Part shown: positions 1 to 64,000 of the stretch, in pieces | How the letters are laid out: each line of letters begins with the position of its first letter | How positions within the stretch are numbered: position 1 is the first letter of the stretch | Assembly: GCF_000007345.1 (NCBI RefSeq) | Contig: NC_003552.1 | Span: 3,410,001 to 3,474,000 of the forward strand | DNA length: 64,000 nt | From: Methanosarcina acetivorans C2A | GTDB lineage: Archaea > Halobacteriota > Methanosarcinia > Methanosarcinales > Methanosarcinaceae | Direction: 5' to 3' | Made by a program: the position numbers and the translations under genes | The notes under the pieces: generated by a model | What the model was told of the DNA's origin: nothing | Database searches by the model: none | The model's input: only the letters and a program-made list of their open reading frames with translations

Positions 1-480
1 TCCCAGAGTAGTTGTCCAGTTTTCGTTCCTCTGCTACCAAAAGAGCAGTTGATGAATTTTTTCCCAACTCTATCAACAGCAATCCAGATCCAGCAATATT
101 TTTTTTGTTGCCGATGTAAGTGTGCATCTCATCCAGTTCAACAATAGATATCTCATTTTCGCTTTTTAGCTCCTCTATCTCCTGACCAAATTTCTTTATC
201 CATTTTTGGACAGAAACATGACTTACCCCTAAAAATCGTCCTATTGAACGAAATCCTAATCCCTCAAGATAAAGTTGCAAAGCCTGTCTCTTAACTAAAG
301 GAGAACTAGCAGTTGATTTTAGCTCGACTGAATAGTTATATCCACAATCGTGGCATTTGTAGCGTTGACGTCCACAAACTATACCGTTTTTTGTGTGATT
401 GGAACTTTTGCATCTTGGGCAGTTCATGCAGAAATATAGGTTTTCATAATATATAACTATAATTAAATACCAATACCGAT
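1..480 (-). mobile_element. IS1-type element, left copy, 3' part outside window
   Basis: The first 427 bases encode, on the minus strand, the N-terminal part of an IS1-family transposase starting at 427. It has a CPRC...CHDC zinc ribbon, a helix-turn-helix around GFRSIGRFLGVSHVS and the first catalytic Asp in ELDEMHTYIG. The element end (ATCGGTATTGGTATTT read outward to inward) lies near 478-480. The same DNA recurs in opposite orientation from about 63420, so the two copies bracket the window as inverted repeats. The rest of the transposase lies upstream of base 1. Confidence 0.9.
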
Positions 481-482
481 CC

Positions 483-755
483 TTATTTAGTTGATCTTGC
501 TCTCGAGTATATAATATACAATCTGTCAATACGATACCATACAACATCATATGAAAATCTAGCATAAGAGAAAGGATAATTCACCCAAAAAACCACTTTC
601 TTGAGACGCGATAGATCTCTATAACCTTCTATCCGCATGGATTCGCTTAAAAATCCTTCCCAAATAAAAGATTTTTTCATATGTTCCCATCGCCTGAATA
701 TATGGGCTATTATGAGAAAAAAGGTACAAACGATTGCGAATTGTTTTTTTGTCAT
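483..755 (-). CDS. Small membrane-anchored protein, paralogue of 6909-7196
   Basis: This 90-residue protein starts with a hydrophobic segment (FAIVCTFFLIIAHIF) followed by a basic, aromatic-rich tail with motifs such as GFLSESMRIEGYRDLSR and YPFSYARF. I do not recognise the family. It is considered real because a second gene at 6909-7196 encodes a clearly homologous protein with mostly conservative substitutions along its whole length. One N-terminal membrane anchor with a cytoplasmic tail is likely. Its stop codon lies only a few bases from the IS1-type element end, so the element inserted directly downstream. Confidence 0.6.
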   Translation of the reverse strand: MTKKQFAIVCTFFLIIAHIFRRWEHMKKSFIWEGFLSESMRIEGYRDLSRLKKVVFWVNYPFSYARFSYDVVWYRIDRLYIIYSRARSTK

Positions 756-874
756 TTTTCACCCCCAACGACTCAATAAAGTTAATAATAACAGGTTAAC
801 AGGAAAATGCATTAAAGCAATACATTTCTTACAGATCCTATCTTAACTGAATACAAATGAATATCTCTTCAAAA

Positions 875-1048
875 TTATACTTTCTTTCTTCCCATTTTCT
901 TTCGCACATACCGTAAAACCCCATAAGAACAACCCAACAGAAGCATAATCTTAAAGGGTTTCTCACCTGCTTTGAGGAGTTCTTCGATTTTTTCATGATC
1001 GTATTTTGGTTTCTGACCTTTCCTTTTTGGAGGAAATTGGTGACTCAT
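875..1048 (-). CDS. 57-residue basic protein, possible helix-turn-helix
   Basis: This short ORF opens with ATG at 1048, preceded by a GAGGTG ribosome-binding site, and encodes 57 residues. The N-terminus is basic and proline-rich (FPPKRKGQKPKYDHEK). Two predicted helices follow around IEELLKAGEKPFKIMLLLG and SYGVLRYVRKKMGRKK. The alternating helix and short-turn pattern resembles the DNA-binding helix-turn-helix of small regulators or resolvase tails, but this is inference from pattern only. It is lysine and arginine rich, consistent with nucleic-acid binding. No partner gene is adjacent. Confidence 0.5.
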   Translation of the reverse strand: MSHQFPPKRKGQKPKYDHEKIEELLKAGEKPFKIMLLLGCSYGVLRYVRKKMGRKKV

Positions 1049-1352
1049 TAAGATTTCACCTCTTCATACAATTTACTGTACTTTCAAGTCTATGAGGGCT
1101 GGTCATTTTATAGGTTCAACTGTAGCTGAAAAAATTCCTTAGCTTCCATAGACTTGATAGAACCTCAAGAAAGTTGAAAAAATCACTCAGCAGTCCCATA
1201 TACCCTTCTCCACAATATAAGCATATTATGTCAAAAATATAAAAGCCTTTCATATTAATTATTAATTTAAACTATTAATATTTCGTCTCTCCAATGTTTC
1301 CAAAAGCTTGTGTGCCGAAAATTTTGTTCATTCTAATGGTCTCTGTACCTTA
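1049..1352. other. Intergenic, contains a 10-bp inverted repeat
   Basis: No gene is seen here. CAAGTCTATG at 1085-1094 is matched by its reverse complement CATAGACTTG at 1147-1156, giving a possible stem with a loop of about 52 bases. Just before the IS lies ATTCTAATGGTCTCTGT, which occurs again at about 2957-2973, so the target held a short tandem repeat before the insertion. Confidence 0.4.
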
Positions 1353-2949
1353 GAGTCTTTTTAATTTTTTCTGGTTTTTCTTCAATTTCAAGACAACCAC
1401 AAAATTTCATCCCAATTTGAGCAAATCAATTCACTCATTTAAAAATGTTGATTCATTTACACAAGCATTCACCAAAATTTTCCAAATTGTGGAACTATTT
1501 TTGTGGGAATTTCCGACAGCTACAGCTATAAGCCATCAAGTTTAAGAACTAATTATTCTCCAATTCTAGCATTATCCATATTGGAATCTTGCTCTCATTA
1601 AAGGTGAGAAACCTTTCCATTTTCCAGTGCTGAAACACCGTTTGTTGAAAAAAGTAAATAGATTGTAACAAAAATTAGTTAGTCCATTATCGGTTTTGAA
1701 TGACCTTGCTTTGTCTACGATATCACATATCAAAGAAAATATTTGTTCCATTGTATTATCTGTCTCAGGTGTAAAACCTTTTTTCAAGAAGCTCACATTC
1801 TTGCTGAAAATCTCTTCGGCATAAGAAATCGCTTTATGAGACGCTTCAGAAAGTTCAAGATCAGAGTTAAATTCTCGTATCTTCTGAATATGCGCAACAG
1901 CACTGATAACCGTATCAGAAAGTATCAATTGAGATATCTCATTGTAGGTAATCTTATCGTTATCTGGAATCTCTTCAATAGAACTGAATTCCTCATAATA
2001 CCTCTTACTAACGTTTTTTAATTGATGAAACACACAAAAAGAATGAGTCACTTCAGGAAAGACCATTTTTACGGCTCCAATGATCGCTTTATCCTCATCA
2101 GAAACAATCTTTTTGATTTTATCTTCAGGAAATCGGTTCTTTATTCGTATAAAAAGAGGCATCAGAGCCTCAATTGTTGGTAACCTCTCAGTTACTTCAA
2201 AATCTAAAATGACCTTCTCTTTGGTAGCAACAACGTAAACAGATTTATATCGCATTTTTTTCCATTCTTTCTTTGTGAGTTTCGTTCCAATAAATTCTTC
2301 AAGCTTTTTTTTCCATCCATTCTTGATCCAATTCCCATCAACATACAATGTTTCTTCAAAGCTAACTCCTTGGTTCAAAAGTTCTTGCTTTGAAAGTTTT
2401 GCTAGTTTCTGTTCATATAACCACAATGAAGTGGGACAAGGAGCTCTTCCACAGACATTTATTACTCCTTCTGTATATGTTTCCCCAATTCGCCGAGAAT
2501 TGTGCAGACTGCATCGTCCATCGTATCTGACATTTATTTGTGTATCATAATATTCAGAACTGTAATTTGCAGAACCCTGAACACCAATAACCCGATCATG
2601 ATAATGTTTCTTACAAGTGGGACAAAGCCAGTATGTAACATTGAGAGATATAGTGCCGTAACGTGATATAATAAAACGAGTGTGATGAGAGTTAACATGT
2701 AATTTACTTCCACAACTATCACACTGAGTAGGGGAGAATATAGAGAACATAGGATAGTATCGATTTTCAACCAAAACTTTTGGCAAAGGAATTATTATTT
2801 TGCCGTCAACTATCGTTTTTATCATTGATTTATCTATTGCAATGTTTCCTTTTCCCATAAATAGAAAAAATATATCAATATAATTAAAATTTTATTGTTT
2901 TGCACGATATAGAGGGAAAACGAAAAACCAGAAAATAATAAAAAGTCTC
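1353..2949 (-). mobile_element. MULE/IS256-like insertion sequence, intact copy 1
   Basis: The element has imperfect terminal inverted repeats (GAGTCTTTTTAATTTTTTCT at the left; GAGACTTTTTATTATTTTCT as the complement at the right). It is flanked by a perfect 8-bp target duplication GTACCTTA at 1345-1352 and 2950-2957. Two further copies lie at 18367-21574 and 30522-32117. Only this copy has an uninterrupted transposase, so it could be the active source. Confidence 0.92.
1572..2858 (-). CDS. MULE-type DDE transposase (full length)
   Basis: This 428-residue transposase has an N-terminal zinc-binding region (CDSC near residue 42, then CPTCKKHYH near residue 80). A catalytic core follows with Asp in LYVDGNW, Asp in VSDEDKAIIGAV and the C-x-FH-x-LKN signature (HSFCVFHQLKNV) typical of the MULE/IS256 superfamily. 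The 8-bp target duplication agrees with that superfamily. Compared with the other copies it reads through the position where the copy at 30.8 kb has a premature stop. I cannot assign an ISfinder name without a search. Confidence 0.88.
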   Translation of the reverse strand: MGKGNIAIDKSMIKTIVDGKIIIPLPKVLVENRYYPMFSIFSPTQCDSCGSKLHVNSHHTRFIISRYGTISLNVTYWLCPTCKKHYHDRVIGVQGSANYSSEYYDTQINVRYDGRCSLHNSRRIGETYTEGVINVCGRAPCPTSLWLYEQKLAKLSKQELLNQGVSFEETLYVDGNWIKNGWKKKLEEFIGTKLTKKEWKKMRYKSVYVVATKEKVILDFEVTERLPTIEALMPLFIRIKNRFPEDKIKKIVSDEDKAIIGAVKMVFPEVTHSFCVFHQLKNVSKRYYEEFSSIEEIPDNDKITYNEISQLILSDTVISAVAHIQKIREFNSDLELSEASHKAISYAEEIFSKNVSFLKKGFTPETDNTMEQIFSLICDIVDKARSFKTDNGLTNFCYNLFTFFNKRCFSTGKWKGFSPLMRARFQYG

Positions 2950-3205
2950 GTACCTTATTCTAATGGTCTCTGTCTTATCCCTACTGCAAAAAACGGTTCT
3001 GTTGCAATAATCATAAATATAAAAGTAAAAATTAGTTGCGGTGCAATGAATATACAAAAGCGGAATATTCCTGAGAAAATAGCTAGATTTAAACAGATAT
3101 TCCGAATAACTTGTTTAATAAAATTGACTTCAGTAAGAACACATTAGCAACAGTGAAAGCACTAACCCGTGTAAGAACTAACATTTTTATTATTAATTGA
3201 TGTAT

Positions 3206-3391
3206 CTAAAAAAACCTCCTGCTTACATAGTTATTTACATTATCCACTCCCTTTTTCAATTGCTCTTGATGTCGTTTATTTAGAATCTTTTGTCTTATGT
3301 CACAAGAATCAATTTTCTCAATTTCATAATCAGGCTTAACAAAATCCAGTTTTTCCTTTTTGCTTGTAAGATTATGGGCTAATTCTCTCAC
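3206..3391 (-). CDS. Hypothetical 61-residue charged protein
   Basis: The ORF uses GTG at 3391, with a purine-rich GAAGGTGAG just upstream, and encodes a highly charged soluble peptide with a Lys/Asp/Glu-rich middle and a basic end (VSRRFF). There is no membrane segment or recognised motif. No paralogue was seen in the window. It could be a small real gene or a chance ORF in AT-rich DNA; the charged, non-repetitive composition slightly favours a real but possibly truncated gene. Confidence 0.3.
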   Translation of the reverse strand: MRELAHNLTSKKEKLDFVKPDYEIEKIDSCDIRQKILNKRHQEQLKKGVDNVNNYVSRRFF

Positions 3392-3450
3392 CTTCAGAAA
3401 TATAACATAGCCTCAGGTACTTTCTTTTCCTTGGAAACTGCCTTTTTTAT

Positions 3451-3583
3451 TGAGCCTATCCCAAAACCCATTTTTAATCTCAATTCTAAGAATTATTAAG
3501 GATTGCTTTCATGATCAGAAGCTCTATTTGTCACTTAAATACGGAGATCTAAAGAAGTAAATTTTGAGTTTTGGATCGGCTCA
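3451..3583. mobile_element. MITE family 1, copy 1
   Basis: This 133-bp non-coding element is bounded by inverted repeats TGAGCCTATCCCAAAACCC and GAGTTTTGGATCGGCTCA. The interior shares several blocks with the inverted copy at 55669-55798, including AGGATTGCTT and AAATTTTGAGTTTTGG. It has no coding capacity, so it needs a transposase supplied elsewhere. Confidence 0.75.
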
Positions 3584-3809
3584 TTCAGTATATTTGAAAA
3601 CTCATAAACATTTCCCTGGCTCCTGTACTTGTCAAACAGTAATAAATAATATATGGTGGCATCATAAAATAATAGGATCGATTGCTTTTTGCTAAGTAAA
3701 CCCATTTTATAACATCAAATACAAAATAATCTTACAATCTTGGGTTAAGACCTTTTTATAGTTAGGCAAGTGAAATTACAGAATCTTTATTAGTTAGCCA
3801 CTTCTCCTA

Positions 3810-5018
3810 CTAGTGTCGAGTCAATCCTCAATTGTCGGATAAAGACGTGACAATTTTATCCTTGCATCATCTGTTGTGAATTGCCAATTAACCTTTGAAT
3901 TTTTGTTGTTTCTGTAATTTTGCCATGTGCATACTTCTTTCCTAACAAGTTCGATGTTATCCATTCTTCTTTTTAAACATTGACCTGTAAGTACGTTCAG
4001 TTCAATCTCTGCCATGTTCAACCAGCTTCCATGTTTTGGTGTGTACACGAACTCAAATTTGTCCCACAGCGCCTTTGCTTTGGGTGGTGGAAATGTTTCG
4101 TAGAGAGATCCAGGTATATGCGTGTTTAGATTGTCCATAACTAACGTAATTTTATCTGCATTTTCATGTTGACCTTCTATTTCTTCCAGGAAATAAGCCC
4201 ATTCTCGCTTTGTTTTTCTTTCAGTAATCTTTACCATTCTTTTCCCTGTCAATGGTTCACAAGCAAGGAATACATTGCACACCCCATTTCGCTCATATTC
4301 ATAATCGTACCTGGATGGCTTTCCTGGTGAGCAGGGAATAGGAATCCTGGTTTCTGCAATCAGTTGTTTTGGGGATTCGTCCATACATACAACAGGATTT
4401 CGTGGATCAAACGGACGTTTATAAACATCCAGAACCATTTCCATATTCGCAACAAAGCTACTGTTTTGTTCTGGAGGAATTACCCATTGTTTCTTTTGCC
4501 AGGGTTTAATTTCGTTTTTTTAAAGTACGCCGTACTGTTTCGTGAGAAATATCCTCGAAATAGCCAAGTTCTACAGCCTTATCGGCTAATAATCTCAAAG
4601 ACCATCTTGCAAAACCTTCAGGGGGTTGACTGCAACTAAGGGCGACTAAATGGGCTTCAGCGTCACCATCAACTTTTTTAGTATAAATGCGATCGCTTTC
4701 TTTCCCGTTGAGGGCAACTTCAAGTCCTTCTTCAACAAATCGCTTCTTAACACGGTCAATTTTTTTCATACTAATATTCAGGACACGTGAGATTTCTTCA
4801 TTGGTTGAATGGGTAACATTCAATTCACTTTTATCGCAATTAAGCAAGATCAGAGCATTGAGAATTTGTTGAGAGTTATGTTTTCCCTTTGAAGCAAGTT
4901 CACAAAGAGATCTACGTTCATCTTCGGTAAGTGTCACAGTATATCTAATCATAAATGATACTTATGAAGATCATTCTATGTATCTCTTAAGACCTTTCAT
5001 CGTTGACGCGACACTAGT
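3810..5018 (-). mobile_element. IS630-family insertion sequence
   Basis: Terminal inverted repeats CTAGTGTCGAGTCAA (left) and its near-complement ending CGACACTAG (right) are flanked by TA dinucleotides at 3808-3809 and 5019-5020. This is the expected TA target duplication of IS630/Tc1-mariner elements. It carries one transposase locus split in two frames. Confidence 0.9.
3821..4952 (-). pseudogene. IS630 transposase in two frames
   Basis: The 5' ORF (4952 down to 4506, 148 residues) is the paired helix-turn-helix DNA-binding half. The 3' ORF (to 3821) carries the DDE domain with Asp in VVCMDESPKQL, Asp in TLVMDNLNTH and Glu in WLNMAEIELN. The frames meet at a run of seven A on the coding strand near 4514-4520. 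The downstream frame continues NEIKPWQKKQ without loss, and the offset is equivalent to +1. This is either programmed frameshifting, known in some IS630 elements, or a one-base expansion of the homopolymer. Confidence 0.82.
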
Positions 5019-5359
5019 AGATAATTTGAACTTTACTTTGTATTTCTTCCTACAGTTCGAAATTGAAGTTAATTTTATGTTTAAGTTTCTATCGTTTGTG
5101 AAATACGACTATTAAAGGGAAAAAAATTCTATAAAGGAAAATTGAAATTCTACAACTGTATGTATAATCCATAATAAAGTCAAAACAAGAATATAAATAC
5201 TATCTAGAAACAGATAGAATTGCTCTAGACATAAAAAGAACGAACCTGAGATTTTTTAATGAAATATGGATATTTCAGAGATTATTAAGGAAAGTTGAGT
5301 ATTATAAAAATTGCAAAAATTCTATTTTTTACCGTCCCTACTATTGTTATTTATATTTA

Positions 5360-5782
5360 ATGTTTTACCTACTAAAAATATTTCTTGGTTTTCATGTTGG
5401 ACTAAATGTTTTCGGTCCAGGATTAGCCATAAGTCATGTAGGTACGATTATTGTCAACGGAAACGCAAGAATAGGTGAGAATTGCAGGATACACGTATGT
5501 ACGGTCATCGGAACTAAAGCAGGAACAAGTGGAAAAACACCAAAAATAGGAAATAATGTTTACATTGGGCCAGGAGCAAAAATATTTAGAGATATAGAAA
5601 TTGCGGATGGAATAGCTATAGGAGCTAATTCAGTCGTGAATAAGTCATTTACAGAACCAAATATTGGGATTGCAGGGATTCCAGCTAAGAAAATAAACGG
5701 TAGAGGTTCTGAGGGACTGGTCCCCAAAAAGTTGCTCATAGAACTAAAAAAAGATTATCCTGAACTTTTCGAAAAAACCTGA
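5360..5782 (+). CDS. Serine acetyltransferase-like left-handed beta-helix protein, N-truncated
   Basis: The 140 residues carry hexapeptide repeats (IGENCRIHVCTVIG, IGNNVYIGPGAKIF, IADGIAIGANSVV) typical of serine acetyltransferase and related surface-polysaccharide acyltransferases that use acetyl-CoA. The catalytic-type His is in LAISHVGTIIV. The reading frame stays open and protein-like upstream of the ATG at 5360 (RKVEYYKNCKNSIFY, as in the N-terminus of this family) back to at least 5250, but no in-frame ATG or GTG is present there. The normal start therefore seems lost or replaced by a rare codon. The 3' end runs into a cas1 relic on the other strand. Confidence 0.7.
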   Translation: MFYLLKIFLGFHVGLNVFGPGLAISHVGTIIVNGNARIGENCRIHVCTVIGTKAGTSGKTPKIGNNVYIGPGAKIFRDIEIADGIAIGANSVVNKSFTEPNIGIAGIPAKKINGRGSEGLVPKKLLIELKKDYPELFEKT

Positions 5783-6240
5783 CGAATAATCGGGTATTAC
5801 CAGAACTTCCATCATGCCTCTTTATTTTCAAAATTTTCCTGATGCTCTTTACATCTCTTAGTTTTGTGCGTTCATACAATACGTCAAATTTAATTTCAGA
5901 ATACTTTAATTTAAGGTCGTCAATAACAGCCTGGGACTTGCTAAATTTAACTTCGATGAACTCCTTTGCCATTTCAAGCCTTTTTTCCTGATCTTCAAAA
6001 GCATGATACCGAACAAACTTTGTTTTTACATTAGTACTTTTAGGAGGAAGCACAGTTGTTAAGAGCTTGCTGTTCCAATCTAAGATAGAAACTTGGACAT
6101 TATGCCTGATTCGGCTCTTAAATGGAATTGAAAAGAGTTCCTCTTGGAAACTCTTTCTGGGTGCTTGGAGCAGTTCTGATTGTGAGACACAGGTAAAAAT
6201 AAGGTTGTTTATGATCCAATTAAACGGCTATTCTGCTTCA
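5736..6240 (-). pseudogene. Degraded cas1 (CRISPR integrase) fragment
   Basis: In one frame on the minus strand, roughly 6200 to 5810 reads ..HNVQVSILDWNSKLLTTVLPP, then KFVRYHAFEDQEKRLEMAKE, FIEVKFSKSQAVIDDLK and SIRKILKI. This matches the mid-region of Cas1, where the sequence normally reads DWnGkLLttmlPP, then QY..f.D..kRl.lAkkfieaK. The N-terminal beta domain and the C-terminal half with the catalytic His and Asp are missing; after SIRKILKIK the frame turns into unrelated residues. No cas2, cas4 or effector gene is nearby. The assignment rests on motif memory, not a search. Confidence 0.5.
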
Positions 6241-6243
6241 CTT

Positions 6244-6297
6244 AAAAGGTAGTATCTATAGAAAAGGTAGTATCTATAGAAAAGGTAGTATCTATGA
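6244..6297. repeat. 18-bp tandem repeat, three units
   Basis: AAAAGGTAGTATCTATAG is repeated head to tail three times, the last unit diverging at its end. It sits directly upstream of the cas1 relic but has no spacers, so it is not a CRISPR array. Confidence 0.85.
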
Positions 6298-6378
6298 GTT
6301 TGTTATAAAACCAGAAGATCAAGCAGGGAAGGTCAAAGCAGTTTGGAAAGGGGGAGAAATGTGAGTACGTATAACAAT

Positions 6379-6744
6379 GGCATTCTTTCATTCAGGTTCA
6401 GGAACGAGAGAATCGAAGTAATGCTGGTTCATCCGGGTGGGCCGATCTGGGAGAGTTAAATCAACCTAATAGAAAAATAGTGCATTTATGGGCTCTTGAA
6501 AAAGACCTGGATAACATAATTGTAAGTAATACATTTACGCCTGAGTGGCCAAAAAACTCCGGGAAAATACACGAGTATTCAGAGGTCGGCAAAGCAGGAT
6601 GGTTCGATATTGAGCTGGCTAAGAAAAAAAATTAGAAAAGGACAAATTGGTTTTATTGGTAAACTCATGGATGCTATAAATTATTCCCAGAAGGAAGAGC
6701 ACATGGACAGGGAAAAAAGGTGTAGACAAACTACATTATTTTAA
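6379..6744 (+). pseudogene. NUDIX hydrolase relic lacking the Nudix box
   Basis: The plus strand reads FRNERIEVMLVHPGGPIWES followed by a stop. In a shifted frame it continues NRKIVHLWALEKDLDNII, SNTFTPEWPKNSGKIHEY and VGKAGWFDIELAKKKI. These are the first strand and the C-terminal half of a NUDIX-fold protein (MLVHPGGP..W and EWPp.SGk..e.PEvd.agWF). The segment with the GX5EX7REUXEEXGU box is deleted, and an A-run at about 6624-6631 adds a second frameshift. The gene cannot encode an active hydrolase. Confidence 0.6.
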
Positions 6745-6908
6745 ACGATAACAAAGTTTGATGATCTGGAGAGAAAACTTATAAGACTATAATTACCGTA
6801 GATGTTTCTTATCGATTTTGCTCATGCCAACCACAGCAAAAAAAGAGGGGATTTTACCCCCTAAATAAATTATACTTTGAGAAGTTCAAATCTTATGGCC
6901 TTCAATAC

Positions 6909-7196
6909 TTATTTAATTAATCTTGCTCTCGAATATATGAAATACAATCTGTCAATACGATACCATACAACATCATATAAAAATCTAGCATAAGAGAATG
7001 GATAATTCGCCCAAAAAACCAATTTCTTGAAACGCGATAGCTCTCTATAACCCTCTACCCGCATGGATTCGCTTAAAAATCCCTTCCAGATAAGAGATTT
7101 TTGCATATGTTTCCATCGCCTGAATATATGGGCTATTATAAGTAAGAAGATACCAGCGATTGCGAATTGTTTTTTTGTCACCTTTTCACCCCCCAA
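6909..7196 (-). CDS. Small membrane-anchored protein, paralogue of 483-755
   Basis: This 95-residue protein has one N-terminal hydrophobic helix (FAIAGIFLLIIAHIF) and a basic aromatic tail almost superimposable on the protein at 483-755. The substitutions are mostly conservative (WEHMKKS/WKHMQKS, VNYPFSYARF/ANYPFSYARF), which suggests both were under selection after duplication. The first residues MGGEK are not in the paralogue; the Lys-Lys-Gln start region (TKKQFAI) is shared, so an internal start is possible. Function unknown. Confidence 0.6.
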   Translation of the reverse strand: MGGEKVTKKQFAIAGIFLLIIAHIFRRWKHMQKSLIWKGFLSESMRVEGYRELSRFKKLVFWANYPFSYARFLYDVVWYRIDRLYFIYSRARLIK

Positions 7197-7689
7197 TGAC
7201 TTAACAAACTTAATAATATTAATTAGATAATCTCGAATAGGACAAACTTTCCTGTATTTAGCTAAACTAGACCTCGAACCAACCTATTTCGAAATTAAAG
7301 TTCTTGTTGGAAAATTTTCAAACATTTTCAAAAAATAAGAAAATCTTATTTTTGATAGTTCGACATGTTCAAATATATCTCCGTCCTCCTATAAATTTTT
7401 GTTCCAAAAAGACTTGAATTGTCCAGTTCCCATATAATTGGACATTTTCTAATGGAAAGTCCCTGCCTTCAAAAGTTTGCTTATATGCACGCAGCCTTAT
7501 GTCCTATCTGATTGTATAATATACTCTTAGCCATAGGCGAGGGATTTTATCCGTTTACAAAGATATTCACAGGTTCGAATCCCACTTCTCACACAAAACT
7601 TTTGGGATATAGGTGACTCAAATTTTTTGTATGCTAGTACAGAGATAATGCACAACCATTTTTTCGAAAGTTGCCCTAACAGAAATTTC
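7197..7689. other. Intergenic region with tRNA-like and IS-like scraps
   Basis: No intact gene is present. The region contains GGTTCGAATCCC at 7572-7583. The stretch 7619-7690 is similar to 10752-10825, probably the tail of a transposase that occurs twice as debris. Confidence 0.4.
7571..7593 (+). other. tRNA 3'-end-like fragment, possible attachment-site remnant
   Basis: AGGTTCGAATCCCACTTCT looks like the T-loop and 3' acceptor strand of a tRNA. There is no matching 5' half, anticodon arm or perfect T-stem upstream. A tRNA 3' fragment without the rest of the gene is what an integrated and decayed element leaves at its attR, but no integrase gene is close by. Confidence 0.3.
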
Positions 7690-7854
7690 CTCTCTTTTTA
7701 TGGCGGCTTCATGACAAACTTCTGCATCCCTGACTACATGGGAATAGGAATATCAGCTGCTATGGGTGTCAACGGCGGTTAAGAATTCCCCATTTTCGGC
7801 GGATTAAAATTCCCCAATTCTCAATCCTTGAGAAAAGTTCGAGGATTGTGAATC

Positions 7855-9099
7855 ATGCTGAAAAAGGAGGATTTATTCTTGATTCGAGATTTAAGTTCAC
7901 AAAACTTGAGCATTAGTGAAATCGCCAGACAAACCGGTTTTGACAGGAAAACTGTGAGGAAATATCTCCAGCTGAAAACCTTACCTGAACCCCAGAAACG
8001 TCCCGGAAGAAAGAGCAAGCTTGATCCATATAAACCTTATATACTCAAAAAGCTTGAAGAAGGCTCCTACACTACTGCTCGGCTCTATCGGGAAATCAAA
8101 GAAATGGGTTTTGATGGAGGAATGACCATCGTCAAGGACTTTGTAAGAGAAGTCCGACCTCAGCAGGGAGTCCCTGCTGTATTCCGCTATGAAACAAAAC
8201 CAGGTGTACAGGCTCAGGTTGACTGGGCAGAGATGGGAACAGTTGAGGTTGATGGAAAGATAAAGAAACTCTTTTGCTTCAACATGATTCTTGGATATTC
8301 CAGGATGAAATATGTTGAATTTACACTGGGCATAGACACTTCCACTCTTATCCAGTGTCATCTGAACGCCTTTGAGTACTTTGGAGGATTTACACAGGAG
8401 ATTCTCTATGATAACATGAAACAGGTTGTTATCAAAAGAGCCTTAAAATCATCAGATTCTGAATGGAACTCACAGTTTGAGGATTTCTTCAAATGCTTTG
8501 GTTTTATTCCACGGTTATGCAGGCCTTACAGGCCTCAGACAAAAGGTAAAATTGAAAATACGGTAGGCTATGTCAAGAGGGATTTCTTCCTTGGAAGACG
8601 ATTTACCTCTCTCGAAGACCTGAACGCCCAAGTTCACAGGTGGTTGGAAAGGGTAAATTCAACTGTCCACGGAACAACCTATCAAATCCCCCTTGAACGT
8701 TTTAAGGAGGAGAAACTGATCCCTCTGGATCAGGTTCCTCCTTACAAAGTTGTCCATAAGGAGACCAGAAAGGTCTCCAGAGACTGTTATATTTCGTTCC
8801 TTGGAAATAAGTATTCTGTTCCTTACAGGTTTGCAGGAAGAACTGCAGAGCTTCAGATTTTTGAAGGAATATTCGAGGTCTATGTTGATTATGAGAAGGT
8901 TTGTGAACATGAAATTCTTTCAGGTAATTGTAGGGTTTCCAGAAAAAAGGAACATTTTCAGGGCCTCCTGAGTGAGATTCTTAAAGAGAATTCAAAATGC
9001 AAGAAAGAATTACAGATTCCGTTGAAGTTCTCAGGTCCTGAAGTTGAAAAGAGGTCTCTTGACATCTATGAAACATTCAGTGACGGTGATTTTGAATGA
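7855..9099 (+). CDS. istA: IS21 transposase IstA
   Basis: IstA is the DDE transposase of IS21 and works with the AAA+ helper IstB to form the strand-transfer complex. The 414 residues begin with a helix-turn-helix (LSISEIARQTGFDRKTVRKY, residues 20-40). The retroviral integrase-type core follows: Asp in QVDWAEMGTVEVDG, Asp in EILYDNMKQVV and Glu in TKGKIENTVGYVK. A C-terminal beta domain (YISFLGNKYSVPYRF) follows. The stop overlaps the istB start in ATGA, indicating translational coupling. Confidence 0.93.
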   Translation: MLKKEDLFLIRDLSSQNLSISEIARQTGFDRKTVRKYLQLKTLPEPQKRPGRKSKLDPYKPYILKKLEEGSYTTARLYREIKEMGFDGGMTIVKDFVREVRPQQGVPAVFRYETKPGVQAQVDWAEMGTVEVDGKIKKLFCFNMILGYSRMKYVEFTLGIDTSTLIQCHLNAFEYFGGFTQEILYDNMKQVVIKRALKSSDSEWNSQFEDFFKCFGFIPRLCRPYRPQTKGKIENTVGYVKRDFFLGRRFTSLEDLNAQVHRWLERVNSTVHGTTYQIPLERFKEEKLIPLDQVPPYKVVHKETRKVSRDCYISFLGNKYSVPYRFAGRTAELQIFEGIFEVYVDYEKVCEHEILSGNCRVSRKKEHFQGLLSEILKENSKCKKELQIPLKFSGPEVEKRSLDIYETFSDGDFE

Positions 9100-9869
9100 A
9101 CAATTTCAGCTATGAGAGACTTCACAGTAACCTGCAATACCTCAAACTGAATACTATTGAAGAGGTTCTGGACAACTATCTTGAAATTGCTGCAAGAGAT
9201 AGCAAGACAACAATGGAAGTACTTGATTATCTGTTTGAACAGGAAAAGAAGCACAGAGAAGCTGCTGCAATTGAGAGAAGGATGAAAAGTGCAGCATTTC
9301 CTGTGAAAAAGACGCTTGATGAATTCGATTTTGAGTTTCAGTCATCTATTGATAAAAAAGTCATAGAAGACCTTGCAACCTTGAGATTTGTTCATAACGT
9401 AGAAAACGTTGTTTTCCTTGGTCCTCCCGGAGTTGGAAAGTCTCATCTTGCAATCGCTCTTGGGATTGAAGTAGCAAAAGCAGGGATTTCGGTTTACTTT
9501 ACCAATACAGGAAACCTTATCGAGAAGTTGAAAATAGCAAATCGAGAAGGAATGCTTGAAAAGAAACTCAAAGGCTTTATGAAATTTAAAGTTCTGATCA
9601 TTGATGAAATGGGTTATCTCCCATTTGATGAGGAAGGAGCTCACTGTTTATTTCAGTTGATTTCCAGACGTTATGAAAAGAGTTCGACCATCTTTACGTC
9701 AAATAAATCATATGGAGAATGGGGAGAGATATTCAAAGACCAGGTAATAGCGGCTGCTGTACTTGATAGAATTCTCCATCACTGTACTACAATTAACATC
9801 AGAGGAGAAAGTTACAGGCTGAAAGAAAGGAAGAAACATGGTATAAAATCAGGAAATATCTACCAGTAA
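9096..9869 (+). CDS. istB: IS21 helper ATPase IstB
   Basis: IstB is the DnaA/DnaC-like AAA+ ATPase that selects target DNA and activates IstA. The 257 residues have Walker A GPPGVGKSHLA near residue 110, Walker B VLIIDEMGYLP near residue 167 and a sensor-like TSNKSYGEW. It begins inside the last codons of istA (4-base overlap). No frame defects are seen, so this element may be mobile. Confidence 0.93.
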   Translation: MNNFSYERLHSNLQYLKLNTIEEVLDNYLEIAARDSKTTMEVLDYLFEQEKKHREAAAIERRMKSAAFPVKKTLDEFDFEFQSSIDKKVIEDLATLRFVHNVENVVFLGPPGVGKSHLAIALGIEVAKAGISVYFTNTGNLIEKLKIANREGMLEKKLKGFMKFKVLIIDEMGYLPFDEEGAHCLFQLISRRYEKSSTIFTSNKSYGEWGEIFKDQVIAAAVLDRILHHCTTINIRGESYRLKERKKHGIKSGNIYQ

Positions 9870-9965
9870 TTTCTAACAAGTTTATGAAAAATTGAGTAAA
9901 ATTTATATCAAAAGATGGGGAAATTTAAACCGACCAATGTGGGGAAAATTAAACCGCTGTTGACA

Positions 9966-10450
9966 TGGGCAAAGGTACCGTCCAAGAGATTCGTGTATAC
10001 CGGGATAATTGAGATTACCTTTTATCTTTTTTCAAATTGCGTCACATCTATAAAGATAACTTAAATTGAAATTAGAATAATTTAAAAGGAAAGAAGGTTT
10101 AGGTGGCGTTTAGCCTATAATTCCGATCTCCTTATCAGTCGGCTTGAATATAAATAAAAACAATCAGTTATTTCTGCTGATCTACCCTGAGTTCTTAAAG
10201 AAATTAACTTCAATGTACACTACATACAGTAAAGAAATATAATATCAATGTCAGTCAGTTCATTTTCGAAAAATTTATATGCCGCTGATATTTATATATC
10301 CTGCTGTAATAGTGAGATCGTCGGAAAATGTCATAAAATATCTGCCGATAAATTGCTCTATTTTGAAAACAAAAGCAGAATCGAGTTTTTTGAAACCCTA
10401 TTGCAAAATAGCTTCTAGCAAAACAAGGATTGAAACAATAAAAAACAAAG
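9966..10450. other. Intergenic; contains a CRISPR-repeat-like 17-mer
   Basis: After the 3' part of the IS21-disrupted fragment (to about 10009) there is AT-rich DNA with no clear gene. The one notable sequence is the repeat-like motif at 10420-10436. Confidence 0.4.
10420..10436 (+). CRISPR. Solitary CRISPR-repeat 3'-end relic
   Basis: AAAACAAGGATTGAAAC equals the 3' end of the 37-nt repeats I remember for Methanosarcina type I-B/III CRISPR arrays, including the ATTGAAAC handle. Only one partial copy is present and no spacer array follows. With the cas1 relic at about 6 kb it suggests a lost CRISPR locus. The match to known repeats is from memory. Confidence 0.4.
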
Positions 10451-10599
10451 GAGGAATATATATAAAACGAAATGAAGATGATTGGAATCAGGAACTTAAG
10501 CCAGACATGAAATACTATCAAGGCTGGCATTTGATAGTTCTGCTCATTCTTGTGCTTGCCAACGTATATATAGAAATTAAATGGCTTTTCTTTAGCTAA
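10451..10599 (+). CDS. Possible small single-span membrane protein
   Basis: Downstream of a strong AAAGGAGG at 10447-10454, the frame ending at 10599 encodes a hydrophilic N-terminus (KRNEDDWNQELKPDM), then one hydrophobic span (WHLIVLLILVLANVYIEI) and the end KWLFFS. The start is unclear: the only in-frame ATG after the ribosome-binding site is at about 10508, and the codons nearer to it are ATA. The topology suggests a small inner-membrane peptide. Function unknown. Confidence 0.35.
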
Positions 10600-11065
10600 A
10601 AATTACAAAACAGCTTCCACGCACTATATTACCAGGGTAATAGGTATCTCAAAAAAGTGTACGCTACTGAAATATATTAACAGCAACATTTTCTATAAAG
10701 TTGCCCTGGCAAAAATTAGTTCTTTTTTATAAGTCGGGTTAATAAAAAAATCAAATTTTTTGTACGCTTTTGCAGAGTATACGCACACCCACTTCTTTTC
10801 AAAAGTTGTCTTAACTAAAAATAAAAAATTATTCATGCGTCTTCGGTTAAGTGAGGAATCGTGATAAATTGCCTCCATTCTCACAACAGTTGCCAATACT
10901 TTTAATGTGTTGTGGACTGGAACTGGGTATCGATTTCATGTAATAAGGCCAAAATTTAAGGCAGCCTTTTGGTGCAAAACCGATAGCTTTCAGGCAAAAA
11001 ATTCCTTAACCGATGACCAATGAAAAATTATTTATCTTTTTGAAAACCCGTAAACAATCTTATAT
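10600..11065. other. Intergenic with transposase-tail debris
   Basis: No intact gene is seen. On the minus strand, 10825-10752 reads like the C-terminus of a transposase (FEKKWVCVYSAKAYKKFDF) and is similar in DNA to 7619-7690. The rest is AT-rich. Confidence 0.35.
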
Positions 11066-12784
11066 CCTAGATTCGGCAGGTAAACAAATATCTTAATATT
11101 ATTAATTTTATATCTTTTTCCTGGTTTTCCCATGGCAGAAAAAGACAGCAGTAGAAGAGTTGAATCCTCCCTAAAACGTACAAGGTTCTTAGGTCACCTT
11201 GGTCTGATAGTTGGAGTGTTCCGAGAACTTGAGGTTGACAATCTGATCGATGAAAAACTTCCCAAAGAAAGGGATCATACTGTCCCTCACTCAGTCTGCA
11301 TCCTTGCCATGTTGCTCAATGGTCTTGGTTTCGTAGGGCAACGTCTGTACCTGTTTCCTGATTTTTTTAAAAACATTTCTACGGAAAGGCTTTTCGGAGA
11401 CGGTATAACAAGAGAGGATCTGAATCAATACGTTATCGGAGAGACTCTTGACAGAATCGTAAAATATGGCCCTACAAAACTGTTTACGGAAATTGCTCTT
11501 CACATCATGACTCATCTACCTATTCCTGTTCATTGTTTACACGCTGACACTACAAGTGTCAGCGTTTATGGGGATTATGATGACGAAGAAACTGAGTCTA
11601 TTGACATTACTTTTGGAATTCCCAAAAACGGAAGATGGGACCTCAAACAATTTGTACTTAGCTTGATTGTTAATCAGCATGGGATACCTCTTTTCATGAA
11701 CACACATTCAGGAAATTCTTCCGACAAAAACACAATTCTGGAAGCGATCCAGTCTCTCAAATCAGTTTTAAGACCTGAAAGCGAAGTTTACTACGTCGCT
11801 GATAGTTCCTTTTACACAGACAATAATATCAAGAACATGGGAAAGTCATTCTGGATCAGTCGTGTTCCCGCAACAATTACCGAGGCAAAGGAACTGCTAA
11901 CTGCAAATCTGAACCTGAAAACGCTAAAAAGCGACGAAAGATACTCATTTTATCAAACCTTTGTGGAATATGGTGGAGTCAAACAAAAGTGGGTTTTGCT
12001 GCTTTCTCACAAGATGAAAGAGAAGAAAGAGCAAACTCTCAGGACGAAGCTTGAAAAAGAGGTTGAAAAAGCAGAGAAGTCTTTTAAAAAACTGAAAGGA
12101 GAGGACTTTTTTTGCGAAGAGGATGCATTAAAAGCTGCAGAAAAATGGATTCAAGATTTCCCTTCTGTCTCATTTGAAAAAGTAGATGTGAAATCCATTA
12201 AAAAACGTGAGTTGGGGAAAAGAGGCAGACCTTCAAAAGATGAGCAATTAAAGACTTATTGCAGGATTAATGGAATCATAAAGGTTAATGATGCTTTTGT
12301 TTTAAATGAAATGGATAAAATGGGACTTTTTATTCTTGCAAGTAATGATATCAATCTTTCTCCTGAGGATATGCTGAAGTATTACAAAGGGCAGGATAAC
12401 GTGGAAAAAGGATTCAGATTCTTGAAAAGTAACACCTTTAGCATATCGAAAGTTTACCTCAAGAACAAAAAGAGAATTGAAGCGATGACTATGATAATGG
12501 TTCTCTGCTTAATGATTTATTCAATTGCAGAATGGAAATTAAGGACAAAATTAGAAGAAGAAAATGAAACGATTCCAGATCAAAAAGGGAAACCAACAAA
12601 AAGACCTACAATGAGATGGATATTTTTCAATTTTCAGGGAATTACAGAACTTATTTCTCAGAACAAAGGACAAATGAAGTCAGAAATATTGAATATGGAG
12701 GAGATTCACTGGAAGATACTGGGTCTAATGGGAGAGAAATATGAAAATATCTATCTCTAATTACGTTAACCTGCCGAATCTAGG
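11066..12784 (+). mobile_element. IS1634-family insertion sequence, intact
   Basis: Terminal inverted repeats CCTAGATTCGGCAGGTAA (left) and the matching right end (TTAACCTGCCGAATCTAGG) are flanked by a 6-bp TTATAT duplication. A single uninterrupted transposase fills the element. Confidence 0.9.
11132..12760 (+). CDS. IS1634/IS4-superfamily DDE transposase
   Basis: The 542-residue transposase starts with ATG at 11132. Catalytic residues fit the IS4-type layout: Asp in LHADTTSVSVYGDYD (about residue 141), Asp in VYYVADSSFYTD (about 230) and Glu in GQDNVEKGFRFLKS (about 430), the latter being the Y(2)R(3)E(6)K-like region. A Lys/Glu-rich insertion lies between the second Asp and the Glu. The whole frame is open, so the element is potentially active. 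It interrupts the small gene at 12785-13031. Confidence 0.9.
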   Translation: MAEKDSSRRVESSLKRTRFLGHLGLIVGVFRELEVDNLIDEKLPKERDHTVPHSVCILAMLLNGLGFVGQRLYLFPDFFKNISTERLFGDGITREDLNQYVIGETLDRIVKYGPTKLFTEIALHIMTHLPIPVHCLHADTTSVSVYGDYDDEETESIDITFGIPKNGRWDLKQFVLSLIVNQHGIPLFMNTHSGNSSDKNTILEAIQSLKSVLRPESEVYYVADSSFYTDNNIKNMGKSFWISRVPATITEAKELLTANLNLKTLKSDERYSFYQTFVEYGGVKQKWVLLLSHKMKEKKEQTLRTKLEKEVEKAEKSFKKLKGEDFFCEEDALKAAEKWIQDFPSVSFEKVDVKSIKKRELGKRGRPSKDEQLKTYCRINGIIKVNDAFVLNEMDKMGLFILASNDINLSPEDMLKYYKGQDNVEKGFRFLKSNTFSISKVYLKNKKRIEAMTMIMVLCLMIYSIAEWKLRTKLEEENETIPDQKGKPTKRPTMRWIFFNFQGITELISQNKGQMKSEILNMEEIHWKILGLMGEKYENIYL

Positions 12785-13031
12785 TTATATGTTTTGCATT
12801 TACCCATGCGGTTATCGATAGGAAAATATAAGGTTTCAAAATATAGAATTGTCCACTGCCTATAATTGCTGAAATTTGGGAGAAATGTATAACATTATTT
12901 GACCCTGATAAAATGGTTGTTACATTCTCATAAAACGAAAGAAGATTATGAACATCGCTAGATAATGTATTAAAGGTCACTTCGCACGTAGGAGAAGTGC
13001 TTTCTGTCTGTACCGGCACATTTAACTTCAT
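12785..13031 (-). pseudogene. Small unknown protein cut by IS1634 near its C-terminus
   Basis: An 83-residue frame starts at 13031 (MKLNVPVQTESTSPTCEV...) and runs into the IS1634 end. Removing the element and one TTATAT copy restores ..WVNAKHIRLFTGFQKDK and a stop just left of the IS, about 88 residues in total. There is one moderately hydrophobic stretch (FYILKPYIFLSITAWV). The family is not recognised and no ribosome-binding site is evident, so even the ancestral gene is uncertain. Confidence 0.4.
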
Positions 13032-13039
13032 TGGTCTAT

Positions 13040-13327
13040 CCCGCTTTCATACAAACGAGCTACTACCACTGGACTTCACTCCAAGAGCTGCGGGAATTGG
13101 GTGATGTGGAAGTCGTGGAGGAAAGAATCGTAAGGGATGGAAATATCTGGACCTCGGCAGGCATTTCTGCTGGCATTGATATGGTGCTCGCATTTGTTGA
13201 ATACATGACTGACGAAAAAACGGCGGGCAAAATTCAGCTCGGTGCCGAATACTATCCGTCCGGCAGGTCATACGGTATGATGCACCAGATCCCGCAGGCT
13301 CCTGAATATTTGAAGAAAAGGGACTGA
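13040..13327 (+). pseudogene. DJ-1/PfpI family C-terminal fragment
   Basis: The frame from about 13050 to 13327 encodes HWTSLQELRELGDVEVVEER, then NIWTSAGISAGIDMVLAFVE and IQLGAEYYPSGRSYG. This is the C-terminal half of DJ-1/PfpI (class I glutamine-amidotransferase-like) proteins of the isonitrile-hydratase type. The N-terminal half with the nucleophilic Cys elbow is missing; upstream DNA belongs to an unrelated minus-strand frame. The fragment is not expected to be active. Confidence 0.65.
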
Positions 13328-13353
13328 ATGTCCCTCAAAATTTTTCAAAAACC

Positions 13354-14172
13354 TTACTTCCATGTTACTTCAAGAGGCTTCCTGCGAGGGATTCCGTATA
13401 CTTTGTATTTCGGGTTGCCAAACATCATTGCATAGGCAAACTTCCTTCCTGCTGGCAGGTCGAGTTCTTTCTGGAGAGGTTCATAGAACATGGAAGCCGC
13501 TGTAACAAAGCCAGCCCAGCATGTCCCTATCCCGAAAGCCGGTGCAGCGAGATCAAAATGGGTGAAGGCAATGATGGCATCTACAGGTGCAATGGGACTT
13601 TCCTCTGGAATGTGGGCGAAGAGCAGGTGCGGAGCACCCCGACAGATGACGTCGTATCCCTGCTCCCATGCAGAAATAAGCGCAGGTACGTAACCGCTCA
13701 TCGGGTGGGGGGTGTTCAGGAGGGTTCTCATCCATTCAATAGTGAGTTCGGCAATTTTCCTCACTTTTTCAGGGTTATGGACAACGAGCCACTGCACCGG
13801 CTGGGCATTGGTTCCGGACGCAGCGTAGCGGGCAATATCAAGGACTTCAAGGATTTTCTCCTTTGGCACAGGCTCTCCGGTAAAATGCCGAACTGATCTG
13901 CGTTTCTTGAGGTAAAATGCTATGTCCTCTGGAGAGATAGTACCTGCACCAGTTGGCAGGGGAACTTTCTCATCGGGGCGGAGGTTAAGAACGAGAGCCT
14001 CAGAAGGGCAGAAAGCCTCACAGTGCCCGCAATAGAGGCAGTGTAAAATGTTTTCGTCCTGCACTTGTGGAAGATGAGTCTCATCAACTGGATCGATGAT
14101 ACCTGAAGGGCATACCTTTACACAAATACCGCACCGTGTGCAAAGATCTTGATTAACAACAATGTGAGTCAT
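13354..14172 (-). CDS. Ferredoxin-nitroreductase fusion protein
   Basis: An N-terminal domain with two 4Fe-4S motifs (CTRCGICVKVCPSG and CLYCGHCEAFCP, residues about 10-60) is fused to an FMN-dependent nitroreductase domain (RRSVRHFTGEPVPKEKI, AASGTNAQPVQWLVV, GIGTCWAGFV). Such proteins use ferredoxin-type electrons for two-electron reduction of nitro compounds or flavin-linked substrates. ATG at 14172 (MTHIVVNQDL) is preferred over the longer start at 14181. A disrupted paralogue lies at 18244-21931. Upstream there is a direct repeat of GGCAGATAYGTAATC (about 14190-14236) that may be regulatory. Confidence 0.9.
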   Translation of the reverse strand: MTHIVVNQDLCTRCGICVKVCPSGIIDPVDETHLPQVQDENILHCLYCGHCEAFCPSEALVLNLRPDEKVPLPTGAGTISPEDIAFYLKKRRSVRHFTGEPVPKEKILEVLDIARYAASGTNAQPVQWLVVHNPEKVRKIAELTIEWMRTLLNTPHPMSGYVPALISAWEQGYDVICRGAPHLLFAHIPEESPIAPVDAIIAFTHFDLAAPAFGIGTCWAGFVTAASMFYEPLQKELDLPAGRKFAYAMMFGNPKYKVYGIPRRKPLEVTWK

Positions 14173-14285
14173 AAGTATCAAAACCTGTTAAGGGCAGATA
14201 CGTAATCAGCCCCTTTTAAGGCAGATATGTAATCGGTAGTATTTAGTTACTTGTCTTTATTTCTCTACCTGTGAAGCTCTATTCT

Positions 14286-14340
14286 TCATTCAATTACCTG
14301 ATGGGTAAAGAAATAAAGGTTACATATTTGCCTGTCATAA
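14286..14340 (-). pseudogene. C-terminal scrap of a TIGR00027 methyltransferase
   Basis: The minus strand reads DRQICNLYFFTHQVIE and a stop, matching the C-terminal NREVCSLLSFVQAVIE of the methyltransferase at 36701-37600 and the end of the one at 15737-16654. Nothing upstream can be aligned. It shows that another methyltransferase gene once stood between the hydrolase relic and the nitroreductase. Confidence 0.45.
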
Positions 14341-14482
14341 AGAAAAAGGATCTTAAATCCTGGCTTCCTGCGCTTTTTATCCCCAAATTTTTTCACTGAT
14401 TCCAAGTTTTTATACCGTCCCCTCTTTGATTATCACATTATTCTTGCGTTAAGATTCCAGAGCATCTACTTCTGCCAGGAAT

Positions 14483-15105
14483 TCAAGAGCGGGCTTGAGA
14501 AGCAAATTTATGTCTTGCGATATGGAACAGATGGTCTCCTTCAATCAGGACCAGCTTTGCACCGGGAATCCCTTGCGCCAGCTCTCGGGTGATCTTCATG
14601 GATACAACCTGATACTTTGTGCCATTTATTATAAGAGTGGGTGCTTTGACCTGGCTCAGCAACTTCCTGCCATCAAAATTAAGGGCTGCCAAACTTTGCC
14701 GGGTGAAGGATTCAAGTGTTGGCGGATATTGCTGCTGGAAAAGGAACTCAGCGCCCTTCTTCATCTGCTTTTTGCCTCCAGGCAGTTTCCACATGAGACC
14801 CCAGATTAAATTCCTCGGGAAAGGAACCCAGTGGAATGCTGAATGAAGCACCAGACTTTTGACATGCTCAGGATATTTTGTAGCAAGCAACAGGGCTATG
14901 CAGGAACCCATGGGAAAGCCACTGGAATGAGCTCGTTTTATTTCCAGCAAATCTAAAAGCCCGATTAAGTCTTACTGCCATCATTTCAATAGAGTAAGGG
15001 ATATCCGGCTTGTCAGTCCTTCCGACACCCCGGTTGTCGAAGGCAATTACCTTATATTTTTGGGCATATCTGTCTAGGTAACTGGTTTTTCCCTCCCCCT
15101 GAGTT
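14483..15105 (-). pseudogene. Alpha/beta hydrolase, frameshifted, catalytic Ser lost
   Basis: The upstream part (about 15100-14985) reads YKVIAFDNRGVGRTDKPDIP and PYSIEMMA. After a frameshift near 14975 it continues DLIGLLDLLEIKRAH, then GFPMGSCIALLLATKYPEHV and LIEGDHLFH to 14483. This is the classic alpha/beta hydrolase core. The nucleophile elbow is GFPMG instead of GxSxG, so the catalytic Ser is replaced by Pro. The N-terminus is cut at about 15105, where transposase debris begins. A similar hydrolase relic is at 36410-36596. Confidence 0.75.
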
Positions 15106-15166
15106 ATTACCTAACTTTGACAGTGAAATAAAAATAAGTGCTCTTTGTTTTGATTCATTCGATCAA

Positions 15167-15481
15167 ATGAAAATTAATACAAAACAGAGAACATTCCCTA
15201 CAATTCCTAACAAAAATATATGTATTTCTATTGGAACACTGCTTGCCGTCTGATTCTACTACGAAAAGCTTCATTTCTGTGATATTTTTAACAAGCATAA
15301 AAGTAAAGGTCTTGATCTCAATAGTTTACTGATTGGTTTGTTAAGTTACAAACTGACTGAGAATTTCAGTATTAAAGAAGCTGGCAAATGGTTAAACCAA
15401 AAAGAAATTCTCAATATCTTAAATCTTAAGCGCTTTCATGAAAGAGCCCTTTACAGGGTTCTTATAAATCTTAGGTTATAA
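15167..15481 (+). pseudogene. N-terminal transposase remnant
   Basis: From ATG at 15167 the frame reads MKINTKQRTFPTIPNKNI, hits TGA, then continues in the same frame YYEKLHFCDIFNKHKSKGLD, LNSLLIGLLSYKLTENFSIK, RFHERALYRVLINL and a stop at 15481. This is the N-terminal region of an IS4/IS1634-superfamily transposase; the catalytic core is absent. It lies at the 5' break of the hydrolase relic, so the element probably caused the truncation. Confidence 0.6.
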
Positions 15482-15483
15482 TT

Positions 15484-15720
15484 TCCTTTTCCCAAATAAT
15501 CATCGAAGACAATTCTCATGCTTTCCTCAGTGAAATATCCCGTGCTGCAGCCCAGCTCGACGGCCCTTCCCAGGCCTCGCTTCTGGCTGAGCCTGTCACG
15601 GGCTGACTGTCGCAGGGTTGTACACATCAGGTTATCATTGCCTCGTCGTGCTGGTACGCTATTGCGCCCCCGAACTTTTCGCTGTTTTCCGACATACCAC
15701 GCTCCATGCTCATCCTTCTG
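15484..15720 (-). pseudogene. SAM-methyltransferase relic with motif I
   Basis: The minus strand carries LRQSARDRLSQKRGLGRAV followed by ELGCSTGYFTEESMRIVF. The first part and the glycine-rich motif I (VELGCSTGYFT) fit a class I SAM-dependent methyltransferase N-terminus. After YFTE the frame diverges and stops, and the upstream residues are Arg-rich and frame-disturbed. It lies directly downstream of the intact methyltransferase at 15737 and looks like a second, decayed methyltransferase gene. Confidence 0.4.
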
Positions 15721-15736
15721 AGTCCGATTTTTTCCA

Positions 15737-16654
15737 TTACCTGACGGCCGCATATGCAAAGGAAAGCAGGCTGTTGACCGGCTTGCCCTCGTTTTTCCCG
15801 CGCAGGTAAGCCGTCCGGTAATCCCCGCCGGTCATCTTTTGCCGCAAGGTGAAGCCTCTCTCGCTGAGGAACGCTTCGAGAGCCACCTCATCGACGCCGA
15901 ACAGGAAGGGCTCACCTGCGTCCGTCACGGCTTTTTGCCAGTTCCGGCCGGCTTCCTGCTCGCAGGTGCCGTCAACCAACGATGCAGGGATGTAATCGAA
16001 GACCATTGCACTGCCCCTGCCTGAGCTATGCGCGATGAAGGCAAGCACCTTGTCTACTGCTGTTGGAGGGAGGTAATAGACAAGCCCTTCCAGGAGGAAC
16101 AGCGTCTTCCGGGAAGTGTCATATCCGCTCTCAGCGAGCCTCTGACCCAGATCATCGACGGCGAGGTCTGCAGGGACGTAGGTGACGTGACCCGGCAGCA
16201 CGCCGAAGATCTCCCGGACCTTGTCTGTCTTTAGCTTTTGGGTGGTCGGGACATCGACCTCGAAGACACGGACGCGCTCTAGCCCTTCGATCCGGTAAGC
16301 GCGGGAATCGTACCCGGCGCCCAGCACCACGAGCTGCTCCAGGCCATCGGTGATCGATGCTTTCACGACGTCGTCGAAGTACCTCGCCCGGACTAGGCAG
16401 GAGACACCGACACCCGGGACTAGGCGCTCGGACTGCTCCAACATCGCCCGCGCCTCGGCTGTATGGCTGCTATAGTACTCCATGGTTTCCCGACTGATGA
16501 AGTAGAAGGCGTAAGGATCGTAATAGATGCGCTCCTCCTCAGGCTTCCGGGATTCCATCGCCCTGATGATGGCAAGGGTCTCCGCAGTTTTACTCGGGTC
16601 CCTGCCTCTGCTATCGTTTTCGCGTGTCTCTTTTCTATTGTTTGTTTGCTGCAT
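15737..16654 (-). CDS. SAM-dependent methyltransferase, TIGR00027/LCMT-like (cassette A)
   Basis: This 305-residue protein belongs to the COG3315/TIGR00027 group of O-methyltransferases related to leucine carboxyl methyltransferase. Diagnostic segments are KTAETLAIIRAMESRKPEEE, VRARYFDDVV, the SAM motif LVVLGAGYDSRAYRIEGL (about residue 115-132), VFEVDVPTTQ and TLFLLEGLVYYLPP. The substrate is unknown. It follows the TetR gene at 16902-17573 on the same strand. The DNA is visibly GC-richer than its neighbours, with many GCC/CGG codons, unlike its paralogue at 36701, which hints at recent transfer. Probably repressed by the adjacent TetR. Confidence 0.88.
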   Translation of the reverse strand: MQQTNNRKETRENDSRGRDPSKTAETLAIIRAMESRKPEEERIYYDPYAFYFISRETMEYYSSHTAEARAMLEQSERLVPGVGVSCLVRARYFDDVVKASITDGLEQLVVLGAGYDSRAYRIEGLERVRVFEVDVPTTQKLKTDKVREIFGVLPGHVTYVPADLAVDDLGQRLAESGYDTSRKTLFLLEGLVYYLPPTAVDKVLAFIAHSSGRGSAMVFDYIPASLVDGTCEQEAGRNWQKAVTDAGEPFLFGVDEVALEAFLSERGFTLRQKMTGGDYRTAYLRGKNEGKPVNSLLSFAYAAVR

Positions 16655-16901
16655 ATCCAGCCCTCCTTACTATCTGATCGCAAGGAACAGTCATCGATTA
16701 ATCTTCGCCGTGGATCTCGTAGTACATATTGATATCTTTTACTTTTACAGTTGGCATGTCTTCTCGCCTCGATCACTCTTTCATTCCCAATCATTTTTCA
16801 TTTATGATCACTTTTTGATGATATTTCCAATAGCATCCGCTATCCAGATACAGGCACATTCTTTTGCTCTTTTCTAGCTTTAGAAAGAATAGAATCAGTA
16901 T

Positions 16902-17573
16902 TTATCGAGCGCTGTTGCCTAAGCCCATTTCATCGGAAACTGGACGATTATCGAGAGCGTTGCCGATAAAGAGGAGGAAATCCTTTACAAACTGATCATA
17001 GCTGATCCCTCCGATTTCCAGAATTTTTTTCCAATTAGGGTCCAGACAGATGATGCTGTTGCACATAAGGTTCATGATAAAAGCCATTTCAAACGGATCA
17101 ATATCGTTTCTTATTGTCCCGTCTTCCATTCCTTCCTTAAGCACATCGCGGTTCAGTAAAAGGTCTTCTTTTATCTGCTCCATGACCGCCTTCATATCTT
17201 CGTTTTCTTTTTTCCTGAACAGCTTCGGTCCAATGGCACAGATCATCCGATAATATTCCTGATTTTCCTGGACGAATTCGAAGTATTTTTTTCCTATCAA
17301 CCTATGTTTTTCCCGGCCAGATATTTCCAGCTCTATGCACTCTACCAAAATTTCATGCATTTTACGCATCTTGCGTAGAGTGATGGCAAAAAACAGAGCG
17401 TCTTTGTTTTTAAAGTAAAGGTAAAGCGTACCTTTGCCAAGTTCTACCTCTTTTGCTATCTCTTCCATGGGGACGCTGTCGAAGCTCCTGGAGAAAAACA
17501 GCTTCTCAGCGGCATCGATGATAGCATTCTTTCTCTGTTCCTTTTCTCTTTCTTTTCTGTCAGCGGTTGCCAT
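16902..17573 (-). CDS. TetR-family transcriptional regulator (cassette A)
   Basis: The N-terminal TetR DNA-binding domain (IIDAAEKLFFSRSFDSVPME, then EIAKEVELGKGTLYLYF, residues about 20-60) is followed by an all-helical ligand-binding domain of about 150 residues. ATG at 17573 (MATADRKERE) is preferred to the upstream ATG at 17582. An inverted repeat ATGACC...GGTCAT lies immediately upstream at 17587-17619 and is a likely autoregulatory operator. It stands upstream of the methyltransferase on the same strand, the same order as in the other cassettes. Confidence 0.92.
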   Translation of the reverse strand: MATADRKEREKEQRKNAIIDAAEKLFFSRSFDSVPMEEIAKEVELGKGTLYLYFKNKDALFFAITLRKMRKMHEILVECIELEISGREKHRLIGKKYFEFVQENQEYYRMICAIGPKLFRKKENEDMKAVMEQIKEDLLLNRDVLKEGMEDGTIRNDIDPFEMAFIMNLMCNSIICLDPNWKKILEIGGISYDQFVKDFLLFIGNALDNRPVSDEMGLGNSAR

Positions 17574-17586
17574 TATCTTCACCGTT

Positions 17587-17619
17587 ATGACCTATAACTA
17601 TAATATGACTATTGGTCAT
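17587..17619. promoter_or_regulatory. Candidate TetR operator A
   Basis: ATGACCTATA (17587-17596) and the inverted ATTGGTCAT (17611-17619) form an imperfect dyad directly upstream of the TetR start. The position fits autorepression. Confidence 0.5.
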
Positions 17620-17681
17620 TGTATGAATGAGAGTCAAACAATATAAGGTTTCTGTTTTATCCCAATCAGTCATGCTGAAGC

Positions 17682-17720
17682 TGAAAAAGCCTGGACAGTA
17701 TAATTGTAGTCCTTCTCAGG
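17682..17720. repeat. 39-bp direct repeat shared with 41166-41204
   Basis: The string beginning GAAAAAGCCTGGACAGTATA and ending CCTTCTCAGGA occurs here and at about 41166-41204 with one difference. Both copies lie next to DUF3795 relics, so it is part of the duplicated cassette DNA. Confidence 0.7.
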
Positions 17721-17864
17721 AGGGCGGACTGTTATAGAAAACGCATTGTGTCTGTTGAGATCTTCAGTTTGGTATTTTCTAATGAATAAAAATAGGTGTT
17801 GATCATATCCCTTTTCTAAAAAGGGAAGGATTTACCCTGAGTTAACTTCATGACTCTAAATGTA

Positions 17865-18190
17865 AAACTTTTGATTGAAGTATGTTTCTCTTACAGACTT
17901 TGCTTTCTCTTGAGCTCATTTTTCCAGTCCCGTCTTCCATATCAATGTCAGATTGAACCCCTTTGTATTATAAGGAGCCACCTGTGAAAGGTCTGTTCAT
18001 GGGTGAGGGTTGTCGCAAGGAAAATCAAAACCGTCGGCGCACGATTCGATATCTTTTGAACCGATGCATTTAATCACTTTACATGATCCTGACTTACGCG
18101 GACGGGTAAGGGGCACAACCGTTTTCTCTTCAACATCCTTTACAAAAAGTTTTCTTCCGTTGGGATAACAGTGCTGCGTTCTTCCGTTAG
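17865..18190 (-). pseudogene. DUF3795 protein, decayed
   Basis: On the minus strand the frame reads KSGSCKVIKCIGSKDIESCA and DFPCDNPHP, then a stop, and resumes YNTKGFNLTLIWK. A shifted segment like LEKWAQEKAKSVRETYF follows, as in the intact DUF3795 proteins at 25024-25452 and 41464-41910. The N-terminal APCGLDCFNCP region is missing. It sits between the TetR gene and a disrupted nitroreductase. Confidence 0.7.
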
Positions 18191-18785
18191 CTTCCGATGA
18201 GAGGGGTAACTTTTGTCATGGTGATTTGCTTCATCTTAAAATCTTACTGCCATGTCACCTCAAAGGGTTTCCTGCGGGGAATCCCATAGGCCTTGTACTG
18301 AGGGTAGCCAAACATCATCGTGTAGCTACATTTCCGTCCAGCAGGCAGATCAAGTTCTTTCTGGAGGAGACTTTTTATTATTTTCTGGTTTTTCGTTTTC
18401 CCTCTATATCGTGCAAAACAATAAAATTTTAATTATATTGATATATTTTTTCTATTTATGGGAAAAGGAAACATTGCAATAGATAAATCAATGATAAAAA
18501 CGATAGTTGACGGCAAAATAATAATTCCTTTGCCAAAAGTTTTGGTTGGAAATCGATACTATCCTATGTTCTCTATATTCTCCCCTACTCAGTGTGATAG
18601 TTGTGGAAGTAAATTACATGTTAACTCTCATCACACTCGTTTTATTATATCACGTTACGGCACTATATCTCTCAATGTTACATACTGGCTTTGTCCCACT
18701 TGTAAGAAACATTATCATGATCGGGTTATTGGTGTTCAGGGTTCTGCAAATTACAGTTCTGAATATTATGATACACAAATAAATG

Positions 18786-20388
18786 GTAACTATTCAGCCA
18801 CCGATAAAAAAGTATGTTTTTTGAGCAATGCCGTAATTCTCAGGCTAATAGCGGCGCTCCATTGAGCGCCGCTAGAATAGCATCCATGACATTGAGTTCA
18901 TTCTTTTTAATTGATGATATGTAAGCCCTAATTCTGCAGAAAGCTACCGCTCCTTCTATACTTCTGAAAGTTCCTGATATTTTCTGTTGTAGCTTCATCA
19001 TCCTGATATCTCTTTCCGCTTGATTGTTGTCAAACGAAACTCTCAGGTTATTGAGGAATCGCAGAATCTGTTCCTTGTGTAGTATGAACCTATCAAGGAG
19101 ATTCTTTGCTTTTGTTTGTGCTTTTCTTCCTCTCTTTTTCACCTGTTCTTTTAAGGGATCAGGCGGTGGATTTTCTTCAATTCCTCCCTGCATTATTGCA
19201 TCGTATATTCCCTCGAGTTCCCTTACTTTTTCTGGATCTATTGGAATTTCCATCTCCCTACATTCATCAGTATACTTTTTCATCTCACTGAGTAGTTCAT
19301 TTATCTCTTTAGCCCATTGCTGCTCAAAATTCTCTTCAATCCCGGTAAGTTCCCGTTTAAGATGAGCGTTGCACAGAGCATGTTCACATTCATACTTGTT
19401 ATATGAAGCAAATCCATCATGAACTGCTACCCCATTGTATTGCAGAAGAAATCCCAGAGCATCCATTGCTTCTGTCCCTCTTTTTGGATGTGGGAAATAG
19501 TAGGTCCATAAATTGTTTGAGACAACATGAAGCCACCATTTCGTCCCTAAAACTCTCATCCCTGTCTCATCACAATGAGCAGTATGAGACGCTAATAGAT
19601 GTTTCATAGCAGCTTCTTCAAAAGGTTGCAGGTTCTGAAAACATTCTATTTCCGCCCTTTTTATGGTAGCAGGGCTGATACGTACGCCGTAGAAGTCCTC
19701 TACCAAATCACAAATCCTTTCATATGGAATAAATTGATAGTTCCTCAAATACAGAATTGAGGCTAAAAGACGAGGACCATATTGAATAGGGAATTTTATA
19801 GACTCTGGAAAAGAACCTTTGTTAACTTTCCCGCAGTGAGGACACTTCTTGATTTCACAACGATGTTCAGTAAATATGATTTGGGCAGGAGGAATTTCAG
19901 CTTCTTGCCTACGTTCATAGTCCTGAACTTCAGTATCTTCAAGATGATGACCACAATGATCGCAGTATTCCGGCGAATGGTATTTTATCTAATCAGGGTT
20001 TTCAACCAGTTTAAGAGTTTTTCCAGGATGACCTTTTTGACCACCGGCTTTTTTGCCGCTACTCTTACGGAGACTCTTAGGTTTTGGTTTTTCGTTACAA
20101 AAAACATCAGTAGAAGGAGGTTTACTGCTATTTTGGCTGTTTTGATTCAAACGAGCCTCTAAAATTCTTACACGTTCTTCAAGTTCAGCAATCTGAGAAG
20201 CTTGTTTCTCTATGATATACTCAAGTCTCTGGATTACAGCAATAACTGCTTCAGGACCAGCTTCATAAATTTCAAGGATCTCTTCACGTGTAAGCATGAT
20301 AACGAAATGAAATAGTATTCAATTTATATCCAATTTTTCCTCGAAACGAGGAAAAATTGCTTTTACGAAGGTATAGATGAATAGTTAC
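18786..20388 (-). mobile_element. IS66-family element nested in another IS
   Basis: The ends are GTAACTATTCA and its complement TGAATAGTTAC. The flanking AATAAATG is duplicated (18778-18785 and 20389-20396), the 8-bp duplication expected of IS66. It carries a TnpC-type transposase but no TnpA or TnpB. Confidence 0.92.
18840..20297 (-). CDS. tnpC: IS66 TnpC-type transposase with one in-frame UAG
   Basis: Codons 1-102 (from 20297) give the coiled-coil and basic N-terminus (QRLEYIIEKQASQIAELEER, SSKPPSTDVF). A UAG stands at 19989-19991, and the same frame continues without any other stop through a zinc ribbon (YCDHCGHHL...CPHCG), Asp in HTAHCDETGM, Asp in VAVHDGFASY and Glu in NNQAERDIRMMKLQQ to TGA at 18840. 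Homologues usually have an acidic or polar residue at this position. Methanosarcina decodes UAG as pyrrolysine, so full-length protein may be made; alternatively it is a GAG-to-TAG nonsense mutation. Confidence 0.8.
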
Positions 20389-21938
20389 AATAAATGTCAG
20401 ATACGATGGACGATGCAGTCTGCACAATTCTCGGCGAATTGGGGAAACATATACAGAAGGAGTAATAAATGTCTGTGGAAGAGCTCCTTGTCCCACTTCA
20501 TTGTGGTTATATGAACAGAAACTAGCAAAACTTTCAAAGCAAGAACTTTTGAACCAAGGAGTTAGCTTTGAAGAAACATTGTATGTTGATGGGAATTGGA
20601 TCAAGAATGGATGGAAAAAAAAGCTTGAAGAATTTATTGGAACGAAACTCACAAAGAAAGAATGGAAAAAAATGCGATATAAATCTGTTTACGTTGTTGC
20701 TACCAAAGAGAAGGTCATTTTAGATTTTGAAGTAACTGAGAGGTTACCAACAATTGAGGCTCTGATGCCTCTTTTCATACGAATAAAGAACCGATTTCCT
20801 GAAGATAAAATCAAAAAGATTGTTTCTGATGAGGATAAAGCGATCATTGGAGCCGTAAAAATGGTCTTTCCTGAAGTGACTCATTCTTTTTGTGTGTTTC
20901 ATCAATTAAAAAACGTTAGTAAGAGGTATTATGAGGAATTCAGTTCTGTTGAAGAGATTCCAGATAACGATAAGATTACCTACAATGAGATATCTCAATT
21001 GATACTTTCTGATACGGTTATCAGTGCTGTTGCGCATATTCAGAAGATACGAGAATTTAACTCTGATCTTGAACTTTCTGAAGCGTCTCATAAAGCGATT
21101 TCTTATGCCGAAGAGATTTTCAGCAAGAATGTGAGCTTCTTGAAAAAAGGTTTTACACCTGAGACAGATAATACAATGGAACAAATATTTTCTTTGATAT
21201 GTGATATAGTAGACAAAGTAAGGTCATTCAAAACCGATAATGGACTAACTAATTTTTGTTACAATCTATTTACTTTTTTCAACAAACGGTGTTTCAGCAC
21301 TGGAAAATGGAAAGGTTTCTCACCTTTAATGAGAGCAAGATTCCAATATGGATAATGCTAGAATTGGAGAATAATTAGTTCTTAAACTTGATGGCTTATA
21401 GCTGTAGCTGTCGGAAATTCCCACAAAAATAGTTCCACAATTTGGAAAATTTTGGTGAATGCTTGTGTAAATGAATCAACATTTTTAAATGAGTGAATTG
21501 ATTTGCTCAAATTGGGATGAAATTTTGTGGTTGTCTTGAAATTGAAGAAAAACCAGAAAAAATTAAAAAGACTCTTCTGGAGAGGTTCATAGGAGGCAGC
21601 CGCCATCGCAACAAAACCTGCCCAGCGCGTACCGATACCAAATGCCGGTGCAGCGATATCGAAATGGGTGAGGACGATTATGGCATCGACAGGTGCAACC
21701 GGATTCTCTTTTGGTATATGGGCTAAGAGCAGGTGCGGAGCGGCCCGGCAGATGATATCGTGTCCCTGTTCCCACACCGAAATAATGGTCGGCGCTAAGC
21801 CGCTCATGGGATGGGCAGTATCCAGTAGGCTCTTCATCCATTCGATAGTTATTCCGGCAATTCTTCTGACTTTCTTCGGATCATGGACAACCAGCCGCTG
21901 ATCTGGCTGGCTGTTGCCTCCCCTGCGAATAAATGTAC

Positions 21939-22075
21939 TTAGAGCCTATCCGAAAAGTCAACAATGGCATTTCTTAAAAGTTGTAACAGGTCATAATATT
22001 CGAATATCCTTTCGGTTGTTAACATTACCTGATGATAGTTACAACAGGTCATGAGACTTTTCGGATAGGCTCTAA
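21939..22075. mobile_element. MITE family 2, intact copy
   Basis: This 137-bp non-coding element has perfect 21-bp terminal inverted repeats built on AGAGCCTATCCGAAAAGTC. Fragments of the same family are at 22275-22357, 62525-62548 and 62861-62909. The left end marks the truncation point of the nitroreductase relic. Confidence 0.85.
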
Positions 22076-22430
22076 ATCAGAGGTTTTAAAGTACTTCCCC
22101 ACAGATGAGTGGTAGAGCGTACGTTTGCATGGCTGTGAAGATATTGACGTTTGAGTAAAGATTATGAAGGATTGACAGAATCAAGTCAAGTATTGATATA
22201 TCTGCGATGATTCATATAAAGATTCGGCGACTGGGTCGTTTAACCTGTAAGAGTATAAGAAATATGATATTCAGACAGGCTCTAAGAGCCCTCTGAAAAG
22301 CCAATAATGGCATGCTGTAATAGTTCCAGTGGGTCACAACACTTTTCGGATAGGTTTATAAGTGACTGTAATTAAAGTCTAAGCCATGTATTAAATTTGC
22401 ACTAGGTTCTGGTTTAAGGAGAATTGGAGT
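22076..22430. other. Intergenic with a degenerate MITE (22275-22357)
   Basis: No gene is seen. AGAGCCCTCTGAAAAGCC near 22275 and ACTTTTCGGATAGG near 22341 are diverged ends of MITE family 2. The short AAGGAG at 22417-22422 serves the next gene. Confidence 0.5.
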
Positions 22431-23502
22431 TTGGATAAACAATATGACATTACAATCATCGGTGCCGGTCCTGCTGGCAGTATGAGTGCATATAACCTTG
22501 CTAAGCACTTTAAGGTGCTTATTGTAGAAGCACATGGTTTACCACGCAATAAATCCTGTTCTGGAATCCTGATAAAAAAGTCAGTAGATATACTTGAGAA
22601 ATATTTTGATAATATCCCTGATAATGTCAAATGCACTCCCTATGAGACTAATGGAATTACTATTATTGATGAATATATGGTGCCACGAGACTTTCCAGAT
22701 AAAGGTTTAAACATTTTAAGAGATAAATTTGATTATTGGCTAGTACAACATGCAATTAAGGCAGGAGCAGATCTTATAGATCATTCAAGGGTTGTAAAAT
22801 TGGATGAGAATGAAAATGGAGTTACATTAACAATAAAAAGCGATAGCGTTTACAAAATTAACTCTAAAATTGTAATTGCATGTGACGGAGTCAGCGGAAC
22901 TTCAAGGATAATGACAAATACGCCAAAGCAAAATAAGTTGGTTACATATCAAAAATACTACAACGCAAGGGCTTCTATTGATAGATCAAAGTTTTATGCT
23001 TATATTTCAAAGAATTTCTCAGAATACGATTCATGGATAAACACCAAAAATAACCATATTGTTGTAGGTACGATAGCGAAAACATTGACTAAATCAAAAT
23101 ATTTTCACAACCAATTTATTTCGTTTCTAAGAAAAGAAATTAATTTTGAAATAATCAAAGAAATCAAAGATGAATCATGGTATATACCGTTAGTTATACC
23201 CTGATTTTCCTATAGTTTTAAGAAATAGAAGGGTTTTTTTTGCAGGCGAAGTTGCGGGACTTTTAAATCCATTCGGTGAAGGTATTTCAATAGCATTGAT
23301 AAGTGGACTTTGCTTATCAAATGCATGTATAAAACAAAAGTCGTTAGAGTTAACCGATTGTGCAGAAATCGAACTGAGTTATAATAGTAGTCTATCAAAT
23401 GAGATAGAGTACATGAAAAGACAGTGGAAATTTATTAAATGTTTTTATCCTTATTTTTGGAATAATGTAACGCAAAATTTAGGTGGGAGCAGTGAAGCAT
23501 AA
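22431..23502 (+). pseudogene. Geranylgeranyl-reductase-family flavoprotein, frameshifted
   Basis: The gene starts with TTG at 22431 behind an AAGGAG site. It has an FAD-binding Rossmann motif (ITIIGAGPAGSMSAYNLAKH), the GGR-type SCSGILIKK segment and the second FAD motif (VFFAGEVAGLLNPFGEGISI). The first frame ends at 23204 (WYIPLVIP) and the second resumes immediately as DFPIVLRNRRVFF in the +1 frame. A one-base insertion near 23202-23206 therefore splits the protein just before the FAD-binding C-terminal motif. Archaeal members reduce isoprenoid chains of membrane lipids or quinone-like molecules. The frame break could also be a sequencing error. Confidence 0.75.
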
Positions 23503-24314
23503 CAACCAAATATAAATGGGGTGTGTAAAAGTTTGTCCTTCCTCACACACGACAAAAATATCGAGCCTATCTGAAAGACAGCCTCTTAGATTCACCTGTA
23601 AACACACCCACAAAATAAACATAAATTGCTTTTGTTACTTCCCTCGTTCTTCAATCCAAGGCTGCAATATCAAAGTTGCTGATGCCGTCGGTAATGTTCT
23701 CTACTGTTGTGGCAGGGTACGATATAGCCTCTTCGTTACTCATAGGTTATATGCCTTAATTAGTTTTGAGCGTTAGCGCTTTTTTAGGGGATAATAGAGG
23801 AATTTGCTCACTAAAGTAAGAAGAGGAGAGAGTTAGAGGTTGATTTCAAAAACGATGTTTGGACGTGAGATTGCCTGTAGAAGTGCCTGTTGTTCAAGGC
23901 TGCAAAATTGCTGATGTCGTTGAGTAGTTTGCGAAGCCAGCGCTTGTATCTATAAGTGCCAGCGATAGTAACAGGATATTGACTTCAGCATGCTGTTTCG
24001 CTATTGTATTCAAAAGTCTGGTTATATAAGAGAACAGTTTGCCTGTCTGTAAGATTCTGTGTGAAATTCAAGCTATAATTGTTGATCTCGTCCTTTAATG
24101 CATATAAATAGGTATGCTATATATTTAAATTCACACATTACTTATTAAAGATAATACTTCTGTTAACTCTCTGAGATATTTTAAATATTATAATTGCATA
24201 ATTTATATTGTTGGATCTACTCGCGTTTATATTTTCAAATTAAAAGCAAGATAGCCAATTTGAAAAAACGTGGTTGTTTTCCTTTTCTCTTTATTCCTGC
24301 CTGTTAAGCTTCAC
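23503..24314. other. Intergenic, about 800 bp, no gene recognised
   Basis: The stretch contains a scrap resembling MITE family 2 (GAGCCTATCTGAAAGACAGCC near 23564). A short hairpin GAGCGTTAGCGC is followed by a T-run at about 23768-23786, which may act as a terminator for the flavoprotein gene. No convincing ORF was seen on either strand. Confidence 0.4.
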
Positions 24315-24480
24315 TCATTCAACTACAGCGTAGGTAAAGGTTAAAAACAGCATACTTCTCTGTCTCTGTTTATTCCATTGAAGTACATTTTTTATACTCT
24401 TCGGCAGTCATTTCACAAACTCTGTAAAATCCTCACAACAAGGAAAATCTCGAACGTTCCCCCTTTGATGCCGAACTTCA
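24315..24480 (-). pseudogene. TIGR00027 methyltransferase C-terminal relic
   Basis: In two interleaved frames the minus strand reads FGIKGGTFEI, MTAEEYKKMYFNGINRDREV and LFLTFTYAVVE with a stop. These correspond to FGIKESAVETFL, VTAEDYKRIYFSGVNKNREV and LLSFVQAVIE in the methyltransferase at 36701-37600. The remaining gene is absent. This is another dead member of the methyltransferase cassette family, here next to ThiS and DUF3795 genes. Confidence 0.6.
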
Positions 24481-24591
24481 AATATTTCTATTCTTAATTT
24501 ACTGTATGTGGTTAGCGTACAGGGGTTAAGCTGTAAGTTGTAAATAATCGAAAAAAGCTATGAGAAAAAAGGATTCTGTCTTTTAGGGAGG

Positions 24592-24825
24592 TCAACCCCC
24601 TGAAACAACTCTCATGATCGTAAGTTTGTCGGAACTTATTATCCCGTCAAGAGGAACAGCATTACCTTCGTTTAATACGATTACAGTTCCCTCATTTATT
24701 CCCAATATATCGAGCAGATTTTCGTAGGTGAAGTTCTCACCGATTTCTACGGTCTGCTCAGAAATCTCTTCCATTGCTCCACAAAGAGCTCCAGCCTGGA
24801 TTTGTACGTGTACTTTTTTACTCAC
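24592..24825 (-). CDS. ThiS/MoaD-like ubiquitin-fold sulfur carrier
   Basis: The 77-residue protein has a beta-grasp pattern and ends in the exposed Gly-Gly (TIMRVVSGG) that is adenylated and thiocarboxylated in ThiS, MoaD and archaeal SAMPs. TVIVLNEGNAVPLD is the typical core strand, loop and strand. It starts with GTG at 24825 behind GGGTGATT. No E1-like or ThiG/MoaE partner is adjacent, so its role in sulfur transfer or protein tagging cannot be specified. The downstream order on this strand is the methyltransferase relic at 24315-24480. Confidence 0.85.
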   Translation of the reverse strand: MSKKVHVQIQAGALCGAMEEISEQTVEIGENFTYENLLDILGINEGTVIVLNEGNAVPLDGIISSDKLTIMRVVSGG

Positions 24826-25023
24826 TCAATCACCCGTTTGCTGGAATTTAATCTAGAATTTCTTTTATTGGACCTGGTGCAGTTCAACAGGAAAACAGTA
24901 GGCATGAAGTCTCAAATTCCTAAGTAGTAATATTTAAGACAGACTCATCCAAAGTAAGCTATTCTGAGAATGCTTTATCCGGTCTTTTTCTTTGAAGAGA
25001 GAAAGATTAGCCCGGAATTAACT

Positions 25024-25452
25024 CTAAACGTCAAATTTTTGAGTGAAGTATGTCTCTCTTACAAGCTTTGCTTTTTCTTGAGCCCATTTTTCCAAGCCCA
25101 TCTTTCTGATCAGGGCCAGATTATAAATCTTTATATTATGCGGAAGTATCGATGCACAGTCTGCATAGGGATAAAGGTTATCACAGGGGAAATCAGAGCA
25201 ACCAGCACACGATTTAATGCCTTTCGAACTGACACATTTATATGCCTTACAGGGTCCTTCCTTCTGGATGAAACGCAGGCAATTCCCGTTTTCTTTTTGG
25301 CATCCTTCACAAGAAGCTTCCTCATATGGAAGACCCGAAAATGACATTATTTGTTTTCTGAGCTCTTCATTATCATTTGCCAGATAACAAGGACAATTAA
25401 AACAATCCAAACCGCATGGTGCGGTTAACTCTCTCAATTCTCTCAAATCCAT
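25024..25452 (-). CDS. DUF3795 cysteine-rich protein
   Basis: Diagnostic segments are APCGLDCFNCPCYL (about residues 12-25), ASCEGCQKENGNCL, GPCKAYKCVSSKGIKSCAGC and FPCDNLYPYAD. The many paired cysteines suggest zinc or Fe-S binding. The function of the family is unknown. ATG at 25452 (MDLRELREL) follows GAGATGA and matches the start of the paralogue at 41910. The C-terminus (RKMGLEKWAQEKAKLVRETY) is the part found repeatedly as relics near methyltransferase cassettes. Confidence 0.85.
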   Translation of the reverse strand: MDLRELRELTAPCGLDCFNCPCYLANDNEELRKQIMSFSGLPYEEASCEGCQKENGNCLRFIQKEGPCKAYKCVSSKGIKSCAGCSDFPCDNLYPYADCASILPHNIKIYNLALIRKMGLEKWAQEKAKLVRETYFTQKFDV

Positions 25453-25597
25453 AAACTTCATCTCTTATGCTTCAATAGTCGTATCTGATTGCCTAAATTC
25501 AGAGACAGATTGGTCCCAACTACGTCGTATTTTTTTCTTTCTCGTATTTTTTTCTGTCAACGTTTAGCTTCCTCTTATGTTTCAAGTTAAAACCTAT

Positions 25598-26050
25598 TCA
25601 AAAATCAAAAGGTACCATGTAAATTTCGTCTACTATTTTCTGATACTTCACAAGTTCACATTGTCTCAATATTGCAAGCTGGTTGCTTGTTTCCTTAGGC
25701 ATAAGTCCAAAAAATTTCGAAATTTTTTCGGGTGTAACCTGACCTTCCTCCTGTGTAAATTCATATATTTCTTTTTGAAGTTCGGTCAGCCCATTTGACC
25801 CTTTTAGACCGTGCTTATTTCTGAAGAGTTTCTTAGAATGTACTGCCAGAGGGTCTGGGAACTTGATTTTTTGGTGCTCTTCCAGATAACATTCCTCGCA
25901 TATTGCACGTCTGTTCTCTTTGACATATTCATTTCCGGAAACTTCTTTCCCGCACCCTGTACATGTTACAAAATAGGGGATATTTTGATCCAGTTCTCGA
26001 TTACCTGATTTATTCGTTTTTATCAGGCCGTGAAACTCCAGATAGCTCAC
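25598..26050 (-). CDS. Zinc-ribbon plus winged-helix protein
   Basis: The 150-residue protein has a four-cysteine zinc ribbon (CTGCGKEVSG...CEECYLEEH, residues about 30-57) and a C-terminal winged-helix-like segment (LTELQKEIYEFTQEEGQVTP, EKISKFFGL, NQLAILRQCELVKYQKI). It probably binds nucleic acid, either as a transcription regulator or an RNA-linked zinc protein. The start is GTG at 26050 and no clear ribosome-binding site is present. It stands alone between DUF3795 and a decayed Fe-S protein. Confidence 0.65.
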   Translation of the reverse strand: MSYLEFHGLIKTNKSGNRELDQNIPYFVTCTGCGKEVSGNEYVKENRRAICEECYLEEHQKIKFPDPLAVHSKKLFRNKHGLKGSNGLTELQKEIYEFTQEEGQVTPEKISKFFGLMPKETSNQLAILRQCELVKYQKIVDEIYMVPFDF

Positions 26051-26388
26051 TATTTATAGTATATAATCTTATCGATATGTATTTATATAATTTCCTTGTA
26101 GCTGGTTGAGATTTTGGGTCGCCTCCTCGAGTTATTGATCAATTTCAAAAAAGAGTACATTTTCCCTTCATTCGACAAAAAATCTCGAGAAACTATTGTG
26201 TTTCCGATTTTCAATGACGACAGTGCACCAGAAGTTATGTAAAATCACAAATCTCCAAAAGTTATATAAAGGTATTGTGATAAAGGTAGCTAAATAATTA
26301 CAAAAAGTTAGCGTTTAAGGAAAATCAGGTTTTGACTGATCTAAAAAGTAGCAGGGAAAATGTAGTAAAAGCAGCGGATAACCTATAA

Positions 26389-27073
26389 TTAACTCAATCC
26401 GAGGCAGTACGGGCAGATACGTCTGCAAACATTGCATTTTTTCAAAACGAAGCCTTTTTCATTTACATAGTTGGACAGGGGGCCAGCAAAGTTTCTGGTT
26501 AACTGTAAGCTCATACAGTACTTTCTGCGGACAATGAGTCCAGGCAAAGGCTGCAGTCCGGCAGGCAGCTCTGGTAGGTAGCGATAGGGTCAGGCTCAAG
26601 TTCGACATCGACTAAAATAGCCCCTATCTGGATCATATTACCATACTTATCGTTTATCAGAAGTGTATTTTTACCCAAGACACCCAGCCCCGCAAGATAA
26701 CCCGAATTTCTCATCGATAAGACTGCCCTTGCATATTGCTTTTCTAGTTCCCAGTGCTCAAGTGGATCATCAGAGGGAATAGCTACCGCTTCTATGCCGG
26801 ATTCTTCAAGGGTGAGGCTAAGTTTTATTCCAAGGCTATCAACTTCTTGCGTAATAATGTTATTTACATGTATATAATGAACACAATTGTCTGCAAAAAG
26901 TAACCCACTCGGAACTTTCCTTGCAAAGACAATTACCTACTTACAATCCTTATATATGTCAACCGGGTGATGTCCTTTGGGAGCATCTTTGAACCTACCC
27001 ACAGTCGCTATGCTACAAAGATCAGCCCTCATTTTTTTGCGGTATTCTTAATCTGTTTCGAATTATACGTCAT
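26389..27073 (-). pseudogene. QueG-like Fe-S reductase relic
   Basis: A nearly continuous frame reads TVGRFKDAPKGHHPVDIYK, VIVFARKVPSGLLFADNC, PSDDPLEHWELEKQYARAV and GYLAGLGVLGKNTLLINDKY, typical of epoxyqueuosine-reductase-like proteins with a double 4Fe-4S domain. Defects are a lost A in a homopolymer near 27030, an in-frame UAG at about 26936-26938, and two frameshifts in the C-terminal cysteine region (CPDCSLCLDS, then CNVCRRICPYCLGLS). Because there are several lesions, decay is more likely than pyrrolysine decoding here. Confidence 0.75.
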
Positions 27074-27221
27074 AACTCAATCACTTCCAAATTTAGTGGG
27101 ATGATTTTTTACAAGTACCGAGAGATTCTATCACGCACGGTTTTCAATAACTCACGGGCACATCCGTAACTTTCAAACTTGACGATAGATATTTCAATTT
27201 TTAAATATATGGTGTAATAAA

Positions 27222-27305
27222 TATATTAAAGACTAACTGGCAATTTCACTGAAAAGTTATCAACTATATCTGCATAGTTCCAGAACACATATCCTTTATT
27301 GAGCT
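27222..27305 (-). pseudogene. Conserved gene-tail relic also found upstream of three TetR genes
   Basis: The minus strand reads YADIVDNFSVKLPVSL and a stop. Related DNA with ATATTAAGGACTGA at its outer end lies at about 36296-36375, 40980-41060 and 43036-43115, each upstream of a TetR gene on the same strand; one of these reads HPDLVYNFFIKLLVSP and a stop. It looks like the C-terminus of a gene that once preceded TetR in the cassette. Confidence 0.4.
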
Positions 27306-27342
27306 AACTCCCAGTACATTTAGCTCATGGATTGCTCTATTG

Positions 27343-28545
27343 TTACCTTTTCATGAAAGCCTGCCTTAACATAGCTATCCTTTGTTCAAAGTCAGCCCCT
27401 TCAAGCTCTTCTGCCACAGTTTTGAGAAGATCGGGTATTTCCAGATTCTGTGGGCATTTCTCAATGCATTGACCGCATTCAATGCATTGAGATGCAAGTC
27501 CTTCGGGCTCGGTGTTTGTGATTATTCCACCCATTCTCATTGCATACGTGAATCTGGCCTCATCCGCGTCCCCGAACATATGCAGGTTATTGTCAATCTC
27601 AAAGCATTCGGGAATGTTAACTCCTGAAGGGCAGGGCATGCAGTACCGACAGCCAGTACAGCCAATCTTCACAAGCTGACGGTATTTTTGTTCCACTTTC
27701 TTTACCAGCTGCAGTTCCTCTTCGGTGAAGGAATTCGGGAAAGCTTCATTTGCTGTCCTCAGGTTTTCCTCTATGTGAGACTCTTCATTCATGCCTGAGA
27801 GCACAACCGTAACCTCGGGATGGTTCCACACCCAGCGAAGGGCCCATTCTGCAGGTGTGTGTTTTACAGATGCCTCGTTCCAGATTTCTTTAACTTCAGT
27901 GGGAACTCGATTTGCCAGGTTCCCGCCGCGGAGAGGTTCCATCACAATTATACCCAGATCCTTCGAAGCTGCGTATACGAGCCCTTCGGTTCCCGCCTGG
28001 TTCTTTTCATCCATGAAATTATACTGGATCTGGCAGAAAATCCAGGGATATGCATCTACAATCCGCTTGAAATCGTCAGTTGGCCCGTGGAAGGAAAAGC
28101 CTGCGTTAATAATTCGTCCGTCGCTTTTGGCTTTGTCAAGGAAATCGACCACACCAAAAGCTTCCAACTTATCCCAGGTTTCTCCTACGAGACCCTGTAA
28201 CAGATAATAATCCATATGGTCAGTTTGGAGCTTCTCCAGCTGGGCATTCAAGAGATTATCCATATCCTCCCGGCTCTCTACAATCCAAGATGGAAGCTTT
28301 GTGGCAAGTTTAACCTTTTCCCGATAGCCGTCAGCAAGAGCACGTCCTAAAAAGGGCTCACTCTGCCCCCTATGATACATCCAGGCCGTGTCAATATAGT
28401 TTACACCGTGATCGATTGCGTAGTGTAACTGGCTAGTTGCACGTTTTTCATCTATTGTACCGTCTTCTTTAATAGGAAGGCGCATGCATCCGAATCCCAG
28501 TGCTGAAAGTTCATCTCCGTTCTTAGGTATTTTTCTGTACAACAT
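27343..28545 (-). CDS. Aldo/keto reductase with C-terminal 4Fe-4S domain
   Basis: ATG at 28545 follows AAGGAG and is preferred to the upstream in-frame ATG at 28617. The protein has the aldo/keto reductase barrel (LGFGCMRLPIKEDG, the catalytic Asp-Tyr region YIDTAWMYHRGQSEP, VVLSGMNEESHIEENL). Its cysteine-rich extension (CTGCRYCMPCPSGVNIPEC near residue 315 and CIECGQCIEKCPQ) belongs to the Fe-S aldo/keto reductase group common in anaerobes. It likely reduces an aldehyde or ketone with NAD(P)H or ferredoxin. It is single-gene and intact. Confidence 0.92.
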   Translation of the reverse strand: MLYRKIPKNGDELSALGFGCMRLPIKEDGTIDEKRATSQLHYAIDHGVNYIDTAWMYHRGQSEPFLGRALADGYREKVKLATKLPSWIVESREDMDNLLNAQLEKLQTDHMDYYLLQGLVGETWDKLEAFGVVDFLDKAKSDGRIINAGFSFHGPTDDFKRIVDAYPWIFCQIQYNFMDEKNQAGTEGLVYAASKDLGIIVMEPLRGGNLANRVPTEVKEIWNEASVKHTPAEWALRWVWNHPEVTVVLSGMNEESHIEENLRTANEAFPNSFTEEELQLVKKVEQKYRQLVKIGCTGCRYCMPCPSGVNIPECFEIDNNLHMFGDADEARFTYAMRMGGIITNTEPEGLASQCIECGQCIEKCPQNLEIPDLLKTVAEELEGADFEQRIAMLRQAFMKR

Positions 28546-30521
28546 TTTTTTCTCCTTTTGCTGAAAATTCAAGAAGCTCTTATGCCTCCGATTTTCAATG
28601 GCTTCATCCATTACCAAAAAATGATAAATCCTGTTTTTTGGTAGAGATAAAAGGTACGGGGTTGATCAGAATTTACGGAACCTTCGATACACTACCGTAT
28701 TTATATCAATCAGTAATTCTGGGTCACCAGATTAATCATTATCCATTAATTGCCGGGCTGGTGTTAATACCTGATTTTTTTTCTGTTACTATAAACTTTA
28801 GAATGAATTCCGTCCCATTGTTCCTTTTCAGTTCAAGTTCTGCATTTAGTTGCTCGACAAGAGTAGTTACAAGCTGAAGCCCCAGACTATCGAGATCTTC
28901 AATATTGAGATTTTCGGCAATGCCCACTCCGTTATCTGAGACGGACAGAATGAAATTGACACTACAGTTCTTGTTCGGGTTATTAATTTGTTCTCCGTTT
29001 TCTTCTCTATGTAGTTTTATTGTGATTTCTCCCGTCCCTCCATCTGGAAAAGCGTGTTTGAGGGAATTAGAAACAAGTTCATTAACAATTATCCCCAAAG
29101 GAACAGCAGTGTCCATGTCAAATGAAATATTCTGCTCCAAATCCAGCTTTAAGCGGATATCGGAGTTTCCGATCCTGTAAGTGTGGAAAAGACTTTTAGC
29201 AAGTTCTTCAATATACGGTGAAAAATTTAGCATTTCAAGCCCATCGCCTTTGTACAACTCTTCGTGTATCAAGGCCATTGATATTACTCTGGCCTGGCTT
29301 TCTCTGAAGGCTTCCAGAACTTCCGAATTCTTAATGCATTCTCTGTTTTTGAACTGTTCAGCCTGCAGATCCAGCAGTGAGGAGATCACTTGCAGGTTAT
29401 TCTTGATCCTGTGATGAATTTCCTGTTTACGGACAGTCTCAATGTTTGCCAGAGCTTCTTCGGATTTTTTGCGCTTGGTAATGTCTCTAATGATATCGAC
29501 TGTCCTTGGCTCTCCATTACTATCAGTGAAGGAGGCGATACTTACCTCTCCAGTAAACGTAGTTCCATCCTTACGCCTGTAAATGAGCTGGGCTCTTAAC
29601 GATCCAGGGTGCGCACGTTCAGCCAACAAGGTTGATAGCGCCGGGTTCTGAGGGTCAAACATCACATCGAGTCCCTTGCCGATAAGCTCTTCTTCAGACC
29701 ATCTCAGCATGCTACAGGCAGCCGGATTAGCCGATAGGATTTTTCCCCCATCTCTGGGGTCGGCCAGGACAATAGCATCCCTGCAGTGTTTGAAGAGCAT
29801 GCAGTACATCATTTCGCTCTCCCATTGTGCCTTCACATCCTGCTTGTAGCCGAAAATTCGGTTATGCTCAAGCGACCGATGGATGGTACGATCCACCAGA
29901 TCGAGGTCCCACACACCGATGTGACTGGGTTCGGGCGCAAAGGGCAATGGCTTCTCATCCTCGCGTAGCGCCGAATCAACCTGCTTACTGTCTGTGATGT
30001 CTTGAAAGATGGTGGTAAATCTACCTGGTTTGATCCGGTGTAGTGGCACCTGATAATGTTGCTCCTGTCCGTCAGCATGATGGTCGGACTGCACATACTT
30101 GCCAGTAAGGGCTGCCCGATCATAGTTCCTAATCCATAATGTATCCAGTCCTGGGTGAATTTCGAATTCCATATTGCCAGTTATTTCTTCCGGCAAAACT
30201 CTCATCCGGGATTCACGAGTCTGATTTGCCTCAGCAAAGCGGTAGTCTACTGGTTTGCCTGCTTCATCGGGGACAAGCTCGTCAGCTATAAAGAAGATTT
30301 CTTGCATGTACTCGAAGAGCTTATGGTACTTTTCCTCATTTTCCCGAAGTTTTCCCTCAAGCTCTTTTTGATCACTTATGTCGAATCCGTAAATGTTTAC
30401 GCGCTCCTCTCCGGCTAGAGAATGGAATGAGAGCAGGTATACTCTTTCTCCCATTTTAACTTCAATTCTTTCCGGACGATTGCAGGAAATTACTCTCTGT
30501 ACAATGTTTTCCATATTTTGG

Positions 30522-32117
30522 AGTCTTTTTAATTTTTTCTGGTTTTTCTTCAATTTCAAGACAACCACAAAATTTCATCCCAATTTGAGCAAATCAATTC
30601 ACTCATTTAAAAATGTTGATTCATTTACACAAGCATTCACCAAAATTTTCCAAATTGTGGAACTATTTTTGTGGGAATTTCCGACAGCTACAGCTATAAG
30701 CCATCAAGTTTAAGAACTAATTATTCTCCAATTCTAGCATTATCCATATTGGAATCTTGCTCTCATTAAAGGTGAGAAACCTTTCCATTTTCCAGTGCTG
30801 AAACACCGTTTGTTGAAAAAAGTAAATAGATTGTATCAAAAATTAGTTAGTCCATTATCGGTTTTGAATGACCTTACTTTGTCTACTATATCACATATCA
30901 AAGAAAATATTTGTTCCATTGTATTATCTGTCTCAGGTGTAAAACCTTTTTTCAAGAAGCTCACATTCTTGCTGAAAATCTCTTCGGCATAAGAAATCGC
31001 TTTATGAGACGCTTCAGAAAGTTCAAGATCAGAGTTAAATTCTCGTATCTTCTGAATATGCGCAACAGCACTGATAACCGTATCAGAAAGTATCAATTGA
31101 GATATCTCATTGTAGGTAATCTTATCGTTATCTGGAATCTCTTCAACAGAACTGAATTCCTCATAATACCTCTTACTAACGTTTTTTAATTGATGAAACA
31201 CACAAAAAGAATGAGTCACTTCAGGAAAGACCATTTTTACGGCTCCAATGATCGCTTTATCCTCATCAGAAACAATCTTTTTGATTTTATCTTCAGGAAA
31301 TCGGTTCTTTATTCGTATAAAAAGAGGCATCAGAGCCTCAATTGTTGGTAACCTCTCAGTTACTTCAAAATCTAAAATGACCTTCTCTTTGGTAGCAACA
31401 ACGTAAACAGATTTATATCGCATTTTTTTCCATTCTTTCTTTGTGAGTTTCGTTCCAATAAATTCTTCAAGCTTTTTTTTCCATCCATTCTTGATCCAAT
31501 TCCCATCAACATACAATGTTTCTTCAAAGCTAACTCCTTGGTTCAAAAGTTCTTGCTTTGAAAGTTTTGCTAGTTTCTGTTCATATAACCACAATGAAGT
31601 GGGACAAGGAGCTCTTCCACAGACATTTATTACTCCTTCTGTATATGTTTCCCCAATTCGCCGAGAATTGTGCAGACTGCATCGTCCATCGTATCTGACA
31701 TTTATTTGTGTATCATAATATTCAGAACTGTAATTTGCAGAACCCTGAACACCAATAACCCGATCATGATAATGTTTCTTACAAGTGGGACAAAGCCAGT
31801 ATGTAACATTGAGAGATATAGTGCCGTAACGTGATATAATAAAACGAGTGTGATGAGAGTTAACATGTAATTTACTTCCACAACTATCACACTGAGTAGG
31901 GGAGAATATAGAGAACATAGGATAGTATCGATTTTCAACCAAAACTTTTGGCAAAGGAATTATTATTTTGCCGTCAACTATCGTTTTTATCATTGATTTA
32001 TCTATTGCAATGTTTCCTTTTCCCATAAATAGAAAAAATATATCAATATAATTAAAATTTTATTGTTTTGCACGATATAGAGGGAAAACGAAAAACCAGA
32101 AAATAATAAAAAGTCTC
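30522..32117 (-). mobile_element. MULE/IS256-like insertion sequence, copy 3
   Basis: The same inverted repeats as copy 1 are flanked by ATATTTTG at 30514-30521 and 32118-32125. It disrupts the histidine kinase gene. Its transposase has a nonsense codon. Confidence 0.92.
30836..32026 (-). pseudogene. MULE-type transposase with premature stop
   Basis: The first 396 codons are almost identical to the 428-residue transposase at 1572-2858. The codon after NF is TGA here (30836-30838) instead of the TGT (Cys) of the intact copy, removing the last 32 residues (CYNLFTFFNKRCFSTGKWKG...). The catalytic core is complete. Whether the short form works is unknown. Confidence 0.85.
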
Positions 32118-32332
32118 ATATTTTGAGGCAGCTTTTCTCCGACTACCACACTCCATTCATGCAATAAGGGTTCACCTACCTCGTTTGAGTAAAGAACAAT
32201 TCCGTCCTTTCTCAGACTGAGCACTGGATTTGGATTATTTACTGGAAATTGTTCCACTTCTTTTTTCTTAATTCCTTTCAGGCTCTTTTTCTTTGAAGGC
32301 AAAGCCTTATTTTTATTCATTGTTGCAATCAC

Positions 32333-32894
32333 TCACAGGAAAAACGATTTTTTAATTTAGAATAATATATAATTTAGTCTGGGTATTAATTATTAGTTAT
32401 TTATAATAATTATGGTAAGTTTGATTAATAATAGACAAACTGTACTTTATAATGTATTAAATGTCTTAAAATAAGTAAGTTATTAGAAATTAATATATGA
32501 TTAACATTAAAATAAAGAAACAAATTATTTATCATAAAAATGTATAATATATTTTACTATTTTTTTCCATATAAAACTCATAAGTATTCAGATATATGTC
32601 AAGTGTTACTTTTACTTCTCTATCCCCGAAAAACTGCATATCAATTGAAGTTCATATTATTTTGTAATTATGCTTACATGCGAAGAATGTATAATTGACA
32701 TATTTTGGAATCGATGTACTAGGCTAATATTTTCACAAGGTTTATAATTTACACGGGAATACATTCCAACCACTTATCAAAATGAAAAAATAAGTATCTA
32801 ATCCAGGTTATTTTGTTAAGCAGTATCAACAAAATAGTCTGGCGACGCAGTAAATTAATTCCCGAAAGGGTAAATAGAATAAGCTACTGGAATA
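32333..32894. other. AT-rich intergenic, no gene seen
   Basis: About 560 bases of strongly AT-rich DNA with scattered T and A tracts separate the kinase N-terminus from the methyltransferase end. I see no ORF, repeat or hairpin I can support. Confidence 0.5.
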
Positions 32895-33944
32895 TCAGAC
32901 TCGCACATGGAAGATTTTTATCCTCCCTTTTTCATCGGTGTAATCCATAAATTGTCGAATAGATTTGCTCAATGAGGGATCTCGTGGAATGCCTCTGAAT
33001 AAAGGAAATTGATCAACAACAGTAATACGGTTATCCCATACTGTCATTTCGCTCGCATCTTCCAATGGACATCCGCATGTGAATCCAAAGAAGAAGTCAC
33101 TCATTGCTTTGCCTTTTTCCTGTGCACTGAGCTGATCCCACCACGTTTCGAAATCGTCCCACTTTGCACTTTGCGGCCTGGTCGATGTTGTCAGAGCGCC
33201 GATCATCATATCTTTCTGAACCTGTGGGAAAAACATCTTCCACGCGTTCTCAAATGCTTTCATGTACTCCGCTTGCATCGCATCCTTTTTTTCAGGCTCA
33301 TCATCGTTCCATCCTACGCCATAGGCTCCGCAGCTTCCATCAACGTCAATACTCGATTTTGATTCGGCTTCAAAAACGATTTCGCAACCTGGAAAACGAT
33401 CTGCCAGCAAAGAAAAGAACTGGTGTACTTCTGTTTCTCCAAAGTAGCGGAAGAGTCCGCCAGCAATCATAAATAAGCCATTTTCAGTGTTAATGTCCTG
33501 ACACCAGCTAGGATCAAGAAAAGACTTTGCAATGCACGTTGACCTATCCGTTTCCGGCAGCAACTGTTTTCTGACTTCAATGAGTTCGGGAAGGTCCAGG
33601 TCGTACCAGCGAATAATTCCGTTGTCAACGCGGTAAAATTCCGTTTCGAATCCGGCACCAAGATTAATTACCGATACGTGAGGGTGCTCTTTGATGTAAG
33701 CCTTTACCCTTTTGTCCAATTGCATTGCGCGTGCTGCATTGGCAAACAATGTAAAGTCAGCACCTGATTTCTCAAGTAAGGAAAAACAGTAATCAATTTG
33801 TTCGACGAGTTCAACGGCTTTTGCGTCATTGAATAATGAGGCATGTTCTTTACTTATCTTCGCTCGACTATACAATGTCACTAAGGAAGTTAGCGGCATG
33901 CCGCTTAAATTAATCTTCATCTTGGTCTGTTGCAAATCTATCAT
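32895..33944 (-). CDS. LCMT/COG3315-type O-methyltransferase (cassette B)
   Basis: This SAM-dependent methyltransferase of about 350 residues resembles polyketide-type O-methyltransferases. Key segments are SLFNDAKAVELVEQIDY, the SAM motif SVINLGAGFETEFYRVDNG, WYDLDLPELIEVRKQLLPE, FMIAGGLFRYF and the C-terminal VVDQFPLFRGIPRDP. The start is uncertain: ATG 33944, TTG 33935 or ATG 33920 are possible, all overlapping the TetR 3' end, so the pair is translationally coupled. A paralogue with the same arrangement is at 39108-40145. The substrate is unknown. Confidence 0.88.
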   Translation of the reverse strand: MIDLQQTKMKINLSGMPLTSLVTLYSRAKISKEHASLFNDAKAVELVEQIDYCFSLLEKSGADFTLFANAARAMQLDKRVKAYIKEHPHVSVINLGAGFETEFYRVDNGIIRWYDLDLPELIEVRKQLLPETDRSTCIAKSFLDPSWCQDINTENGLFMIAGGLFRYFGETEVHQFFSLLADRFPGCEIVFEAESKSSIDVDGSCGAYGVGWNDDEPEKKDAMQAEYMKAFENAWKMFFPQVQKDMMIGALTTSTRPQSAKWDDFETWWDQLSAQEKGKAMSDFFFGFTCGCPLEDASEMTVWDNRITVVDQFPLFRGIPRDPSLSKSIRQFMDYTDEKGRIKIFHVRV

Positions 33945-34632
33945 TCCTCCATTTTGACATCCTTGAATACATATCCTCACTCTTCTCTCCGGTATTCATG
34001 AGCATGTGGTATACAAGATCGCCAATTTCCAGGTAGAGTTGCTGCATAGTAACCCCATGAGTTTCCATGAATTTTCTTAGAAAGGGACTTATGTTCGCGA
34101 TACCGTCGGTAATAAAGGTGCTTACGACCACCGCAACAGCTGGATTTACATCAGGTCTATAAGTCCCGTCCTCGATGTAGAATTTTATTGCCAGAAATAT
34201 ACTCTCATAGATCTCTTCAGTAAACTCAATGATCTCTTTTGCATCGGAACTCATACTATTTGCATCCGATAGATCGAACCTTCCTGACCGGAAATAAATA
34301 CAGGCTCTGGCGTAGTCAGGGTATTCCTGAATAAACTTAATGGATGCCATGCTCAGTTCACCGAACTTGATATCACTAGCCTGCGCACTTTTTTGTTCCT
34401 CTGTGATCATAGCGCGGAGAATTTTGATTCCACGATTTACGACAGCAAAATAGAGTGATTCCTTATCTTTAAAGTAAAGATACAGAGTTGCCTTATTCAA
34501 TTCTACTTCATTTGCAATCTCGTCCATTGTGACATCATCGTAACCTCGTGAAAAGAAAAGTTTTTCAGCAGCGTTGAGGATGTCTTCACGTCTTTGAGCT
34601 TTTTCCCGCTGCTTTCGTTCTGCTAGTGTCAT
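33910..34632 (-). CDS. TetR-family regulator (cassette B)
   Basis: The 240-residue protein has the TetR helix-turn-helix (ILNAAEKLFFSRGYDDVTMD, EIANEVELNKATLYLYFKD, residues about 18-58) and a C-terminal ligand domain. Its 3' end overlaps the methyltransferase start. A perfect 31-bp palindrome lies 58 bases upstream of the start (34690-34720). It is very similar to the TetR at 40120-40842 and to the relic at 42015-42696. Confidence 0.93.
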   Translation of the reverse strand: MTLAERKQREKAQRREDILNAAEKLFFSRGYDDVTMDEIANEVELNKATLYLYFKDKESLYFAVVNRGIKILRAMITEEQKSAQASDIKFGELSMASIKFIQEYPDYARACIYFRSGRFDLSDANSMSSDAKEIIEFTEEIYESIFLAIKFYIEDGTYRPDVNPAVAVVVSTFITDGIANISPFLRKFMETHGVTMQQLYLEIGDLVYHMLMNTGEKSEDMYSRMSKWRNDRFATDQDED

Positions 34633-34689
34633 TTTTGTATCACTTCTTTCACTTTAGATAATTCATTCATGGTTTGACTAAAAGTAAAC

Positions 34690-34720
34690 TAACTCTTAGT
34701 TATTTAATAACTAAGAGTTA
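34690..34720. promoter_or_regulatory. 31-bp perfect palindrome, TetR operator B
   Basis: TAACTCTTAGTTATT, one central T and the exact inverted AATAACTAAGAGTTA form the dyad. The copy in decayed cassette E (42957-42987) differs by one base. The position upstream of TetR fits an autoregulatory operator. Confidence 0.75.
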
Positions 34721-34744
34721 CTTGTGGATAAATGTTTCTACTAT

Positions 34745-35010
34745 TGAATTGATAAAACGCATATGAAATTCTTCGAATAACATGCACAAAGAAATGAAAG
34801 TAGTTTTTTTCCTTCCCTTTTTATCGATCAACCTCATCATTCTCTTTGGCAGTAAGGTTGTACTTATTTTGGTTCTTCGAAGCCGTGATAAAACTAACCA
34901 GTGAATTGCCATCGAAGGCTCAAATGTGACTTTGATCACGGATGCTAAATTGGCCTTTGAGGCAATTCTACTGCCCAAATTAATTTGGTGATCTAATTTG
35001 GTGATCTAAA
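34745..35010 (+). ncRNA. Candidate bridge RNA region of IS110
   Basis: About 265 bases lie between the estimated left end and the transposase start, with no ORF and several short inverted segments (for example GTGATCTAATTTGGTGATCT near 34988, and GAAGCCGTGATAAAACTA...TTTGATCACGGAT). IS110-group elements place a structured bridge RNA in this left non-coding end. The assignment is by position only. Confidence 0.4.
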
Positions 35011-36255
35011 TTGGTTGAGGTTATAAACAAAGCTTGTGGTTTAGACATTCACAAACTCTTTTTCATTGCTACAATCCTCAGTAGATCTGGTGAAAAACAG
35101 CAACAACATTTCTATAGAACCCCTGACGGAATATTAGCTTTTAAAAACTGGGTTATCTCAGAGAACTGTGACGTTGTTGCCTGTGAATCAACGAGTGACT
35201 TTTGGGTTCCGATTTATGATGCGTTGATAAAACATCTACCTGTTATAGTTGGAAATGCCCGAGATATGAAGGCGTTTACACACAAAAAAACAGATAAGAT
35301 CGATTCCGAATTCATCGCACAACTTGCATTGAATAATATGGTTCAACCATCAAGAGTTTTCCCAAAAAACCATAGAACATTTCGTTCATGTATTCGGCTT
35401 CGCCATAACCTTGTACAAAAAAGAACAGATATAAAAAATGAAGCTCACGCCATACTCGCACCTGAGATGTTTAGTCTGAAGAATGTGCTAACAGATAGTT
35501 TTGGTAAGAGTGGTAGAGCAATTCTATCAGGAATTTGTTCAGGTAAAAGCGTTGACCAGATTATTGCAAACCTTTCTCCAAATGTTCGTAAGAAAAGTAA
35601 TCAGATAAGGGAAATTCTGGACAGAGAAATCTCTCAAGATACTGCATTCAGGCTTCAAATCTGTCTGGATATCATAAAGCATCTTGACAATGAAATCAAA
35701 ATTTTGGAAAAAGAAATTTTCAATTATGCTTATAAAAATCATAAGCAAGAAATGGAAATTTTAATGTCTGTTCCAGGAATAGGAGAACTTGGAGCAGCAA
35801 CTCTTATTGCTGAAATAGGCGATTTCAAAGATTTTTCTTCAGGAGATAAGCTTGCTTCATGGCTTGGCCTAGTTCCGAAGGTGTACCAATCAGCGGATAA
35901 ATACCATAACGGTAGAATCACTAAGAGAGGATCTAAGGAAGCAAGGTGGATCCTAACACAGATTGCCCAGGCAGCAGCAAGAACGAAAAATAGCAGGTTA
36001 AAAGAGTTTTTCAACAGAAAAAAGAAGTCGATTGGACATTCAAAGGCGATTATTGCCCTAGCAAGAAAAATTGCAACAATTATCTGGCATCTGATTACAA
36101 AAGAGGAGATGTATGAAGATGAAACTGGATATAAAAAGGGAGAAATTCAAAAGAGAAAGATAGGTGAGACTGAGATGTTCTCAGTTGATGAAAGGATCAA
36201 AATAATGAGTGAAATATACGTAATTGCGAGAAATGAAGAAAAAGAGAGTACGTGA
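35011..36255 (+). CDS. IS110-family DEDD recombinase
   Basis: The 414 residues start with TTG at 35011. The N-terminal RuvC-like DEDD domain begins GLDIHKLFFIATIL (catalytic Asp) with CESTSDFW and DKIDSEFIAQLA following. The C-terminal Tnp_20 domain has MSVPGIGELGAATLIAEIG, LASWLGLVPKVYQSADKY and ITKRGSKEARWIL, containing the catalytic Ser region. It recombines DNA with guidance from a bridge RNA. The frame is intact. Confidence 0.92.
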   Translation: MVEVINKACGLDIHKLFFIATILSRSGEKQQQHFYRTPDGILAFKNWVISENCDVVACESTSDFWVPIYDALIKHLPVIVGNARDMKAFTHKKTDKIDSEFIAQLALNNMVQPSRVFPKNHRTFRSCIRLRHNLVQKRTDIKNEAHAILAPEMFSLKNVLTDSFGKSGRAILSGICSGKSVDQIIANLSPNVRKKSNQIREILDREISQDTAFRLQICLDIIKHLDNEIKILEKEIFNYAYKNHKQEMEILMSVPGIGELGAATLIAEIGDFKDFSSGDKLASWLGLVPKVYQSADKYHNGRITKRGSKEARWILTQIAQAAARTKNSRLKEFFNRKKKSIGHSKAIIALARKIATIIWHLITKEEMYEDETGYKKGEIQKRKIGETEMFSVDERIKIMSEIYVIARNEEKEST

Positions 36256-36409
36256 GGAAGATCTCCTCATATACTTTCATGCTAAATAGTTACTATATTA
36301 AGGACTGACCAGTAATTTTATAAAAAAATTGTAAACTAAATCGGGATGTACCCTGAATGCCTTTAAAGAACAGAATGACTAACACTTATTAATTTTGAAT
36401 ATTGAGGGA

Positions 36410-36596
36410 CAGTCAAACTCCTGACTCTTGTCTGGGTATTTCGCGGCAATTACGAGTGAAATCCGTGGATTAGAGGTTCCGAGAACATGAGCAGGCCCTA
36501 TTTCTATGGCATCAGGCCGACCTTATCCTGGGCCATCATCTCAATCGAGTACGGCTCATCAGGTTTATCAGTCCTTCCCGTACCACGGCTGTCTCA
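36410..36596 (-). pseudogene. Alpha/beta hydrolase relic (cassette C)
   Basis: The minus strand reads SRGTGRTDKPDEPYSIEMMA, then in another frame IGPAHVLGTSNPRISLVIAA and KYPDK. This is the same hydrolase core found decayed at 14483-15105. The nucleophile elbow is lost (TSNPR). It directly abuts a DUF3795 scrap. Confidence 0.6.
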
Positions 36597-36650
36597 CAGA
36601 CTTTGCTTTCTCCTGAGCCCACTTCTCCAGGCCCATCTTCCTTAATTGAA
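36594..36650 (-). pseudogene. DUF3795 C-terminal scrap (cassette C)
   Basis: The minus strand encodes LRKMGLEKWAQEKAKSV, the C-terminal signature of the DUF3795 proteins, directly after the hydrolase relic. The stop and the rest of the gene are missing. Confidence 0.6.
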
Positions 36651-36700
36651 GAAGGAGCGTGAACATATCCCGCTATTTATAACTGAATCGTCACGCAATT

Positions 36701-37600
36701 TTATTCGATCACTGCCTGGACAAAAGATAAAAGGCTACAGACTTCCCTGTTTTTGTTTACCCCACTGAAATAAATTCTTTTGTAATCCTCAGCGGTCACG
36801 TTGTGAATTTGAGAAAATCCTCTCTCCGAAAGGAAAGTTTCGACTGCACTTTCCTTGATGCCAAATTTAAAAGGCTCTCCCTGCTTTGCCGCATAGTTCC
36901 GCATATTCTTTCCAACTTCCAGCTCGCAACTTCCATCAACTACGGATTCAGGAAAATAATCGAAAAGAATAGTACTGCCTTTTCCGGAATTTTCTGCAAT
37001 GAAAGACAGAGCTTCATCAACCGCTTCGGGAGGAATATACACAACAAGCCCTTCCATGATGAAGAGAGTCTTCAACGACCTGTCGTATCCCTTTTCCATT
37101 AGTCGCTCACCAAAATTTTCGGTCTCAAAGTCAACTGGCACATATATAATATGATTCGGAAGAAAACCAAAGATCTCTTTGATATTTTTGATTTTCACGT
37201 ACTGTGTATCTGGATGGTCCACTTCAAATACCTTTATTTCCCCTTTTAAGCCTTCAATCCTGTATGCTCTGGTATCATATCCTGCGCCTAGAACAACCAG
37301 CTGTTCAAGCCCGTCATCAATCGATTTCTTCACAAAATCGTCAAAGTACCTGACTCGGATCCGAACAGAACTGGCAAATCCTGGGAAGAGACGCTCGTAA
37401 TACTCATGTGCTGCCCTTGCCTTTTGAGGGTCACTGAATGGCTCGAGCGTTTCCTGGCTGATAAAGTAAATAGCATAAGGGTCGTAGCAGATGCGTTCAC
37501 CCTCAGGCTTTTGGGATTCTAAGGCTCTGTGAAGTGCAATTCCCTCAGCCATTTTGCTGAATTTCTTTTTATTTATGTTTGTTTCTGCTGATTTCTGCAT
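36701..37600 (-). CDS. SAM-dependent methyltransferase, TIGR00027 (cassette C)
   Basis: The 299-residue paralogue of the methyltransferase at 15737-16654 has MAEGIALHRALESQKPEGER, the SAM motif LVVLGAGYDTRAYRIEGLKG (about residue 108-127), FEVDHPDTQYVKI, TLFIMEGLVVYIPP and FDYFPESVVDGSCE. It is AT-rich like its surroundings, in contrast to the GC-rich cassette A version. It lies about 100 bases downstream of the TetR at 37700 on the same strand, with no obvious own operator, so the two are probably co-transcribed. Substrate unknown. Confidence 0.9.
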   Translation of the reverse strand: MQKSAETNINKKKFSKMAEGIALHRALESQKPEGERICYDPYAIYFISQETLEPFSDPQKARAAHEYYERLFPGFASSVRIRVRYFDDFVKKSIDDGLEQLVVLGAGYDTRAYRIEGLKGEIKVFEVDHPDTQYVKIKNIKEIFGFLPNHIIYVPVDFETENFGERLMEKGYDRSLKTLFIMEGLVVYIPPEAVDEALSFIAENSGKGSTILFDYFPESVVDGSCELEVGKNMRNYAAKQGEPFKFGIKESAVETFLSERGFSQIHNVTAEDYKRIYFSGVNKNREVCSLLSFVQAVIE

Positions 37601-37699
37601 TTGTGATTCATCCCTTTAGTATTCACAGTTTAAAAATAATTTTGATTGCATCTGATTTGTAGTAGTCGTTTTTCGGTTTTCTGAACAGTTAACTGATTT

Positions 37700-38368
37700 T
37701 TATTTTGCGTCCCCCCTTTCCGTGTTCATAAGCATCCGATGCACGAATTCGGCAACATCTGTAAAAAACTGATATTTATCTATTCCCCTCTTTTCCAGTA
37801 ATTTTATAAAATCTGAACGCATTTCAGTTAGATTTTTGAGAATCAGAGTCAAAAAAACGGTCACTTCTACAGGGTCCACATCACGCCGAATTAATCCTTC
37901 ATCGATTCCTGATTTTATCGCGTTGCACGTTATGACAAAAGTATCCTGGCGAAGCTTGAGAATTTCTTTTGCAACTTCATTCATATCTTCACTATCTTCA
38001 ATATCGAACCTATCCGACCGAAAATAAAGATATGCTCGGTTATGATTTGGATATTTGTTAACAAATTCAAAGTATACTCTTGCAATTGTATCCAGTATTT
38101 CGACTCCTGTTTTGCAGCTTTTTATACTTTCTTCGATCATGGCATTGAGGAGTTTTATGCCTCGAAGGACAATAGTGAAAAAAAGTGACTCTTTGTCTTT
38201 GAAGTAGAGGTAAAGCGCGGCTTTGCTCAGCTCAACTTCATTAGCAATGTCATCCATCGAAACGCTATCATACCCTCTGGAGAAGAAAAGTTTCTCTGCT
38301 GCATCGAGTATATAATTGCGCTTCCTCTCTTTTTCCTGTTCCTTAATTTCCTTTATTGACAATTCCAT
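37700..38368 (-). CDS. TetR-family regulator (cassette C)
   Basis: The DNA-binding domain is ILDAAEKLFFSRGYDSVSMD followed by IANEVELSKAALYLYF, with a variable C-terminal ligand domain. ATG at 38368 (MELSIKEIKE) is preferred to 38413, because the palindrome at 38413-38433 would otherwise overlap the start. Its ligand domain differs from those of cassettes B and D, in line with a different methyltransferase type downstream. Confidence 0.92.
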   Translation of the reverse strand: MELSIKEIKEQEKERKRNYILDAAEKLFFSRGYDSVSMDDIANEVELSKAALYLYFKDKESLFFTIVLRGIKLLNAMIEESIKSCKTGVEILDTIARVYFEFVNKYPNHNRAYLYFRSDRFDIEDSEDMNEVAKEILKLRQDTFVITCNAIKSGIDEGLIRRDVDPVEVTVFLTLILKNLTEMRSDFIKLLEKRGIDKYQFFTDVAEFVHRMLMNTERGDAK

Positions 38369-38412
38369 CACCAGGAAATGAACGTTATTCCTTTTAGTTA
38401 CTAATGGTAACA

Positions 38413-38433
38413 ATTATGACTTATAGTCATAAT
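38413..38433. promoter_or_regulatory. Candidate TetR operator C
   Basis: ATTATGAC, spacer TTATA and inverted GTCATAAT form a perfect dyad 45 bases upstream of the preferred TetR start. Confidence 0.65.
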
Positions 38434-38486
38434 AAGCTATAAAAGTTTGCATTCTGTTATGATATCCCAAAATAATTCGCGGTAAC

Positions 38487-38770
38487 TATGATGCTTGTAA
38501 TCCCTGATTCACTGTGGAACTTAATAGGAAAAAGATCTGTTAGAAAATTGCTAAAAAGCAAAGGTGAATCTACCACGACTATAGCTGAGATTCAGGGGAT
38601 TTCAACTCGTCGAGTTCAGCAGATATAAGCAGATATATAAAGAATATGCTGAAACTGGCCAGCTTTCTCAAGTTGGCAATGATTTTGGAAGACCTAAGAA
38701 ACTGCTATCATCTGACGACAAGAGTATCATTGATCAAGCTCATTCTGATTTGCACGTCAAGAAATAAAAA
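38487..38770 (+). pseudogene. Helix-turn-helix transposase/integrase N-terminal remnant
   Basis: The plus strand reads VRKLLKSKGESTTTIAEIQG and STRRVQQI. After a small duplication with a frameshift (GATATAAGCAGATATA, about 38614-38635) it continues YKEYAETGQLSQVGNDFGRP and KSIIDQAHSDLHVKK, then stops. This resembles the N-terminal DNA-binding part of IS481-type transposases. No catalytic domain remains. Confidence 0.55.
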
Positions 38771-39107
38771 GAAACGCAGAAGAAAGTTGGGGAAGACCGA
38801 GCGTGAACATAGCATAATCGAAACGAGTTTAGAGATGTTTTATCCTGAAACAATTTAGTTTCGAAACTTTTTTCTTACTCCTTTTCCTCGCTACTTTTTC
38901 TTATTCCTTTTTCTTACCATCAGTTATTTAGCAGCCTAAACAATCTAATTCCTGTTCCAAATTTCGTTTCAATCCATATCTGGGACTTCTGCCAGGATAA
39001 GAAAATAAATAGCCGAGTGTAGGCTATTTGTTAACCTCGTTACCAACAAAGTAATTTATTTGTACAGTAATAAATGCTCGGGAAGATAGAAAAAGTCGTC
39101 TAAAATC
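38771..39107. other. Intergenic, no gene seen
   Basis: This T-rich region between transposase debris and the cassette D methyltransferase has no ORF or repeat I can support. A 10-base GTTTCAATCC near 38969 recalls a CRISPR repeat start but is too short to count. Confidence 0.45.
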
Positions 39108-40145
39108 TCACACTCGAACGTGAACGATTTTTATTCTTCCTTTCTCATCAGTGTAATCCATGAATTGTCTAACCGACATGCTCAGGGAAGGATCTCGGGG
39201 AATGTCTCTGAACAGGGGAAATTGATCGACAACAGTAATACGGTCATCCCATGCTACCATTTCGCTTGCATCTTCCAGCGGACATTTGCAGGTGAAGCCA
39301 AAGAAGAAATCACTCATTGCTTCGCCTTTTTCCTGTGCGCTGAGCTGATCCCACCACGTTTCGAAATCATCCCACTCTGCACTTTGCGGCCTGGTCGATG
39401 TTGTCAGAGCGCCGATCATCTGAGATTTCAGACTCTGTGGAAGTATCGTCCAGCCGTTTTTAAGCGCCCTTATGCAATCCTCTTGCATTGCGTCTCTTTT
39501 CTCAGGCTCCTCATCACTCCATCCTGCTCCATAGGCTCCACACCTTCCATCTACATCATTGCTCGATTTTGATTCTGCTTCAAACACGATTTCGGAACCT
39601 GGTAAGCGATCTGCTATTAACGAGAAGAATTGACGTACCTGAGCTTCATCAAAGAAGCGGAAAAGCCCACCTGCGATCATAAAGATGCCATTTTCATTTT
39701 TTATAGCCTGACACCAGCCAGGATCAAGGAACGAATTTGCAATGCATGCTGTCCTATTCATTTCTGGGAGTAAATGCTTTCTGACTTCGATGATCTCGGG
39801 AAGGTCTAGATCGTACCAGTGAATTGCACCGTTGTCAACACGGTAAAATCCAGTGTCAAAGCCGGCACCAAGATTAACCACTGATGCGTGAGGGTGTTCT
39901 TTGATGTAAGCCTTTACCTTGTTGTCGAATTGCATTGCTCGTGCCGCAGTGGCGAACAATAAATAGTCGCCCGATGACTTCTCAAGCGTTAAAAAATCGT
40001 AATCAATTTGTTCAATGAGTTCAATCGCTTTGGCATCATTGAATAATGAGCTATATTCTTTACTGATCTTCGCTCGAGCACATAGCGGCACTAAGGGAGT
40101 TCCCAGTACTCTGCTAAAGTTAACTTTTATTTTGGTCTGTTGCAT
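39108..40145 (-). CDS. LCMT/COG3315-type O-methyltransferase (cassette D)
   Basis: This close paralogue of the protein at 32895-33944 shares SLFNDAKAIELIEQIDYDF, the SAM motif SVVNLGAGFDTGFYRVDNG, WYDLDLPEIIEVRKHLLPE, MIAGGLFRFF and VVDQFPLFRDIPRDP. ATG at 40145 (MQQTKIKVNF) or 40154 overlaps the 3' end of the TetR gene, as in cassette B. Differences are concentrated in the central part (about residues 225-260), where substrate contacts may lie. Substrate unknown. Confidence 0.88.
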   Translation of the reverse strand: MQQTKIKVNFSRVLGTPLVPLCARAKISKEYSSLFNDAKAIELIEQIDYDFLTLEKSSGDYLLFATAARAMQFDNKVKAYIKEHPHASVVNLGAGFDTGFYRVDNGAIHWYDLDLPEIIEVRKHLLPEMNRTACIANSFLDPGWCQAIKNENGIFMIAGGLFRFFDEAQVRQFFSLIADRLPGSEIVFEAESKSSNDVDGRCGAYGAGWSDEEPEKRDAMQEDCIRALKNGWTILPQSLKSQMIGALTTSTRPQSAEWDDFETWWDQLSAQEKGEAMSDFFFGFTCKCPLEDASEMVAWDDRITVVDQFPLFRDIPRDPSLSMSVRQFMDYTDEKGRIKIVHVRV

Positions 40146-40842
40146 ATCTATCACCCATCCATTTTAACGTTCTAGCATGGATATCCTTACTCTTCTCTCC
40201 GGTATTCATGGTCATGTAGATCACAAGATCGCTGATTCCCAGGTAAAGTTGTTGCACAGTAATCCCATGAGTTTCCATGAACTTTCTTTGAAAGGGACTT
40301 ATGTTCAGGAGACCGTCGGCAATAATAGAATTTAAGATCAACACTACAACTGGATTCAGATCAGGTCTATAAGTTCCATCCTCGATGTAGTTTTTTATTG
40401 CCGAAAGTGATTTCTCGTAGAGTTCTTCTATGAATTCAATGATCTCTCTTGCATCGGAATTCATATCTTTGCTATTCGAAAAATCGAATTTTCCTGACTG
40501 GATGTAATTGCAGGCTCTGAGATAGTCGGGGTATTCTTGAATGAATTTACTGCATGCCATGCTTATTCCACCGGCTTTGAGACCGCTAGCCTGCGCATTT
40601 TTTGCTTCCTCCGCAACCATAGCGCGGAGGATTTTGATTCCACGATTTACGACAGCAAAATAGAGTGATTCCTTATCTTTGAAGTAAAGATACAATGTAG
40701 CCTTATTCAATTCTACTTTGCTTGCAATCTCATCCATTGAGACGTCATCGTAACTTCGTGAAAAGAAAAGTTTTTCAGCAGCGTTGAGGATGTCTTCGCG
40801 TCTTTGAGCTTTTTCCCGCTGCCTTCTTTCTGTCAGTGTCAT
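40120..40842 (-). CDS. TetR-family regulator (cassette D)
   Basis: The 240-residue protein is highly similar to the cassette B TetR (ILNAAEKLFFSRSYDDVSMD, ASKVELNKATLYLYF). The ligand domain is more diverged, for example QSGKFDFSNSKDMNSDARE. Its last codons overlap the methyltransferase start. An inverted repeat centred 67 bases upstream (40900-40917) is the likely operator and differs in sequence from that of cassette B. Confidence 0.93.
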   Translation of the reverse strand: MTLTERRQREKAQRREDILNAAEKLFFSRSYDDVSMDEIASKVELNKATLYLYFKDKESLYFAVVNRGIKILRAMVAEEAKNAQASGLKAGGISMACSKFIQEYPDYLRACNYIQSGKFDFSNSKDMNSDAREIIEFIEELYEKSLSAIKNYIEDGTYRPDLNPVVVLILNSIIADGLLNISPFQRKFMETHGITVQQLYLGISDLVIYMTMNTGEKSKDIHARTLKWMGDRYATDQNKS

Positions 40843-40899
40843 TTTGCTATCACTTCGCTCGCTTCGGATAATTCGTCCATGGAATGGCTAAGATAGTTA

Positions 40900-40917
40900 A
40901 ATAACTATTTAGTTATT
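40900..40917. promoter_or_regulatory. Candidate TetR operator D
   Basis: AATAACTA, TT and inverted TAGTTATT form a perfect dyad at the same distance from the TetR start as in cassette B. The half-site core TAGTTATT is shared with operator B. Confidence 0.65.
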
Positions 40918-41204
40918 AAATGACTATTTATTTATTAATTATAAATGTTTCGATTTTTGGATATATAAATAAGATTATAATATTAAGGACTGAGCAGTTT
41001 TTTTCTTGAGAAGCTACAAACTAAATCTGCATGCCTTCTAAATGAATATCCTTGGAGAACAGGAAAGAGAAAAACAGGAGCAGTGTAGAAAATAAGGTTG
41101 CAGAAATTATTCTGAAAAATTCAGGAACATCATAAAATACGAAATAATTGAAGCTCCGAGAGAGATGAAAAAGCCTGGACAGTATAATTGTAGCCCTTCT
41201 CAGG

Positions 41205-41253
41205 ATCTCCAGGCCCATCTTCCTTATATGAGCCGGATTATACACCTTTACAA
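41205..41253 (-). pseudogene. DUF3795 scrap (cassette E)
   Basis: The minus strand encodes VYNPAHIRKMGLE, matching VYNLALIRKMGLE of the intact DUF3795 protein at 41464-41910. It is preceded by the 39-bp repeat shared with 17682-17720. Confidence 0.5.
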
Positions 41254-41321
41254 CTCCTTAGAATTTCATTACCCGTATCACATCGGAAAATAAATAGTCA
41301 GTAATTCCCTTGTCATAATAT

Positions 41322-41383
41322 GGAAACTCGTAATCAATTTGTTCAAGGAGTTCAACTGCTTTTGCATCATTGAATAGTGAGCG
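41322..41383 (-). pseudogene. Methyltransferase N-terminal scrap (cassette E)
   Basis: The minus strand reads SLFNDAKAVELLEQIDYEF, the N-terminal signature of the methyltransferases at 32895 and 39108. Nothing else of that gene remains, so cassette E has lost its methyltransferase. Confidence 0.6.
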
Positions 41384-41463
41384 ATTTAAAATGAAAGTGG
41401 ATGAATGAAAACAGATGTGGGTTGTATCCCCTCTCGAAGAGGAGAATTAACCCTGAATTAAAT

Positions 41464-41910
41464 CTAAATGTCAAATTTCTGCTTGAAATATGTCTCTCTT
41501 ACAGACTTTGCTTTCTCCTGAGCCCACTTCTCCAGGCCCATCTTCCTTATAAGTGCCAGATTATACACTTTTGTGTTGTGTGGAACCACCGATGCAAGGT
41601 CTGCCCAGGGATGAAGGTTGTCGCAAGGGAAATCAGAACAATCGGCACACGACTCAATATCTTTTGAACTGATGCACCTGTATACTTTGCACGGTCCTAG
41701 TTCGTGCGTACGACGGATAGGAATTAGACCTTTTTCTCTTCTGCATCCTTTACAAGCAGCTTCTTCCTCTGAAAGAGTATATCCGCCTGAGAAAGTCCCT
41801 GCCTGTATTTGTTTTCGGAGTTCTTCATTCTCGTTTGCTAGATAAAAAGGACAATTAAAGCAGTCCAGACCGCATGGTGCAGTCATTTCTCTCAATTCTT
41901 CCAGATCCAT
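41464..41910 (-). CDS. DUF3795 cysteine-rich protein (cassette E)
   Basis: From ATG at 41910, behind AGGTGG, the protein reads MDLEELREMTAPCGLDCFNC, then ACKGCRREKG, GPCKVYRCISSKDIESCADC and FPCDNLHPWADLASV. It is a close paralogue of the protein at 25024-25452. The cysteine pairs are conserved, suggesting metal binding. The upstream in-frame ATG at 41979 lacks a ribosome-binding site. It lies between the methyltransferase scrap and a dead TetR gene. Confidence 0.87.
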   Translation of the reverse strand: MDLEELREMTAPCGLDCFNCPFYLANENEELRKQIQAGTFSGGYTLSEEEAACKGCRREKGLIPIRRTHELGPCKVYRCISSKDIESCADCSDFPCDNLHPWADLASVVPHNTKVYNLALIRKMGLEKWAQEKAKSVRETYFKQKFDI

Positions 41911-42014
41911 AAAGTTACCACCTATTACATCTCGACATATTATTCGATTGCCTGAGTTCTGAAGCAGTCCTTGTTTCAACTATGCCGTCTCTCTGTCTCT
42001 TTTCATGTCTGGTA

Positions 42015-42696
42015 GGAATCTAATGTTCTGGCATGGATGTTCTCGTCCCCCACTTAGGTATGCATGATCATACGGTATGCAAGGTCGGCGATTTCCAGAC
42101 TGAATTGTTGCATAGTAATCCCACGAGTTTCCATGAACTCTCTTATAGAGGGGCTCATGTGTGGGATACATATGCTGATCAAGCCAATTACGACAGCTAC
42201 TAAGAGTGGATTCGTATCAGATCTAAAGGTTCAGTCCTCGATGCTACTTTTAAGTATCGAAAGTATTATCCTGTAGTTCTCACAGGAGAACTCGATTATC
42301 TCTTTTGCATCGGGACTCAAATCTTTGTCATCCTACAGGTCAAATCTTCTGACCAGAAATGGACATGAGCTTTAGCATAGTCAGGGTATTCCCGAATAAA
42401 CTCAATGGATGCCATGCTCAGTTCACCGAATTTGATATCACTAGCCTGCGCACTTTTTTGTTCCTCTGTGATCATAGCGCGGAGAATTTTGATTCCACGA
42501 TTTACGACAGCAAAAAAAAGCGACTCTTGATATTTGAAGTAAAGATACAGAGTTGCCTATTCAATTCTACTTCATTTGCAATCTCGTCCATTGTGACATC
42601 ATCGTAACCTCGTGAAAAGAAAAGTTTTTCAGCAGCGTTGAGGATGTCTTCACATCTTTGAGCTTTTTTTCGCTGCTTTCGTTCTGCTAGTGTCAT
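42015..42696 (-). pseudogene. TetR regulator relic (cassette E)
   Basis: The start (ATG 42696) and helix-turn-helix match cassette B almost base for base, but one T is lost at about 42559, so the frame breaks after VELN. Further stops and shifts follow down to 42015, where C-terminal sequence is still recognisable. A MITE inserted just upstream separates the gene from its palindromic operator. Confidence 0.85.
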
Positions 42697-42723
42697 TTTT
42701 GTATCACTTCTTTCACTTTAGAT

Positions 42724-42920
42724 CCCTAATTTGACAGATTCTGCTAATTAATACAGTATTTTCTTACACAAAACACGTTGTATTGACACACTACATTTTA
42801 GTAAATTAAAAAACGTCCAAAAATCATAAGATGCAGGACAAAACTTTGAATTGTATTAAGAAAACAGAAGCATGAAGCCCATTTCAACATTATAAAATGT
42901 GTGCTTCTGTCAAATTTGGG
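42724..42920. mobile_element. MITE family 3 between TetR relic and operator
   Basis: The ends CCCTAATTTGACAG and CTGTCAAATTTGGG are inverted repeats with one mismatch. The 6-bp TTAGAT is duplicated at 42718-42723 and 42921-42926, and the empty site is seen in cassette B (CTTTAGATAATTCATTC near 34653-34669). The interior has no ORF. Confidence 0.88.
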
Positions 42921-42956
42921 TTAGATAATTCATCCATGGTTTGACTAAAAGTAAAA

Positions 42957-42987
42957 TAACTTTTAGTTATTTAATAACTAAGAGTTA
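42957..42987. promoter_or_regulatory. TetR operator of decayed cassette E
   Basis: The 31-bp dyad is identical to operator B except for one base (TAACTTTTAG in place of TAACTCTTAG). The MITE insertion moved it about 200 bases away from its gene. Confidence 0.7.
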
Positions 42988-43375
42988 CTTGATGATAAAT
43001 CTTCCTACTATTTAATAAATAAAAAGACAGTTAATATATTGAAGACTGATAAGTAATTTTATTAAAAACCTGCAAACTAAATAGGGATGTTTACTGAATG
43101 TATGTCTTTGAAGAACGAAATACATAACACTTATTAATTCTGGATATAGTTAAAGCCATCAAACTAATTCCTTTTTTACGCATTGAATGATTTTGAGATC
43201 CATTGCAGAGCAAAAGAATGTTCTCACATGCCATAGAAAATGAGTATATTATCCGAAATTGAATCAGAATTTTTGAATCCTGAAGACTCCTGGTGTGCCA
43301 TTAGAAAAAATTTCTCTATATTGTGTTAAATAGTAGAGTCGTAAAAGGATATCACTGCGAAATTTTATTTCAGTC
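42988..43375. other. Intergenic with a cassette-derived segment
   Basis: 43036-43115 is homologous to segments upstream of the TetR genes of cassettes B and D (ATATTGAAGACTGA, AAACTAAATAGGGATGT). The rest shows no gene. Confidence 0.45.
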
Positions 43376-43400
43376 GAATACCCCGCTAGCTTGCTGCGGG
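43376..43400. repeat. REP-like hairpin
   Basis: TACCCCGC, loop TAGCTTGC, then TGCGGGG forms a GC-rich stem in otherwise AT-rich DNA. A related hairpin (TACCCCCGTTGC...GCAGCGGGGTA) at about 43539-45291 was split by the IS1182 element. Confidence 0.6.
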
Positions 43401-43550
43401 GATGGAAAACTTCCCCAGCAACCGTTAATGAGAAGATGGTTTATCAATTCCGTTTTCTGGTTTTTAACTTCTGCTTAAACTAAATTTTTTAGGGTTACTG
43501 CTTTCTTTAACGGAATTTTGAGCGGTGGCGCGAACATACCCCCGTTGCTT

Positions 43551-45275
43551 GGAGGCTGTCCGACAATTACTTCAGGTAATCGAGGTTTCCGTTTTTAATA
43601 TATTAATTATTATATATTATTCTACTAATTTTTTGGTTTATGGTTTTTATTAAATCTTTAAAGAATCAAGTTTGGACTTTACCTCTAGATATCCGAGATC
43701 TTATTCCTTCAGATCATATCTGCTATTTGGTTGAGTCTTTTGTGGATGAGATGGATTTTAGTGAATTTGAAACCAGGTATGACGGTTCTGGACACCCTGC
43801 TTATCATCCTTGCATAATGTGTAAGATTTTGATTCAATCTATGCTTGATAGAGTTCGTTCATCGCGAGCGATAGCTCGCAATGTTCGAGAAAATATAGTT
43901 TACATGTATTTAGCTGAAAACTTGCAACCTGATTTTAGAACAATCAGTGATTTCAGAAAAGAGAATGAAGAACTGATTACTGCAATGTTCAAAAACACAG
44001 TTAAGGCAGCCAAAGATCTAGGAGTAATAGGTCTTGAACAATTAAGCGTTGATGGATCCAAAGTAAAAGCCTCTGCGTCAAGAAAAAGTGCGGTTATGAA
44101 AAATGTCTTGGAAGTAATTGAAGAATATGTCAAAAATGAATTAAAAAAAGGTATTGAAATAGACAAAGTTGAGGATGAGCATTTTGGAAAGTGCCGTGGT
44201 TATGATCAGTTGAATGAAAGTGAAAAACATAAAGTAAGAGCTGTAGCCGTGAAGTACATAAAGCAAGTAAATAAGGATGAATCTAGCGATAGAAATGGGA
44301 AGATTGAAAATACGATTAAGAAGGCACTTAATGAATTTGAAAAAGACAGTATTGATAATGTGAGCTTAACTGATCAAGAATCTCGGTTTATGATTAACAA
44401 AAAAGGAACGATTGAACTGGCATATAATACTCAAATAACAGTTGATCATAAACTAGGAATTATAGTTGCAAACGATGTATGTCAAGACAGAAACGATACG
44501 TATCAATTGAAGCCTCAAATTGAAATGGTAGAAAAAAATTGTGGTTTATTAAAAGTAGGCACTAAAATATGTGCAGACACTGGATACTATAGCGGAAACA
44601 ACGTACATTATTTGATTGATAAAAAATTGGATCCATATATTCCAGAGCAAGAAGTAACTAAAACAATAACAGAAAACTTTGAAGATCTAAGGTTCGATAT
44701 TAGTACGTTTGAATATGATGAAGAAAATGATGAGTTTATATGCCCTGAAAAACAAAGCTTGAAGTTTTTGTATGAGGGTTATGAGAAAGAAAGGAAGAGA
44801 AAATACAGACTTTATAAGGGAACTGAATGTAAAAAGTGTAAATTCAGCAAAAATTGTACAAAAAGAAAGGATGGAATTAGGCATTTAAAAATAGCAGAGT
44901 TTTCAAAAGAAAGAAAGCAATTAGCCGAAAAAATGAAAACTGAAGAAGCAAAAGAAATATACAGACAAAGGCAGCAGGTAGTAGAACCTGCAATTGGAAA
45001 CTATAAAGAGAATCTTAGGTTTAGAGAATTTCTCACAAGGGGAATTAAATCAGTCAGAAATGAATTTAATTTGGTATGTACAGCAGTTAACTTAAAGAAA
45101 ATATGGATTTACTCAAATAAAAACGAGATCATTAGAAAGAGAAATGGAATAAATGGAACTTTTCACTTTAAGAAAAAAATAGTGGATAGAATCAAATTTA
45201 ATAGAGCTAAAAAGTTCCAGTTTCACAACCGATGACTGCTAATTTATTACCACCAGTAATTGTCGGACAGCCTCC
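43551..45275 (+). mobile_element. IS1182-family insertion sequence
   Basis: The perfect inverted repeats are GGAGGCTGTCCGACAATTAC at each end. The flanks themselves are inverted repeats, so the target was a palindrome, as is common for this family. Confidence 0.92.
43640..45235 (+). CDS. IS1182-family DDE transposase
   Basis: The 531-residue transposase has an N-terminal DUF772 domain (DLIPSDHICYLVESFVDEMD, DFRTISDFR). Catalytic Asp is in LSVDGSKVKASAS (about residue 137), Asp in KICADTGYYSGNN (about 313) and Glu in VVEPAIGNYKENLRFREF (about 449). A CKKCKFSKNC knuckle is present. The frame is complete, so the element may be active. Confidence 0.92.
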   Translation: MVFIKSLKNQVWTLPLDIRDLIPSDHICYLVESFVDEMDFSEFETRYDGSGHPAYHPCIMCKILIQSMLDRVRSSRAIARNVRENIVYMYLAENLQPDFRTISDFRKENEELITAMFKNTVKAAKDLGVIGLEQLSVDGSKVKASASRKSAVMKNVLEVIEEYVKNELKKGIEIDKVEDEHFGKCRGYDQLNESEKHKVRAVAVKYIKQVNKDESSDRNGKIENTIKKALNEFEKDSIDNVSLTDQESRFMINKKGTIELAYNTQITVDHKLGIIVANDVCQDRNDTYQLKPQIEMVEKNCGLLKVGTKICADTGYYSGNNVHYLIDKKLDPYIPEQEVTKTITENFEDLRFDISTFEYDEENDEFICPEKQSLKFLYEGYEKERKRKYRLYKGTECKKCKFSKNCTKRKDGIRHLKIAEFSKERKQLAEKMKTEEAKEIYRQRQQVVEPAIGNYKENLRFREFLTRGIKSVRNEFNLVCTAVNLKKIWIYSNKNEIIRKRNGINGTFHFKKKIVDRIKFNRAKKFQFHNR

Positions 45276-45360
45276 TTGCAGCGGGGTACGCCAGCGCAAC
45301 TTTGATTTTGATAATTAATAGTTATAATTGTAACTTACAGTTAAGAAATTATACGAATTT

Positions 45361-45570
45361 TTGCATTCTGTCATTAACGTCTTCAGGACGACAAATATAA
45401 CGGAGAGAGCTAACAAGGAGATAAATCGAAGAAGCAAAGTTGTGGGAGCATTCCCAAACCAGGAATCGGTATCAAGACATGTAGTCTCAATACCGATCGA
45501 TACAAATGAAGAACGGATTCCTGGAAACAGGCATATAGTGATGGAGCAGGAATCAAAAGTAAGGAGTTAA
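45361..45570 (+). pseudogene. IS256-family transposase C-terminal remnant
   Basis: The translated string FRTTNITERANKEINRRSKV, VGAFPNQESVSRHV and ERIPGNRHIVMEQE corresponds to the C-terminal region of IS256 transposases (IrTTN..ER.NkEikRRt.vVg.FPn..s). The upstream catalytic region is missing. Confidence 0.7.
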
Positions 45571-45622
45571 AAGATATCGAATAAATTTTACAGAAAAATT
45601 AGGCATACTGCCAAAATCCTTT

Positions 45623-45818
45623 CACCAATATCTTTTCACCAATATCTTTTCACCAATATCTTTTCACCAATATCTTTTCACCAATATCTTTTCACCAATA
45701 TCTTTTCACCAATATCTTTTCACCAATATCTTTTCACCAATATCTTTTCACCAATATCTTTTCACCAATATCTTTTCACCAATATCTTTTCACCAATATC
45801 TTTTCACCAATATCTTTT
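45623..45818. repeat. 14-bp minisatellite, 14 units
   Basis: CACCAATATCTTTT is repeated exactly 14 times in tandem (196 bases) without variation. It is non-coding, and the copy number is likely to vary among strains by slippage. Confidence 0.95.
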
Positions 45819-45994
45819 CAAGTAGATTTGTTGCTCTGGCTTTTTGATCTGTATCTTTTTCTCCTATCTTTACATTTTTGGATAAAGAGGATTTACTTCA
45901 TATTCCTTTAATGATAATAGCAAATCTCATGTGCTTTAATTTCAGCATCTTCATGAGTATTTTCGCACGATAGCCCAATTAATGGCCTGGATTC

Positions 45995-46453
45995 TCAGGC
46001 TCTTTCGTCCATTTTCTTAAAATATTTTATCATGTTTTCCATGCTTTCTTGATAACTAGTAATTTCCTCTTCATCCAGTCTATCAAGGATCTCGGAAACC
46101 TTAGCCTGGATTGCTGCGTTTAACCAATTTCTGTATTCTTGACCGGCTTCGGTAAGGGATAGGATAGTTTTTCTGCGGTCTTCAGGGTCCCCTTTCCTGA
46201 AAATAAGTCCTTCTTTTTCTAGGGAATCAATTATTGATGTCAGGCTTCCTCTCTGCAGATCCAGGTATGCTCCAAGGACAGAAGGGATGATTTCCTCGTT
46301 TCTTCCTATGGCTATAATAGCTCTTTTCTGGTTTTTGTTCAAGTTATAGGGGCCATATGTAATCTCGTGAAAGATTTTTGCGAAATTTTTGTGAAAGAGA
46401 TTAAGGAGGTCGAACTGGAACTCAGATGCTTCTTTTAACTTTTTCGATTTCAT
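45995..46453 (-). CDS. MarR-family transcriptional regulator
   Basis: The 152-residue protein has the MarR winged helix: NQKRAIIAIGRNEEIIPSVL, the recognition helix LQRGSLTSIIDSLEKEGLIF and the wing DPEDRRKTILSLTEAGQ. N- and C-terminal helices form the dimer interface. It is divergent from the ABC importer operon that starts at 47344, so it may control that operon. Two TTTGAATYCAAA dyads lie upstream of its start. Confidence 0.93.
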   Translation of the reverse strand: MKSKKLKEASEFQFDLLNLFHKNFAKIFHEITYGPYNLNKNQKRAIIAIGRNEEIIPSVLGAYLDLQRGSLTSIIDSLEKEGLIFRKGDPEDRRKTILSLTEAGQEYRNWLNAAIQAKVSEILDRLDEEEITSYQESMENMIKYFKKMDERA

Positions 46454-47343
46454 GTGGTTTCATACCATTAATTTGTTATTGTATATATTTGAAAGGTAAG
46501 ATAAACTATTTCATAGCTGTTGATCAGAAGTCATTAGGATGAACTTTTTGAATTCAAATTGTTTACAATTTATCGTTTGAATCCAAATTATTATAGATTA
46601 TATTGTTTATATTTAATCAATATGATTTCAAACTAAAAATTCAAACCTTACCACGATCTAATTTGAAATAGAATCTGAGACCTAAACTCCAGAAAAACAG
46701 AAAATTCATTTATTTCTCTTTTGAAGCGTTTATTTTCAAATTTATGCTGTCTTAAAAAATTTAAAGAAGGTTCAGAAAAATAGGACCCTTAATATGGTAC
46801 TGAAAAAATTGCTGGAAAGGAAAGAGAAATTGGACTCTTCGCTGTTTTCTATGGGTCGAAAATAATCACTTGCTTGATGTTTAAAATCAAATATATTGGG
46901 CATCATGGTAAAATTTGAATTTTAGACATCTAACGGTTTAATGCTATCGTTTTTAGTTCAAATGCATAAGTCCGGTCCCAATTGTAGAATCAAATTTAAT
47001 TTTAAAGCACGCTCTGAAAAAGTCAAGATTTACTACTGTTCAAATAATTATTAACATAATTCTGTTTTTTACCAGTTAAAATTCAATATTCTGATTACGA
47101 CATAGGAACATTAACTCAATATAATTTGTTTTATTTTATTTCCTCTTAATTCTAATAGTTAGAATACAAACATTTTTATAGCTATTTGATCATTATTTTA
47201 AGAAAATTAAATTTGATTTTTGATAAAATGAAGTTGAATACAAGTAATATTGTATTCTCCCAACCTGAGATAATAATCCAAATTATCACATCACCTGAGA
47301 CAAAGTCACCTTATGGACGCTGAAATAAATATAAAAATTAAAG
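46454..47343. promoter_or_regulatory. 890-bp divergent regulatory region with dyads
   Basis: TTTGAATTCAAA at 46547-46558 and TTTGAATCCAAA at 46576-46587 are near-identical dyads about 100 bases upstream of the MarR start. A different 17-bp dyad, ATTCTAA-TAG-TTAGAAT, is at 47149-47165 before the importer operon. The remainder is AT-rich without a gene. Confidence 0.5.
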
Positions 47344-48480
47344 GTGGGAAATATAATACACATAAAGAAGTTGAGTATTGGAATTGGGGCCTTGCTTGTA
47401 GTATTACTTATTGTAATCTTTCCAACCGAAACGGATCAGGAAACAAACACAACAGCTGCAGACAGTAAGATAATAATTATTGATGCCCTCGGCAGAGAAG
47501 TAATCCTTGATAAACCCGCCGAAAGAATTGCATATACGCATTACTCGGTCGCTGAAGTCCTGAAAGCTATCGGAGCCTGGGATCGGGTTGTAGCACGGGA
47601 CGGGTATATCTCTGATGAAAATTTTTACCCGAATCTGGATGAGATCCCTGCGATATGTCCGGCCAGAAACCCCATGGACATAAACTACGAAAAAACCGTA
47701 GAAGTACAGCCTGATGTTCTCATCCTGCCAAAATTTGAATGGTATGATGACACTGACGAAATAATCAACAGGCTTGAACCTGATATTCCAGTTGTTTTCG
47801 TTGATACGCTAAATCCTGATTCCTTTTGTGATACTGTTCAGATAATAGGAACGATTGTCGGAAATGAAGACGAAGCTCAGGAATATATCGAGTTTTACAG
47901 TGGAATTTATGATCCTATAGTAGCTAAGACTTCGCAGATCGCTCAAGAAGACAGCCTGAATGTATTTTATAAGGCTTTTTCCGACACTCCAGAGCAAATA
48001 AAAACCTATGGTAAAGAAATGCCCGGCGGAAACGAGTTATTTAACGCGGCCGGAGGGAAAAACATTGCAGAAACTCTTTCTTTTGCTTATGGAGATGTCG
48101 ATCGTGAATGGATTCTTGAACAGGACATCGATGCCGTTGTAGTTATGTGCTGGGATCAGCATTATCCTGAGACATTTGGATATGCTGTAAACGATTCAGA
48201 ACTGGCTACGAAGAGTGGTAAGGAGATACAGGAAGAAATAATGGGGCAGGATATCTTTGCGCATACTGAAGCTGTAAAAAACAAAAAAGTGTACCTGCTT
48301 CATAACGAATTGCTTTCCACCCCGAGAAATATCATTGCCATAGCTTACATGGCGAAGTGGTTCTATCCAGACATGTTTCCTGACCTCGATCCGGAGGCAC
48401 TCCACCAGGAATATCTGGATAGATTCATTGGGGCCGATTATAACCTTTCTAATGTCGGACTGTTTGCCTATCCGGCTTAA
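47344..48480 (+). CDS. ABC importer substrate-binding protein, FecB/BtuF type
   Basis: The 378-residue protein starts with GTG at 47344. An N-terminal membrane segment (SIGIGALLVVLLIVIFPTE) acts as signal or anchor; no lipobox Cys is seen. The periplasmic-binding-protein type III fold shows IIDALGREVILDKPAERIAY, VQPDVLILPKFEW, KTYGKEMPGGNELFNAAGGK and ATPs-like AYMAKWFYPD. Such proteins bind iron chelates, cobalamin or other metal complexes outside the cell and deliver them to FecCD permeases. It is the first gene of a four-gene operon on this strand. Confidence 0.9.
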   Translation: MGNIIHIKKLSIGIGALLVVLLIVIFPTETDQETNTTAADSKIIIIDALGREVILDKPAERIAYTHYSVAEVLKAIGAWDRVVARDGYISDENFYPNLDEIPAICPARNPMDINYEKTVEVQPDVLILPKFEWYDDTDEIINRLEPDIPVVFVDTLNPDSFCDTVQIIGTIVGNEDEAQEYIEFYSGIYDPIVAKTSQIAQEDSLNVFYKAFSDTPEQIKTYGKEMPGGNELFNAAGGKNIAETLSFAYGDVDREWILEQDIDAVVVMCWDQHYPETFGYAVNDSELATKSGKEIQEEIMGQDIFAHTEAVKNKKVYLLHNELLSTPRNIIAIAYMAKWFYPDMFPDLDPEALHQEYLDRFIGADYNLSNVGLFAYPA

Positions 48481-48512
48481 CTGAATTTTTAACAGACAGG
48501 AGAGTGACAACT

Positions 48513-49553
48513 ATGAAAGAATTCCCTGAAAATAGAGTTCCATTAACTCGAATATATGAAATGTCTCTTGCATCCGTGCAGACAAATGCAATGGTTGCGG
48601 GAGTTGAGCTTACCATCTTCGATCAGCTCAGTATACCTATCCAGGCAGGAGAACTTGCTAAAACATGTGGATTTGATCCCAGAATTACGGCAGAATACCT
48701 CAATGTCCTGACTGCCTGCGGTCTTGTGATCAAAAAGAACGGATTTTATCAAAACAGCCAGGGAGCTGAGCAATACCTGGTAACTGGTAGCCCGACCTAC
48801 TATGGAGATCTAATTTTACTTGAGTATGAGCGCATGGCCATGAGTCCTAAAGAGATAGCTGAGCGAGTTAGAAACGGGCCGGCCTTTCAAAAAGAAAAAG
48901 AAAACATGAATTCGGAAGAGTTCTGGATACGATATGCGCGATCAATGGCAAACTGGGAACGTTCCGGAACCGCCCAGAAGATTGCGGATACTATCGCATC
49001 ATTGTCGGAATTCTCTTCGATGAGGAAAATGCTTGACCTTGGAGGAGGTCCAGGTCTGATGAGTATCACGGTTTTGGCCCGTCATCCATCAATGAAAGGT
49101 GTAGTGTTTGACCAGCCGGCTGTGGTCAATGTCACTGAGGAGTTCATCGAAGAGTATGAACTTTCTGAAAGGCTGACAACAATGGGCGGTGATTACCTGA
49201 AAGATTCTATTGGCAGTGGCTACGACCTGATCCTTGCAAGCTGCACGCTCAACTTTGCCAGGGATTGCATGGATAAAATAGTAAAAAAGATTTATGACGC
49301 ACTCAATCCGGGTGGAGTTTTTGTAAGTCTTCATGATGGAATGCATGAAGAAGGTACAAAGCCGGCTATTCATGTCTTGAATATGATGCCCAGCGCCCTA
49401 TCTGGATACAATTGTAGCCTTAGCAAGGGTTTTATTGCAAATTCGATACTCAATGCAGGGTTTCAGTCTGTCTGGTCACAGACAATTAACCTCGACGTAG
49501 GACCTTTCGATATGGACATCGCCCGGAAAACTCCCGAAGAAACAAAAACTTAA
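48513..49553 (+). CDS. O-methyltransferase inside an ABC importer operon
   Basis: ATG at 48513 behind AGGAG is preferred over GTG at 48504. The N-terminal winged-helix dimerisation domain (IYEMSLASVQTNAMVAGVEL, LTACGLVIKKNGFY) precedes a class I SAM-methyltransferase core with motif I KMLDLGGGPGLMSITVLARH (about residue 170), VVFDQPAVVN and GGDYLKDSIGSGYDLILASC. This is the layout of small-molecule O-methyltransferases (acetylserotonin/hydroxyneurosporene type). It is placed between the binding protein and the permease, so it probably acts on the imported ligand or on a secreted chelator. Substrate unknown. Confidence 0.88.
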   Translation: MKEFPENRVPLTRIYEMSLASVQTNAMVAGVELTIFDQLSIPIQAGELAKTCGFDPRITAEYLNVLTACGLVIKKNGFYQNSQGAEQYLVTGSPTYYGDLILLEYERMAMSPKEIAERVRNGPAFQKEKENMNSEEFWIRYARSMANWERSGTAQKIADTIASLSEFSSMRKMLDLGGGPGLMSITVLARHPSMKGVVFDQPAVVNVTEEFIEEYELSERLTTMGGDYLKDSIGSGYDLILASCTLNFARDCMDKIVKKIYDALNPGGVFVSLHDGMHEEGTKPAIHVLNMMPSALSGYNCSLSKGFIANSILNAGFQSVWSQTINLDVGPFDMDIARKTPEETKT

Positions 49554-49568
49554 ACGGGTTGACGGTTT

Positions 49569-50651
49569 ATGGATTATGACCCTCAAAAAAACCTATGTCA
49601 AACAGAAATAAGTCGTATCACGGAGAGGTATTATCACTTTACCTCTAAAAAAATCCTCTTTATTGTTGCCTTATGCCTGCTTATCGTCATCAGCATAGGG
49701 ATCGCCGCATCGACCGGCTCTGCTGATGTTTCTTTCGGAGATGTTTATGTTTCAATTCTCAGCAAAATATTCCCCAATGAAGCAGAGAGTTCCTGGGTAG
49801 TAGATACCTGCCTCTGGAAACTCCGGTTTCCCCGTATTTTTATGGGGCTCTTTGCCGGGATTGCACTTGGGACAGCCGGAACTGCAACGCAGGGGACTTT
49901 GAAAAATCCACTTGCCGATCCGTATATGCTCGGAATTGCGTCAGCTGCAGGGTTTGGTGCAGCGATTGCGATCATATTCGGGACCGGGATTTTTGCCGGC
50001 AAGTATCTCGTTGTCGGAAATGCCTTCTTCTTCTCACTAATCGCTGCCGCAATCATCATCGCCATTGCAGAGAAAAAAGGCGGTTCAGCAGAGGCGATGG
50101 TCCTTACCGGGATCGCTGTGATGTTTTTTTTCCAGGCCCTCACCACCTTTGTAGAATATTTTGCAGAAGCAGAAGCAGTAAAGGGTGCAATGTTCTGGAT
50201 GGTCGGAGACCTCGGGAAAGCCAGATGGGAAGACTTCTGGTTTGTTATCCCCATCACGGGGATACTTGTTCCCGTACTCATCTGGAAGTCCTGAGACCTT
50301 AACATCATAGGGGCAGGGGACGAGAGCGCAAAGAGCCTCGGGATAAATGTCAAAAGGTTCCGGGTTCTCATCATGGCAGTCTCCTCGCTTCTGGTTGCAG
50401 GAGTAGTCAGTTTTGTCGGAGCTATCGGGTTTATCGGGCTGATCTCGCCTCATATCTGCCGGCTGATCATTGGAGGAGATAATCGCTTCCTGATCCCTGC
50501 ATCCGGGCTGATAGGAGCAGTCTTCCTGATTATCTCTGATTCTATTGCACGGACAGTTCTCTCACCCGCAGTTATTCCCGTAGGGGTGATCACTGCATTC
50601 CTCGGCGTTCCTTTCTTTGTGTACCTTATTATGTACAGGAGGGAGTACTGA
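49569..50651 (+). pseudogene. FecCD-type ABC permease with in-frame TGA
   Basis: The frame from ATG 49569 encodes an FecCD/BtuC permease (LRFPRIFMGLFAGIALGTAG, TQGTLKNPLADPYMLGIASA). It meets TGA at 50292-50294 and continues in the same frame DLNIIGAGDESAKSLGINVK, GFIGLISPHICRLIIGGDNR to 50651. A single TGA, where the family usually has Arg (CGA), interrupts an otherwise complete protein of about 360 residues. The upstream product would lack the last membrane spans. The importer is therefore probably inactive unless this is a sequence error. Confidence 0.9.
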
Positions 50652-51418
50652 TGAAGCTCTCGCTCGACGGGGTCACGCTCTCATACGCTTCGGTGACGGT
50701 GTTGCACGGAATTTCAATGGAATTTTGTGAACCGGGCGTTGTCGGTATAATAGGGCCAAACGGCGCCGGAAAGAGTACGCTACTCCGCTGTATCAATAAT
50801 GTCCTTACACCTAAGAGCGGTAGGATCTGTCTAGATGAGCAGAAAACCTATGACATGGACGCGGCTGAAATCGCTCGAAATTTCGGATATGTTCCCCAGG
50901 AGTTCCCGATAACCTTTCAAGCAACTGTTTTTGACACGGTACTTATGGGCAGGCGTCCGTTCTCGTCCTGGAGGGTTAGCAGGAATGATGTTGAAATCGC
51001 TGCTGGAGCCGTCAAAATGTTGAACCTCGAGCAGGTCGCACTCAGGTACCACTCGGAACTCTCTGGTGGTCAGCAACAGCGAGTAATGATAGCCCGAGCA
51101 CTCGCCCAGAATAGCCGGGTGCTCCTCCTTGACGAGCCGACTTCCAAACTCGACATCAGGCACCAGCTTGAAGTGATGGATATCATCCGTGCCCTTGTAG
51201 ACAAACGAGGTCTGCTTTCTATTCTTGTAATCCATGATCTCAACCTTGCTTCCAGATACGCTGACAAACTTATCATGCTCAAAGATGGGAAGATATACGC
51301 AGCTGGAGATCCTGTCTCTGTCCTGACACAGAAGAATATTAGGGCAGTCTATGGAGTCGAAGCTGCGGTGGTGCTCGAGGACAATCTGCCGCATATTATC
51401 CCAAAAAGACCGGTATGA
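50651..51418 (+). CDS. ABC importer ATPase, FecE/BtuD type
   Basis: The 255-residue ATPase has Walker A GPNGAGKSTLLRCINNVL (about residue 35), Q-loop YVPQEF, signature LSGGQQQRVMIARALAQ, Walker B VLLLDEPTSKLD and the H-loop LVIHDLN. It overlaps the permease stop by one base and so is translationally coupled. It energises uptake of the ligand bound by the first gene product. Confidence 0.95.
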   Translation: MKLSLDGVTLSYASVTVLHGISMEFCEPGVVGIIGPNGAGKSTLLRCINNVLTPKSGRICLDEQKTYDMDAAEIARNFGYVPQEFPITFQATVFDTVLMGRRPFSSWRVSRNDVEIAAGAVKMLNLEQVALRYHSELSGGQQQRVMIARALAQNSRVLLLDEPTSKLDIRHQLEVMDIIRALVDKRGLLSILVIHDLNLASRYADKLIMLKDGKIYAAGDPVSVLTQKNIRAVYGVEAAVVLEDNLPHIIPKRPV

Positions 51419-51697
51419 AGTCATCAAAAGCTTATTGGAAAAAGTTTCCCGAACAAATAATAATCTATAGCAGGGATATGTATCGGTAAAAAAATCTTTG
51501 ATAGTTTAAGGTTGAAGGAGCATTGCTGAAGAACACCTCTACCTATGCAAAAGTTCAGGAGAAAATACTAACATAACAGGATGTTGATGCGATTTTAGTT
51601 AAGTGCTGGAAACAAAAACATCCTGAGATGTTAGGATATAAAGGGTCTTTTCAACTACTCCATCTTAATCAAAGATCCGCAGAAATGGCTTTTCAGT

Positions 51698-52924
51698 TTA
51701 TGTCTCCAAGCACCAGTCCATCAACTGAGCCGAACGAAGCTGAATCGCTGTTTCACGATCCACGCCATAGACTTCCTGATAAAATGACAGGACCCATTCG
51801 TTAAGGTCAATGTCCGCGAATTTTTCAGGGTATGCTGCCTTTGCGATAACCATCAGATCGATAGGATATTCCAGGCGCTTTTCACTGTTTCGGGGAGAAT
51901 AAGGAAGAGAGACTACCCGGCGGTTTTTTACGGCCTGGAGTTCGTGAAGGTTTTTGTAATAGGGAGCTTCATAAAGTTCTTCAGGAGGAGCATAGTGTGC
52001 CGCAGTGCCGATTACAATGATATCGGGATCTATTGCCAGGACCTGTTCGGTACTGATCACCTCAAAGGAACCAAGATCGGAGCGAAAAGCGTTTTTTGCA
52101 TTGATAACGTCCTCGATCATATACGACTCCGTTGTTTTCAGGCCCCAGGCAATCCCGGCTGAGGTCTGCGTACGGTGCATAGGAGAGAGGCCAAACACCA
52201 GCACATCAGGTTTTTCTTCATCCGAAATATTCTGTGTCCGTTCTTTGATCAGCTCCTGCCTGGACTCGAGGCATGAGGCGATTCGATCAGCTTCTTTTTC
52301 CTTTCCAAAGACCTGTCCTATGATGTGAATCTCATCTGAAATCGCCGTTGGATTCGAATTATCGTAACAGTTGGGACTATAAAGAACGACAAGAGGGATT
52401 CCAAGAGATTCGATTGTCTGGATACTCTTCTGTGCCCTTTCGTCTTCACTAGACAGGAATGCGGAGCTTCCCATGCGAATTATAACTACATCGGGTTCAA
52501 GAGAAGCAAGGGTTTCGTAGTTCATCGCCACACCATAATCCACTACAAGTGGAAGATCTTTTAAATCCGGAGACAGAGCCAGAGCCACATGTTTGCCTCC
52601 ACTCACAGTAACATTCGTGCCGTTATCTGTAGGATAAGTAAAGTCTCCTTCATACTGGAGGCCTTTGGAACCAAGACCGATAAGTGTATCATTTACGCCA
52701 AGGACCACCATCACCTCTTCTACGAGGCCATCAGAGACGGTAACAGTCCTCTCAATGTTGACAGGCACCTTTACCTCAACTCCCCGGCTATCGATGACGA
52801 TCCGGTACTCGTCGTCGGTTATGGTTTTTTCCTCCACGGTCTGCATGGGTGACTGAGTGCATCCTGCAACAGCCGTCGCAAAGAGAAGGATCAGGCCCAA
52901 TATAATTAGAGATCGCTGCTGCAT
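51698..52924 (-). CDS. ABC importer substrate-binding lipoprotein
   Basis: ATG at 52924 follows GGAGGGGAAAGG and is preferred over 52939. The protein has a lipoprotein signal (SLIILGLILLFATAVAGC, lipobox AVAGC) and the type III binding-protein fold (VIDSRGVEVKVPVNIERTVT, SLEPDVVIIRMGSSA, AIDPDIIVIGTAAHY). It is diverged from the binding protein at 47344. It is intact, but the companion permease and ATPase are fused remnants immediately upstream, so it may work with other transport components. Confidence 0.9.
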   Translation of the reverse strand: MQQRSLIILGLILLFATAVAGCTQSPMQTVEEKTITDDEYRIVIDSRGVEVKVPVNIERTVTVSDGLVEEVMVVLGVNDTLIGLGSKGLQYEGDFTYPTDNGTNVTVSGGKHVALALSPDLKDLPLVVDYGVAMNYETLASLEPDVVIIRMGSSAFLSSEDERAQKSIQTIESLGIPLVVLYSPNCYDNSNPTAISDEIHIIGQVFGKEKEADRIASCLESRQELIKERTQNISDEEKPDVLVFGLSPMHRTQTSAGIAWGLKTTESYMIEDVINAKNAFRSDLGSFEVISTEQVLAIDPDIIVIGTAAHYAPPEELYEAPYYKNLHELQAVKNRRVVSLPYSPRNSEKRLEYPIDLMVIAKAAYPEKFADIDLNEWVLSFYQEVYGVDRETAIQLRSAQLMDWCLET

Positions 52925-52960
52925 CCTTTCCCCTCCCACCAGATCATATAATCTATCACA

Positions 52961-53548
52961 TCATTGTTCCAGTTTATCGTATCCGATGTCATAATCAATT
53001 CTCCGTATTGCATTTTGCTCTACATACTGATCGAAAGCATGCTGATTGTAGCTATTCTCCTGCATTTTTCCGGCCTTTCGGGTCTGCAGGTCTGCAGGCA
53101 TGACTATTCTTATTCCTCCCGCCGTCTGCACAGCGCAGGTATTCTGGTAAATCAGGTCAAGGGTCCGCTCGTTGATTGTTTCTACAGGGCTGCCGTCAGC
53201 AATCACTCCACAATTTCCGACAACGACAACACGGTCGCAGAACCAGGCAACGTGATTAGGATCGTGACTGCAGGCGATGACAGTTCTGCCGTCCTCAACG
53301 ACATTGCGCATGTTATGTAGGGAAGGAATAGCAGAGATATCTCCGAAAGTCAGGTGCTTCGTGATAGTGTGTATGACGTCATTAGTGGCAATATAGTAAT
53401 TTCCCGTCATGACAGCGACACTGGCTATAAAGATAAGCGTAATTCCCAGTACCACAAGAATGCCGATTTTTCGTACTTCGAAAAGGTTATTGTTTTTCTC
53501 GTAGCCCAAGGTGGAGAGTAAATTTTTTGTTGAGATTGATGCAACCAT
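52961..53548 (-). pseudogene. Chimeric permease-ATPase ORF from internal deletion
   Basis: Residues 1 to about 80 are the start of an FecCD permease (KIGILVVLGITLIFIASVAV, TKHLTFGDISAIPSLHNM). From about residue 81 the sequence is the C-terminal third of an ABC ATPase (NVVEDGRTVIACSHDPNHVA, CDRVVVVGNCGVIADGSPVE), including the H-loop His but no Walker A, signature or Walker B. A deletion with one end in the permease and the other in the following ATPase gene, near 53306-53312, explains it and keeps frame. The product cannot pump. Confidence 0.85.
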
Positions 53549-53585
53549 CTTTTACTCCTATTATGATATAGTTCAAAAAAATAAT

Positions 53586-53658
53586 CGGATCAGGAATTAC
53601 TCGGATCAGGAATTACTCGGGTCAGGAATTACTCGGGTCAGGAATTACTCGGGTCAGG
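53586..53658. repeat. 16-bp tandem repeat, about 4.5 units
   Basis: CGGATCAGGAATTACT (later units CGGGTCAGGAATTACT) is repeated in tandem upstream of the chimeric ABC ORF. It has no spacers. Confidence 0.9.
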
Positions 53659-53832
53659 GAAGTCCAAAATGATGTACTCGGCGATTGATCACATAAAAGG
53701 GCCAGGCAGCAGATGTATTTTTAAAAAACGTTTTTATTTTAATTATTTATAAAAATCTTACTTATTCATAAAAATCATACTTATTCGGAAAAACCTTACT
53801 TTCAATTGTTTGTACTTGTGCTTGGACTTGGA

Positions 53833-54456
53833 TTACTTTTGATAGCTTTTCCTGAACTGAATCATGTAATTATAACCGAGATCAACAAGGTTTATCTTTT
53901 CAAAACCATATTTCGCTATTAAATTTTCCAGCTCTTCAGGTGACAAACGCATGTGGAGTGGTGGACCGAACGACATTTCTTCTTTTTTACATTCGACAAT
54001 TGCCAGGCGCCCATCAGGTTTTAAAACCCGGTGGATTTCGCTGAATATCACGTCACTATCTTTAGCCAGATCAAGCGAATGCAGCACAGTAGAAATAAAA
54101 TACACATCGATACAGCTTTCTTCGATTGGTAATGGTCTGGCAATATCAGAAACCATTCCCTTGATATTCTTTATTCCTTCCAGATCAGCTTTTTCTGTCA
54201 GATTATCAATAAGCTCCTGCCATTTATCCAGCGCGTACACCATCCCGGAATTCCCGACTATTTTAGAAGCCCAAATTGAATAGTCTCCCGGCCCGCAGCC
54301 CATATCAAGAAAAAATTCTCCAGCTTTCAGTTTTAGCTCGCTGAATATTAAATCAGGATCATGCATCCAGAAGCTGCCTCGACCACATCTTTGTTCGTTT
54401 TCTCTATGACTTGTATCGTGGTCACATCCTTTTTTACATATTTTTGTATCAGTCAT
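53833..54456 (-). CDS. Class I SAM-methyltransferase, UbiE-like
   Basis: ATG at 54456 overlaps the stop of the CooC-like gene by 8 bases and is preferred over 54474. Motif I is FFLDMGCGPGDYSIWASKIV; VYALDKWQELIDNL, DVYFISTVLHSLDL and VLKPDGRLAIVECKK follow. It belongs to the methyltransferase 11 group acting on small molecules. An N-terminal CKKGCDHDTSHRENEQRCGR segment rich in Cys and His may bind metal. Coupled translation with the CooC-like ATPase suggests a shared pathway. Confidence 0.88.
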   Translation of the reverse strand: MTDTKICKKGCDHDTSHRENEQRCGRGSFWMHDPDLIFSELKLKAGEFFLDMGCGPGDYSIWASKIVGNSGMVYALDKWQELIDNLTEKADLEGIKNIKGMVSDIARPLPIEESCIDVYFISTVLHSLDLAKDSDVIFSEIHRVLKPDGRLAIVECKKEEMSFGPPLHMRLSPEELENLIAKYGFEKINLVDLGYNYMIQFRKSYQK

Positions 54457-55240
54457 ATATGCACTTCTCCTCAAGAACCTGCAATATATGCTGAACTTCG
54501 GTGTTTCTTGTCATAACCTCCTCGCCTCTAAGTCCTGCCAGAGAAAGAGTAGGATCTGCCGGAATAGCTGCAATGACTGTGTGCCGGTCGCCAATAGCTT
54601 CCCACATGAATTGTTCGTTTGATTTATCGACTTTGTTCAGGACAAAGAATATCGGTTTGCCGATGCTGCCGCTTAATTCCGCTACCTTTTCGGATAATCT
54701 CAGAGATTCGTAGGACGGGTCGATAACCATAAGGATCGCATCCACGCTCTTTTCGATACCCCTTCCAAAATGTTCGATTCCCGCCTCAGTGTCAACAATA
54801 ACTACCTCACCATGGTTCAATCTCAACTTTTCGATAAATTCTTTTACCAGTATTCCCATCGAGCAAGCGCATCCTTCTCCAACTTCGTGTATCTTTCCTA
54901 TGGCAAGGAGCTTCACTTCCCCGTTCTCCGAAAGATATGCCTGAGGAATGTCAGCAAAACTTAATTTGCCTTCAAAGAAAGAGACCGAATCCCATTCAGG
55001 CGCCGCCTGCATGATTTTCTCAAGTACAGCACTTTTGCCGCCGAAATATTCCATGAAATCGGGAGGAAGATCAACTCCCAGTTGTCTGTGAAGGCCGAAG
55101 TTCGATTCATCTGTATCGATTACAAGAACAGAGTTTCCATTTTCCACAAGAGCCTTTGCGAGGAGAGCTGCAATAGTACTCTTACCACTTCCTCCTTTTC
55201 CACATATAGCGAGTTTGTATGCTTTTTTATTATTCATCAT
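54449..55240 (-). CDS. CooC-like nickel/metalloenzyme maturation ATPase
   Basis: The 263-residue SIMIBI-class P-loop ATPase has deviant Walker A CGKGGSGKSTIAALLA (about residue 13), Switch I VLVIDTDESNFGLHRQLG and Walker B VVIVDTEAGIEHFGRG. The Cys-x-Cys motif GEGCACSMG (about residue 121) is the dimer-bridging metal site of CooC, which inserts nickel into CO dehydrogenase. No CO dehydrogenase gene is adjacent. It is coupled to a methyltransferase, so it may mature another metalloprotein. An AAGAATACTAA direct repeat lies upstream. Confidence 0.9.
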   Translation of the reverse strand: MMNNKKAYKLAICGKGGSGKSTIAALLAKALVENGNSVLVIDTDESNFGLHRQLGVDLPPDFMEYFGGKSAVLEKIMQAAPEWDSVSFFEGKLSFADIPQAYLSENGEVKLLAIGKIHEVGEGCACSMGILVKEFIEKLRLNHGEVVIVDTEAGIEHFGRGIEKSVDAILMVIDPSYESLRLSEKVAELSGSIGKPIFFVLNKVDKSNEQFMWEAIGDRHTVIAAIPADPTLSLAGLRGEEVMTRNTEVQHILQVLEEKCIYD

Positions 55241-55390
55241 ATTTTTTTCTCCAGTATTCCAACAAGTTTTGTTTTTCTCCTTTTTTCACAGTGACAGAAA
55301 TATCCCTGCGAATATTTTCCATGTCCTGATGCTTTTTATGATCGGTTTTCCAGGCTTGTTTGAGTTTAAATTTCTGAATTAACATATCGT

Positions 55391-55462
55391 TTAGTAATAC
55401 AATAAGAATACTAATAGTCGTAAATAAGATATTTTGTATTCGTATTGTAAGAATACTAACTA
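55391..55462. promoter_or_regulatory. Repeated motif upstream of the CooC-like gene
   Basis: TAAGAATACTAA occurs twice, about 40 bases apart (near 55403 and 55448), and the first copy forms a dyad with TTAGTA. The position about 160-220 bases upstream of the start suggests a regulator site. Confidence 0.4.
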
Positions 55463-55668
55463 ATTGATAGCAAATTATATTTATATCTTATGATTTGAAA
55501 CGCATATCTTAAAATTAATAAGGAAAGTTTTATTCAAGCAGAAGGAAGCTTACAGAAAAAAATAATCCTGTCAATGGGATATGAATGCAAATGTCACCTG
55601 TACGTTCCAAGTTTTGTCAGGCCCAAAAGTAAACCTGAAGAGTAGAACGTTACTGTAATTATAGTTAC

Positions 55669-55798
55669 TGAGCTAATCCCAAAACTCAAAATTTGCTTCT
55701 TTGGATATCATATTTAAACTACATATCTAGCCTCGTTTATGAAGCAATCCTGAATAATCCTGGATAATTAGATAAAACTGGGTTTTGGGATGGGCTCA
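55669..55798. mobile_element. MITE family 1, copy 2
   Basis: The ends TGAGCTAATCCCAAAACTC and GGGTTTTGGGATGGGCTCA are inverted repeats. Its reverse complement aligns along the whole length with 3451-3583. Confidence 0.75.
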
Positions 55799-55831
55799 CT
55801 GATAAAAATTTAAATTTAGATCAGGTTTTTT

Positions 55832-56425
55832 TTAACTGGATTTTTGCAGTATTAGATTTTTTTCCCTGGACCCGAGCTTCAAAAGTACTGCTCTGTCGAA
55901 AGGAAACTTAGGTCCAGAGACCTGTTCCAGCCCTACAGAGCTGGCAACCTCCAGTGTAGTATCAAAATTGGACTTTGAGACATGGAATTTAGGCTCAACG
56001 ATCAAAAACCTGCCATCAGGCTTGAGGTGGGAAGCAACTTCGCTCAAAAAACTCTTTTTATCCGGAACTTCATGTACCATATAGAATGCCAGTGCAAAAT
56101 CCGTCATCTCGGAGATACCCAGCTTTTCAGGCTGGGCTTTATGAAGGAATATACGAGAATTAAGTCCCTGACGCTTGCTCTTATTTTTTAGTATCTGAAG
56201 CATCTCATCCTGAATGTCCACTGAGATAACCCTTCCTTCTTCGCCTACCAGCTTAGCCATTGCCAAGGAAAAGAAACCCGGCCCGCAGCCCAGATCCAGG
56301 ACAGTCTGGCCTTCTTTGATATATCTACCAACAATTTTGTAAGGGTTTTGCAAAATCTTGCGAAGCCAGTTGTCAAGGCTCCAGGCTCTTTGATAAGGAC
56401 ATACATCCGTAGATTTTTTCGTCAT
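55832..56425 (-). CDS. Class I SAM-methyltransferase under TetR control (cassette G)
   Basis: The 197-residue methyltransferase has motif I TVLDLGCGPGFFSLAMAKLV (about residue 42), VISVDIQDEMLQIL, DFALAFYMVHEVPDK and HLKPDGRFLIVEPKFHVS. It is of the UbiE/ArsM-like small-molecule type, without the cysteine set of arsenite methyltransferases. A 19-bp palindrome 80 bases upstream (56506-56524) is identical in its core to the one upstream of the TetR gene, so both genes should respond to the same ligand. Confidence 0.9.
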   Translation of the reverse strand: MTKKSTDVCPYQRAWSLDNWLRKILQNPYKIVGRYIKEGQTVLDLGCGPGFFSLAMAKLVGEEGRVISVDIQDEMLQILKNKSKRQGLNSRIFLHKAQPEKLGISEMTDFALAFYMVHEVPDKKSFLSEVASHLKPDGRFLIVEPKFHVSKSNFDTTLEVASSVGLEQVSGPKFPFDRAVLLKLGSREKNLILQKSS

Positions 56426-56505
56426 ATTTTCTTCTTCCTTTTATTTTCTTGACTCCATTTTGTTTTACGACTTATTTGATTCAACTGAAAAATGATGTCA
56501 TTGTA

Positions 56506-56524
56506 TTGATTGACTGTCAATCAA
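56506..56524. promoter_or_regulatory. TetR operator G, methyltransferase promoter
   Basis: The perfect palindrome TTGATTGACTGTCAATCAA lies upstream of the methyltransferase. The 17-bp core recurs at 57189-57205 upstream of TetR. Confidence 0.85.
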
Positions 56525-56565
56525 GAACGAGTTCAAAAAAATTATCATTTAGGTATTAACAAAAG

Positions 56566-57171
56566 TTAAATTTCCAGGTGGAAACGATAGTCATTTACTC
56601 CAAGCACCCTGGATATAATCTCCTCTAAAGCGGCCTTCATTCTCTTACGAGTTTCGTGATCCCATGATAAATTATGAGAAAGATAAAGCGTTGAAGCAAT
56701 CAGAAATCCAAATGATTCGCCTGGATATTCTGTTTTAAAAATTCCTTCTTCAGTACCTTTTGATAATATCTCAGTTACGACTGGTGACATTCCCTCTTCG
56801 AGAGCTTTCTCCACTTTCTGATGAAGCAAATGATTTCCTTTTTGATGCATAAGTTTCATAATGCCCAGATCTGAGTCATTGGCTTTTAGAACTCTATTCA
56901 GTATGGAGTTAATCTTTGTTGTCGGGTCTTCATTGCCTTTTGCAATATTCTTTACGTCTTCAACATACGGGGCTACAATCTTTTCGGCTACTGCTTCCAG
57001 AATATCTTCCTTGGACTTGAAATAATGGTAAAATGTTCCCTGACCAACCTCAACCTTTTTGACGATCTCACTGACTGCCGTGTCTTCATATCCCTTTTTT
57101 GCAAAAAGGCTCTCGGCCGCTTCAATCAGTTCCAACCTTCTCTCTGCGGGGTCTTTTACTATTCTGGTCAT
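56566..57171 (-). CDS. TetR-family regulator (cassette G)
   Basis: The 201-residue protein has helix-turn-helix LIEAAESLFAKKGYEDTAVS, then EIVKKVEVGQGTFYHYFKSK, and a ligand domain. It is less related to the other TetR proteins of the window. The operator at 57189-57205 is 18 bases upstream of its start (autoregulation), and the same palindrome precedes the methyltransferase on the same strand. Confidence 0.94.
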   Translation of the reverse strand: MTRIVKDPAERRLELIEAAESLFAKKGYEDTAVSEIVKKVEVGQGTFYHYFKSKEDILEAVAEKIVAPYVEDVKNIAKGNEDPTTKINSILNRVLKANDSDLGIMKLMHQKGNHLLHQKVEKALEEGMSPVVTEILSKGTEEGIFKTEYPGESFGFLIASTLYLSHNLSWDHETRKRMKAALEEIISRVLGVNDYRFHLEI

Positions 57172-57188
57172 TGCTTACATCCTATTAT

Positions 57189-57205
57189 TGATTGACTGTC
57201 AATCA
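57189..57205. promoter_or_regulatory. TetR operator G, autoregulatory copy
   Basis: TGATTGACTGTCAATCA is a perfect 17-bp palindrome immediately upstream of the TetR start, identical to the centre of 56506-56524. Confidence 0.85.
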
Positions 57206-57274
57206 GTATAGTATTTCTTCGTATAAGTATATTTTGGGTACACATATTTTGTAAAATCAGAGTTTTGCCTGATT

Positions 57275-57330
57275 TTTAATCGAAATAAAGAAAATAAAGA
57301 AAATAAAGGAAGTTCCTTTTGACAGGAACT
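57275..57330 (-). terminator. Hairpin terminator of the AttH-like gene
   Basis: On the minus strand AGTTCCT, loop GTCAAA and AGGAACT (57311-57330) are followed by a T-rich tract (57310-57275). It lies 30 bases after the stop of the secreted protein gene. Confidence 0.6.
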
Positions 57331-57361
57331 CCAGAAATTTTATTCACCGCCCTCTCAGGGC

Positions 57362-58525
57362 TTACTCGGGAGAAGAGGTAGATATACCCGGGTCAGTTAC
57401 CATATACTCGTAGAATGCGCTTCCCATTTCAAGATCTCTCCTGTACTTGATTGTTGCTTCATCGGGCTGGAAAGCCATGAAATCGACAAAACCTACAGAC
57501 TGTCCATTTGGTAGGGAGGTCTCATCAAGTTGAACCACACTTTGAGCATTTATGGAAATATCCAGGTCTGGAGTCGAGATCTCAAGTTTGGAAGGCCTTT
57601 TAACAGTACGGTCCTTTATTATCGTGTTCACCCATTCTTCTTCATCGACACTAACCTGGTCCCCGAAGTATTCTGCGATTATTTTACCTGTATGTTTGTT
57701 TATAAGGGTCAGGTGCTTGTATGTGTAGTTCTCATAGCCGTCATCAATGCTTCTTACACCGTAGAAAATTGTCTGGTATTTATCCGTTGTAACTTCCGAC
57801 CAGCTCCATCCGTGCATTTCCATTTGCCATGTAGCTTGGTCAGGGGTATAGGGGATCATGTGGTCGAAGTACCCATTAGTCTGCATAACCCTGTATTCCT
57901 TGCCGTCAAGCACCACACTGCCTCCGAGCTTTCCGTAAGCGTATTCATATGTGGTGAAATTCACAGGCTCTATGGCACTATCGACTGTTTTTTTAACACG
58001 AGGCTTGAAAAACAAATTTAGTTGCATATTATCAAAGGAGTAATTCAGCATGTATCCTCTGGAACCTGAACCATAAAATCTCTTTAAACCATCAGGATAA
58101 GTGAAGTTAAGGTAAGGCACATGAAACTCAATGTAATTTTCAATACTGGACCTTGGCACAAGTGTCCGGGTAAAATTGTGAGTAGCGTTTTCTTCATAGG
58201 GATAAAGCCCGTAGAATGTAGACAAGTATGACAAGTTGGTGCCTGAGGCATCTTTGAGTTCCGGAGACTCCTGATGAGCCATTACGATAAAGAAAGCAAG
58301 TTTCTTCTTTTCTCCATCCTTTGCAACAAGCTTCATATCCCCATTCTGATACCACCATTCCGACATAAAGGTAGCATTGAAATCTGTATCGTTGTGTCCT
58401 CCTTCAGTGTAATCCAAAACTGCTGCATTTTTTGAGTTTTTGCTGTTCGGCTCCGCGCCTGCCATACTTGCGGTGCAGAGTATAAGAAGCAATAAAATCA
58501 TCATTTTCAAGTATTTTGGGTTCAA
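57362..58525 (-). CDS. Secreted AttH/CrtC-like lipocalin-fold protein
   Basis: The 387-residue protein has a signal peptide (MMILLLLILCTASMAGAEP). The motif SEWWYQNGDMKL (about residue 55) is the EWWY hallmark of the AttH/CrtC family of hydroxysqualene-like hydratases and lipocalin-type proteins. Further family segments are SGSRGYMLNYSFDNMQLNLF, TNGYFDHMIPYTPDQATWQM and HGWSWSEV. Many Asn-x-Thr/Ser sites suit archaeal surface glycosylation. The biochemical role in archaea is unknown; carotenoid or lipid modification is possible. It is a single gene with its own terminator. Confidence 0.8.
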   Translation of the reverse strand: MNPKYLKMMILLLLILCTASMAGAEPNSKNSKNAAVLDYTEGGHNDTDFNATFMSEWWYQNGDMKLVAKDGEKKKLAFFIVMAHQESPELKDASGTNLSYLSTFYGLYPYEENATHNFTRTLVPRSSIENYIEFHVPYLNFTYPDGLKRFYGSGSRGYMLNYSFDNMQLNLFFKPRVKKTVDSAIEPVNFTTYEYAYGKLGGSVVLDGKEYRVMQTNGYFDHMIPYTPDQATWQMEMHGWSWSEVTTDKYQTIFYGVRSIDDGYENYTYKHLTLINKHTGKIIAEYFGDQVSVDEEEWVNTIIKDRTVKRPSKLEISTPDLDISINAQSVVQLDETSLPNGQSVGFVDFMAFQPDEATIKYRRDLEMGSAFYEYMVTDPGISTSSPE

Positions 58526-59083
58526 ATAACTCTCTCCTATATGATTAACTCATATTCGGTAAGCTATTTTCTTGAATTTTAATAGCTTCCAAAATAGAGA
58601 ATGGATTTAAAATAATATCGCAACTTTACTTATAAAAAATCTCTCTATGTTAAGTTATTAAAATTGTGAGTTTTGTGATTTAAGAAATAATCAAAAAAGA
58701 TCACGTTCCGAGTTGTCTGGCAAGAATTCTGAAAGTTAATAAGTTATTTAAAATCCATATATTGTCAGCTATTCGCTTAGCCAATGATAGTGATGGAACT
58801 GTAGGCAAGACCCACCAGGGTTGATGTCACTTATTCAAGCAAAAAAGTGGGAACAACGGTCCTGAGGTCTGATATCCCGGATCCACTGGCGCTCTAACAG
58901 GAAGTAAGAAAAGGGAGAGTTACAAAAAAGTCTCGAATTTCTTGAAAAGATATTGATGACATTAATCTTAAATAAGGAGTAGTTTACGTCTTTTTTACAA
59001 ATAAATTATTACGAAATAAAAGCGTTCTGACATTAATTTTTATCTTGTATGATAATTGAAAGTAAGACCTTATTATCAAGGAA
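58526..59083. other. Intergenic, no gene recognised
   Basis: An AT-rich region separates the divergent AttH-like gene and the kinase. No ORF, repeat or hairpin is supported. Confidence 0.45.
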
Positions 59084-59327
59084 ATGGATCTAAACCGAAA
59101 AATGCAAATCAAAGCAGATCAATTTTCGGCAATAAATCCAAATCTTTTGTTCCCGGTAGATAAGGTGGAATTATTCTTTATTTATCGAAGCTGGTAAAAT
59201 TTTATTTTATAAATGAACTGCAGTATTGGAAAAGTATTCTTCCCAGCAGAGATTGTGTACAAAGGATAATTTGCCGGACATTATATACTAAATGGAAGTT
59301 AAAAATGGAAAAAAAGTATAATTATCT
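59084..59327 (+). pseudogene. Decayed N-terminus of the PAS kinase
   Basis: From ATG at 59084 the frames read MDLNRKMQIKADQFSAINPN, then LLFPVDKVELFF, in a second frame NELQYWKSILPSRDCVQRII and in a third MEVKNGKKV with TAA. These align in order with the N-terminus of the kinase at 32332-30450 (VEQFPVNNPNPVLSLRKDG, LPQNMENIVQRVI, RIEVKMGERVYLL). Several frameshifts mean the downstream ORF starts inside the ancestral protein. Confidence 0.7.
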
Positions 59328-62300
59328 ATGTTTCACCTGAAGGAGGATAAACGTGTGTCTATCTCTGGATTCGATGTAAGTGACCAGAAAGATAAAGAAA
59401 AACTTCGGGATGGCGAAGAACTGTGCAGGGCGCTCTTCGAGAACAGCAATGACGCCGTTCTTCTCACTTCACCTGACGGAACCGTTTATACGGCTAATCC
59501 CGAAGCCTGCCGGATTTTCGGGATGACCGAAGAGGAAATCATACGGGCTGGGAGATCCGGGGTTGTAGACACATCCGACTCAGGACTCAAGCTTGCTCTT
59601 GAAGGAACCGGAACCGGCAAGTTCAAAGGAGAACTCAATTTTAAAAGGAAAGATGGTACTATCTTCCCTGGGGAGTTATCAACTGCGTTTTTCTCCGATA
59701 AGAATGGTCAGGTGAAAACGGTCATGATTATCAGGGACATCACAGAGCGCAAGCTGATTGCAGAGGCGATGCGGAAAAGTGAAGAGCGTTACCGAATGCT
59801 GTTCACAAATATGACAGATGCTTTCTTCCTTGCGGAAGTTATTTACGATAAGGATGACACGCCCTATGACTATCGTTTCCTTGAGATTAACCCCGCTTAT
59901 GAGTGTCAGACAGGCTTGAAGAAAGAACAGTTATTAGGCAAGACGACACTTGAAGTGTTTCCTGATGCCGATCCTGTAGGGTTAAAGGAATATGGAAAAG
60001 TAGCACTTTCTGATGTACCGACTTATTATGAAGTCAAGAGTATAGAAGTTAAAGACAGGTCTCTTGATGTTTATGCGTTTAGCCCTGAAAATGGAAAACT
60101 TGCGTTGCTTTTCAAAGATGTCACTAAAAAAAGGGAGAAGAGAGAAGCACCTGGAAAGGCTCGCGACAATTTAGAAGAGAAAATTATAGAACGAACGGCA
60201 GAACTTGAGAAGGCTTATAGTTATTTGAAAGAAAGTGAAGAAAGTCTTGCTGAAGCTCAACAAATGGCTCATATTGGAAACTGGAACTGGAATATTGTAA
60301 ATAATAAGTTTCTCTGGTCTGATGAGTTATATCGCATTTTTGGACTTAAACCTAAGGAATTTGAAGTGACTTACGACTTGTTTTTAACTTATGTGCACCC
60401 AAATGACCTGGACTACGTAGATAAAGCCTTTAAAAAAGCCTTAATTGGTGAACCCTTTGACGTCAATTATAGAATCATCCTTGCTGACGGGTCTGAGCGT
60501 GCAGTCCATGCAAAAACTGAAGTTATTTTCGATGAGAATAATACACCTATCCGGATGAGAGGAACGGTCCAGGATATTACCGACCGCAAACAGATGGAGA
60601 AGGCATTGCGCGAAAGTGAGGAAAAATACCGCAATATCGTTGAGACAGCAAATGAAGGCATCTTCTTGATGGATGCTGAATTCAATGTTATTTACGCTAA
60701 TAAGAGAACTGCGGAGCTAATGAGGTACGCTCAGGAAGAAATTATTGGTAGGCCGGTAATGGATTTTATTTGTGAAGAGAGCAAATCTATCGCCAGAAGG
60801 AATCTGGAAAAAAGGCGTGGCGGTATTAGTGAAATCTATGAATTGAAGTTAATGTGCAAGGACGGCTCCCTCTTTTGGGCACTTATAAGTGCTAAACCAT
60901 TTTTCAATAGGTACGGTGATTTCGCAGGCTCATTATGTATGTTCACTGATGTCACCAAAAGAAAAGAAGTTGAGACAAAGCTTAAAGAAACTCTTGACAA
61001 TTTGGAAAACTTAGTAAAAGTACGTACAGAAGAGCTTGAAATAGCTTTCAATTCATTGAAAGAAAGTGAAAGAGGGCTTGCTGAAGCTCAGCAAATGGCT
61101 CATATTGGAAACTGGAACTGGGATATTGTAAATAATAAATTGCTCTGGTCTGATGAGTTATATCGCATTTTTGGACTTAAGCCTGAAGAACTTGAAGTGA
61201 CTTATGACTTGTTTTTAACTTATGTGCACCCAGCTGATAGGGATTACGTAAACAATGCCTTTAAAAAAGCCTTAGTTGGTGAACCCTTTAACATTAATTA
61301 TAGAATCATCCTTGCTGACGGGTCTGAGCGAGCAATCCATGCAAAAACTGAAGTTATTTTTGATGAGAGTAATACCCCTATTCGAATGAGAGGAACGGTT
61401 CAGGATATTACTGAACGTAAAAGAGCAGAAGAACAACTCCGTGAAAGTGAGGAGAAGTACCGCAATATCGTTGAGACAGCAAACGAAGGTATATTCTTGA
61501 TGGATGCCGAATTCAAGATCATATATGCCAATAAAAAAACTATAGAACTAATGGGGTACCCTCATGAAGAAACTATCGGTAGGCCTGTAATGGATTTTAT
61601 TTGTGACGAAAGCAAACCTTTAGCTGAAAATAGTCTGGAAAAGAGGCGCTGTGGTATCAGTGAGAGCTATGAATTGAAGTTAAAGTGCAAGGACGGCTCA
61701 CTCTTTTGGGCATTTATAAGCGCTAAACCATTCTTTAATCGAGACGGGGATTTTGCAGGCTCACTGTGCATGTACACTGATATCACCAAGCGAAAAGAAG
61801 CTGAGGAAGCCCTGGTAAATATTGAGAGTGCTCGTAAAAAAGAGATTCACCATCGCATTAAGAATAATTTGCAAGTTATCTCATCCCTGCTGGATTTACA
61901 GGCTGAAAAGTTCAAGGATAGAGAGGATATTAAGGATTCGGAAGTTCTTGAAGCCTTCAGGGAAAGCCAGGATCGTGTAATTTCAATGGCGCTTATCCAT
62001 GAAGAATTGCATAGAAACGAAGGGCTTGATAAGCTTAATTTTTCACAGTATATTAAGGAACTTGCGGATAATCTCTTCCTCACCTATAAGCTTGGAAATG
62101 ACGGCACCAGATTTAATAAAGATATAGAAGAAAACATTTTCTTCGACATGGACACTTCAGTTCCGTTAGGCATTATCATCAATGAGCTTATTTCAAACTC
62201 TCTAAAATACGCATTTCAGGGAAGAAATCATGGAGAAATCCAGGTTAAACTGTACAGAGAAGAAGACAGAGAACAAGATATAGAGGATCTTAATAGTACT

Positions 62301-62513
62301 GCTTATGTTCTATCTGTCTCAGACGATGGTGTCGGCATTCTCAAAGACCTTGATATTGAAGAGCTTGATAGTCTAGGCCTTCAACTTGTAACTTCTCTTG
62401 TTAAACAGTTGAACGGAGAACTGGAACTGGAAAGGAATAACGGGACAGAATTCATTATAAGGTTCACAGTAACAGAAAAGGATAATCAGGTATCAGTTCC
62501 AGCTCAACAATAA
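59328..62513 (+). CDS. Multi-PAS sensor histidine kinase with internal duplication
   Basis: This 1061-residue cytoplasmic kinase has PAS domains at about 30-140 (ALFENSNDAVLLTSPDGTVY), 150-265, 300-420 (AHIGNWNWNIVNNKFLWSDE), 425-550 (YRNIVETANEGIFLMDAEFN) and near-copies of the last two at about 577-700 and 705-825. A HisKA_2 domain (KKEIHHRIKNNLQVISSLLD, about 838) and an HATPase (IIINELISNSLKYAF about 948, SDDGVGI about 998) follow. It autophosphorylates on His; no receiver or regulator is adjacent. The start at 59328 is inside the ancestral reading frame because the N-terminal segment is decayed. Confidence 0.92.
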   Translation: MFHLKEDKRVSISGFDVSDQKDKEKLRDGEELCRALFENSNDAVLLTSPDGTVYTANPEACRIFGMTEEEIIRAGRSGVVDTSDSGLKLALEGTGTGKFKGELNFKRKDGTIFPGELSTAFFSDKNGQVKTVMIIRDITERKLIAEAMRKSEERYRMLFTNMTDAFFLAEVIYDKDDTPYDYRFLEINPAYECQTGLKKEQLLGKTTLEVFPDADPVGLKEYGKVALSDVPTYYEVKSIEVKDRSLDVYAFSPENGKLALLFKDVTKKREKREAPGKARDNLEEKIIERTAELEKAYSYLKESEESLAEAQQMAHIGNWNWNIVNNKFLWSDELYRIFGLKPKEFEVTYDLFLTYVHPNDLDYVDKAFKKALIGEPFDVNYRIILADGSERAVHAKTEVIFDENNTPIRMRGTVQDITDRKQMEKALRESEEKYRNIVETANEGIFLMDAEFNVIYANKRTAELMRYAQEEIIGRPVMDFICEESKSIARRNLEKRRGGISEIYELKLMCKDGSLFWALISAKPFFNRYGDFAGSLCMFTDVTKRKEVETKLKETLDNLENLVKVRTEELEIAFNSLKESERGLAEAQQMAHIGNWNWDIVNNKLLWSDELYRIFGLKPEELEVTYDLFLTYVHPADRDYVNNAFKKALVGEPFNINYRIILADGSERAIHAKTEVIFDESNTPIRMRGTVQDITERKRAEEQLRESEEKYRNIVETANEGIFLMDAEFKIIYANKKTIELMGYPHEETIGRPVMDFICDESKPLAENSLEKRRCGISESYELKLKCKDGSLFWAFISAKPFFNRDGDFAGSLCMYTDITKRKEAEEALVNIESARKKEIHHRIKNNLQVISSLLDLQAEKFKDREDIKDSEVLEAFRESQDRVISMALIHEELHRNEGLDKLNFSQYIKELADNLFLTYKLGNDGTRFNKDIEENIFFDMDTSVPLGIIINELISNSLKYAFQGRNHGEIQVKLYREEDREQDIEDLNSTAYVLSVSDDGVGILKDLDIEELDSLGLQLVTSLVKQLNGELELERNNGTEFIIRFTVTEKDNQVSVPAQQ

Positions 62514-63419
62514 TTAATCGAATAAGAGCCTGTTCAAAAGTCAATAATATATTGTAAAGTTATTAAGGTATGTAATATTCAGAGAGCCACCAGCACTTCA
62601 CCGCCATCACTATTGCTCCCACTGCTTGAACTGTTATCTTCAAGTACTGTTATTGTAGTAGATGGAAAGAAAAACTAAAAATATTCATAGAGCTTTATTC
62701 TTCATCTTTATCCCCCAAAATGCGATAGAATGTTCAAGTGATCCCGAGCTCCTTTATATCAGCACATCCTTAAATTAATTTATATTACTTGCAAAATTAA
62801 AATCAGTTCTGATATATTCTGTAAGCTCTGAAAAAGATCATAAGCTAGAGAAAATGATTGAGAGACTATTCGAAAAATCGATAACGGCATTTCTTAAAAG
62901 TTATGCAGATAAGGTTTTGCTATTTTCTACAGTGTTCCTTCGTTTCAAACAATATTAATAGTATAGTTATTTCGTTATTTCGCGAAAATTTTAGCTAACA
63001 ATAACTTAAAACCCATTTTTTATGCATAAATATCTCTGTAATTAATATTGGAATGATTAATAGTCTATTTATTTGAAAATAACTTCAGTTGACTTAAAAA
63101 GTAGAATAAATGTATATACATTTATACAGTTAAAGAAAATAAACCTTAATAATTAATATTTCTTTTGATATATCGTATGGAATATAATATATTAAAAAGA
63201 AAAACTAATTTTTCCACAGTAATTGTCAAATGATATGTGAATGTTAAATATTCATTATCCTCTAAGTTCTTTATGTAATAAAATCTTCAAATGAAGTTAT
63301 AAATATTATTATTTGTAACAACATCTTAAATTTATTTTTTTATTTATCTTTTTATATAATATACCAATTTGAAAAATTAGCATTTTATAATATTAGTAGA
63401 AATGTTTTTATTAAATAAA
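62514..63419. other. AT-rich intergenic with MITE family 2 fragments
   Basis: About 900 bases without a gene. 62525-62548 (AGAGCCTGTTCAAAAGTCAA) and 62861-62909 (GAGACTATTCGAAAAATCG, then GGCATTTCTTAAAAGTTATG) are pieces of MITE family 2 (compare 21941-21990). The last 400 bases are extremely AT-rich. Confidence 0.5.
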
Positions 63420-64000
63420 TCGGTATTGGTATTTAATTATAGTTATATATTATGAAAACCTATATTTCTGCATGAACTGCCCAAGATGCAAAAGTTCCAA
63501 TCACACAAAAAACGGTATAGTTTGTGGACGTCAACGCTACAAATGCCACGATTGTGGATATAACTATTCAGTCGAGCTAAAATCAACTGCTAGTTCTCCT
63601 TTAGTTAAGAGACAGGCTTTGCAACTTTATCTTGAGGGATTAGGATTTCGTTCAATAGGACGATTTTTAGGGGTAAGTCATGTTTCTGTCCAAAAATGGA
63701 TAAAGAAATTTGGTCAGGAGATAGAGGAGCTAAAAAGCGAAAATGAGATATCTATTGTTGAACTGGATGAGATGCACACTTACATCGGCAACAAAAAAAA
63801 TATTGCTGGATCTGGATTGCTGTTGATAGAGTTGGGAAAAAATTCATCAACTGCTCTTTTGGTAGCAGAGGAACGAAAACTGGACAACTACTCTGGGAAA
63901 AATTAAAGAAGAAAGAGATTGGAGAAGTGATGACTGATCACTGGAGGGCATATGCAGAGTTTATTCCTGAAACCATTCATACTCAATCCAAAGCAGAAAC
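63420..64000 (+). mobile_element. IS1-type element, right copy, truncated by the window
   Basis: The sequence is an inverted copy of the element at 1-480, identical over the shared part. It starts with ATCGGTATTGGTATTT and continues beyond the window. Confidence 0.9.
63472..64000 (+). CDS. IS1-family transposase with probable -1 frameshift
   Basis: The first ORF (63472-63906, 144 residues) has a zinc ribbon (CPRCKSSNH...CHDCGYNYS), helix-turn-helix and the first Asp (VELDEMHTYIG). It ends GKN-stop. In the -1 frame the protein continues KLKKKEIGEVMTDHWRAYAE, the InsB'-like part with the second Asp region, and stays open to the window end. The shift site is GGGAAAAATTAAAG at about 63895-63908. 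IS1 makes its transposase by -1 frameshifting on an A-run, so a programmed shift is likely. Confidence 0.82.

Follow-up and report, generated by a model that had tools for sequence, protein, structure and literature searches.

Identical palindromes ahead of a TetR gene and its neighboring methyltransferase gene in Methanosarcina acetivorans: a probable two-promoter switch with relatives in archaea and bacteria

TetR-family members are repressors for the most part, and a regulator with operators at its own gene and at a neighbor is the textbook arrangement. Among archaea, few TetR regulators have a defined operator. One that was studied experimentally is FadR of Sulfolobus acidocaldarius, which controls a 30-kb fatty-acid cluster: it has four semi-palindromic sites in the genome, there is a site at its own gene, and acyl-CoA releases the repression (PMC6449355). 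The regulator that we describe here, from Methanosarcina acetivorans, is likewise an archaeal TetR protein with few candidate sites, one of which is at its own gene. Unlike S. acidocaldarius FadR, it has two sites only, and its putative target is a single methyltransferase.

The gene pair and its two palindromes

We analyzed a 64-kb stretch of the M. acetivorans genome (the window). It contains a tetR gene (56566..57171, minus strand), which encodes a putative autorepressor of 201 amino acids. The assignment is based on the open reading frame, on Pfam, and on an AlphaFold model. The N-terminal helix-turn-helix matches TetR_N (PF00440; E = 5.2e-18, 65 bits versus a cut-off of 24), and the C-terminal domain, which is of the ligand-binding type, matches TetR_C_39 (PF21303). 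The model (pLDDT 91.7) has nine helices and the all-helical TetR fold.

The gene's neighbor, on the same strand (55832..56425), encodes a class I SAM-dependent methyltransferase of 197 amino acids (MTase; Pfam Methyltransf_31/25/11), which is the putative target. By both sequence and fold, its closest solved structure is Aquifex 3dh0. The best ArsM models gave 64-68 bits (cut-offs of 263-575), and the score for the UbiE model was also below the cut-off; the assignment of the MTase stops at the generic class I fold. Directly downstream of the pair (53833-55240, minus strand) lie a gene for a MinD/CooC-like ATPase and then another methyltransferase-like gene, with no operator there.

The original prediction held that a perfect 17-mer, TGATTGACTGTCAATCA, precedes each of the two genes and occurs nowhere else in the window, and all of this was borne out. 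The 17-mer is an inverted repeat with perfect 8-bp arms (TGATTGAC and GTCAATCA) around a single central base, and it matches exactly at 57189..57205 (O1) and at 56507..56523 (O2). O1 is 17 bp 5' of the ATG of tetR, so at the level of sequence there is a palindromic operator at the regulator's own promoter. The location of the other copy can be given more precisely: O2 lies within the gap between tetR and the MTase gene, 42 bp past the stop codon of tetR and 81 bp ahead of the ATG of the MTase. Thus, although the genes are co-directional, each has its own palindrome.

Neither the window nor the entire 5,751,492-bp genome, which is a single contig, contains a third exact copy (two forward matches in the genome, versus none for the reversed control). 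A genome-wide scan for the 17-mer had been proposed as a way to refute the prediction, if the sequence were widespread without TetR; instead, the two genome sites are both at this pair. When we allowed up to three mismatches to TGAYTGACNGTCARTCA, the genome had 28 matches, as compared to 39 for the reversed control, which implies that there is no excess of sites beyond O1 and O2. The best match after these two has two mismatches. (A shuffled window had a mean of 0.27 matches to the operator at up to three mismatches.) Across the phylum, the strict pattern TGATTGACNGTCAATCA was found in 2 of 393 genomes, both of which have the TetR gene described here. The regulon apparently consists of just two promoters, those of tetR and of the MTase gene.

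We considered whether, instead of being a regulator's site, the palindrome might be a repeat (mobile or structural) or the hairpin of a tetR terminator. O2 is a short way past the stop codon of tetR, and inverted 8-bp arms could fold into a hairpin. However, the genome has the palindrome just twice, and one of these copies, O1, precedes tetR, which is not a place for a terminator. In addition, the sequence itself, beyond its ability to pair, is conserved across domains (see below). We rejected the terminator or repeat reading on the basis of copy number and position, and we consider it hardly credible.

The window contains five TetR genes (genome-wide, 15 TetR-like matches were found). Three of the others, all on the minus strand, have different palindromes of their own upstream: TTAGTTATTTAATAACTAA (at 34696) for the gene at 34432-34632, TTATGACTTATAGTCATAA (at 38414) for 38168-38368, and AATAACTATTTAGTTATT (at 40900) for 40636-40842. 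The remaining tetR gene (16902-17582, minus strand) has a weak, imperfect palindrome, TGTTTGACTCTCATTCA, about 50 bp ahead of it (17624-17640). This is three mismatches from the operator, and it may be a related operator of this paralogue or it may be due to chance.

Co-occurrence of the sites and the regulator in Methanosarcina

Among 30 other Methanosarcina genomes, four contain an orthologue of the TetR protein (72-90% identity). All four have the TetR-MTase pair with a palindrome before each gene. In L041 (genome G068), both sites are TGACTGACTGTCAATCA; in L040 (Methanosarcina sp. KYL-1), one site is an exact copy of the 17-mer and the other is TGACTGACTGTCAATCA. In L042 and L043 (genomes G063 and G082), the sites have diverged, with one or two departures from the consensus, and are still recognizable. 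Upstream of tetR in L043, the first palindrome has a weaker one, AGATTGGCAGCCAATCA (6369-6385), next to it. As a separate observation, L041 (2170-3967) and L040 (1750-3543) contain, beside the pair, a second and divergent pair, formed by a TetR gene and a gene for a 311-amino-acid methyltransferase-like protein; no such second pair was observed next to the genes in the window.

Five other Methanosarcina genomes contain an orthologue of the MTase and no orthologue of the TetR protein, and none of the five has the operator upstream of the MTase gene. Two of these MTase copies look damaged or altered: in G062 (L140, 1495-1917), the copy is decaying, with an internal stop codon and the peptide KVISV expanded in tandem, and in G055 the start position is ATA. 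The site is thus present in five of five genomes with the regulator and in zero of five without it, so the site and the regulator come and go together.

Could O1 and O2 derive from a single ancestral promoter region by copying, with only one of them functional? The sites are identical to each other in M. acetivorans (G000), as well as in G068 with the common variant TGACTGACTGTCAATCA, and such identity could reflect a copying event or conversion. But both sites persist in five genomes, they remain recognizable in G063 and G082 even though they have diverged from each other there, and the MTase site is missing where TetR is absent. A copied promoter with one idle site is therefore very unlikely. 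In L040, a transposase-like ORF of 330 amino acids (4473-5465) lies between tetR and the unit formed by O2 and the MTase gene. Both operators are retained, and O2 stays with the MTase gene, an arrangement that suggests a separate, operator-controlled promoter for the MTase.

Relatives in archaea and bacteria

We then scanned 84,980 species genomes with an alignment of the TetR protein, using the recognition-helix peptide as the seed, and obtained 80 loci. Their TetR proteins are 31-90% identical to the one in the window and belong to Methanosarcinales, ANME-2, Theionarchaea, Thermoplasmatota, Paenibacillus, Clostridia, and other groups. The 80 loci are not phylogenetically independent, as many are from close relatives (Paenibacillus and ANME-2), and seeding by the recognition helix favors proteins that read DNA with the same residues. 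Among the relatives, both the N-terminal arm and the residues QGTFY.YF of the recognition helix are conserved, but because the relatives were gathered partly by this peptide, conservation of the recognition helix is not independent evidence. We also considered an origin by transfer from bacteria. In a phylogenetic tree, the Methanosarcina proteins form a group (support 99/98) with those of Methanotrichaceae and of one unclassified archaeon; the deeper forks are weak and favor no direction or time for any transfer.

A site of the form TGAYTGA-N2/3-TCARTCA, with at most one mismatch, is present within 170 bp upstream of tetR in 70 of the 80 relatives, and in 52 of the 80 it is present without a mismatch. 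The background rate for the former was 0.18% in dinucleotide shuffles and 0 of 400 in other stretches of the same loci. The other ten relatives have no such site at up to one mismatch within 170 bp. The operator has 17 bp in 59 loci and 16 bp, with a spacer that is one base shorter, in 11. The most common form is TGACTGAC-N-GTCAGTCA; the window has T at position 4 and A at position 14, each of which is shared by a minority of sites (6 of 59). In Methanocella, tetR and a gene for an MMPL exporter are preceded by about five operator-like palindromes in tandem (L069, around 2733-2835), which comprise TGACTAAGAGTCAGTCA and shorter versions.

Because a near-identical palindrome precedes the TetR relatives in both domains, the 17-mer is very probably the binding site of the TetR protein itself. 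The original prediction of a single TetR regulon with autoregulation is well supported as a regulon of two promoters, given that the sites track tetR within Methanosarcina and that this type of operator is conserved in archaeal and bacterial relatives; binding and the direction of control are the predicted parts. As judged from these sequences, the TetR protein and the adjacent MTase very probably form a small switch of a well-known type, under its own control. In the mechanism that we propose, and which we consider highly likely, a TetR dimer would bind O1, beside its own start codon, and O2, ahead of the MTase gene, and would repress both promoters. A small molecule in the C-terminal domain would release TetR from the operators, so that the regulator and one modifying enzyme would be induced together. 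The MTase would then have a detoxifying or modifying role.

Alternatively, the TetR protein might bind both sites but act as an activator, or it might repress itself while activating the MTase gene. O2 is 81 bp from the start of the MTase gene, which is far more than the 17 bp between O1 and tetR, and when we tried to place TATA boxes relative to O1 or O2, no convincing TATA box was found. However, the distance from the operator to the start codon ranges from 27 to 150 bp among the relatives, as would be expected if 5' leaders vary, and the general tendency of the family toward repression also argues against activation. We view an activating role as improbable and repression of both genes as the better account.

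The genes that adjoin the relatives are of several types. Paenibacillus relatives have a divergent MFS transporter, and the gap between the two genes often contains two operators; relatives from ANME-2 and Clostridia adjoin MacB-type ABC exporters; the Methanocella relative adjoins an MMPL exporter; and other partners include a nitroreductase, a glycosyltransferase, and a hydrolase. These partners (MFS, ABC, and MMPL transporters, nitroreductase, and glycosyltransferase) are typical of TetR-controlled genes. Since the relatives are mostly beside efflux pumps or modifying enzymes, a response to a small molecule, involving stress or modification, is likely. Methyltransferases are partners outside of Methanosarcina as well. 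In two Theionarchaea loci (L058 and L084), an operator lies about 40 bp before a SAM methyltransferase gene that follows tetR, and in Paenibacillus oenotherae (L120), the operator, a methyltransferase gene, and tetR are in one row. These methyltransferases are only 27-32% identical to the MTase in the window.

A TetR subfamily of archaea and bacteria may have kept the operator TGACTGA-N2/3-TCAGTCA, in either of two spacings, and swapped its targets. Most lineages would have efflux pumps as targets and Methanosarcina a lone methyltransferase, whereas Theionarchaea and one Paenibacillus would have acquired a methyltransferase as target separately. We give this scenario about even chances. If the operator was kept while the targets were exchanged, then the regulator and operator may be a portable cassette, compatible with the transcription machinery of bacteria as well as that of archaea. 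An operator that is common to both domains also yields a prediction for dozens of uncharacterized TetR genes. In M. acetivorans, the proposal is directly testable, because the system has two sites and only one target gene and the host genus is amenable to genetics; it could also serve as a repressor-operator pair for Methanosarcina.

Comparison with known systems

In the open literature, we found no description of the operator or of the TetR-methyltransferase pair, which is a weak negative as most subscription papers were outside our reach. Specifically, we came across no account of a single operator family that is common to both domains and has exchanged targets.

The best match to the TetR protein, by sequence (E = 2.5e-22) and by fold, is a TetR/AcrR protein from Clostridium acetobutylicum (NP_350189; PDB 3b81), which is 27% identical. 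The top fold matches in the PDB are all TetR proteins, and 3b81 is followed by FadR of Bacillus subtilis (YsiA; PDB 1vi0, 3whb, 3whc). This regulator of fatty-acid metabolism is among the nearest named relatives by both sequence and fold, and its operator is reportedly TGAATGA-N4-TCATTCA. If so, both operators have the layout TGA..TGA/TCA..TCA, but the inner bases and the spacing differ. The TetR protein in the window scored 70.1 bits against the NCBIfam equivalog for FadR (NF053878), far below the cut-off of 200. No genes for fatty-acid degradation are linked to tetR, and the MTase is the sole consistent partner in Methanosarcina.

In its layout, the pair resembles TetR-TetA, QacR-QacA, and AcrR-AcrAB, which likewise have palindromic operators at the regulator and at the adjacent target and a small regulon. 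In these systems, the target is an efflux pump, and relatives of the TetR protein in the window do adjoin MFS, MacB-type, and MMPL transporters. Unlike systems of the TetR-TetA type, the pair in M. acetivorans has a single soluble methyltransferase as its putative target, and its two genes point in the same direction, each with an operator of its own.
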